A DNA stretch of 64,000 nucleotides, from contig NC_063188.1 in the NCBI RefSeq assembly GCF_023159225.1, forward strand, positions 37,066,021 to 37,130,020. Reading direction: 5' to 3'. The position numbers were made by a program, and so were the translations under genes. Below, one piece after another: positions 1 to 64,000 of this stretch. This DNA comes from Perognathus longimembris pacificus. Taxonomy: Eukaryota; Chordata; Mammalia; Rodentia; Heteromyidae. The notes under the pieces were generated by a model. It saw nothing but the letters and a program-made list of their open reading frames with translations. It was not told the DNA's origin and searched no databases. Numbering within the stretch: position 1 is the stretch's first letter; each line of letters starts with the position of its first letter.

Positions 1-22539
<22,539 letters not shown>

Positions 22540-22776
22540 TCACGGGCAGGCCGAGCGCAGTGGCTCACGGCTACCGGAGGAATGAATGGCCGTACTGAAG
22601 CTACTGCAGGACCACAACAGCAGGTAGCCACACAGTCAGCACCTCAGTGGCCTCCGTAGATGCCGGGCTGCCGTCGTCGCCACCGCTGCCGCCGCGATTC
22701 AGCCCAGCCCACGAGAGCAGCGCCGCCGCCCGGCCTGGGCCCCGCCCACTGCGCTCGCCACTCGCTGCAGCCCACC

Positions 22777-22784
22777 TGACGTCA
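22777..22784. promoter_or_regulatory. Perfect CRE palindrome TGACGTCA
   Basis: TGACGTCA is the full-length CREB/ATF consensus. It lies about 350 bp upstream of the FAM199X start codon inside the CpG island, the usual setting for functional CREs. Binding is inferred, not shown. Confidence 0.7.
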
Positions 22785-23104
22785 CCCAGGAGGGGAAGGA
22801 CAGCAGGAAGCCGCTCCCCTCGCCCCCTGCTGGAGCGGAGGAAGAACTGAACCCTTGCCTCTGTAGCCCCACATGATTTGGCCCTTGGAGCCCCAGCCTC
22901 TCCCTGCTCCCTAACCCTTGAATCTGGGATTCCAGGCTCAGAGGAGGCGGAAGCGTCTTTGCAGACCTCCGCTGTTTTTCCACTACCGCCTGATTACTAA
23001 ATAGCAAACTGCAGCCCCTTAGAAAAGAGACATTGCCAGAGTCACACCGAGGGTGCATGAGAAAGAGTCCACATGCCCTTATTCCCAGCACACTCAATCA
23101 CCCT

Positions 23105-23175
23105 CTGCCAGTTCAAGGAGTATTTATTGAGCTCCAGTAGTCTGTGTGCCCAGCACTGTGCAATGAGCAAAAGAA
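23105..23175 (+). repeat. MIR fragment
   Basis: GTATTTATTGAGCTCCAGTA and GTGCCCAGCACTGTGCAATG match the MIR 3' core. Confidence 0.6.
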
Positions 23176-23224
23176 ATGGGTCAAGTAGAAAAAAAAATCC
23201 CTACTTCGTTCTCTGGTGCCTCAA

Positions 23225-23560
23225 GGCAAGAACCCTACATTTCAGCCACCCTGCTACTCAGCGCTGCGGAACACGTACAGTTCTTCTCTATTTGATGTCT
23301 TGGCGTGAATTATGCACTCTGCTTGGAATGCCTGCGCCAGTTCTCCCTGGGCCAGTTCTCCCTCTCGTATCCTTAAAGCCCCAATTCACTTGCTTCCTCC
23401 TCAGGGAAGCCTTCCCCGACTCCCAAAGACGCTTACACACTCCAGATATGACTCCCCACTGCCACTGAAATTACATTATGGAACTTAAGTTGTTCAGTTT
23501 ACTAGTTCATATACTGTTCTTTCCTCCTATCATTTCTCTTTTCTCTATTCTAGTCAAACG
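23225..23560 (-). repeat. L2 3' end
   Basis: CTGCTTGGAATGCCTGCGCC, CACTTGCTTCCTCCTCAGGG and AAGCCTTCCCCGACTCCCAA are the familiar L2 antisense end. Diverged. Confidence 0.65.
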
Positions 23561-23929
23561 CTTCCAGATCCAAATTCTTTACTAAGTGAACACAGTTTAA
23601 CAACAACCCACTACTATTTTATAAAACGAAGCATGTATTTTCATATACAATGAAAAGAATAGAAGTGTTCAATAAAAACTTCTTTGTATGAAATTCTTTT
23701 AGCTTCATGGAAAACCTCATTACTTTGATCTAGAGGGAAGCAAAGAACTAAAATGAGGACATGTGGGAGTGAAAGAGCACAGGAGCAAGGGGAGGAAACA
23801 GGGAGGAAACAGGGCACTCGATGTTCCCAAGGGTGTTCCACAGGGTATTCTGCTGGGCACTGTGCCCTATCAATACAACACACAATAAAACAACTCCTCA
23901 GACACTCCTTACAATTTTATATACACTTG
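23561..23929. other. Unassigned intergenic sequence
   Basis: Mixed-composition DNA just beyond the promoter side of FAM199X. No named element. Confidence 0.35.
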
Positions 23930-24275
23930 TTCTTCAGAGGAATGGATTGGGACCAGCACCCCCAAACACAGGAAGATTCATGATCTTAAATCTCATATAA
24001 AATGGTACAGTATTTGCCTTAAAATTTCATGTACAGTCATCCCTGAGAAAAAAATGGCGCTACCAGAATCCCAAACACAGGAAAATCCATGAATCCTCTA
24101 AGTCTCATATAAAATGGCACTTGCATAATACATACAGGTATCTCATATATTTTATATCAGCTCCTACATTCCTCCAGTGATTGTTACAATGTAAATGATT
24201 TGAAAATAGCTATTATGCTGTATTGTTTGGGTGCATAAGAAGAAAAAAATCTGTCTACAGAAGATACTTTTTCCC
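23930..24275 (+). mobile_element. MER2/Tigger-type DNA transposon relic, with partial self-duplication
   Basis: The 5' part appears twice: ATGGATTGGGACCAGCACCC through TCTCATATAAAATGG at about 23940-24005, and again from ACAGTCATCCCTGAG at about 24033 through TCTCATATAAAATGGCAC. The remainder reads ATTATGCTGTATTGTTTGGG and AAAAATCTGTCTAC as in MER2-like pogo/Tigger derivatives. Non-coding. Confidence 0.6.
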
Positions 24276-25022
24276 CCTCAAATACTTTTTAACAGGATCT
24301 TTCTACAGGAATAGTTTTGCCTTTAATTGCAATTATATTCTGGAGCATGTGGATGATCACATGATAACTAGCTGCTGCCACACAATTAGGACACTTATCT
24401 GAGTGTCATTTCAAAACAGTTACCACAATGTAATATCACTTTAATTGTCCTGAGTGAGCAAACAAATGAGGTGAGCCCCATACTTCACGGTTTGCTATAC
24501 AAATGAAGGTTCCCAGTAGTTGAAAAAGAAGAAAGTGTTGAGCCACTGCAGTCCTCACAAGATCCCCTATTTCTCAAGGCCTGGGATAACTCCTGGCCTA
24601 AAACAGGCTAGATTCAAATGAATAAGAAGGTTGTGCCCAAGCAAACATTTGAAATAGTAACAAAGGACTGATAGCCCTGCTAATAGTTGCCACAATCTGG
24701 AAAAAGCACCACCAGAACTCAGATAAATACAAAGATCATGGAGAACTAGGACACTGAGAAATCTCTAAGTATCTCCCACTCCACACACAATCTCTGACAT
24801 TTTATATTATTACAGTTTGTCCACATAATCTATCATGGGCAAGACTGATCACCTCTTTTGTTTCTGTAACATCAACTGTTTATAAAATAAAAGAATAAGA
24901 CTTTGTCCAAGGGACTCTGAAAAATTTCAAAGACGGTTTTTAGTTGCAAAAGGTATCTTGCCAGTTATTCTCTTTCATTTTAGATTTTGGATTCAGTTTT
25001 CAGAAGGAAAAGGTAATTGGGA
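24276..25022. other. Unassigned intergenic sequence
   Basis: No SINE, LINE or exon that I can name; ordinary composition. Confidence 0.35.
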
Positions 25023-25110
25023 GGGCTGGGGATCTGGCTCAGCAAAAGAGCACCTGCCTGGCAAGTGCAAGGCCCTGAGTTCGGTCCGCAGCTCTGGGGA
25101 AAAAAAAAAG
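25023..25110 (+). repeat. ID SINE
   Basis: GGGCTGGGGATCTGGCTCAG, GCAAGTGCAAGGCCCTGAGT, TTCGGTCC B box and an A10 tail. One of the best preserved monomers in the window. Confidence 0.8.
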
Positions 25111-25212
25111 TAACTGGAAGATTTAGATATGACAATAGGATAGTTGGCTGCTCATATGAAGTATATTAAAATTTTAAAATATGCATAGAAATTTGTATGA
25201 TTATTAAGAACC

Positions 25213-25279
25213 ATTGCTCTGTGTCTCACTAGTAGAGCACTTGCCTGGCCTGGGGTTAGATCCCCAGTACCACTAAAAT
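25213..25279 (+). repeat. ID-like SINE fragment
   Basis: TGTGTCTCACTAGTAGAGCA and GGGGTTAGATCCCCAGTACC. Confidence 0.5.
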
Positions 25280-25311
25280 GATAGGTCTTTCATAAATGAG
25301 AAAGTGTTTCT

Positions 25312-25520
25312 AGCCCCGCACCAGTAGCTCATGCCTGTACTCCTAACTACAAAGGAGGCTGAGATCTGAGGATCTCAGTTTGAAGCCAGCCCAGGCAAGA
25401 ACGTCTATGATACTCTTATTTCCAACTAATTATAAAAAAGCCAGAAATGGAGCCTTGAGTGAAACAAACTAAGGGACAGGGCCTAGGACAGTACAAAGAA
25501 AAGAGAGACAGAGACAGAGG
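25312..25520 (+). repeat. B1-Geo SINE, internally deleted
   Basis: CCAGTAGCTCATGCCTGTAC, GGAGGCTGAGATCTGAGGAT, CTTATTTCCAACTAATTATA; part of the Geo half is lost, and the tail is AAGAGAGACAGAGAC. Confidence 0.65.
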
Positions 25521-25698
25521 AAAGTTTTCTTAAATAATCAAGGACACAAAGTCAACATAAAGTATAGAAAATTGTAGAGGTAAAAGATGGAATCACTTCT
25601 ATTCAGATTATACAGAATATTCCTTCACTAATGTACATTAAATAAAAAGTAAATGTCTAGAAATATAAAATGAATGCAACACACTCAAGACCTCCTAG

Positions 25699-26512
25699 TG
25701 TAATAAGGAGGCTGAGTCTAAGAAACTTCTGGCAGCCATCCTGGTGCCTCTTGCTGGGTAGAGGGCCCTGCAGTGCCTAAAAGCCTAGAGGTGAGAGAGG
25801 CTATTGACTGAATGCAGATGCCAAGCTCAAGGTGAGACTGGAGGACTCCGTTTTGTAGAAATGCAGTTATCATAGCCTTAGGAAAGCTTTGCATATAGAG
25901 AATGCTCTGATTATGCCTTCAGTAACTCCCTAAATGGCTTGAATCACCAGCCTCTGAGTAGCCTCTAGGTATAACCTATATGGAAGGTTGATTCCTATCT
26001 TCCCTAGATGGAAAAGTTCTGCTGGTACCTGAATATATCCATTTAATGTCTGGCATCTTGTCTTCAGGGTGGGGTAATGTAAAGACCCCCCCCACTGAGG
26101 TAATGGGCATACATGAATCGCTGGAGACAGGGGTGGGCACATGGCTAATAGGTTACTGGTCTTATCAGTCCAGTGCCTGGGACTGGGAGCTTTCCTGTGA
26201 CTCTGCCCCCTGACCTGAGCCTATTTATGCCCAGACCCATACCAGTGCAAGAATGCCATGCCCACTTGTCTCCATGTTCCTATCCTGTCTCCTGTCACCT
26301 GGCTGTTCTCTGGTCACCAGGACTCCCAATTCAGCTCCACTGGTTTGTTGGTATTGTTTTTGTTCTTTCTTTACTCTCTGGCCTGTGTCAAGTGTATTTG
26401 TGGGCTGCAGGCCTTTGTAATAATTAGCTTCCTGCAGACTGCTAGCCTCCAATGAAGACTCCAAGATTCAGTCCTTCAAAATGGGGCTTTTCTGTTTTCT
26501 CACCTTATAACA
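25699..26512. mobile_element. Solitary ERV-type LTR, 814 bp
   Basis: Begins TGTAATAAGG and ends CCTTATAACA: TG...CA termini that are inverted repeats at 9 of 10 positions. It is flanked by a 4-bp duplication CTAG (25695-25698 and 26513-26516). A TATA-like CTATTTATGC lies at about 26220. No primer-binding site or internal region follows, so this is a solo LTR left by recombination. The family is not identified, and I could not assign the transcriptional direction with certainty. Confidence 0.7.
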
Positions 26513-26827
26513 CTAGAATATTACAGTTCAGTTAAGAAGGCACACCTATTGGGAAAAAAATGTAGCAGAGTTTGCTAGTTGTCCAACACATAGCTTTTCT
26601 CCCTGTTCTCTTCTAATTACAGAAACATGCTTAAGCTATGAGTGGATATGCACCCTGACAGAAGAAAAGCACTTTAAATCCCAGCATTCTTTTCAAATGG
26701 GCTTGCACATATATGTAAATGTAGGTACGCCAGAAAAATGGATTTAATGTTGGAGTAAATGAATAAGATACCAGATGTTTTGACATTTTTATCTTTGCAT
26801 GTAAATATATTTTTAAATCTGATGATT

Positions 26828-27025
26828 TTTTTTTGCCAGTCCTGGGCCTTGGACTCAGGGCCTGAGCACTGTCCCTGGCTTCATTGTGCTCAAAGCTAGC
26901 ACTCTGCCACTTGAGCCATAGCGCCACTACTGGCTTTCCCTATATATGTGGTGCTGGGGAATCAAACCCAGGGCTTCATTTATACAAGGCAAGCATTTTT
27001 GCCACTAGGCCATATTCCCAGCTCC
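26828..27025 (-). repeat. IDL-Geo SINE, reverse
   Basis: Complete copy with a 15-bp duplication AAATCTGATGATTTT on both sides (about 26813-26827 and 27026-27040). Confidence 0.9.
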
Positions 27026-27055
27026 AAATCTGATGATTTTTAATCCACCTTTTTT

Positions 27056-27695
27056 TGTAAGTTATTTATTAATTAAACAAAAATTTTTTGACAAGGTGTT
27101 GTGCAAAAAGGGTACAGTTACATAGTAGGGCACTGTGTACATTTCTTGTGATATCTTACACCCTGTTTTTCTTTCCCTTCCCTAGGTCAGGTAGACATAT
27201 ATACAATACACAATGTACCAAGAACATATACAGTAGCCACGTGGCCTACGCCAAAGAAAATTCACCTAGGGCTTTAAATGTAATGTTGACATTAGACAAT
27301 ATGTCAACAGTAGTCTTATATGAACGTACATACATAGGTTTTGAGCTATTGTATTCCACAGAGAGGTCAATTTTTGACCTTTATATGTTGAGTAGTTGTT
27401 TGGTTTTAGTTACATAGTGTTGGGTCGCTGACCCAATTCTGTGGGAAATACCATTTGACAAGCAGTTTTTGGTTTCACAGACCTGGTCTCTACTGTCTCT
27501 CCGTCACCCCATCTTAACAGTGATATATCAGGGAGATCATGCCCCTTTGTTTTCTGTGTTCTAGGCTTGTCTCGCTCAACATTATTTGTTCAAGTTCTGA
27601 CCATTTCCCTGTGAATAACAATATTTCACCATTCCTAATCGCTATGTAGTATTCCATTGTGTATAGGTACCATATTTTTTGGATCCATTCATCTG
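27056..27695 (-). mobile_element. L1 3' end, reverse, with target-site duplication
   Basis: A perfect 16-bp duplication (TTAATCCACCTTTTTT) sits at 27040-27055 and 27696-27711. The element keeps only the last ~60 codons of ORF2 (reading [20 protein letters not shown], stop at 27514) and the complete long 3' UTR. It is a severely 5'-truncated young insertion. Confidence 0.92.
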
Positions 27696-27891
27696 TTAAT
27701 CCACCTTTTTTATTTTGTAATGAATTTTTCAGTCTTTTTTGTCTTAACATTAGTCACACATACTAATGGAACACTGCTACAATATTTTGACTGATGCTCC
27801 TAATGAGGACCTGCTATCTCTTCTGAATCATATCAGTATTAATTAGGATATGTATATATATAGATATACATATATACATATACATGCATAC

Positions 27892-27894
<3 letters not shown>

Positions 27895-27938
<44 letters not shown>
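27895..27938. repeat. (GA)n microsatellite
   Basis: Pure GA repeat of about 22 units at the tail side of a reverse B1-like SINE. Confidence 0.9.
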
Positions 27939-27940
<2 letters not shown>

Positions 27941-28045
27941 AGGCCTCACTATATAGCTCATTCTGTCCTCAAACTTATGGTCCTCCTGCTTCAGTCTCTT
28001 CAAGTACTGGGATTACAGGGATTCACCACATCAGGCTCAGGGTAC
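27939..28045 (-). repeat. B1-like SINE, reverse
   Basis: CAAGGCCTCACTATATAGCT, GGTCCTCCTGCTTCAGTCTC, TACTGGGATTACAGGGATTC. Confidence 0.65.
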
Positions 28046-28820
28046 AGTTTTATTATTTGCAAACTACTAATCTAGTCTATGGGTTTTTTTGTGTTAATCA
28101 TATCATTCTTATCAAGCATTCCACTTCAGGTTCATTTTGGCTCTTTTTAATAACAAGAGGGCTTGCATTAAATAGAAATAAAACAATGAACAGTTGAATC
28201 AATTAAGGATTTGTGCTATTACAGTAAAAAATCTCTATCACAAAATAATTACAGTGCAACCACAATTTTAAACAAATGCCTTTTTCTAACAATTCTAAGA
28301 ATTGTTTAAATTCTGTAGTTAAAATGAATCATGAACACGTGTCTTCATTTCCAATTTGGCAGAATGGGTTTTGCTGTCAGCAGGACATATGAGGAATAGG
28401 CTGAGCCTTTTGCTGATTCAAGTTATTCTGTAGGCCTAAATTCAATCTGAGGGATCCTGTCTACTTGTACCTTAAGTCACTTCTAATCTCCCCAGGGACA
28501 GATATGGCTTCTCTGCTCACAATGGTGAATAGCGTTGCCTTTACATAGTCTTTAACAACTAGGAAATAAGTATGAGTCTTCCATAAGGGATTCCTAGAAG
28601 CAGAGTCAAAGTAGGACATAGTTCTTAGGCAAGTGACTTATTGAGGGAGTGCTCTCACATACATGGGCAAGAGAGAAGTAGGATATGGAGAAGGGATAAA
28701 ACTGAGCTGGGTGGAAACCAGCTTTAGCATAGTCCTGAGAGTGATTCTGGAGCACCACGAAATGAGGCAATCTTAAGGCAAAGAAAGAATGGAGAAAATT
28801 AAGTAAAAAGCCTTCTCATG
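28046..28820. other. Unassigned intergenic sequence
   Basis: AT-rich to 28320, then balanced. No named repeat or exon seen. Confidence 0.35.
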
Positions 28821-28822
28821 GT

Positions 28823-29023
28823 ACCTGGGAATATGGCCTAGTGGTAAAGTGCTCGCCTCATATACATGAAGCCCTGGATTCTATTCCTCAGCACCACATA
28901 TACAGAAAAAAGTCAGAAGTGGCTCTGTGGCTCAAGTGGTAGAGTGCTAGCCTTGAGCCAAAAGAAGCCAGGGACAGTGCTCAGGCCCTGAGTTTAAGCC
29001 CCAAGACTGGCAAAAAAAAAAAA
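28823..29023 (+). repeat. IDL-Geo SINE
   Basis: Complete copy in a duplication AAAAAGCCTTCTCATGG (once before the SINE and once after the A15 tail). Confidence 0.9.
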
Positions 29024-29159
29024 AAAAGCCTTCTCATGGCACCTCTGTTCTCTCTTTCTACATTTACTCACATTTAAGTAGAAGGCCAAGCCAAGACACA
29101 GGTACCATTATTGGTCTGGTTGATGGAGTGAGGAGACATCATTGTTCACCTACAACTGG

Positions 29160-29382
29160 AATCCAAAGGATTTAGTTATTCAGGAGGCTGAGATATGAGG
29201 ATCAAGCTTCAAAGCCTAGGACAGCTTTGAAAGGCAGGAAAGGCCGTAAATCTCCAATTAACTGCCAGAAATCCAGAAGTGGTGCTATAGCTGAAGTGGT
29301 AGAGCGCTAGCCCTGAGTTGAAGAGCTCAGGGACAGTGCCCAGGCCCAGAGTTCAAGCCCCATGACCAACCCAAACAAACAA
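29160..29382 (+). repeat. B1-Geo SINE, 5' truncated
   Basis: Starts at TTCAGGAGGCTGAGATATGA; the Geo half is intact (GGTAGAGCGCTAGCCCTGAG, CAGTGCCCAGGCCCAGAGTT). Confidence 0.75.
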
Positions 29383-29647
29383 GTCACTATTTTGTTTCGA
29401 GTCAAAAGTGAATATTAAAGTCTCTGGGTATTGTTTGAAAATAGGAAAAAATCTTTTAAACTATTCAGCTTTAACACAATGGTGATGTGAGATGAAGTGA
29501 GGATCTTGTCCTTTTTTCTTCAGTAGTCTTAATTAAAGTAGGCAATATTGGGGCTTATGTTGCACAGTGAAAGGCAGTTTGGGGCTGGTTATGACAATAG
29601 CTATTTGAGTTCTGTCCTTTGCTGGCTGCTTTTATGGGTATTTTTGT

Positions 29648-29880
29648 TGTTCGTTTGTTTTTGCCAGTCCCTGGGACTTGAACTGTTTCTGAGCGTCTTC
29701 GTGCTCGAGGCTAGCGTTTTACCTCTTGGGCCATAGCAACACTTCTGGTGTTTTGGGTGGTTAATTGGAGTTAAGAGCCTCTTGGGGACGTTCCTGTTTC
29801 GGCTGGCTTTGAACAGCGATCCTCAGATCTCAGCCTTCTGAGTAGATAGGATTACAGGCGTGAACCACCGGCTCCCGACT
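29648..29880 (-). repeat. B1-Geo SINE, reverse, CpG-retaining
   Basis: Antisense order with unusually many CpGs (GTCTTCGTGCTCGAGGCTAG, GGCGTGAACCACCGGCTCCC), either young or protected by the nearby CpG patch. Confidence 0.75.
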
Positions 29881-29934
29881 AGTTTTTATGCCTTTTAACC
29901 TAAAAGATCTCTGTTTAAATTCACGCAAATGCAC

Positions 29935-30300
29935 CTTGACTCGAAGGGGTTAAAATGAGGGCCGGAGGTGGGGCGAAGAGGATTGTGGGTGCATAGGAAA
30001 TAAGCCAGGCGCTTCTCTACCGTCTCCGACTTTACATGAGGAGTAATGACCGTTGACCCTTTGGGCACTGCCACTGCCACAGCTCTCTGAGGTCGCAGGG
30101 CCGTCGGACACGGGTAAATGGACGAGGCAGAAGTTTGGAACACTTTTTATCAGCCGAAAGGTCAGCACTCCTTACTAGCAGCTTAGCGGAGAAAACGGAA
30201 GTGAGCACAAGAAAGTGACGGACCGAGTGACCTGGTGGCGCTCACTGATGGCGTAAGCATGGGGCTGAGCTGGCGTTTAACTGTGAGGTGTGCTCACGTT
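29935..30300 (+). promoter_or_regulatory. Candidate second CpG-rich promoter, divergent from FAM199X
   Basis: Unique sequence with about 18 CpGs in 300 bp, far above its surroundings. It has an ETS/GABP-type site ACGGAAGTGA at 30195-30204 and a donor-like GGC/GTAAGC at 30252/30253. No TATA box and no coding frame is evident, so it would be a non-coding first exon transcribed to the right. Human gene order as I remember it puts the 5' end of SLC25A53 head-to-head with FAM199X at a similar distance, which makes that gene the first candidate. The promoter call rests on sequence; the gene name is inference. Confidence 0.45.
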
Positions 30301-30491
30301 TAAGTGTTCTGCATCTTTTGATTATTTGTGTCTGGAGACAGGAGCAATAGAAAGCTGGAGAAAGGATGGAGAAAACTGCTAAAATGTGTCATTGGCTGGG
30401 CATGAATAAAACTGAGCCGCAACCCTTTAAGGTGATTATATTGGCATGATCAAAGCTGCTAGTTTGAGATGCTGAATTCTGTACCTGTTTG

Positions 30492-30696
30492 GGTTTTGTT
30501 TTTTGCCAGTCCTGGGGCTTGAACTCAGGGCCTGAGCACTGTCCCTAGCTTCTCTTTGCTCAAGGCTAGCATACTCTGCCACTTGAGCCACAGTGCCACT
30601 TCTGACCATTTTCTATATATGTGGTGCTGGGGAATCGAACCCAGGGCTTCGAGCATAAGAGGCGAGCACTTTACCACTAGGCCACATTCCCAGCCC
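30492..30696 (-). repeat. IDL-Geo SINE, reverse
   Basis: Complete; flanked by CTGTACCTGTTT on the left and CTGTACCTGTTTTG on the right as target duplication. Confidence 0.9.
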
Positions 30697-30858
30697 CTGT
30701 ACCTGTTTTGAGTACTCTGTTAAGCCTCTGCTTGAGGACAGGCTTTTATTTCTTTACCCTTAGGCTTTATTTTCACCTTTTACAGCTCGAGGGTTGCAAT
30801 CTGCTTTTAGTCATAAGCAATTACACTACAAGGAGTTAGACATAGATTCATATTCAAT

Positions 30859-31063
30859 GTTTTTTTTTTTTTGCCAGTCCTGGGCATTGGACTCAGGGTC
30901 TGAGCACTGTCCCTGGCTTCTTTTTGCTCAAGGCTAGCACTCTGCCACTTGAGCCACAGCGCCACTTCTGGCCGTTTTCTGTATATGTGGTTCTGGGGAA
31001 TTGAACCCAGGGCCTCATATATACGAGGCAAGCACTCTTGCCACTAGGCCATATCCCCAGCCC
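30859..31063 (-). repeat. IDL-Geo SINE, reverse
   Basis: Complete, T12 head (antisense poly(A)), with a short duplication CATATTCA on both sides. Confidence 0.9.
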
Positions 31064-31443
31064 CATATTCAGTTCTAAAAATATACTCGGAGGAACTTGA
31101 CTGCCCTGGGTGTTGAAGTCTCGAACAGCTTTTTTGACATGGTGGTTTAGCTTCTATAAAGAAGGGTAAACACACTCCCAATGCTAAAATTTGAATTAAA
31201 TCACCATAGATGCAAAGAGTGCTTAAATTGTTTTTTTACAGAAATACACTTCCTACTTTGGGTCCACAAATGAACCATAGACCTGAAAAAAATGGTGGGA
31301 TTCCTGGGGTGAGAATGATTCACAACAATCCTGTGAAAAATACAGTCCTTCATTAGAACAAACGACTGTACATACAGTCCTTCATAAGCATAAGGGACTA
31401 TCCTATGCTGACAGGTACAAACACTGTCATTTGCAAAATATTG

Positions 31444-31553
31444 CCAAGAGCCAGTGGCTCATACCTTTACTGCACAGAAAGTGAAGTCCTTGAGACTCAT
31501 CTTCAATTAATCACCAGAAAGCCAGAAATAGAGTTGTGTTTCAACTGGTAGAG
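31444..31553 (+). repeat. B1-Geo SINE, left piece of a split copy
   Basis: AGCCAGTGGCTCATACCTTT to CAACTGGTAGAGC. The sequence resumes at about 32171 after a ~617-bp foreign segment. Confidence 0.6.
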
Positions 31554-32170
31554 CCGAGAGAGGTGGTTGGTGGTGGGTTATGTTTGCCCACCTGGCCTAA
31601 CTCAGCTTCCAGGGATCACTGCTAACACCTTTGGGATCCCCAGAGCAGGAGTGGCAGGGGAAGGGAGGGTGGGTCCTTGCCCCCCCCATCACTGTCCCAG
31701 GTGTCCAAGCTGCACAGCTGACTCTTGGTTCCTACAGAATGTGTATGAAACACCTGGTTCAGTAATGGCTTTCTCACCTCTTGGATAGTTTTCATCTCAT
31801 TCATGTAGAGCTACATGGGTTGTGAAGGGGACTATGGCTTCTTCCTGCTGGGCAGCCTGTGTGTGGCATGGAACAGGACCTCCTACACTGTGGGCCTGGC
31901 CTCACTGCAGAGACCTATCCAGCTTGTCACTGGGGGGCCTGGCCACAGACGTGAGGGCCTTGCTGCCTGCCAGCCTGCTCTAGGCTTGTCCCCGCTGAGC
32001 CTCTACGTGGGCCAGCTAGAGCTGAAAGCCGAAGGAATAAGCCCTGCCTAAGGTTGGAATGAAGCAAGCTGTCTACCACTTGAGTAAGGCACAGGGTGAG
32101 GACTGGCTGGGTGCTGGACAGCCCATGCCGAAGCACTGGGACTTTAAAACCTGAACCTTTGCCGGCCCAT
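31554..32170. other. Unidentified ~617-bp insert inside a SINE
   Basis: This segment is richer in G+C than its neighbours and splits a B1-Geo SINE in its right half. It has no poly(A), no TG...CA ends and no clear target duplication. An open frame of 78 codons (31815-32051, plus strand, reading MGCEGDYGFFLLGSLCVAWN at its start) lies in it, but I do not recognise the product and it lacks an upstream open frame. It could be a captured genomic or cDNA piece. Confidence 0.5.
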
Positions 32171-32240
32171 AAAAAGAAACTCTCGGAGATAGTGACCAGG
32201 CCCTGAGTTGAAACCTTAGGAATGGCGCGAAGGAAAAAAT
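32171..32240 (+). repeat. B1-Geo SINE, right piece of a split copy
   Basis: GAAACTCTCGGAGATAGTGA, then CAGGCCCTGAGTTGAAACCT and AGGAATGGCGCGAAGGAAAA: the missing 3' half of the copy that starts at 31444. Confidence 0.6.
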
Positions 32241-32657
32241 ATATAGACTGCGGTGCAAACAGCCCTTCATACACATAAAGGACTAAGTGGTGGTTGGTGC
32301 AAATAAAGTCCTTCATCTATATACAGGATTGTACTGTTCTTGGTGCAAGCAGGCCTATACTATTTGCAGAAAGGACTACTGTGATTGGTACAAAAAAGTG
32401 CCTCATTTACATAGGGTACTTTGGCTCAAAGGCTCCTTCAGCTTCATAAAAGACTTGTGATTGGTGAAGATCTAGTTCATCTGTACTGTGTTTTATGCAA
32501 ACACAGTTCTTCATTTCAATAAGAACTTCACTGTGATTGGTGCAAACACAGTCTTTCATTTGTATACATGACTATACTGTTGTTTGGATAGTTGCATGTT
32601 CATACAGAACCGTGCTATGATTGGTGCATATATAATCCTTCATCTGCATAAAGAAAT

Positions 32658-32898
32658 GTGCTTTTATTTTTAGCCAGTCCTGGGCCTTGAACTCTGGGCT
32701 TGGGCACTGTCCCTGAGCTTCTTTTTACTAAAGCTAGCAGTCTGCCACTTTAGCCACCATTACACTTCCAGCTTTATATTTTGGTAATTTATTGGAGATA
32801 AGATTTTCACAGACATTCCTATACTGGCTTCGAACCACAATCCTCAGATTGCCTCCTGAGTAGCTAGGATTACAGGTGTGAGCTACTGGTGTCAGGCT
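32658..32898 (-). repeat. B1-Geo SINE, reverse, in the array
   Basis: AGCCAGTCCTGGGCCTTGAA to TTACAGGTGTGAGCTACTGG, inserted between two array units. Confidence 0.75.
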
Positions 32899-33139
32899 CT
32901 ACTATGCTTTTTGCAAACCGTCCATCATTTGCAAAAATGTATAGCCTCTGACTGCTACAAACAATCCTACATCTCTCCAAGGCAGAATATTATGTTTGGT
33001 GCAAATACAGACTTTCACTTCATAATGGTCTGTACTGTGATTGGTACAAATAAAGTCCCTCATTTACATAAGGAGTGTACATTTTGGGTGCAAAATGATC
33101 TTTTTTTTCCATAAAGGACTGCACTATTGTAATAACCTG

Positions 33140-33690
33140 AGGGGGGGGGCGGGAAGCCCATGCCCCACGTTGAGGGGACCAGGACAGGTACCATCACCAT
33201 CACCATCACCACTACCACCACCATCACCACTACCACCACCACCACCCCGACTGCAGGCGGCTGGCCGGGGGATATAAGAGGGTGGGATTTCCGGGAGAAA
33301 GGGGAAAAGGTACGGAAAAAAGCAAGGTGCCAGGAGGGTCCTCATGGAGCTGAGGAGTGCCTGGGTTCCCCTCAAGCCTGAGGGGAGCCTGGGCCTGCAT
33401 ACAGAAGAGGCCCAACCCCGGGCCTGGAGATGGAGGAGGCCTGAGTCCAGACCTGTGGTGCGAAAAGGCCTGAGCCCAGGCCTGCCAGACGAGCGGCGCA
33501 GGGAAGCCTGAGTCCGAGCCTGCAGAGAATGGAGGCCGGAGCGGCCTAGCTCTGGGCAGGAAGAGAGAAGAGGCCTGCAGAGCCGAGGCCTGCTGAGAGC
33601 CAGAGGCCTGAGGAGAGGGGACAGAGTGGAGCAGACCAGAGCTGAGGCAAGCCAGGCCCGCAGAGGAGTAGAGCAGAGCCTGAGGCGTGT
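33140..33690 (+). repeat. GC-rich module A of the array, with TATA-like box
   Basis: Starts near GTTGAGGGGACC (33169-33180), contains a CCATCA/CCACCA run (33185-33248), then CTGCAGGCGG, GATATAAGAGGGTGGG (TATAAG at 33273-33278) and GGGATTTCC. It ends in many AGGCCTGAG-type short repeats. The same order recurs at 35207-35435 and, inverted, at 35445-35737. Inserted between ordinary array units, so it is a second component of the array. Confidence 0.75.
33185..33248. repeat. (CCATCA)n / (CCA)n microsatellite
   Basis: ACCATCACCATCACCATCAC followed by CCA repeats. It corresponds to the much shorter CCACCACCCCC of the second module, so it expanded in module A only. Confidence 0.85.
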
Positions 33691-33814
33691 GAAAGAGCTT
33701 AAAGTACTTTAGTATGCTTAGTCTGAATAATCCTGCACAAAGAATTGTACAGTTAGTAGTACAAACACAGCCCTTCCTAAAAGATTATATTGTGGTTCAA
33801 ATACATATATTGTG

Positions 33815-34283
33815 TGTGTATTGGTCATGGAGCTTGAACTCAGGGTCCCAGCTCTGCTTTTCCCTCAAGGCTAGCACTCTAACACTTTGGGCCACAGCAC
33901 CACTTCCAGTTTTCTCCTGATTAATTGGAGATAGGAGTCTACCATATTTTCCAGCCAGGGCAGGCTTTAAAATGTAATCCTCAGCTCTCAGCCTTCTTAG
34001 TAGCTAGGATTACAGGTGTGAGCCACTGGTGCCCAGAAATGAGACTCTCCAATCAACTACTTAGACAAAGCCAGAAGTGGTGCCAGCTTCTCCAGTGGAA
34101 GAGTGCTAGCTTTGTACAAAAGCAGGTCAAGGACAATACCCAGGCCCTGAGTTCCTGAGTTCAAGCCTCAGGAATGGCAAAAAAAAGTCTCAGGGGCTTT
34201 TCTGTACATGCTGGCTTCCAACTATAATCTTCAGATGTCAGCCTCCTTAGTAGCCAGAATCATGAGCCACTGGCATCTTGCTT
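33815..34283. repeat. Three B1-Geo SINE pieces (-,+,-) nested in the array
   Basis: 33815-34036 is a reverse copy (GGAGCTTGAACTCAGGGTCC to GTGTGAGCCACTGGTGCCCA). 34037-34186 is a forward 3' part (CAAAGCCAGAAGTGGTGCCA, CAGGCCCTGAGTTCC). 34187-34283 is the left part of a reverse copy. The middle piece probably jumped into the third, which fits a nested insertion. Confidence 0.6.
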
Positions 34284-34849
34284 GTAATATTTGGAGTGAA
34301 AACACAATCCTTAATTTGCAAAAAGAAAGAACCAGACTGTTAGGTACAAACAGTCCATCTTCATAAAGCTAGTGTTTCTCAGATTCAGCCTTTCATCTGC
34401 ATCAAGGATTACATTATGTTTAGTACAAACGTTGCTTCATTTGCATAAAGTAATATACCGTGATTGATACACACAGTCCTTCCTTTGCATAAAGGATAGT
34501 GCATTGAGCACTTTCCCTTCATGAAGGATCTAACTCGTGCAAACATTCTTTCACATGTCCCTCGTTTGCATAAAGGTTTGAATTTGTGTTTTATACAGTC
34601 CATTTGCAAAAAGGACTGTTCTATGTTGGATGCATAGTTCTTCATCTTCACAACAGACTGCACTTATTCCTTTATCTGCTTAAATGACTGTATGATGCTC
34701 GATTTAAATAGTCCTTTTGCAAAAAAGAATGTACTCTGACTGGTACAGTCCTATTTTGCATAGAGTACTGTAATATAATGGGTGCAAACTTTTTTTTGTA
34801 CTTACAAAAAAAGACTGTACTGTGTTGTGTAAAAGCTCTCTCCATCTTT

Positions 34850-35092
34850 TTTTTTAACTTTTTGCCAGTCCTGGGGCTTGAACTCTGTGCCTTGGCATTG
34901 TCCCTGAGCTTCTTTTGCTCATGGCTAGTACTCAACCACTTGAGCAATGGCACCACCACTTATGAATTTTTTGAGTATTTTATTGGAGATAAGAGCCTCA
35001 TAGACTTTTCTGCCGGGGATGGCTTCAAATTGCAAGCCTCAGATCTCACCCTCCTGAGTAAGATTATAGGCATGGGCCACGGGCACCCAGCT
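34850..35092 (-). repeat. B1-Geo SINE, reverse, in the array
   Basis: GCCAGTCCTGGGGCTTGAAC to GGCCACGGGCACCCAGCTTC; one of the better preserved reverse copies. Confidence 0.75.
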
Positions 35093-35206
35093 TCAAACTT
35101 TTGATCGCCTTAAGTTAACACACTGTGATAGGTCAGTTTCATTCATTCATCTGCATAAAGGACTTTACTGTGATTGGCAGAAACACAATCCTTCATATGC
35201 ATAAAG

Positions 35207-35737
35207 TGAGGGGACCGAACCACCACCCCCAGCCTGCAGGCAGCCGGGAGATATAAGAGGGTGGGATTTCCAGGAAAAGAAAAGAGAGGCACAGGGAAAG
35301 CAAGGCCCCCGGTGGTGCCTCGTGGAGCTGAGCTGTGCCCGAGTTCCCCTCAGGCCTGAGGGGAGCCCGGGACTGCGGACAGGAAAGGTGCAGCCTAGGC
35401 CTGTGGACAGAGGAGGCCCGAGCCCGGGATTCCACTTTGCACGTGGTTCGCCATGGGCCTCCGCTCTCCACGGGCCTCCGCACCGCTCTCTGTGTCTGCT
35501 CCTCTGTCCACTCTCCTCAGGCCTCGGCTTTACAGGCCTCTCCTCGCTTCAGGCCCAGGGCTAGGCCTCTCCGGCCTTCATTCTCTGCAGGCCCAGACTT
35601 GGGGCTCCCTGCGCCACTAGTCTGGGTTCGGGCCTCCACCATCTGCAGCACTGGGCTTTTCTCCTCCCGGAAGTCCCCGCCCTCTTCTATGCCTGGGCTG
35701 CCTGCAGGCTGGAGATGGTGGTTCTGGTCCCCTCAAT
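35207..35737. repeat. GC-rich module B: head-to-head inverted duplication
   Basis: The left arm (35207 to about 35435) repeats module A in forward order: TGAGGGGACC, CCTGCAGGCAGCCGGGAG, ATATAAGAGGGTGGG and GGGATTTCC. The right arm (about 35445-35737) is the same module reversed: its complement reads TTGAGGGGACCAGAACCACC, AGCCTGCAGGCAGCCCAGG, ATAGAAGAGGGCGGGGACTT and TGCAGAGAATGAAGGCCGGA, matching module A closely. The axis lies near 35440. The TATA-like box is kept in the forward arm and changed to CATAGAAG in the reverse arm. Confidence 0.75.
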
Positions 35738-36014
35738 GTGGGGCAGGATCTTCTTTTAAGCTCCTTAGTGGGGAGGGGCTGCTCGCCCCCCCCCCTGCCC
35801 CCAGCACTCTGAAAGCCTCGGGACTTGGGCCTCTCCACAGGCTCGGTCCTCTTCCTTCTGCAGGCCAGGGCCTGAGGAGAGCTCAGGCACTGCTTGAGGA
35901 GTTGTCTCCTGCTGCCTTCCTTTCTCTGTGTCTCTCTCCCCCTCCCTTCCCTAACCCCAGCCTTCTAGAAACCCATAGCCAGTGCCCCGCCCCGCCCCCA
36001 CCCCACCAAGCACC

Positions 36015-36225
36015 TCCCCAGCAGCAGGGCGGCATGGTGGTGACCTCAGCTTAGGGCCTGAGCCCCCCCCCCTTTGATGCCCCAGGAGGTCCTTCCCACC
36101 AACTAGCCCCCCAGAGGGAGGGTATGGCCGTGACCTCTGCTTAGGGCCTGAACCCCCTTTGACACCCGCTCCCCAAACAGGGTGGTGTGGTAGTGAAGTC
36201 AGCGCAGGGTGGTGCTTCCCGCCTC
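36015..36225 (+). repeat. Three-copy GC-rich subrepeat at the end of module B
   Basis: Three related stretches at about 36020-36062, 36112-36151 and 36176-36212, each a purine-rich GGG block followed by TGGTGGTGACCTCAGCTTAG or a close variant, spaced by 60-90 bp. Bounded on the right by an array unit (AAAAGGACTGTACTGTGATT). Confidence 0.55.
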
Positions 36226-36439
36226 TCAAAAGGACTGTACTGTGATTGGCAGAAATAGTCCTTCATTTGCATAGACCTACTCCATTCCATTCATATTGCT
36301 AGTCGTTATTCTCCCTATAGACACTGTGATAGGTCAGACACATTCTTTCATCTGCATAATAAACTTTACTGTGAATGGCAGAAAAAGTCCTTCATTTTCA
36401 TAGCTATTATATTTATGTTTGTAGAAACAACATTTTTAT

Positions 36440-36638
36440 ATTTTTGTCAGCCCTGATGCTTGAACTCAGGGCCTGAGCACTGTCCCTGGATTCTTTTTGC
36501 TCAAGGCTAGCACTCTATCACATGAGCCACAGCACCACTTCCGTTTTTGTTTTTCTGTATATGTGGTACTGAGGAATCGAACCCAGATCTTCATGTATGC
36601 TAGGCAAGCACTCTAACACTAGGCCACATTCCAAGCCT
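36440..36638 (-). repeat. IDL-Geo SINE, reverse, in the array
   Basis: GTCAGCCCTGATGCTTGAAC to GGCCACATTCCAAGCC; several substitutions, so older than the 39650 copy. Confidence 0.8.
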
Positions 36639-36677
36639 TCCCCTCCAGTCCCTACCTCCCCCCCCCCCCCCCGCGCC

Positions 36678-36900
36678 TTTTTTTTTTTTTTGGCCTGGTC
36701 CTGGGGCTTCAACTCTAGCCTGTGAACTGTCCCTGAGCTTCCTTTTGCTCAATGCTAGCACCACATCTAGCTTTCTCTTAGTAGTTTATTGGTGATAAGA
36801 GTCTCACAGACCTCATGCCCAGGCTGGCTTCGAGCCACATTTATCAGATCTCAGCTTCCAGAGTAGGTAAGATTACAGGCATGAGCCACAGGCACCCAGC
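36678..36900 (-). repeat. B1-Geo SINE, reverse, next to a C16 run
   Basis: A run of Cs (36657-36672) and a T run precede GGCCTGGTCCTGGGGCTTCA; it ends CACAGGCACCCAGC. Confidence 0.7.
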
Positions 36901-37404
36901 TTCAAACTGTCTTTCAAGTCCTTAAAGGACTGCATTGCGATAGGTCAAAATAATCCCTTCATTTGTATAAAGCAGTTTGCTGTAATTGGCAGAAACAGTC
37001 TTTCAACTGCTTACACCTAATATTGGTAGTCTTTTATTTCCGTAAAGAATTACACTGTGATAGGTCAGATTCAACACTTCACCTCCATAAAGGACTTTAC
37101 TGTGATGGGCAGAAACACAGTCCTATATTTGCATAGACTTACTGTATTGTATTCATGTTGGTACAAACTCCTTTCTTCTCTGTAAAGGCCTGCACTGTGG
37201 TAGGTCAGACTCAGCCTCTCATCTGTACAAAGTACTTTACTGTGATTGGCAGAAACACAGTCCTTCCTTTGCATAGAGCAACTGTACTATATTATTCATC
37301 TTCATAAATAACTGTATTCTAATGGCTGTAAACATAGTCTTCCATCTTCATATGTCTTTACCTGTGTTTGATGCAGTCCATCATCTTAAAGAACTGCAAG
37401 GTTT

Positions 37405-37622
37405 GTTGTTGTTGTTACTGTTGTGAGGTTTTATCTCAGGGCCTGGGCACTGTTCCTGAGCTATTTTACTGAAGGTTAGCACTCCACCACTTCAGCTACA
37501 GCTACCCTTCCATGTTAGGTGGGTGATTGGAGAGAAGAAACTCAGGGACTTTCCTGCTATGATCCTCAGATCTCAGCCTCCTGCTTAGCTAGGATTACAG
37601 TCTTTAGCCACCACTCCAGGGC
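37405..37622 (-). repeat. B1-Geo SINE, reverse, in the array
   Basis: Begins with a GTT repeat, then TCAGGGCCTGGGCACTGTTC; ends TTAGCCACCACTCCAGGGC. Confidence 0.65.
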
Positions 37623-37658
37623 AGACTGCAATTTTACAGGTACAAACATTTCACTTCA

Positions 37659-39649
37659 CCTAGCGATCAACCTAACCAAAGACGTGACGGACCTATTTAA
37701 TGAGAACTATAAAAATCTAATAAGGGAAATCAAAGAAGACACAAGGAGATGGAAAGACCTCCCATGCTCATGGGTAGGCAGAATCAATATAGTGAAAATG
37801 GCCATATTGCCCAAATTGTTATACAAATTCAATGCAATCCCCATCAAAATCCCAGCTACATTCTTCACTGAAATAGAGAAAGCAACCCATAAATTCATAT
37901 GGAACAGCAGAAGACCTAGAATAGCCAAAGCAATTCTAGGCAAAAAAAGCAATGCAGGAGGTATCACAATACCAGACTTCAAGCTCTACCATGGAGCCAT
38001 CATAACAAAAACAGCCTGGTATTGGTATAAAAACAGACCAGAAGACCAATGGATTAGAATTGAAGATCCAGAAATAAAACCGCACTTTTACAGTCAGCTG
38101 ATATTCGACAAAGGAGCTAAAGACATACAATGGAATAAACCTAGCCTCTTCAACTACTGGTGCTGGGAGAACTGGGCAGCCATATGCAGAAAACTCAAGG
38201 TGGACCCAAGCCTATCACCATGCACCAAGATCAACTCAAAATGGATCAAGGACCTCAACATCAGACCTGAATCCTTGAAACTACTGAAGGACAGAGTAGG
38301 AAAGACACTAGAACTTATAGGCACAGGAAGGAACTTCCTGAATAGAGTCCCAGGGGCACAACAAATAGGGGAAAGACTTGACAAATGGGACTACTACAAA
38401 TTAAAAAGTTTCTGCACAGCTAAGGACATAGCCACCAAAATAGAAAGACAGCCAACCATATGGGAAAGGATCTTTGCCAGCACAGCAACAGACAAAGGCC
38501 TAATATCTGTCATCTACAGAGAACTCTAAAAACTAAGCCCTGCCAAGCCCAGTAAGCCAATTAGGAAATGGGCAAAGGAGCTAAAGAGAGACTTCACAAG
38601 AGAAGAGATAAAAATGGCAAAGAAACATATGAGTAAATGTTCAACATCCCTGGCAGTAAAGGAAATGCAAATAAAAACAACCCTGAGATACCACCTCACT
38701 CTAGTTAGAGTGGCCTATACTCTGAACTCAGGCAACAACAAATGCTGGAGGGGCTGTGGGGAAAGAGGAACCCTTCTCCACTGTTGGTGGGAGTGCAAAT
38801 TAGTACAACCACTTTGGAGAACAGTATAGAGATTTCTCAAAAAGCTCAACATAGACCTACCCTATGACCCAGCCATACCACTCCTAGGCATCTAGCCTGA
38901 ACAACAGGTCCCAAGATATCAAAAAGAATTTTGCACTTCCATGTTTATCGCTGCACAATTCACAATAGCCAAAATATGGAAACAACCCAGATGCCCCTCC
39001 ACAGATGAATGGACCCAAAAAATATGGTACCTATACACAATGGAATATTACATAGCGATTAGAAACGATGAAATATTGTTATTCGCAGGGAAATGGTCAG
39101 AACTTGAACAAATAATGTTGAGCGAGACAAGCCTAGAACACAGAAAACAAAGGGGCATGATCTCCTTGATATATGACTGTTAAGGAGAGGGAAGGGGGAG
39201 ACAGTAGAGACCAGGTTTGTGAAACCAAAAACTTCTTGGCAAATGGTATTTCCCACAGGTGTAGGTCGAGGACCCTACATTATTTATCCAAAACCAAACA
39301 ACTACTCAACATATAAAGGTCAAAAATTGACCTCTCAGTGGATCACAATAGCTCAAAAGCTATGTATGTACGTTCATATAAGACTATTGTTGACATATTG
39401 TCTACTGTCAACATTACATTTAAAGCCCTAGACGAATTTTCTTTGGCGTAGGCCACGTGGCTACTGTATATGTTCTTGGTACACTGTGTATTATATATAT
39501 GTCTACCTGACCTAGGGAAGGGAAAGAAAAACAGGGTGTAAGATATCACAAGAAATGTACACACTGCACTCCTATGTAACTGTACCCCTGTGCACAACAC
39601 CTTGTCAAAAATTTGTGTTTAATTAATAACGTATAAAAAAAAAATTCAC
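37659..39649 (+). mobile_element. L1, 5' truncated, with full-length 3' UTR, in the array
   Basis: Starts within ORF2 after array sequence TTTCACTTCA; a matching ATTCACTTCA follows the poly(A) and inserted SINE at about 39857, giving a ~10-bp duplication. It has the complete 3' UTR (about 39184-39637) that the 12.7-kb copy lacks in part. It is oriented like the array units. Confidence 0.9.
37664..39183 (+). pseudogene. L1 ORF2 C-terminal fragment with stops
   Basis: The frame reads [20 protein letters not shown] through to SVIYREL, where TAA at 38527 breaks it. Further TAG codons follow near 38826 and 38894 before the normal ORF2 end at 39183. It lacks the reverse transcriptase core, so only the thumb and C-terminal region are present. 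At matched codons it is very close to the 12.7-kb copy (for example the [20 protein letters not shown] stretch is identical). Confidence 0.9.
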
Positions 39650-39850
39650 GGGCTGGGGATATAGCCTAGTGGCAAGAGTGCCTGCCTCGGATACACGAGG
39701 CCCTAGGTTCGATTCCCCAGCACCACATATACAGAAAACGGCCAGAAGCGGCGCTGTGGCTCAAGTGGCAGAGTGCTAGCCTTGAGCGGGAAGAAGCCAG
39801 GGACAGTGCTTAAGCCCTGAGTCCAAGGCCCAGGACTGGCCAAAAAAAAA
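39650..39850 (+). repeat. IDL-Geo SINE, young subfamily, inserted in L1 tail
   Basis: Landed in the poly(A)/duplication region of the L1: AAAAAAATTCAC lies before it and after its A tail. Same diagnostic bases as the 5325, 47537 and 56351 copies (GGATACACGAGGCCCTAGG, GAGCGGGAAG). Confidence 0.93.
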
Positions 39851-39910
39851 AAAAAAATTCACTTCATCTGAATGAACGACTGTACTATTATGCAAACAGA
39901 ACTTTTTGTT

Positions 39911-40123
39911 TTTGTTTTTGTTTTTTGTTTTATGCCAATCCTAGGGCTTGAACTCAGGGCTTGAGCACTGTCCCTGGCTTCTTTTTGCTCAAGGATAGAA
40001 CTCTATCACTTGAGCCACAGCGCAACTTCCAGCTTTTTCTATGTATATGGTGCTGAGGAATCGAACCCAGGGCTTCATGTATACAAGGCAAGCACTTTAC
40101 CACTAGGCCATAATCCCAGTCCC
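39911..40123 (-). repeat. IDL-Geo SINE, reverse, in the array
   Basis: TGCCAATCCTAGGGCTTGAA to CCATAATCCCAGTCCCC, with CAGAACTTTTT on both sides as target duplication. Confidence 0.88.
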
Positions 40124-40494
40124 CAGAACTTTTTATTTGCGGATAGAATATACTAGGGTTGGTGTGAACACAGCCCTTCATTTGCATAACTGTTGTGATT
40201 GCTGCAAATATACTTCTTTATTTGTATCATTTTCTATGGTTGGTATAGTCTACATGCCCCTTTTCTGACTATAAGCTGGATGTTTTATTTTTCTTTCAAG
40301 TAAGTTGGAAGACACCCTCATGGGTTTGCTCCTAGTGTATAACGTGTGTCTTCCTTATCACCACATATATCTACAACATTAAACCTTATTTTTCACTGGA
40401 TAGTTCCTCTAGTTATAATATGGATTACGTAGAGGTGAAGAATTTGCCAAGAACAAAAGGGAGACCAGTCTCTAGCATTTGTGAGATTTAATTA

Positions 40495-40680
40495 GTTTTC
40501 AAAAGGTGGGAAGGTGGGGGTGAGGCAGGGGTATCCAGCTGAGTGGTTTGGGATGTCTTACTCACTAGACATTATGTTGGAATTGAACTGTACAACTTAG
40601 GTTGGGGGTGGTAGAGGGGGAAGATTGGTAATAATGAGAGAGAGGATAACACTGTTCAAAAAGTAGTGTACTCGCTGGTG
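40495..40680 (+). repeat. L1 3' UTR fragment, old
   Basis: A GGTGGGAAGGTGGGGGTGAG tract, then ACACTGTTCAAAAAGTAGTG; same older subfamily as the piece at 2925. Confidence 0.5.
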
Positions 40681-40681
40681 G

Positions 40682-40897
40682 TTCACACCTGTTATCCTAC
40701 CTGCTGAGGAGGTTGAGATATGAGGATAGTGGTTCAAAGCCACTGGGGCAGGGAAGTCCCTTTGAGACTCATCTCCAATTAACCACTCAAAAATGTAAAG
40801 TGGCGCTATGCCTCAAAATGTCTGTAGAGTGCTAGCCTTGAGCAAAAGAGCTCAGGAATAGTAGTGCCCAGGCCCATGACCAACCAAAAAAAAAAAA
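40682..40897 (+). repeat. B1-Geo SINE
   Basis: GGTGGTTCACACCTGTTATC to CAGGCCCATGACCAACC plus A12; the right half has a duplicated CTCAAAATG-like segment. Confidence 0.75.
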
Positions 40898-40937
40898 GGG
40901 GGGGGGGAGACCTCGGGGTAACACCTTTACAATATTT

Positions 40938-41158
40938 CTTTTTGTCGGTCTTGGGACATGAACTGTGGGCTTAGGTCCCAGAGCTGAAGTCTAGCGCTCT
41001 ACCGCTTGAGCCACAGCGCCACTTTCGGCTGGTTGTTGATTAATTGGACATAATACTCTCACAGACTTTCCTGCCCGGGCTGGCTTTGAACCGTCATCCT
41101 CAGATCTCAGCCTTCTGAGTAGCTAGGATTACAGGCATGAGCCACTGGCGCTCCGGGT
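40938..41158 (-). repeat. B1-Geo SINE, reverse
   Basis: GTCGGTCTTGGGACATGAAC to GAGCCACTGGCGCTCCGGG; head-to-head with the previous SINE. Confidence 0.75.
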
Positions 41159-41234
41159 ATTTTTTTTTAATCTTATTTCTGAAATGTCCTAGGCACTGGC
41201 CATCCTGTTCGTGTAAGTCCCTGGACATGAAGTT

Positions 41235-41665
41235 TGGCTCTGACTCCAAACATTTGCTCCCTCTTCCCTCCTGAGCCCACTTGGCATTCCCGCCCTCCCT
41301 CTTCAGTTCCTGGGCCCCCTGTGTGCTCCCACGCTCTGTCTGGGCTCCAGTATTCCCTCTTCATTTCCCGGGCCCCCTCATTTTTTGGCTTCCAGGCTCC
41401 CACTTGGCTCTTCTTCTCCCTCCTCGCTCCCGCGCCCCCTCTGCTGCTCCCAGACTCCCTGTTAGGCTCCCAGGATCCTTCTCTGGCTACCAGGCTCCCT
41501 CTTCCACTCTTGTGCTCACTTTGCTCTTCAGCTACGTTTTAGGCTCCCTCTTCACTCCGAGGCTCCTCCCTTGTTCCCACACTATGCAACTCCCTGTTGG
41601 CTTCTGGGTCCCCTCTTCGTCCTCATGCTCCCTCGTAGCTCAGGGCTCTCAAGCAGCAGCCGGCT
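41235..41665. repeat. CT-rich minisatellite-like GC module
   Basis: Repeated cores GGCTCCC, GGGCCCCCT and CTCCCTCTTC recur at irregular 20-40-bp spacing. It reads open in two frames simply because it is repetitive and stop-poor. It lies between the forward and reverse parts of the 46-bp array. Confidence 0.6.
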
Positions 41666-41879
41666 GCAGGGGAAGGGGGGACGGTCCCGGTAAAGGAAGT
41701 ACAGTGGTAAGGTCTGCATTTAGGGGGATGGAGGGCAAGGGGCTTGGTCCCAGGAGGAACTCCCCTGATTACCAACCTGGTGGGAAAGGCTCACAAGGAT
41801 CAACACCCAGGAGTGACTGATTATGAAATGCTCAGGTGTATGGTACACGGAGGACCCCAGGGTCGCAAGTGTATTTGAA

Positions 41880-42140
41880 GTGCCAATCCTAGTACATCCT
41901 TTATGCAAATGAAGGACTATATGTGCACCAATCACAACACAATCCTTTATGAAGCTAAAGAACAGCACCACAGTAGTTAGTCCTTTATGCAAATAAAGGA
42001 TTATGTTTGCACCATTCTCAGTACAGTCTTTTTGCAAATGAAAGATTATATTTGCACCAATCACAATGTAGTCCTTTATGACAACAAAGGGCTGCAGCAC
42101 ATTGTAGTCCTTTATTCAAATGAAGGACTGTGTTTGCCCC
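41880..42140 (-). repeat. Reverse-oriented segment of the 46-bp array
   Basis: About five consecutive units run on the minus strand: CCTTTATGCAAATGAAGGAC, GTGCACCAATCACAA, then repeats with ATGCAAATAAAGG and TTGCACCAATCACAATG. Two exact reverse octamers are at 41903-41910 and 41987-41994. These are among the best preserved units. Confidence 0.8.
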
Positions 42141-42192
42141 ACTGGGCCACCAGCTAAAGTTGTCCCTCATCTGGATGAAAATGCGTGCTATA

Positions 42193-42350
42193 GGAGCTGA
42201 GAATGTGGCTTAGTGGTAGAGTGCTTGCCTAGCATGCATGAAGCCCCGGATTCGATTCCTCAGTATTACAGAAAAAGCCAGAAATGGCACTGTGATTCAA
42301 GTGCCCAGGCCCTGAGTTCAAGCCCCAGGACTGGCAAAAAAAAAAAAAAA
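42193..42350 (+). repeat. IDL-Geo SINE, internally deleted
   Basis: The left monomer is complete; after CACTGTGATTCAAGTG it jumps to CCCAGGCCCTGAGTTCAAGC, losing about 50 bp of the Geo half. Confidence 0.8.
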
Positions 42351-43047
42351 TGCCCGTAACATAGAGTTCCCTATACAGAGTTCCCTGAGGTGTATGATGG
42401 CAAAAAGAATCCAGCAGCAAGCTGTTTCAGACAGCTGCAAATGGGTAGTACCTCTTAGAGCCAGAGTTACTCTTTGGCAGCTGTGCATTGTACAATGCAT
42501 CTTCTCAAGATGTCTGCGGAATGTTGAAAGCCGAAAGCAGTGGGGCTTACATAAGGACAAGCCACACACCCACCAAACAGGGCTGCTTGGCTGATAGTTC
42601 TCCACTCAGCATAATTGGTCTACACTAGGAAGAGTCTAACAACTGTCAGGGAGTCAAATTTCCCTGTACCTCCAATATTTTGGCTTATTTAAAGGCAAAG
42701 TAAGCCTCAAAAAGGGTGCGTTTTAATAAAGGCCTATCATTAACATTGACAGTGCTTTAACAGTATCTAACAGCGCTGGAATCACATTTAGCTCCAGCTT
42801 CATTCCATGAGGAAGAGATAGGTCTCACTAAGCTGTCTCATGCCTAGACAATAATCCTGACATATTTGTAAAAATCACTTCTCCTTTACTGCAAGGATAG
42901 GAATAGTTGCCTCAGTATATGAAACAAATAATTTATTTGAATTGTTCATAAGACACTGGTATGGTATTAGTAATGAAACTGAAGAATTTTAACCCTTCAA
43001 TTTTCCTTGGTAATTGCCTAGTAACAAGAGAATAAAGAAGTATTTGT
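42351..43047. other. Unassigned intergenic sequence
   Basis: Begins with an imperfect duplication (AGAGTTCCCTATACAGAGTTCCCT). No named repeat or exon. Confidence 0.35.
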
Positions 43048-43143
43048 AGGGCTGGGGATATGGCCTAGTGGCAAGAGTGCTTGCCTCATATACATGAAAC
43101 CCTGCGTTCGATTCCCCAGCATCACATATATAGAAAACAGCCA
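43048..43143 (+). repeat. IDL-Geo SINE, left piece split by RPL26 retrocopy
   Basis: The ID-like half up to TATATAGAAAACAGCCA; the right half resumes at 43682. Both pieces read in the same direction and are complementary in content. Confidence 0.88.
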
Positions 43144-43681
<538 letters not shown>

Positions 43682-43795
43682 AGAAAATGGCCAGAAGTGG
43701 CGCTGTGGCTCAAATGGCAGAGTGCTAGCCTTAAGTAAAAAGGAGCCAGGGACAGTGCTCAGGCCCTGAGTCCAAAGCCCAGGAAAAAAAGAAAC
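43682..43795 (+). repeat. IDL-Geo SINE, right piece
   Basis: GGCCAGAAGTGGCGCTGTGG to GAGTCCAAAGCCCAGGA plus A tail: the Geo half of the SINE that starts at 43048. Confidence 0.88.
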
Positions 43796-43939
43796 AAAAA
43801 AAACCCCGAAGTACTTGTTTATCTCTTTTTCATAGCATTTGAGGAAATACAATATTATTTCCAGTGACAGCCATGGAAATTTAACTCTTTTGATCTGGTA
43901 GAATACTGTTCAATTTTGTTGCAGGGGGTGCGGGGAGGG

Positions 43940-44072
43940 GAGAGGGGCTTTTTGAGATGATTGCTCCAGGTAGCCCAAGGTACATAGGCCTACATGACCT
44001 CTACTCAATACCTTCCTGCACGACTCCTTGAGTATTGCAATTACAGTCATTCACCACCATACCCACCTTTGC
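43940..44072 (-). repeat. B1-like SINE, reverse, old
   Basis: GCTCCAGGTAGCCCAAGGTA, GAGTATTGCAATTACAGTCA, CACCACCATACCCACC. Confidence 0.5.
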
Positions 44073-45060
44073 TTCACTTTTAAGGTCTCCATACATTGCC
44101 ATTTGATCTATAAGTAAAACTACAAAGCCTAGTGTTATGAGACAGTCAGCACAACTACCTCCTTGAGTCTGGTGAGTGAAGAATTCAGGTAAGACATGAA
44201 ACTTAGCAAAAATGATAGAAAAGTTTACTGGGAAAGAAGTGTCAGAGAAAGGATACATATAGCATGGTTCTATGCAAAGGCACCACTTCAGTTCATCTTC
44301 AGCCACCTTCTAGATACAGACATGAGCATTGTTTTAACAGGAAAAATTAGGGACAGAGGCAAAATCTGCATAGCTTTAGCCTGGGTTACAGGACTGGCTG
44401 GTCATTTCCTCAGTTCTGGTTCTCCCAGTTCTGGAGTTGTTATCGCAGTCATAACTTGAGGGGAGCAATGTCCTTCCCATGAGATGATTCTGGCTCCAGA
44501 GTGCAGCCTGATCATCATAGATCGGGGGGTGAGGGTCCTGCCCTGTAAGGCTGTGCTGTCTTAGAGGTAGTTTCAATCCCTTGTCATAAAGATGTTATCC
44601 ACTTGTGCTGTCTGTATTGGAACCCAAAGTAACTAACTGCAAAGTGAGTATGGAGAGAATGGCTTAAGAGAACAATGACAAATAGAAAATTAAGGCAGAG
44701 ATGGCAGACTTTCCCTTTGTTTTTACTTAATTTGTGGCAGCAAAACCAGTTTAATAACCTTTTATAAGCACACTTTGGATAGAGTGAAAATAGTTTGTCT
44801 CTAGTGTGAGAACAACAGCATTAGCCTCTAGGTTTTGAGCACTTATTGAGATTGTCTATAAGAACTTTCTATCTCCAAGTCCAGTCTACAGGGCTGAGGT
44901 CATTTGTAAGGCAGCAAGTTTAATTACATTTTCTCTCAGAGACCTTATGATCTCATCATCCATTTTAAATTTCCTTTGCATTTCCCTGTCATTCATAGAT
45001 AGGTACTACCTATCTCTAATACTATCATTGACATTGTTTAGCGAGAACTGGAAGGTATCA
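44073..45060. other. Unassigned intergenic sequence, possible LTR relic
   Basis: 44120-44460 has the look of an antisense LTR (GAAGAATTCAGGTAAGACAT, AAAGTTTACTGGGAAAG), but ends and duplications are not visible. The rest is unassigned. Confidence 0.3.
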
Positions 45061-45295
45061 ATCAGTCAGGTGTAGTGACTCATGCCTGTAAGCCTAGCCA
45101 CTTGAGAGGCTGAAATTGTGAAGATTGTGGTTCCAAACTAACCAACCCAGGAAAAAGTTTACAATGCTACATCTCATCCCAAAATATTGAGTATGACAGC
45201 ACTTGCGTGTCATCCCTTCTATGCAGCAAAAATAGGAGGATCGTGATCCAAGGTCGCCTAGGCCATAGGCAAGACTTTATTTGAAAAGTAATGAA
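45061..45295 (+). repeat. Two old B1-like SINE fragments
   Basis: GTAGTGACTCATGCCTGTAA at 45070 and AATAGGAGGATCGTGATCCA with GCCTAGGCCATAGGCAAGAC near 45230-45275. Confidence 0.45.
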
Positions 45296-45299
45296 AAGT

Positions 45300-45700
45300 A
45301 GCAGGGTGCTGGTGGCTCCTGCCGGTCGTCTTAGCTACTTAGAAGACTGAGATCTGAGGTTTGTAGTTTGTTTGTTTGTTCTTGTTTTGCCAGAACTCAG
45401 GGCGTGAGCACTGTCCCTGGCTTCTTTTTGCTCAAAGGCTAACACTCTGCCACTTGAGCCACAGCGCCACTTCTGGCCTTTTCTATATATGTGGTGCTAA
45501 GGAATCTAACCCAGGGCTTCATGTATACGAGGCAAGCACTCTACCACTAGGCAATATTTCCAACCTCTGAAGATTGTAGTTTGAAGCCAGCCTGAGCAAG
45601 AATCTCCAAGAGACTCTTCTCCAATTAACCAATTAAGCCAGAAGTAGAAGTAGAAGTGTGGCTCAAGTGGTAGAGTGCCAGCCTTGGACAGAAAAAGCCA
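45300..45700 (+). repeat. B1-Geo SINE split by an inserted IDL-Geo
   Basis: The left part is 45300-45375 (GGGTGCTGGTGGCTCCTGCC) and the right part is 45569-45700 (TTGTAGTTTGAAGCCAGCCT, then GGTAGAGTGCCAGCCTTGGA). TTGTAGTTTG is repeated on both sides as the target duplication of the insert. Confidence 0.75.
45376..45568 (-). repeat. IDL-Geo SINE, reverse, inside a B1-Geo SINE
   Basis: TGCCAGAACTCAGGGCGTGA to GGCAATATTTCCAACC. Slight deletion near its Geo end. Confidence 0.8.
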
Positions 45701-45847
45701 AGCAAGAGTGTGAGTCATCACTTTGACAATAAATAAGTAATTTAAAAAATGAGTGTGAGGCCCTAAATTCAAGACCCAGTACCAGCAAAAACTAGCAATT
45801 ATAATAATAAAAGAAAAAGACTTTAAACCTTCTTGTAAAACACACTA

Positions 45848-45922
45848 GTTATGGGTTGGAAGCATGGTGCCTGCCTAGCAAGTGCAAAGTCCTTAGTTCA
45901 ATCCCCAGTACCACCAAATAAG
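45848..45922 (+). repeat. ID-like SINE
   Basis: TATGGGTTGGAAGCATGGTG, GCAAGTGCAAAGTCCTTAGT, CAATCCCCAGTACCACC. Confidence 0.55.
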
Positions 45923-46009
45923 AGCAATACCAATTATAAATATTAAGTATAACCATCAACTAATTCCATGGCCATGGGCCAAAGTACAAAGTGTCTCTTG
46001 TTTTATTCA

Positions 46010-46390
46010 TTGTAAACATTCATGTGAATTTGTAAGATGAAGATGTACATCCTGTTTTCTCCTAAGAGTTTAACATTTTTATGTTTTACATTAATCTGAC
46101 TGTCCCATTTGAGATAATTTTGGCTTATGATCTGGAGTAAGAGTCCAACTGTTTTTGCAGTTGGATGCTAGCAGCTGTTTCAAACAGCTTCCTGGGTTTT
46201 TTAAATGGAGCAGGGGAGATGAGTGTAGGAATAGGGCAAGTTAAAAGGCTACAAAGATCCCTGTTCTCTGACCATGTTTCAATTATTTTCTGTAATCGAT
46301 TCCCCTATGATTGTGGAGAGCATTATTAATTTCTTCACCATGGAAAAAAGTTGATGTTAACACATTTTGCCAATATTTTCATTGCTGGTT
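46010..46390 (-). mobile_element. Old L1 ORF2 fragment, reverse
   Basis: GAGATAATTTTGGCTTATGA, GAGTAAGAGTCCAACTGTTT and AGCAGCTGTTTCAAACAGC resemble the antisense of the L1 ORF2 mid-region. Very diverged. Confidence 0.45.
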
Positions 46391-46469
46391 TTTACAATGT
46401 TGCAGTTTTACAGGGACTGGGGATAGAACCGAGGACCTTGTGTGATATATATATATATTTGGTTGGTTT

Positions 46470-46606
46470 GGTTTGGCCTTCGGGGAGTTTTGGTTGTTTG
46501 AAACATAATCTTATTATATATCCCAGGCTGACCTCAAACACATGATCCTCCCGCTTCAGCTTCATGAATGCTGGGATTATAGGCATGTACCACTACACCT
46601 GGCTTG
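46470..46606 (-). repeat. B1-like SINE, reverse
   Basis: CAGGCTGACCTCAAACACAT, TGAATGCTGGGATTATAGGC, ACCACTACACCTGGCTT. Confidence 0.65.
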
Positions 46607-47134
46607 TTGCTACATGAGTTAGAGGATGTTACTATTCTGCCATACTGAATGTCCCTATACATAAATTGTTATTTAATTTCGTGTGTAATAGATCTCTAGG
46701 TAAAATAATAATCTTGCTGTGTGTGGCTTCCTAGCAATAATCCCAATTTGCAGTAATGAAAAAACGTACTTAAAATGATCACATCCTCCTCCTCTTCCTC
46801 CTGTGTCTTTGGGACCAGAAACACTGACTTGGATCTGACACTGGCTTGTGCCAATGGTCAAATTAATGGATAAGTACTGTGGGCCAACAGTGAGTCCATG
46901 TTTTTTCTCCTATAAGACAATAGACCTCTGAAAACATCTGCTTAAACATTCAAGCCCAGTTTCTTTCCCTGAGATAGGAACAAACTTTTCTGGTTATTAT
47001 TAACTAAGTTTCTCCAAAAGTTTACTGCCCTTAATTTTCTTTGGAAAGAATTTAGGAGAGGCCACTGTTAATGACAAGACTGAAGAAGGTTTCCTGTAGG
47101 AGGCATGAGTTTTGACTTGATCCTACAAGTATGA
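46607..47134. other. Unassigned intergenic sequence
   Basis: Ordinary composition with a TCCTCC run at 46790. Nothing named. Confidence 0.35.
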
Positions 47135-47262
47135 GTAGAAATAATGAGAGAGGGGGTAACAAGTATAACAAGAAATGTACTCACTACCTTATTATGTAAC
47201 TGTACCCCCTCTGTACATCACCTGTTCAATAAAATTAAATTAAAAAGGAATTAATTACTTGA
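47135..47262 (+). repeat. L1 3' end fragment
   Basis: ACAAGAAATGTACTCACTAC, TTATGTAACTGTACCCCCTC, then AATAAAATTAAATTAAAAAG. Confidence 0.6.
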
Positions 47263-47439
47263 AAATTGGTGGTGAGTAGGAAGCAGGTCAATTCAACACA
47301 TAACATGAAGGTGTGTTATTAATTCCACTCTCTGAGCTACTGCAAGAATAAATCCCAAGCCTATCCCTGAGAGAAAGTCAGATAGGGCCATGAGCAAAAA
47401 GGAGGAGAGGCAGGGTGCTAACAGCGAGCAAGAACTCAA

Positions 47440-47880
47440 AAACTGAGGTCAGAAAACTGAAGTTCTAATTCCAGATCTTCTGCTTATTAGCTGTGTGATG
47501 TTGAGCAAATTAGTGTACTTCTCTGGTCCTATTATTATTTTATTTTTTTTTTTTTGGCCAGTCCTGGGCCTTGGACTCAGGGCCTGAGCACTGTCCCTGG
47601 CTTCTTCCCGCTTAAGGCTAGCACTCTGCCACTTGAGCCACAGCGCCGCTTCTGGCCGTTTTCTGTGTATGTGGTGCTGGGGAATCGAACCTAGGGCCTC
47701 GTGTATCCGAGGCAGGCACTCTTGCCACTAGGCTATATCCCCAGCCCCTGGTCCTATTATTTTTATCAGTGTGATGGGAACCCCTTTCTACTTCACAGAT
47801 GTTGTAATAAGATTAAACAAGATCATGAATCAATGGTGCAAAGCACAGTCATTGCATGAAGTAAGTGTTCACTAAAAGGC
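47440..47880 (+). repeat. MIR split by a SINE
   Basis: The left part reads GCTTATTAGCTGTGTGATGT and TTGAGCAAATTAGTGTACTT. The right part (from about 47748) reads CAGTGTGATGGGAACCCC and CACAGATGTTGTAATAAGAT. Confidence 0.75.
47537..47747 (-). repeat. IDL-Geo SINE, young subfamily, reverse
   Basis: Perfect duplication CTGGTCCTATTATT at 47523-47536 and 47748-47761. Shares the young diagnostic bases in antisense (CTTCTTCCCGCTTAAGG, CCTAGGGCCTCGTGTATCCG, GGCTATATCC). Confidence 0.93.
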
Positions 47881-47971
47881 AGTCACATTTGGAATCTATA
47901 GATCCAAATATGAACCCACATACCAAGTACACAAAGCCTGAAAACCAGTGTAGTCAGCATAGAATATCTAA

Positions 47972-47974
<3 letters not shown>

Positions 47975-48010
<36 letters not shown>
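47975..48010. repeat. (TC)n(TG)n microsatellite
   Basis: About 13 TC units followed by TGTGTGTG, at the head of a reverse B1-like SINE. Confidence 0.9.
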
Positions 48011-48011
<1 letters not shown>

Positions 48012-48140
48012 GGGGAGTGTTTGAGGCTAAGTCTCACTTTGTTCATGCTGGCCTCAAAACCCTTTGGCTCAAGTGATCCTCTTTCCTGAACTTCCTGAGT
48101 AGCTGGGACTATAGGCACATGCCACTGTACCCAGCTGCAA
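48011..48140 (-). repeat. B1-like SINE, reverse
   Basis: GCTAAGTCTCACTTTGTTCA, AAGTGATCCTCTTTCCTGAA, GTAGCTGGGACTATAGGCAC. Confidence 0.7.
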
Positions 48141-48142
48141 AT

Positions 48143-48190
48143 TATTATCGTTATTATTATTATTATTATTATTGCTATTACTATTATTTT
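48143..48190. repeat. (ATT)n microsatellite
   Basis: TTATTATTATTATTATTATT with G and C interruptions. Confidence 0.85.
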
Positions 48191-48204
48191 GGGGTGTATG
48201 TGCA

Positions 48205-48446
48205 TGTGTCCTGGTACAGGGGCTTAAACTCAGAGCATGGGAGCTGTCCTTCAGCGGGTTTTTTTTTTTGCTCAAGATTAGTGCTCTACCATTTGAACCA
48301 CACCTCCAGTTTTGATTTTTCAGTGATTAGTTAGAAATAAGAGTCTAATGGACTTTCCTGTCTGGGCTATTTTTAAACTGCAATCCTCAGATTGCATACT
48401 TCTGAGTAGCTAGGATTATAGATGTGAGCCACCAGTACCCTGGCAA
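48205..48446 (-). repeat. B1-Geo SINE, reverse
   Basis: TGTCCTGGTACAGGGGCTTA to GTGAGCCACCAGTACCCTGG. Confidence 0.7.
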
Positions 48447-49064
48447 TTTCATTGTTTTATTAGTGGAAATTAATTGTATAAAATAATGGGTTTCAGTATG
48501 TTGTTTTCACACATGTACACAATGTAATGCAACAAAGTCACTCCTGCATCATCCTCTCTTGACTCCTTCCTTCTTGCCTCCCCTGCCAGGAGTCTTTTTT
48601 TTCCTTTCACATTATAAAACAAATCTAGCTTTTGCATATGAGAAAAAACATGTGATATTTGTCCGTGTCTAGCTTATATTGCTTAGCACGATAATCTCGA
48701 ATCCCATCCATTTTCCTGCATATGATACCATTTTATTCTCTTGGGAGACTGTTACTGGGAATTTGAGCTGAGGGTTTTGTGTTTGCTATGCAGGTGTTCT
48801 GCCACTTGATCCATGCCTTCAGACCTAGTATAGGTCTCCTTTATGGCTAAAATTCCTTGTGCTATGCAGCACAATATCTTCATACATTCATCTCTTCATG
48901 GTCAGCAAGCAAGATTTCATAGCTGGACTAGTGTAAGTAGTGCTGTAGTGTACATGAGTGTGCATGCAGGTAGCTATTGTGGGCTGCCATCCATGCATAT
49001 TCCTTTGGCTATATACCTAGGAGTGGTACCACCAAATCATAAGATAGTTCTATTTTAGTTCTTC

Positions 49065-49333
49065 TTTTTGGTGCTGGTCCTGGGGCTTGAAATCAGGTCC
49101 TGGGCAGAAAAGTTTGTTATCTCCCTGAGATAACCCTGAGGGTTTTTTTGTTGTTGTTTTTCCTAAAGGCTATTGCTCTACTGCTTGAGCCACAGCTCCA
49201 CTCCCAGCTTTTTGGTATTTAATTGGAAGTATCTCAATGACTCTCCTGCCTGGGCTGGCTTCCAACCACAATTCTTAGATCTCAGATTCCTGAGTAGTTA
49301 GGATTATAGGCCTGAGCCACTGGCACCAGCTAT
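49065..49333 (-). repeat. B1-Geo SINE, reverse, in L1
   Basis: GGTGCTGGTCCTGGGGCTTG to TGAGCCACTGGCACCAGC, with an extra GAGATAACCCTGAGG segment. Confidence 0.7.
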
Positions 49334-49479
49334 AGGTTTTTGTTTTTTCTTTTTAAGGAACCTCCACACTGATTCCCATAATCATAGTGGCGACACTTAT
49401 TTACATTCCCACCAACAGATTCTCTGTCCGCCCCCCCCATATCTTAACCAGCATTTCCTTCCTCTCTGTCTTTCGCTGT

Positions 49480-49592
49480 CTCTTTCTGTCTTTCTCTGTC
49501 TCTGTTTCTGTCTCTGTCTCTGTCTCTGTCTCTCTATCTCTGTCTCTCCTCTGTCTCTGTCTCTTTCTCTGTCTCTCTGTCACTGCCTCTCT
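49480..49592. repeat. (TCTGTC)n/(TCTG)n simple repeat
   Basis: TCTGTCTCTGTCTCTGTCTC and variants across about 110 bp, next to a SINE. Confidence 0.85.
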
Positions 49593-49599
49593 TTCTTTT

Positions 49600-49822
49600 T
49601 TTCTTGGTCCTGGGGCTTGCACTGTGGGCCTGGTTGCTGTCTCTGAGCTCTTCATCTCAAGGCTAGTGCTCTATCACTTGAGCCACAGCACCACTTCTGG
49701 TTTTCTGGTGGTTAATTGGAGATAACAAAATTTCTTGCCCAGGCTGGCTTTCAACCGCAATCTGCAGATCTCAGCCTCCTGAGTAGCTAGGATTGCAGGC
49801 ATGAGCCACCAGCGCCTGGCTA
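49600..49822 (-). repeat. B1-Geo SINE, reverse, in L1
   Basis: TTGGTCCTGGGGCTTGCACT to GAGCCACCAGCGCCTGGCTA; well preserved. Confidence 0.8.
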
Positions 49823-50029
49823 GCATTTGTTTTCTTAATAATGGCCATTCTGCCTGGGATGATATGGAATCCCAATGTCATTTTGATTTGCATTTCCTTT
49901 ATAGAGAGGAATGCCAAATACTTCTTGATTTTGAATATTTTTATTTCCTTTAAGTAGCTCAAATATTTCTAAATGTGTCTATTAGCCAATTATGCTTTTT
50001 CTTTTGAAAGGTGTCCACGTAAGACCTGA

Positions 50030-50220
50030 ATCACACTAATGGGAGGAAATGTAGGAGAAACCCTAGAAGGTATAGGCATAAGCAACAATTCTCTGGGTAT
50101 ACTACAACAGCTCAGGAAACAGAACAAAAGTTGACAAATTAAAATAGCATCAAATTAAAAGCTATTTCAACAAAGGGAACACCTTCCAGAAGCTTCTAAG
50201 TGATTTCAGAATACATGACC
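50030..50220 (+). mobile_element. Old L1 ORF2 fragment, forward
   Basis: One frame reads approximately GETLEGIGISNNSLGI, with stops, from AGGAGAAACCCTAGAAGGTA; the following TTAAAAGCTATTTCAACAAA fits the same part of ORF2. Confidence 0.55.
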
Positions 50221-50237
50221 TTAAGTGATGGAAATAT

Positions 50238-50250
50238 CCACTAGGTGGCA
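50238..50250 (+). promoter_or_regulatory. Consensus CTCF core motif
   Basis: CCACTAGGTGGCA matches the core CCASYAGRKGGC at every position, orientation plus. It stands in sequence that I cannot assign to a repeat, just right of an L1 relic. Occupancy is inferred only. Confidence 0.6.
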
Positions 50251-50259
50251 ACATTGCAA

Positions 50260-50865
50260 AGGGAGTCACTCAACAGAAGAGGCCAAGTTTATGTCTAAAT
50301 CAATTTTTCTGACCTGTGACTGAAAGTTGTATCTTTTGGTGTTTGTTTCCTCTTCCTTTGCGCCACTGTATTCAGGCATGCCCAGTCCTGCTCAAGGCTG
50401 TTTGGAGAATAGCAAGTACTGGACCTGCATTGCTATTACACACAGAAAAGGTAATGATACTCAGAATGTTCTTCAGATGCTGGGATTCTAATTCCCACTA
50501 TTGTTTGTTTCTTATGATTTGCCTCAATGGGGTAGACTGTAAGGGGTAAAGAGAAACAAAACTAACATTTTTGAGACATCCACACATTTATATAGCACAC
50601 ATTTTCTATAATCATTTTAATTGCTATATAAACCTTGAGAGATGAATATTACTATTTGTTGATAACATCCTGGCTCAGTAGTTATTAACATCATTGGTGT
50701 TTGTTTTTGGTATGTACCCAGCACTACTGTAGGATTTTCAGATAATTCCAATATAATATTTTACTGTGTTATTTCATTTTGAAATACATTCTTCTATGCC
50801 TTTAAAAGATAAGGATTTTTTTTGACACAACCACAATGTTATTGCGACACCTAAAATCAGAAAAT
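50260..50865. other. Unassigned intergenic sequence
   Basis: A weak MIR-like look near 50590-50660 only. No other element. Confidence 0.35.
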
Positions 50866-50906
50866 ATTCCTTTCTTCCATCCTTCCTTCCTTCTTTCCTT
50901 TTTCTT
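50866..50906. repeat. TTCC/TTTC simple repeat
   Basis: TTTCTTCCATCCTTCCTTCC followed by TTTC units, next to a reverse SINE. Confidence 0.8.
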
Positions 50907-50931
50907 TCTTTGTGTGTGTATGTGTGTATGT

Positions 50932-51152
50932 GTTGGTCCTGAAACTTGAACTCAGGGCCTGGGCACTGTCCCTAAGCTTTTTTCCTCAGGGCTAGCTCTC
51001 TACCACTTGAGCTACAACTCTACTTCCATCTTTTTTTGATAGTTAATTGGAGGTAAGAGTCTCACAGGCTTTCCTGCCTGGACTGGCTTCCATCCATGAC
51101 CCTCAGATCTCAGCCTCCTGGGTAGCTAGTCATGAGCCACTGGCGGCTGGCT
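50932..51152 (-). repeat. B1-Geo SINE, reverse
   Basis: GTTGGTCCTGAAACTTGAAC to TCATGAGCCACTGGCGGCTG. Confidence 0.75.
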
Positions 51153-51371
51153 AAAAATGTTTCTTTACCCTCATTGACTAACAGTGTTCAAATTTACCTG
51201 GTTGTCTCATTTTTAAAACTTGCAGTTCATTTGTTGAAATCAGTTTGGACAAGGTTTATAAATTGCACTCATACATTGTGGGAGCTGTAAACTATTTATG
51301 TAAAGAGAATTAGATAACATCTCTCCCGTATTCAGATACAACTCTCTAGTGCAGAAAACATGGTGCTAAAC

Positions 51372-51603
51372 CAGGCTTTGGTGGCTCCCACCTGTAATCC
51401 TAGCTGCTCTGGTGGTTGAGATCTGAGGATTGCTGTTCAAAGCCAGCCCAGACAGGAAAATCTGTGAGATTTTTATCTCCAGTTAACCATCAGAAAACCA
51501 GAAGTAGAACTATGGCTCATAGTAGTAGAGCACTAGTCTTGAGTGGAAAAAGCTCAGAGATAGCATCCTGGCCCAGAGTTCAAGCCCCAAGAGAGACAAA
51601 AAT
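51372..51603 (+). repeat. B1-Geo SINE
   Basis: CAGGCTTTGGTGGCTCCCAC to CAGAGTTCAAGCCCCAAGAG. Confidence 0.75.
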
Positions 51604-51619
51604 ATTCTAATCTGTTTGT

Positions 51620-51760
51620 CTCCCTTTCTTCCTTTTTTCTTTCTCTATTTCTCCTTCCCTTCCTTCTTTTCTTTCTTTCTCTTCTTTTCTGTCTCTCCCT
51701 CGCTTTTTCTTTCTTTCTTCCCTCCCCCCCTCTCTCTTTCCTTCTTTCTTTTGTTGTTTC
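51620..51760. repeat. Polypyrimidine TTCC/TTTC tract
   Basis: 140 bp of almost pure C and T between two SINE pieces. The reverse strand gives long Arg/Lys/Glu open frames that are composition artefacts. Confidence 0.85.
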
Positions 51761-51764
51761 AGTA

Positions 51765-51856
51765 CAGGGACACAAAGCTCCCAGCCTCTAGCTCTCACTT
51801 GACTTTTTTTACTCAAGGCTGGCACTCTGCCACTTGAGTCACATCTCCAGTTCCAT
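51765..51856 (-). repeat. Geo-type SINE fragment, reverse
   Basis: TTTACTCAAGGCTGGCACTC and GCCACTTGAGTCACATCTCC. Confidence 0.55.
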
Positions 51857-52765
51857 AACTTGTAATTTCAATATAGTTTATATATCATAATGACATAATG
51901 ACAGACAATGCCCCCCCTCCATTATCTAGAATGATAAGCAGGGTATAAATTGACATGCTCTTTAACAGGTCCAACCATCAGGGGTTAGTGATACATTGTA
52001 TTCAGGAGAGAGTAGGTGTTAAGGAAGACTCAAATTTCTGCTTTAGATAGATTGTAAGTACAGGATAGCAGGAAGGAGATGAAATAATCTTTGGCTATAT
52101 TTGAAGTATCTATGAGCACTTAGGCAGAGTGCATAGGAATATGGAGCACTGAGAGCAACTCTAGGTGGAGTTGCCCATTGAGGAATGCCTCAGAGATATG
52201 TGGTAGAAATCATAAGTATGCATCATCCAACCACATAGCAATTGCTGCATGAGAAGAGTACTGATAACAAAGCCCAGTAGTAAAAGTTAAAAAAGAGTAT
52301 AATATGTGGGTCACCTTAGTAGACTGAGACACAGCCAGGAAGAAAGAAAAACTAGGGAAGGTGATACACATCTGTCAGGAAGAGGTAATGGCCAATTGCA
52401 TCCAGTTCAGAAAAAGCAAAGTACAGGAAACACTGAAAGTATCCATTGTATCTAACAGACAGGTCTAGGTCTAGCTTTACCTCATAGTTTGTAGTTTCAG
52501 TGGAGTGCCAAGAAGTGTGACCAGATTGCATTTTAAGGAGTGCATGGAGGTGGTGGACTGTAACATATGGCTCTTATCCACCCAAATAACCGTGACTCTG
52601 TGTACTCTTGTGCTCTTGAATCTGGTGGACCTTCTAAATAATTTTAACTGAATGAATGAAAAAAAGTGATGCCGCTTGACTTCGTAGGGTGGATTATTTT
52701 TTAAGCCTTGCAACTTTTGCCATAGTCTTTTGTAGCCCTCAACAATCACATAAGGAATCTGACCA
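51857..52765. other. Unassigned intergenic sequence
   Basis: No named repeat. A 141-codon reverse frame (52902-52477) has no recognisable family. Confidence 0.35.
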
Positions 52766-52855
52766 TGAGGTTGGAGGCAGAGCTCAGTTGGTAGAGCACT
52801 AGCCAGTGGGCAGAGTGATAGGTTCCGAGTTTGAGTCCTGGTCTCAGACCTAAAA
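52766..52855 (+). repeat. ID-like SINE
   Basis: GAGGTTGGAGGCAGAGCTCA, GTTGGTAGAGCACTAGCCAG, GAGTTTGAGTCCTGG. Confidence 0.5.
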
Positions 52856-52864
52856 GGAAATCTG

Positions 52865-53172
52865 ACCACTGCTAATGAGATCAAGTGGATGAGTCCTGAC
52901 AAGATATGGAAATAGATTATCCCAGCTAGGCCCAGATATACCTACCAAGTTGACAGGCTTATAAATGAGCCCATTTGGGAACTCTCTAGACCAGCCTAAT
53001 CAGCCAGCTGGATACCATGGAGTACCCCTAGTAAATAGCACGTGAATCAGAAAAAATTATACCATGAGCCTTGACTAGATTCCTTACACACACAATCATA
53101 AAGATAATAAAATGACTGTTTTCAGTCTCTATTTGGGGGATGATTTATTGCACAAAAATATATAACTAACAT
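52865..53172 (+). mobile_element. MLT1-like MaLR LTR
   Basis: The end reads ATAATAAAATGACTGTTTTC, AGTCTCTATTTGGGGGATGA, TTTATTGCACAAAAATATAT, AACTAAC, like the MLT1 polyadenylation and 3' end. The 5' boundary is uncertain. Confidence 0.55.
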
Positions 53173-53645
53173 TCAGAGTTGAAGCAGTGTGACTATGAGT
53201 GCATGCTATACCTCCAATAACCTTGGAAAGGAAGTGATCACAGCTGGAGGCACACATGCACTCAGGGGAGAAATCTTATAAAGATAGTAGAGACTTGAGA
53301 AGATCCAAGAAAAAGAAAATTAAAGATGCAGAAGCAGGAGGAGATAACTAATACATGCAATTTCTGAGAAGGGAAATGATGAACTTCAAGCTGATAGAGA
53401 CACTGATCTTTGGAACAAGGGCACTAGGACCCTGCAGCTTCTGCAGTCTAGAGGGGTCTTTCCTCCTCTGGATCTTTAACAATGGCAAACTTTCTCACAT
53501 TCTAGTCAAGGAAGCCTATGAAGGGCAAATAATGGATCTTTCCAGAATGGTTGTTTGAGACTGTGTAGCTTACTGACTGAACTCAAGCCAGAAAGTAATT
53601 GGAACCTACATCCTGAGACTAGCATCCAAATTGTCTTCTGTGCAA
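53173..53645. other. Unassigned intergenic sequence
   Basis: No named element; precedes the NRF1 palindrome and exon-like segment. Confidence 0.35.
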
Positions 53646-53648
53646 GCC

Positions 53649-53658
53649 GCGCATGCGC
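53649..53658. promoter_or_regulatory. NRF1 palindrome GCGCATGCGC
   Basis: Exact NRF1 consensus with two CpGs in DNA that is otherwise almost CpG-free; 167 bp upstream of an exon-like segment. Function is inferred. Confidence 0.45.
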
Positions 53659-53824
53659 ATTAAAGCCATTCCTCCACAGGGTGAGCTGCTCTGGCTAGAT
53701 TCAGTGGGCTTGCAAAATAAGATAGGGTTTACTTCCATTGCCTCTGGGATAATTACTCAGAAGTTCTTTCCTAGAGAAAGCACTGTTGACATTATAACCC
53801 TACCTCTTGCTGTTCCCCTTTCAG

Positions 53825-53934
53825 CAGGGATGAAATACTGGATTAAGTACTGGGTTGGATTGGTGGTGGATGGCTGTCTGCATCATAAAGTATCTTTGAC
53901 TTCACTTTTGACAGCTACAGCCTTCCACAGAGAG
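53825..53934 (+). other. Exon-like segment with strong splice signals
   Basis: 110 bp bracketed by TTGCTGTTCCCCTTTCAG on the left and AGAGAG/GTAAGG on the right, both close to consensus. The frame across it is open but has no family match. If 30.25 kb is a first exon transcribed to the right, this could be an internal untranslated exon of the same gene. It could equally be chance. Confidence 0.25.
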
Positions 53935-54149
53935 GTAAGGAAAGGCTGCCTCTCAGAAAAGTGGAATAGCAACTATAGACCAATTTTTTTAAGCTTTCTA
54001 TTATGGAAAATTGGAAATACACACAAAATGAGAAAGACTACAATTAGGCACTTTCATATTGTCTCGACTTCAACAATTAGCAACTTTTCTGCTCATTATT
54101 TTAAAAGCACATATGTACACGTGTACATTGTTACATATAGAGATATGTA

Positions 54150-55375
54150 GTTGATCCTTATTATTGACAGATGTCAGAAATGAAAATTTGCCTGCTTGAA
54201 AAAAAATGTATGTGTTACTTCACAATCTGTACTTGAAGTACTTTCATGGTCATTCATGGATCTGCCCAAAGTGACAAAAAATTAGTTCTCAGGCACTCAG
54301 TGTTCCCAGTGCTGAGATTGGATAGGGGACACACTACTTTTGTTGTTTCTGCTCTTAACGCTATAAATGTCCCTTTCATGGTCTATTTAATACCACATTT
54401 TGTACCTTTTGTTGGTGATTCTACTGTTTCATTAATCTCTAATTGTAGTACTAACATGTTTTCTAGTGTTCTAAATACCAGAAGGCTATGATATGCTTTC
54501 TTTGGAGGAATTATGTACATTCCAGCATGAGTTATAATGTTGGCGGAGAGTTCAGTGTTCATGAATCAATAGTGTGGTACATCTAGAAAAAAGAAGAGAA
54601 ATTTGCCTGTCTCTATGTGAGGATGCTTTGAAAAGTGCTAAAATAATATCTTTATTATGTGATATAGCAACTAAATTTGTGGCTTTGTGAGATGACTGAT
54701 TGGGAAACACTGAGTAAACAGCATTGTTACCTGGCTGAAAACCAAGGAAATGTATGACCACATTACCCAAGATTAGGAAAATGTCAAACCCTTCTTGCTT
54801 AGTCTTTTGTTATAAATATTGCATATAATTTCTCATTTTTAAGAAATATATGGGGCTGGGAATGTGGCTTAGGGGTAGATTGCTTGCCTATCATGCACAA
54901 AGCCCTGGGTTTGATTCCTCAGCACTACATTAAGCAGATAAAGCCAGAAGTGGCTCAAGAGGTAGAGTGCTAGCCTTGAGCACAAAGAAGCCAGGGACAG
55001 TACTCAGGCCCTGAGTCCAAGCCCCAGGACTAGCAAAACAAAACAAAACAAACATTCTCAAACGATTATCTTTTGATGCCTTGAAAATTATTCATTACTA
55101 CCTGAATAAATGAAAATGCATTTAAATTAATAAAGGGAAGAATCTGGCCTGAATGAAGAACATCTTCCAAAAACAAGTTTCTGTAAACCTATATTTTCAA
55201 AACAAATCCCACCTAAAGATGTCTTTAACACACACAAGGTTGTGTATTGATCCTTTTAAGGAAATGAGTTCAGAGGCTCATAAGAACCCTACTCTTCCAC
55301 TTAGAGCTGAAGAATATTCCTTACTTTTTTTCTCCTCTGTACTTGAAACTTTTTTCTAATTCAGTGTGTTATACC
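54150..55375 (+). mobile_element. Pogo/Tigger-type DNA transposon relic
   Basis: Begins GTTGATCCTTATTATTGACA and continues with GTCATTCATGGATCTGCCCA, GGTCTATTTAATACCACATT, TTCTAGTGTTCTAAATACCA, CAGCATGAGTTATAATGTTG and TTCATGAATCAATAGTGTGG. This is the order of a Tigger leader and the start of its helix-turn-helix transposase frame. After an inserted SINE the 3' part reads GTTGTGTATTGATCC and CAGAGGCTCATAAGAACCCT. All frames are broken. Confidence 0.6.
54851..55052 (+). repeat. IDL-Geo SINE, in Tigger relic
   Basis: GGGGCTGGGAATGTGGCTTA to CCCCAGGACTAGC plus an (AAAAC)n tail. Confidence 0.85.
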
Positions 55376-55399
55376 AAGCAATTTTAATATTGTTTTGAT

Positions 55400-55505
55400 T
55401 TTTTTTGAGACAGATTCTATGTATGTATACCAGACTAGTGTCAGACTTGAGATCCTCCTGCCTCAGCATCTCAACTGCTGGAATTACAAGTGTAAACAAG
55501 CCAAC
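55400..55505 (-). repeat. B1-like SINE, reverse
   Basis: TTTTGAGACAGATTCTATGT, GATCCTCCTGCCTCAGCATC, GCTGGAATTACAAGTGTAAA. Confidence 0.6.
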
Positions 55506-55559
55506 CAATAAAAAATAATAATAATGACTGAACAAACCATTTTTTCATTTACCCATCTA

Positions 55560-56310
55560 CCTAGCCCTTGGGCTTTCTTGCCTCATTGGTTTACTAGCTC
55601 CCATCTGACAGAAAGGCAAAGTATTGGGTAGATCAGGACAAAAGTGGCAGACATAACACGTGGCAGATAAGATGTGGTCCATCATGATACTTCATGTTCC
55701 CATAGTGCCTTGGGATCTTTCTTAATTCTTCTTCCCATTATGCTGTGAGTTCCTGCTCAAACATTTTTTCCCATAAGGCCCTGTGTGGCTGCTCAACCAA
55801 CGAGAAGAACTGGGACAGTACAGGCACAAGCCATCCAATATCAGTACAAAACTCAGGGGAGGAGATATGAGAAACCTATACTATAAAAAGCACTCTATGA
55901 AGCCGGGTACTGGTAGCTCACACCTGTAATCCTAGCCACTCATAACACTGAGATCTGAGAATCATGGTTCAAAGCCAGCCCAGGCATAAAAGTCCCCATG
56001 AGACTCTTATCTCCAATTAAGTACTCAAAAATGTGGAGTGGAGCTATGGCGTAAAGTGGTAGAACACTAGCCTTGAGCAAAAGAGCTCAGGGACAGTGCC
56101 CAGGCCCTGAGTTCAAGCCCTACAATAGACAAAAGAAAGAAAGAAAAAACACATTTTATGAGAGAACTCCATTGAGTTCCTCTTTGAGGTGTCTCTCCTA
56201 ATAGAGTCTCACTACTTTATTTCATGGCTTTTCTTTCACTTTCAAATAAACTTACTCTGTTTACTGTGAACACTGTCTTTCTATTTAATTTTTTAATGGA
56301 TGGAGAATAT
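55560..56310 (+). mobile_element. Possible LTR relic interrupted by a SINE
   Basis: CTATAAAAAGC at 55881 could be a TATA box and CAAATAAACTTAC at 56244 a polyadenylation signal, with pyrimidine-rich sequence between. No clear ends or duplication, so low confidence. Confidence 0.3.
55903..56140 (+). repeat. B1-Geo SINE
   Basis: GCCGGGTACTGGTAGCTCAC to GAGTTCAAGCCCTACAATAG plus an (AAAG)n tail. One of the clearest full-length composites. Confidence 0.85.
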
Positions 56311-56350
56311 GAATTCATTCCTCTAGATGGCGTCATTAAGAAAATTTCAG

Positions 56351-56556
56351 GGCTGGGGATATAGCCTAGTGGCAAGAGTGCCTGCCTCGGGTACACGAGG
56401 CCCTAGGTTCGATTCCCCAGCACCACATATACAGAAAACGGCCAGAAGCGGCGCTGTGGTTCAAGTGGCAGAGTGCTAGCCTTGAGGGGGAAGAAGCCAG
56501 GGACAGTGCTCAGGCCCTGAGTCCAAGGCCCAGGACTGGCCAAAAAAAAAAAAAAA
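56351..56556 (+). repeat. IDL-Geo SINE, young subfamily
   Basis: 13-bp duplication AAGAAAATTTCAG at 56338-56350 and 56557-56569; young diagnostic bases present, with GAGGGGGAAG in place of GAGCGGGAAG. Confidence 0.93.
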
Positions 56557-56713
56557 AAGAAAATTTCAGGCTAATATAGACATAGCTACAAGAATCCTGA
56601 CCAAAATATTAGCAAGTTGAATTCAACAATATATAACAATTACAATAAATTACTTACTGAAATGGGTTTCTTCCAGATATTTCTAGTTGGCTTATCATTT
56701 AAAAAGCAAACAA

Positions 56714-56928
56714 GGGGCTGGGAATGTAGCCAAGTGGTAGAGTGCTTGCCTAGCATGCATGAAGCCCTGGGTTCGAATCCTCAGCACCACATAAACAGAA
56801 AAAGCTGGAAGTGGTGTTGTGGGTCAAGAGGTAGAGTGCTAACCTTGAGCAAAAAGAAGCCAGTGACAGTGCTCAGGCCCTGAGTCCAAGCCCCAGGACT
56901 GGCAAAAAAAAAAAAAAAAAAAAAAAAA
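56714..56928 (+). repeat. IDL-Geo SINE
   Basis: AAGCAAACAA on both sides; a long pure poly(A) of more than 20 bases but an older sequence type (GGCTGGGAATGTAGCCAAGT). Confidence 0.9.
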
Positions 56929-56997
56929 GCAAACAACATTACTTAACACTTTAATAGGAAAAGGAAGAATGACTATGTTAATAAGAAAAACACTTGA

Positions 56998-57208
56998 GGG
57001 GCTGGGAATATGGCCTAGTGGTAAAAATGCTTGCCTCGTATACATGAAGCCCTGGGTTCGATTCCTCAGCACCACATATATAGAAAAAAGCTGGAAATGG
57101 AGCTGTGGCTCAAGAGTACTAGCCTTGAGCAAAAAGAAGCCAAGGGCAGTGCTCAGGCTCTGAGTCCATGCCCCAGGACTGGCAACAAAAAGAAAAACAA
57201 AAAAACAA
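56998..57208 (+). repeat. IDL-Geo SINE
   Basis: GGGCTGGGAATATGGCCTAG to CCCCAGGACTGGC with an A-rich tail; AACACTTGA on both sides. Confidence 0.9.
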
Positions 57209-57286
57209 AACACTTGATAAAATTCAGCAATTATTGGTGAATTTAACAACTTACAATAAATGGGAAGAAACAACTGGATTGCTATT

Positions 57287-57380
57287 TTTGTTTTTGTTTT
57301 TGATACTGGGGTTTGAACTCAGAGCCTTGTACAGGCTTGGCTTGATTGCGCATGGCTGGCATTCTACCACTTGATCCACA
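57287..57380 (-). repeat. Geo-type SINE fragment, reverse
   Basis: ACTGGGGTTTGAACTCAGAG and GCATTCTACCACTTGATCCA. Confidence 0.5.
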
Positions 57381-57425
57381 TCTGTATGTAGAATATTTTT
57401 CTGTCGGTCATGGGGCTTGACTCAG

Positions 57426-57844
57426 TGAAGGGGGAAATGAAGAGTTAAAGTAAACCCCATTTTCAGGCAACCCCCGTTTTGTTGTCTGTTTAAACTGTGA
57501 GCAAACCCAGGACAAGCTTATTAGGGCCCAGCCGGTCGAGAACTCTAATCGCCTGGGAATGCTTAACTCTAACCGCCCCTAGAATGCCTCGAACCCTGAG
57601 CCAATCAGATTTGTACCCGTAATCTTGCTTGCTTAAACACCTGATTGCTGTAACTTTGTCTTTTGCCTTTATAAGCTCTGTGTAATCACAGCTCGGGGCT
57701 GCCTCCTAACCTCTGCTGTGTCGGTGGGTAGGACAAGGCCCAGACCGCAACCCCGCTTGAATAAAGTCTTGCCTTGCTGTTGCATTTTGGAATGTCTGAG
57801 TCTTGGTGGTCTTCTTGGTGGTGGTTACGCGACTTGGCATAATA
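57426..57844 (+). repeat. Provirus 5' LTR
   Basis: Contains a CCAAT box (57601-57605), a TATA box TATAAG (57670-57675) and a polyadenylation signal AATAAA (57760-57765), which sets out U3, R and U5. It ends AATA instead of the AACA of the 3' copy. Confidence 0.92.
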
Positions 57845-57846
57845 TT

Positions 57847-57864
57847 TGGGGGCTCGTCCGGGAT
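57847..57864 (+). other. Primer-binding site, tRNA-Pro type
   Basis: TGGGGGCTCGTCCGGGAT is complementary to the 3' end of proline tRNA, the usual primer of this retrovirus class; it lies two bases after the LTR. Confidence 0.92.
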
Positions 57865-58145
57865 AGCCCCAGAGACCCCAGACTCCGAAGGTAAGAAAAC
57901 AGCCCTGTTCATTTGTCTTGTCCTGTAATGTGTCTGTTTGTCTGTTTTGCTTTTGCTTATTTCTTGAAGGGGTTGTCAAAGCGGATGCGCTTACTCGGCA
58001 ATCCTGGGGAGACTGGGGAATGCCCCAGACTCTCCACCCTTGAACTGGGACCCCTGGAGCCCCGCCTTCAACTTAAGTCCACTCCTTCTGCACCCTTGCA
58101 GGAGGTTTTAGGCAAACTTGGGAAATCTCCATCTCCAACTTGTAG

Positions 58146-58182
58146 CTTTTCTTGTTCTTGTTCTTGTTCTTGTTCTTGCCTG
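58146..58182. repeat. (TTCTTG)n in the proviral leader
   Basis: Five to six units in the untranslated leader ahead of gag. Confidence 0.85.
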
Positions 58183-58259
58183 TGTGTTTTCGTCCTTTTG
58201 TATTGTTATAATTGTTTTGTTTTTTTGTAGCCTTTTGGACTGAACATCTGATCAGAGCT

Positions 58260-58592
58260 ATGGGTAACGTTCTATCATGGGAACCTCCATCTAGCCCCCT
58301 AGACTCGATCCTAGCTCACTGGAAGGAGGTTAAGGAGATAGCTCAGAACCAAAGTGTGGCCCGTAAGAAGGAAAAGTGGATCACCCTGTGCAAGTCAGAA
58401 TGGCCCACCTTTAAGGGAACTAATTGGCCACTCGAGGGAAGCTTTGACATAGGTAAGATCAGGACTTTGCAACGCCTAAAAATCTACACCCCTCATTTGG
58501 GCCATCCATACAAAAGAGAAACCAAGATGGGTTTTACTAAGACTATAAAGCCCTGGAAAATGAGGCTGGAGAATGCTAAAATCATTTGTTAA
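58260..58592 (+). pseudogene. gag remnant (matrix part) of the provirus
   Basis: A 110-codon frame starts with Met-Gly-Asn, so Gly2 could be myristoylated, as in gammaretroviral matrix proteins. Residues around WKEVKEIAQNQSV and WPTFKGTNWP show the matrix pattern. It ends at a TAA at 58590 after losing family similarity, well before capsid. Downstream no long frame continues it, so the protein is truncated and presumably non-functional. Confidence 0.8.
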
Positions 58593-59454
58593 AGACTTTG
58601 TCTTAAAATTTGGGTGTTGCAGGAGTAAGATTGAATACTTCTTGCCACTGGAAAATGTACGGCCGATGCTTATTTTGTGCGCTTTAAGATCTTTTGAATA
58701 TGTATGTGTGTGTGTGCATGTGTGAGTGTGAACATGTTCAAGACTTCAGTATGATGCAAAACTAAGTTTAAGTTTAAATTCAAATGGTCATCAAGTTTGG
58801 GCATTACCAAATGCTTTAAAGGATTATTGCATTGTTTTAAAAACTAACTAGAGTTAAAAAAGGATTTCTCAGGGTTCTTTAATTAGCAGTCAAAAAAAGT
58901 GGGTATCTTAATAAATTAAGACTTGATTTAACAAAGGGCAAGCTGACGTGAACTCATCAAGCCCTATGGAGTCAGGATGGAGCCAATAGAGGGATTTCTT
59001 TTGTCTCTTTTTTTTTCAGGTGAACTTTGGAAACCTTGTGGTAAAAATGAATAATTTGACTGGAATTTCTAATGGTTAGAAAGTTTTTTTGATGTGATTC
59101 GATTCCTGTGCTATTTTTTTAATTTGGATTTTTAAAGGATATATATTAAACTAATGGGGATAGGAGTAAACTCTCATTAACTCTATGTATGTAGGAAGAA
59201 ATGGCAAAATGGGCCAACGTTTCTCACTATTATTGCAAAGTGAGAAAAGGAGATGGCTACCAAAATGTTTAGTTGCCATTCCAGTTTCTCTGTAGGTTTT
59301 TTGTCTCCAGGAGGCCCACAGAGAAGCACAGGTGATTCCTACAAGTTTGTCAAGATCTAACATTGGCCCTTAATAAGTTCCAGGTAAGAGCATGCTTAAA
59401 AACTACTTCTGTGTGGACCACCTTGTTGCTTTTAATTGTAGTAAAGTAGCCTCT

Positions 59455-59655
59455 TGTAAGACTCATTGATCTGAAATCTGCGGTTCGAAGCCAGCTCAGC
59501 CAGAGAAAGGTCCCTGTGAGAGACTTGTCTCTAATCAGCCAGCAGAGTGCTGGGAACGGAGTTGTGTGGAGCTCAAAAGTGGTAGGGTGCTAGTCTTGAG
59601 CTGGAGAGCTGAGGGACAGCACTCAGGCCCTGAGTCCAAGTCCAGTGAAAAGTCA
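59455..59655 (+). repeat. B1-Geo SINE, 5' truncated, inside provirus
   Basis: TCTGAAATCTGCGGTTCGAA to CTCAGGCCCTGAGTCCAAGT; CpGs are retained. Confidence 0.65.
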
Positions 59656-61261
59656 CTCCTCCTGGGACAAAAGTGATGGAGCACCCAGAGGCAGTAAGCC
59701 ACTGCTTGGATGGCAGAGATGTTGTCATATCCTAGAGTCACTCCTGTTTGGCCTTTCAAAAGCTAATCAAAGCCGGGAAGTCCTAGAAGAATAGTTCGTA
59801 AGCATGCCTTTCTAATGCCTATGTCTGTCTACTGGGCAGGAACTTGCCAGTCATCTGTGATAGTGGCTAGTAAGGGTAAGTTTGTCAAATGAGAGGATAG
59901 TTTAAAATCCCAACCCCCCACATCTACTCAAAGCCCTGACTGGCAGTGAGAATTTTAAGCTGATACATCTGTTCAGGAAACAAAGCTTGTAGACCTGAGA
60001 CTATGTCCTTATTGAGATCTGTTAAAGGCCTGCAAAGGTAATGTAGACATATTTTAGGTCATTAGAGATCAGTTCCCTAGCCAGTCAGAAAAAAGCTTTC
60101 ACAAACTAGAATGGCTACACCAAAAGGCTACACTGCGATAGCCCCAAAAGAAGTCTGTATAGTTGAAAGTCAAAATGTTGAATGTAATTTCCAGTTTGGA
60201 GTAAAGCTCCTAATGGACATCTGATCCTGCAGCCCCTTGGTAAAGTAGACTAAGGTTAAGGTTCCTGGCTAGGTAAGGTCAAGGTCTCTGAGTCAGCATG
60301 AAGAAGTTATAGAAGATGGATGATCTTCACCCATCAGCCCCCCTTTTAGGACCAAGGGACCAGAGTTATTTTTGGGAAGATGATGCAGGATAAACTAGAG
60401 GCATGGAAAACAGAGGTAACAGTATACAGAGACTGCACTTGTGAGAAATGGTTACAGGCCAAGCCTTCTATGTTGGCTTAAAAATAATCCTAGCCTTATT
60501 GGAAATATCTGATTTAAACTTATTGCCCTGGCAAAATGACCCAAGGGCCATTGATTGCCTAAAGCTGTCTTGACTTTCAGTAATGTGCCAGCCTGCAAAA
60601 GCTAGTGTGCTTAAGAAGGAATCAGGAAAATACTAGGAAATTTGACTAAAGTTAAGCTTTAGGTTAACTTAGGTTAAGCTTCTCTAACCAGTCTATGGAG
60701 AAAGTTGCAGGTAACCCAGAAGGTATGACATTCTACTGGAACCACTGGGAGCCACTGCTGCCTGACACCACCGTGGCCCCTGCCCATTGCATTTGAGTGA
60801 GGATCAAGGAGAGTCAACAGTCATCAGGAAGAATCTACATCTTCAGATCAGACTCTTTATCATACGCAACTGGTTTCTGCTGGAAAGTGCTTTGGATCTG
60901 CTAACTAGCTCTATTAAGAAAATTGGATATTGTAAGAAATTTTCAATCAGACTGGCCTGCTGCTAAATTCAAAGCATGTATGACAGGCTGGAGAGTCACT
61001 TTCAGGCAATTCCTGGGGTGGAGGTATGTCCAAGAGTATTAAAATGTGTCCAGATGGATTAGGGTGTGACCTCAGAGAAGAGAGGGAGGTAATTGCCATC
61101 AGGTGTGCCAGGTACCAAGGTAACTGGACCTAGATTTAAACTGGCTGGGTGCATCTTCATGGAGCCCTCCTGGGGGTGAATCTTACAGATGCCACTGGCC
61201 AACCTTAGGCACTTGGAGGAACTGGAAACTGGAGAAATCCACTCTAGAATAGTTGGCTCAT

Positions 61262-61336
61262 GATATAGAATATAGATATAGAATATAGATATAAAATATA
61301 GATATAGAATATAGATATAGAATATAGACAAAGAAT
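61262..61336. repeat. (ATAGATATAGAAT)n minisatellite
   Basis: Five or six units of about 13 bp inside the proviral interior. Confidence 0.85.
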
Positions 61337-61806
61337 AGTTGGCTTATGATAGTTGGCTCTGGTCTGGCTTCTTAGGATCAGCAGTCCCATTGGACTGACC
61401 ATCGCCCCCTCTTTGTCTTCCCCAACAGCCTGTGGGTGGAGTTACAGTAAATTGCCTTGATGTAGTTGAGATAAACCGGAAAATGTAGACAGTTTAAAAC
61501 TCTAGCAGCAAAGAAGCCCCAGGAAATATAAAGAGGAAGGTTAGTATAGAAATCCTTGGAGAAAGGAATAGAGAAATGGTTTCCTCTGGATAAGAAAGGG
61601 ATTTAAAAAGTAAATTGTCACAGAACGTTCCAGTAAGTCACTGATGGTTTGAGGAAGTAGAAGATGGTGTGAGTGGGGATATGTTAAATTTTATAAAACA
61701 CAGATTATAAAACTGTATAAGGAAAGACTTTAGAGAGAGAAAACAAAAATGTTTCCTTTACATTAAAAGGTTTTGGCATGTTAAAGGTGAGAAAGGCAAT
61801 CCCTAT

Positions 61807-62014
61807 GGGCTGGGAATATGGCCTAGTGGCAAGAGAGCTTGCCTCCTCTACATGAGGCCCTGGGTTCAATTCCCCAGCACCACATATACAGAAAACAGCC
61901 AGAAGTGCCGCTGTGGCTCAAGTGGCAGAGTGCTAGCCTTGAGCAAAAGGAAGCCAGGGACAGTGCTCAGGCCCTGAGTCCAAAGCCCAGGACTAGCCAA
62001 AAAAAAGAAAGGCA
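61807..62014 (+). repeat. IDL-Geo SINE inside provirus
   Basis: GGGCTGGGAATATGGCCTAG to CCCAGGACTAGC plus A7; AAAGGCAATCCCTA occurs on both sides as target duplication. Confidence 0.92.
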
Positions 62015-62467
62015 ATCCCTAGAAAGTGAGTATGTAACAAATGGTATCAGTATGTCTTAAAATTAGAGCATATGAGTAAAGTTGGTATCTAATCAAATAT
62101 GGCAATAATATAAATAGGGTCAGAATTGGGGCTTTGGTGTAAAACTGTTTATTTGTACCTGTATCTGCAGGGCTAAGGGACTTGTGTGATGTCATCTAAA
62201 TGGTATTCCTAACTTGTAATTGCATTTGTTATGAGCTTTTATCACCCCCTCAGAGCCCTATAGAAAGTCCACCAAGAGATCTGGCTCAAGCTAAAGGCCC
62301 TTTATGAGACTGGACCTCATCCTGAGCCACACCCGCTACCAACTGAGTAAAGCGCCACCGACAACTTATGGTATTGCAGGCACAATACCAATCTATCCCT
62401 ACCGATTCTCAGTCAGAATCAAACTAATAAGCAAGGAGAACCACGATTGGTTCTCGAATTACCTATC

Positions 62468-62480
62468 AGAAGGGGGAGAA
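62468..62480 (+). other. Polypurine tract of the provirus
   Basis: AGAAGGGGGAGAA directly before the TG of the 3' LTR: the plus-strand primer site of reverse transcription. Confidence 0.88.
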
Positions 62481-62899
62481 TGAAGGGGGAAATGAAGAGT
62501 TAAAGTAAACCCCATTTTCAGGCAACCCCCATTTTGTTGTCTGTTTAAACTGAGCAAACCCAGGACAAGCTTATTAAGGCCCAGCCAGTCAAGAACTCTA
62601 ACCGCCTGGGAATGCTTAACTCTAACCGCCCCTAGAATGCCTCGAACCCTGAGCCAATCAGATTTGTACCCGTAATCTTGCTTGCTTAAACACCTGATTG
62701 CTGTAACTTTGTCTTTTGCCTTTATAAACTCTGTGTAATCTCAGCTCGGGGCTTCCTCCTAACCTCTGCTGTGTCGGTGGGTAGGACAAGGCCCGGGCCG
62801 CGGCCCCGTGCTTGAATAAAGTCTTGCCTTGCTGTTGCATTTTGGAATGTCTGAGTCTTGGTGGTCTTCTTGGTGGTGGTTTCGCGACTTGGCATAACA
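62481..62899 (+). repeat. Provirus 3' LTR
   Basis: Same layout as the 5' LTR, with TATAAA at 62723-62728 and AATAAA at 62815-62820. It ends AACA. Compared with the 5' LTR it lacks TG after AAACTG and has four A-to-G changes in the R/U5 GGCCCGGGCCGCGGCC stretch. Confidence 0.92.
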
Positions 62900-63106
62900 C
62901 TCAGGGTCTGTGTGTTGTCCCCGGGCTCTTTTGCTCAAAGCTAACCCTCTACCACTTTGAGGCACAACACCATTTCCTGTTTTCTGGTGGTTAATTGGAT
63001 ATAAGACTCTCACAGACTTTGCTGCCTGGTCTGGCTTAGGACCCCAGTCCTCAGATCTCAGCCTCCTGAGCAGCTAGGATTACAGACATGAGGCACCTGC
63101 ACCCAG

Positions 63107-63717
63107 CAGAAGAATGATTCTTATTATCTTTAAGTAATTTTACAAAGGGGGTATCATTTAACAAAGCAGTTTATGAATATATCTTGATCAATGTCATCCC
63201 TTTCAACATTGTTACCCTTCCTTTTCCTATCCACCCCTTCCCTCATTATTCTTAATTTTGTAGGGTATATATTGAACCCTAGACTGCATTCTACCCTCTC
63301 TTCTTTTCGTTCTTCCATCCTCTTTCCCCTTGACCCCATCCCTCCACTTTCAAGTGCCAGCTTCCTGGTGTTTATTTTGTTGAAATTTGACTATACCTTT
63401 CTATTTAAATTCTTTCTTGAATCTACCATAATTCAGCTGATACATTTGTGTACACTTGCATACCACCTAACATATTTACTTGTAAGGGTATAAGCTAAAT
63501 CTAGCTTCCATATATAAGGGAAAACATGCATTTTTTGTCTCTCTGAGCCTGACTTCACTTAAAATAATTTTTCCAGGTCTTTCAAATTCTTTACAAATGG
63601 CACAATATCATTTTTTCTAATGAATGAGTAAAATTCCATTATGTACATATACCATATTTTCTTAATCCATTTGTCCACTGAGGGGCATCTGGGATAATTC
63701 CAAATGTTGCATACTAA
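63107..63717 (-). mobile_element. Old L1 3' end, reverse
   Basis: Antisense of an L1 tail: CTGAGCCTGACTTCACTTAA, TTACAAATGGCACAATATCA, AAATTCCATTATGTACATAT, CCATTTGTCCACTGAGGGGC. No frames survive. Confidence 0.75.
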
Positions 63718-63764
63718 AAACCTGTAGCACATCTCTTTCTCTGTCTTGCTGAAAGTATACCCTT

Positions 63765-63850
63765 TGGGCTAAGGATGAAGCTCGGTGGTAGAGAAGTACT
63801 TGCCCAGTGCTTAAGATCCTGGGTTTCATCTCCAGCACTGCAAAAACAAA
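63765..63850 (+). repeat. ID-like SINE
   Basis: GGGCTAAGGATGAAGCTCGG and GATCCTGGGTTTCATCTCCA, then CTGCAAAAACAAAG. Confidence 0.65.
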
Positions 63851-63879
63851 GTTCCTTGATTTCAGGAATAAGACAAAGA

Positions 63880-64000
63880 TGTTGGGTTGGGAATATGGCC
63901 TAGTAGTGGTAAAGTGCTTGCCTCATATACATGAAGCCCTGGGTTCGATTCCCCAGCACCACATATATAGAAAAAGCCAGAGTGGCGCCGTGGCTCAAGT
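63880..64000 (+). repeat. IDL-Geo SINE, cut by window end
   Basis: GGTTGGGAATATGGCCTAGT, the left monomer and the beginning of the right one (AGTGGCGCCGTGGCTCAAGT) before the window ends. Confidence 0.9.

Follow-up and report, generated by a model that had tools for sequence, protein, structure and literature searches.

A diverged 46-bp tandem array with octamer and inverted CCAAT motifs beside FAM199X in Perognathus longimembris pacificus

A tandem array of 46-bp units beside FAM199X, noted in a preliminary description of this DNA, is confirmed here with corrections. We consider it probable, with moderate confidence, that the array is a local expansion of the CCAAT- and octamer-bearing repeats of an old dispersed element, probably of LTR type, and that it is now dead; it looks mostly ordinary, an old local outgrowth of a wider dispersed repeat family. 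The window, meaning the whole stretch of DNA that was analysed, comprises 64,000 nt of P. longimembris pacificus (GCF_023159225.1, NC_063188.1, positions 37,066,021-37,130,020, forward strand).

Structure and location of the array

A profile seeded with the unit of the preliminary description was unchanged after eight rounds of refinement, which upholds the 46-bp length and the order of elements within the unit. The consensus, GGACTGTACTGTGATTGG-TGCAAACACAGTCC-TTCATTTGCATAAA, includes the octamer and the inverted CCAAT box as originally reported. Wraparound alignment with this profile places the array at 31,338-42,141, close to the earlier 31,310-42,150. About 50 unit-equivalents were recovered by profile alignment (71 pieces, 2,275 aligned letters), or 54 when fragments scoring 12-24 are included; 40 pieces, each covering 36 or more of the 46 positions, are near-complete units, at a mean identity of 77%. 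Local unit scores reach 380 at 32,252-33,125 (on a path that runs across a SINE), 263 at 36,906-37,293 and 250 at 41,883-42,141 (minus strand), compared with 35 for the best of 12 dinucleotide shuffles and 37 for the best score elsewhere in the window, so that a single unit is repeated head-to-tail far above chance. Tandem Repeats Finder, one of the checks originally proposed, reported no such 46-bp array, and no Rfam family scored above threshold anywhere in the window.

Recognisable units account for some 2.3-2.5 kb of the array's 10.8 kb, and the remainder consists of 11 SINE-type insertions, one L1, GC-rich modules and unassigned sequence. This agrees with the original picture of an old array into which an L1 and ten or more SINEs have inserted. 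The terminal unit block is inverted relative to the others, and a higher-order period of 140 bp (three units) is present at 36.9-37.3 kb. All six of the exact octamers first reported were located inside units, at 34439, 36265, 37127 and 40180 on the plus strand and at 41903 and 41987 on the minus strand. The parts are as follows (strand is given as. where none is assigned; SINE-type insertions were identified by matches elsewhere in the window).

31338..31438, +, first block of decayed 46-bp units (wraparound alignment)
32252..32658, +, unit block opening the highest-scoring run (profile alignment)
32659..32897,., SINE-type insertion in the array
32900..33130, +, unit block resuming past the SINE (profile alignment)
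33135..33695, +, M1, a GC-rich module that contains TATA-like GATATAAGAGGG (TATAAG 33273-33278; self-alignment with M2, 74% over 211, and with M3, 83% over 115)
33697..33797, +, unit fragments (wraparound alignment)
33811..34282,., two SINE-type insertions
34296..34843, +, decayed unit block with exact octamer 34439 (profile alignment)
34845..35095,., SINE-type insertion, resembling together with the next units 36745-36997 (72% over 254; self-alignment)
35121..35206, +, pair of units whose end lies about 45 bp short of the M2 TATA-like box (profile alignment)
35207..35440, +, M2, a GC-rich module that contains TATA-like GATATAAGAGGG (TATAAG 35252-35257; self-alignment)
35441..35780, -, M3, a GC-rich module in inverted orientation whose TATA-like box is altered (CATAGAAG; self-alignment)
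36229..36402, +, unit block with intact pair GATTGG..ATTTGCAT at 36244-36272 (profile alignment)
36425..36913,., two SINE-type insertions
36914..37376, +, unit block with the 140-bp three-unit period and exact octamer 37127 (self- and profile alignment)
37402..37637,., SINE-type insertion
37658..39858,., L1 fragment (about 37,658-39,640; recognised by eye), its tail carrying a SINE (39651-39853)
39862..40248, +, remnants of units on either side of a SINE (39894-40138), with exact octamer 40180 (profile alignment)
40673..41170,., two SINE-type insertions (40673-40899 and 40935-41170)
41170..41875, -, GC-rich module M4 with degenerate repeats of about 20 bp (repeat and composition analysis)
41880..42141, -, inverted unit block with exact octamers 41903 and 41987 and intact pair 41903-41933 (profile alignment)

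An exon of FAM199X is found at 1318-1695 (Pfam PF15814, E 1.6e-30), and the array probably lies some 9-20 kb upstream of this gene. Since FAM199X is X-linked in mammals, the locus is probably X-linked, as had been supposed. A literature search on FAM199X and tandem repeats found nothing relevant.

Tandem organisation and probable X linkage would also suit a structural repeat of the DXZ4/FIRRE kind with CTCF binding in the array, a reading that we regard as hardly credible: no CTCF-like site occurs at 31-42.2 kb, and the window has 3 sites with at most one mismatch to the CTCF consensus versus 1.5 by chance. A CTCF array was therefore rejected for want of a consensus-like site inside it.

Divergence of the units and tests for constraint

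The mean distance to consensus is 23.4% for the units and 7.5% for the one SINE family that was dated (maximum 14.4%, 22 copies), making the units about three times as diverged. Substitutions from G/C to A/T (0.273 per site) exceed the reverse (0.117). Neighbouring units resemble each other no more than distant ones do (similarity 0.629 at lag 1 vs 0.635 at lags of at least 12), and ongoing homogenisation is thus not apparent; some units were nevertheless duplicated late and locally, as seen from the 140-bp period and a modest rise at lag 3 (0.659).

The preliminary description named the absence of preferential conservation of the two motifs as grounds for refutation. Mean conservation is 0.766 at octamer and CCAAT positions and 0.766 at the other positions (Mann-Whitney p 0.97). 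Bootstrap 95% intervals for the difference from other positions span zero for both the octamer (-0.020 to +0.055) and CCAAT (-0.075 to +0.033), a resolution at which a motif excess below about 0.05 is still compatible with the data. Among the 46 windows of the unit the octamer takes 19th place before correction for base identity and 32nd place after it, and the CCAAT hexamer 30th and 20th, respectively. The survival of exact octamers, to which meaning had been attached, matches expectation (6 observed, 6.4 expected); GATTGG is somewhat above it (10 vs 7.4), as are neighbouring 6-mers. Both motifs are intact in 2 of the 32 units that span both (Fisher p 1.0). Because the motifs are conserved no better than the remaining positions, the test set at the outset for the regulatory reading goes against it.

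The inverted arms, first given as 8 bp, exist in the consensus as GGACTGT/ACAGTCC (7 bp inside one unit, 9 bp with the adjoining unit), but the data do not support their maintenance. Watson-Crick pairs number 147 in the arms (148.7 when shuffled) and 224 in a second hairpin (227.6 when shuffled), and compensatory changes show no excess in either (9 vs 9.8 and 12 vs 10.7, respectively, observed vs shuffled). A hairpin, cruciform or structured RNA repeat was rejected on the lack of compensatory excess in the arms, as was functional constraint on motifs, arms or co-retention, none of which exceeds expectation. Thus, the units have diverged under no detectable constraint.

These results bear directly on the idea of a living array, in which POU2F1/POU5F1 and NF-Y would occupy the sites that survive, and FAM199X or its neighbours would have in the array an enhancer or promoter, with start sites in M1 and M2. 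Two intact GATTGG-octamer pairs remain, where 100 shuffles gave none; the window contains 10 exact octamers versus 4.6 by shuffling, a count reached in 3 of 100 shuffles; and M2 has a TATA-like box downstream of units. Against this stand the lack of preferential conservation, co-retention or pairing, the confinement of intact pairs to 2 of 32 units, a CpG observed/expected ratio of only 0.04-0.51 (500-bp windows, 31-43 kb), and the agreement of the surviving motifs with what is expected when such a consensus decays. We judge a living array quite improbable, and very improbable its bolder form, an ancient X-linked octamer-CCAAT enhancer array, common to many mammals at a position upstream of FAM199X, that would still be read by POU factors and NF-Y in germ cells or the early embryo through the few intact pairs and the TATA-like modules.

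Occurrence of the unit in a dispersed family

When the translated unit consensus was searched against ORFs of public contigs, P0016 matched at 5.8e-11, and 1e-3 was reached by 3 of 8 matches in the first translated search and by 9 of 24 new ones in the second. The unit is present in frame a or b in 31 of the 32 family ORFs collected and in both frames in 8, so that the same unit DNA recurs in two reading frames on other contigs. Ten of 16 unit spacings are 43-46 nt; the spacing in P0047 is 65 nt. A flank resembling APLLAWVKM is common to 12 of the 32 ORFs. Array and family share a core of about 33 bp whose elements keep their order and which recurs at spacings close to 46 nt. Since both searches were seeded with unit words, conservation of the unit among the 32 ORFs is a biased measure. 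Pfam returned nothing above cut-offs for the 18 of 32 family ORFs scanned. At the level of sequence, these comparisons show a dispersed family with matching unit, matching spacing and shared flanks, and a satellite specific to this lineage, as first envisaged, is therefore doubtful.

Homology between the flanks of the window's units and those of the family is only suggestive. Comparison of five array edges with the APLLAWVKM flank gave p values of 0.016 (0.08 corrected), 0.044, 0.081, 0.62 and 0.95, and tblastn of the 32 ORFs against the window gave no clear flank match among the best 70 of 1,394 rows. This absence of a clear flank match would favour an independent satellite, arisen from single-copy DNA on this chromosome, with the dispersed family a separate outcome of related sequence. 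Modules M1-M4 point the same way, none of them having a match beyond the array region in comparisons within the window. Such an origin is nevertheless unlikely, as the shared core of about 33 bp, in its order and its spacing, goes well beyond two motifs of 6-8 bp.

Two DNA pattern scans for the core found no locus, and further scans gave one locus in a viral collection and four in prokaryotes. L001 was dismissed as chance-like, lying inside a long frame that by eye resembles a bacterial transporter, as were L002-L005, with unit-profile scores of 21.6-30.8 over one or two short stretches each. A related-locus search with A1 matched 10 stretches, none of which was confirmed. A 7SL-type SINE beside P0045 was dropped (17.7 bits, below the 24.3 of the best of 30 shuffled controls). 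Literature searches with unit sequence strings returned only unrelated work, and a separate search on the defining terms of the array gave no paper covering all of them.

Comparison with known systems and probable origin

In H2B promoters an octamer and a CCAAT box occur together, in the order seen in the array unit, and testis H2B genes occupy the same X region in human as FAM199X. An H2B-type promoter remnant multiplied in tandem is conceivable on these grounds, and an X-linked testis H2B gene in human is named in the title of a 2004 work cited in PMC8857922. However, the array motifs sit inside a tandem 46-bp repeat whose core extends well past the motif pair and recurs elsewhere with flanks that are not histone-like. 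No histone was noticed among the intact frames of the window (37 ORFs of 90 aa or more), a Pfam scan of 9 ORFs gave none, and no literature joining FAM199X with H2BFWT was found. The H2B link suggested earlier is thus extremely improbable.

The BEX/TCEAL/ARMCX cluster lies close to FAM199X. The BGW motif shared by promoters of this eutherian X cluster is likewise non-coding, but compared by description it differs from the array, being about 60 bp long with an internal E-box and belonging to gene promoters, with no tandem array in the portion of the account consulted (PMC7586669).

The favoured origin is expansion from a dispersed element. The ancestor would most likely have been of LTR type and have contained a small number of tandem repeats, about 44-46 bp in length. 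In each of these an inverted CCAAT box of NF-Y type would have preceded a ATTTGCAT octamer of POU type by 17 bp, and binding of NF-Y and POU factors to the ancestor is predicted. A single copy upstream of FAM199X, probably X-linked, may have grown to some tens of units by unequal exchange, GC-rich, TATA-like modules becoming interspersed among the units and part of the array becoming inverted. Homogenisation would then have ceased, leaving the units to drift independently and to be broken up by SINEs and an L1, and the array presumably inactive.

Short tandem CCAAT units, found in both the window and the family ORFs, are the point of likeness to the U3 E elements of ERV9/LTR12, where 5-17 tandem repeats of about 41 nt carry CCAAT boxes for NF-Y with the start site downstream (PMC11853044). 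In the window, a TATA-like box comes after units in M1 and M2 and is altered in M3. The LTR12 units, compared with the array by description, combine CCAAT with GATA and MZF1 sites, and the octamer goes unmentioned in the part of that source consulted (PMC11853044). In Lathyrus sativus, satellites were born from tandem repeats within LTR retrotransposons, short arrays in dispersed elements being occasionally lengthened, as proposed here; the differences are that this is a plant and that expansion there was mainly in the primary constrictions (PMC7004042).

If the family is of LTR type, the octamer with CCAAT would be a second motif combination among LTR tandem-repeat enhancers such as LTR12, and one such enhancer repeat would have given rise, by growth, to a small satellite on a mammalian chromosome, probably the X. 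The array also offers a worked case in which striking motif content looks inherited rather than functional, motif survival having matched neutral decay. A Gag_MA ORF is present at 58.2 kb, 16 kb from the array.

The tandem array and its age

The degenerate array of 46-bp units that the preliminary description placed at 31.31-42.15 kb is real: wraparound alignment to the unit gave scores of up to 380, whereas 12 dinucleotide shuffles peaked at 35 and the remainder of the window at 37. Tandem Repeats Finder did not detect the array in the window. The unit as first described, in which an inverted CCAAT box (GATTGG) accompanies a ATTTGCAT octamer, stayed the consensus through eight profile rounds. 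There are 71 pieces of the unit (2,275 aligned letters), 40 of them near-complete, with a mean identity of 76.6% to the consensus. Apart from three fragments with profile scores below 15, the blocks from 31,338 to 40,248 are on the plus strand.

Features within the array
33135-33695, plus strand: GC-rich module M1
35207-35440, plus strand: GC-rich module M2
35441-35780, minus strand: GC-rich module M3
36914-37293: 140-bp three-unit higher-order repeat (self-match 0.53 at lag 140; its two copies 77% identical)
41170-41875, minus strand: M4, degenerate ~20-bp GC-rich tandem repeats adjoining the inverted unit block
41,880-42,141, minus strand: inverted unit block, found with the profile

Invasion by at least ten SINEs and an L1 had been noted, and this count holds: 11 SINE-type insertions were found to break the array, one of them within the L1 tail. 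In self-alignment, a SINE and the units following it at 34,940-35,185 are 72% alike to those at 36,745-36,997, which suggests that a piece of the array was duplicated after SINE entry; two independent SINE insertions are a possible source of the same likeness.

Units diverge by 23.4% from their consensus, which lacks CpG. One SINE family, with 22 long copies in the window, diverges from its own consensus by 7.5% outside CpG sites (maximum 14.4%), and three of these dated copies lie inside the array (0.072, 0.104 and 0.129). Unit divergence is about three times the mean of this family and 1.6 times that of its most diverged copy, in agreement with invasion of the array by that family; the dating covers this one family. 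Among the other eight SINE-type insertions of the array, some pairs are 70-79% alike.

No detected constraint on the unit

The regulatory meaning proposed for the two motifs found no backing in their conservation. Averaged over positions, conservation was 0.766 for motif letters versus 0.766 for other letters; counted over letters, it was 0.783 for the octamer, 0.747 for CCAAT and 0.766 for the rest, with bootstrap intervals of both differences including zero, in a test blind to an excess below about 0.05. Octamer position 3, with T in 30 of 57 units and C in 22, is among the least conserved of the unit. Exact octamers number 6, versus 6.4 predicted under position independence, and GATTGG is in slight excess (10 versus 7.4), as are several neighbouring 6-mers. 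Of 32 units spanning the two motifs, two have both intact. The inverted arms fared alike: pairs were retained no better than in shuffled arms in either of the two possible hairpins (147 versus 148.7 in the first and 224 versus 227.6 in the second).

Similarity between adjacent units does not exceed that between distant units, so homogenisation has ceased, with a slight rise in similarity at lag 3 as the exception. Per-site changes from G/C to A/T (0.273) exceed those from A/T to G/C (0.117) more than twofold. The changes match the decay of unselected DNA, with no trace of constraint, and a present function of the array is unlikely.

Dispersed relatives of the unit

The consensus, translated on the minus strand with the unit written twice, was searched against 5.8 billion predicted proteins and matched 8 ORFs at E ≤10 (best 5.8e-11; three at ≤1e-3). 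A profile built from six of these gave 30 matches at E ≤1, namely the six inputs and 24 new ORFs, nine of the latter at E ≤1e-3; it did not recover two ORFs of the collection, P0020 and P0021. Both searches relied on unit words, so the resulting 32 ORFs cannot be used to argue for conservation of the core.

With three mismatches allowed, frame a (reading ANEGLCLHQS) is found in 20 of the 32 ORFs and frame b (MQMKDCVCTNH) in 19, at least one in 31 and both in eight. The frames are two readings of the same DNA and, because eight ORFs show both, the recurrence of the unit is not that of a protein repeat. Successive cores (n=16) are spaced by 43-46 nt in ten cases, 65-72 in five and 92 in one. A flank like APLLAWVKM continues from the unit in 12/32 ORFs, and an opposite flank like PFIGPNVATPG is common to seven (P0018, P0022, P0023, P0024, P0025, P0027 and P0030), of which P0023 and P0024 are near-copies. 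The two frames, core spacings and common flanks therefore place the unit in a dispersed repeat, of which each ORF carries between one and four recognised units. This recurrence makes the lineage-specific satellite, regulatory or structural, that was first proposed doubtful. The ORFs come from JGI (27/32), Logan alone (3/32) and ENA (2/32), on contigs that we infer to be animal host DNA. Pfam, run on 18 of the 32, gave no match above its cut-offs and three below.

Modules, edges and a possible origin

M1, M2 and M3 have versions of TGAGGGGACCAGAACCACC and GATATAAGAGGGTGGGATTTCC in common. Both M1 and M2 retain an intact TATA-like box, whose M3 counterpart is altered; in M2 it lies ~45 bp after the last unit, a layout resembling that of an enhancer array followed by a promoter. 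M4, compared within the window, matched itself alone. No clear flank match was found in the window by tblastn with the 32 ORFs (best 70 of 1,394 rows). Among five array edges compared with the family flank, that at 42,142 gave p 0.016 (0.08 after correction) and the others 0.044, 0.081, 0.62 and 0.95.

The closest known arrangement, as described in PMC11853044, is the U3 region of LTR12, with 5-17 repeats of ~41 nt bearing NF-Y sites, and plant satellites are described as arising from tandem repeats within LTR retrotransposons (PMC7004042). The array presumably descended from the dispersed family, and its source element was probably of LTR type; it would then be a satellite-like growth out of a dispersed element, now dead.

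The locus and its neighbours

The DNA of the window is mammalian.

Other features of the window
1318-1695, minus strand: FAM199X exon (Pfam PF15814, E 1.6e-30)
12777-14999: L1 ORF2-like open frame, 740 aa, recognised by eye
22821-22833 and 50238-50250: two matches, with 0 mismatches, to a CTCF-like consensus
43268-43618: intronless open frame with a match to ribosomal protein L26 (PF16906, E 9.5e-29; 116 aa)
58212-58592: Gag_MA (retroviral matrix domain) open frame, 126 aa (PF01140, E 6.4e-18)
61262-61337: clean 13-bp tandem repeat GATATAGAATATA, 5.8 copies, 93% matches

An ORF at 22135-22533, on the minus strand like the FAM199X exon and contained in a GC-rich stretch, resembles the FAM199X N-terminus; Pfam gave no match for it. 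If it is the N-terminus, the first coding exon lies here and the array sits ~9-20 kb upstream. Human FAM199X is X-linked and near testis H2B genes. The main text of an H2B paper (PMC8857922) does not contain FAM199X. Neither an H2B reading of the array, raised initially from the promoter-type pairing of its motifs, nor a CTCF reading has support in the window. The CTCF-like match at 22821-22833 sits in the GC-rich stretch by the supposed FAM199X 5' end. The L26-like frame, which presumably lacks the usual N-terminus, is probably a retropseudogene, and the Gag_MA frame is an endogenous retrovirus remnant.
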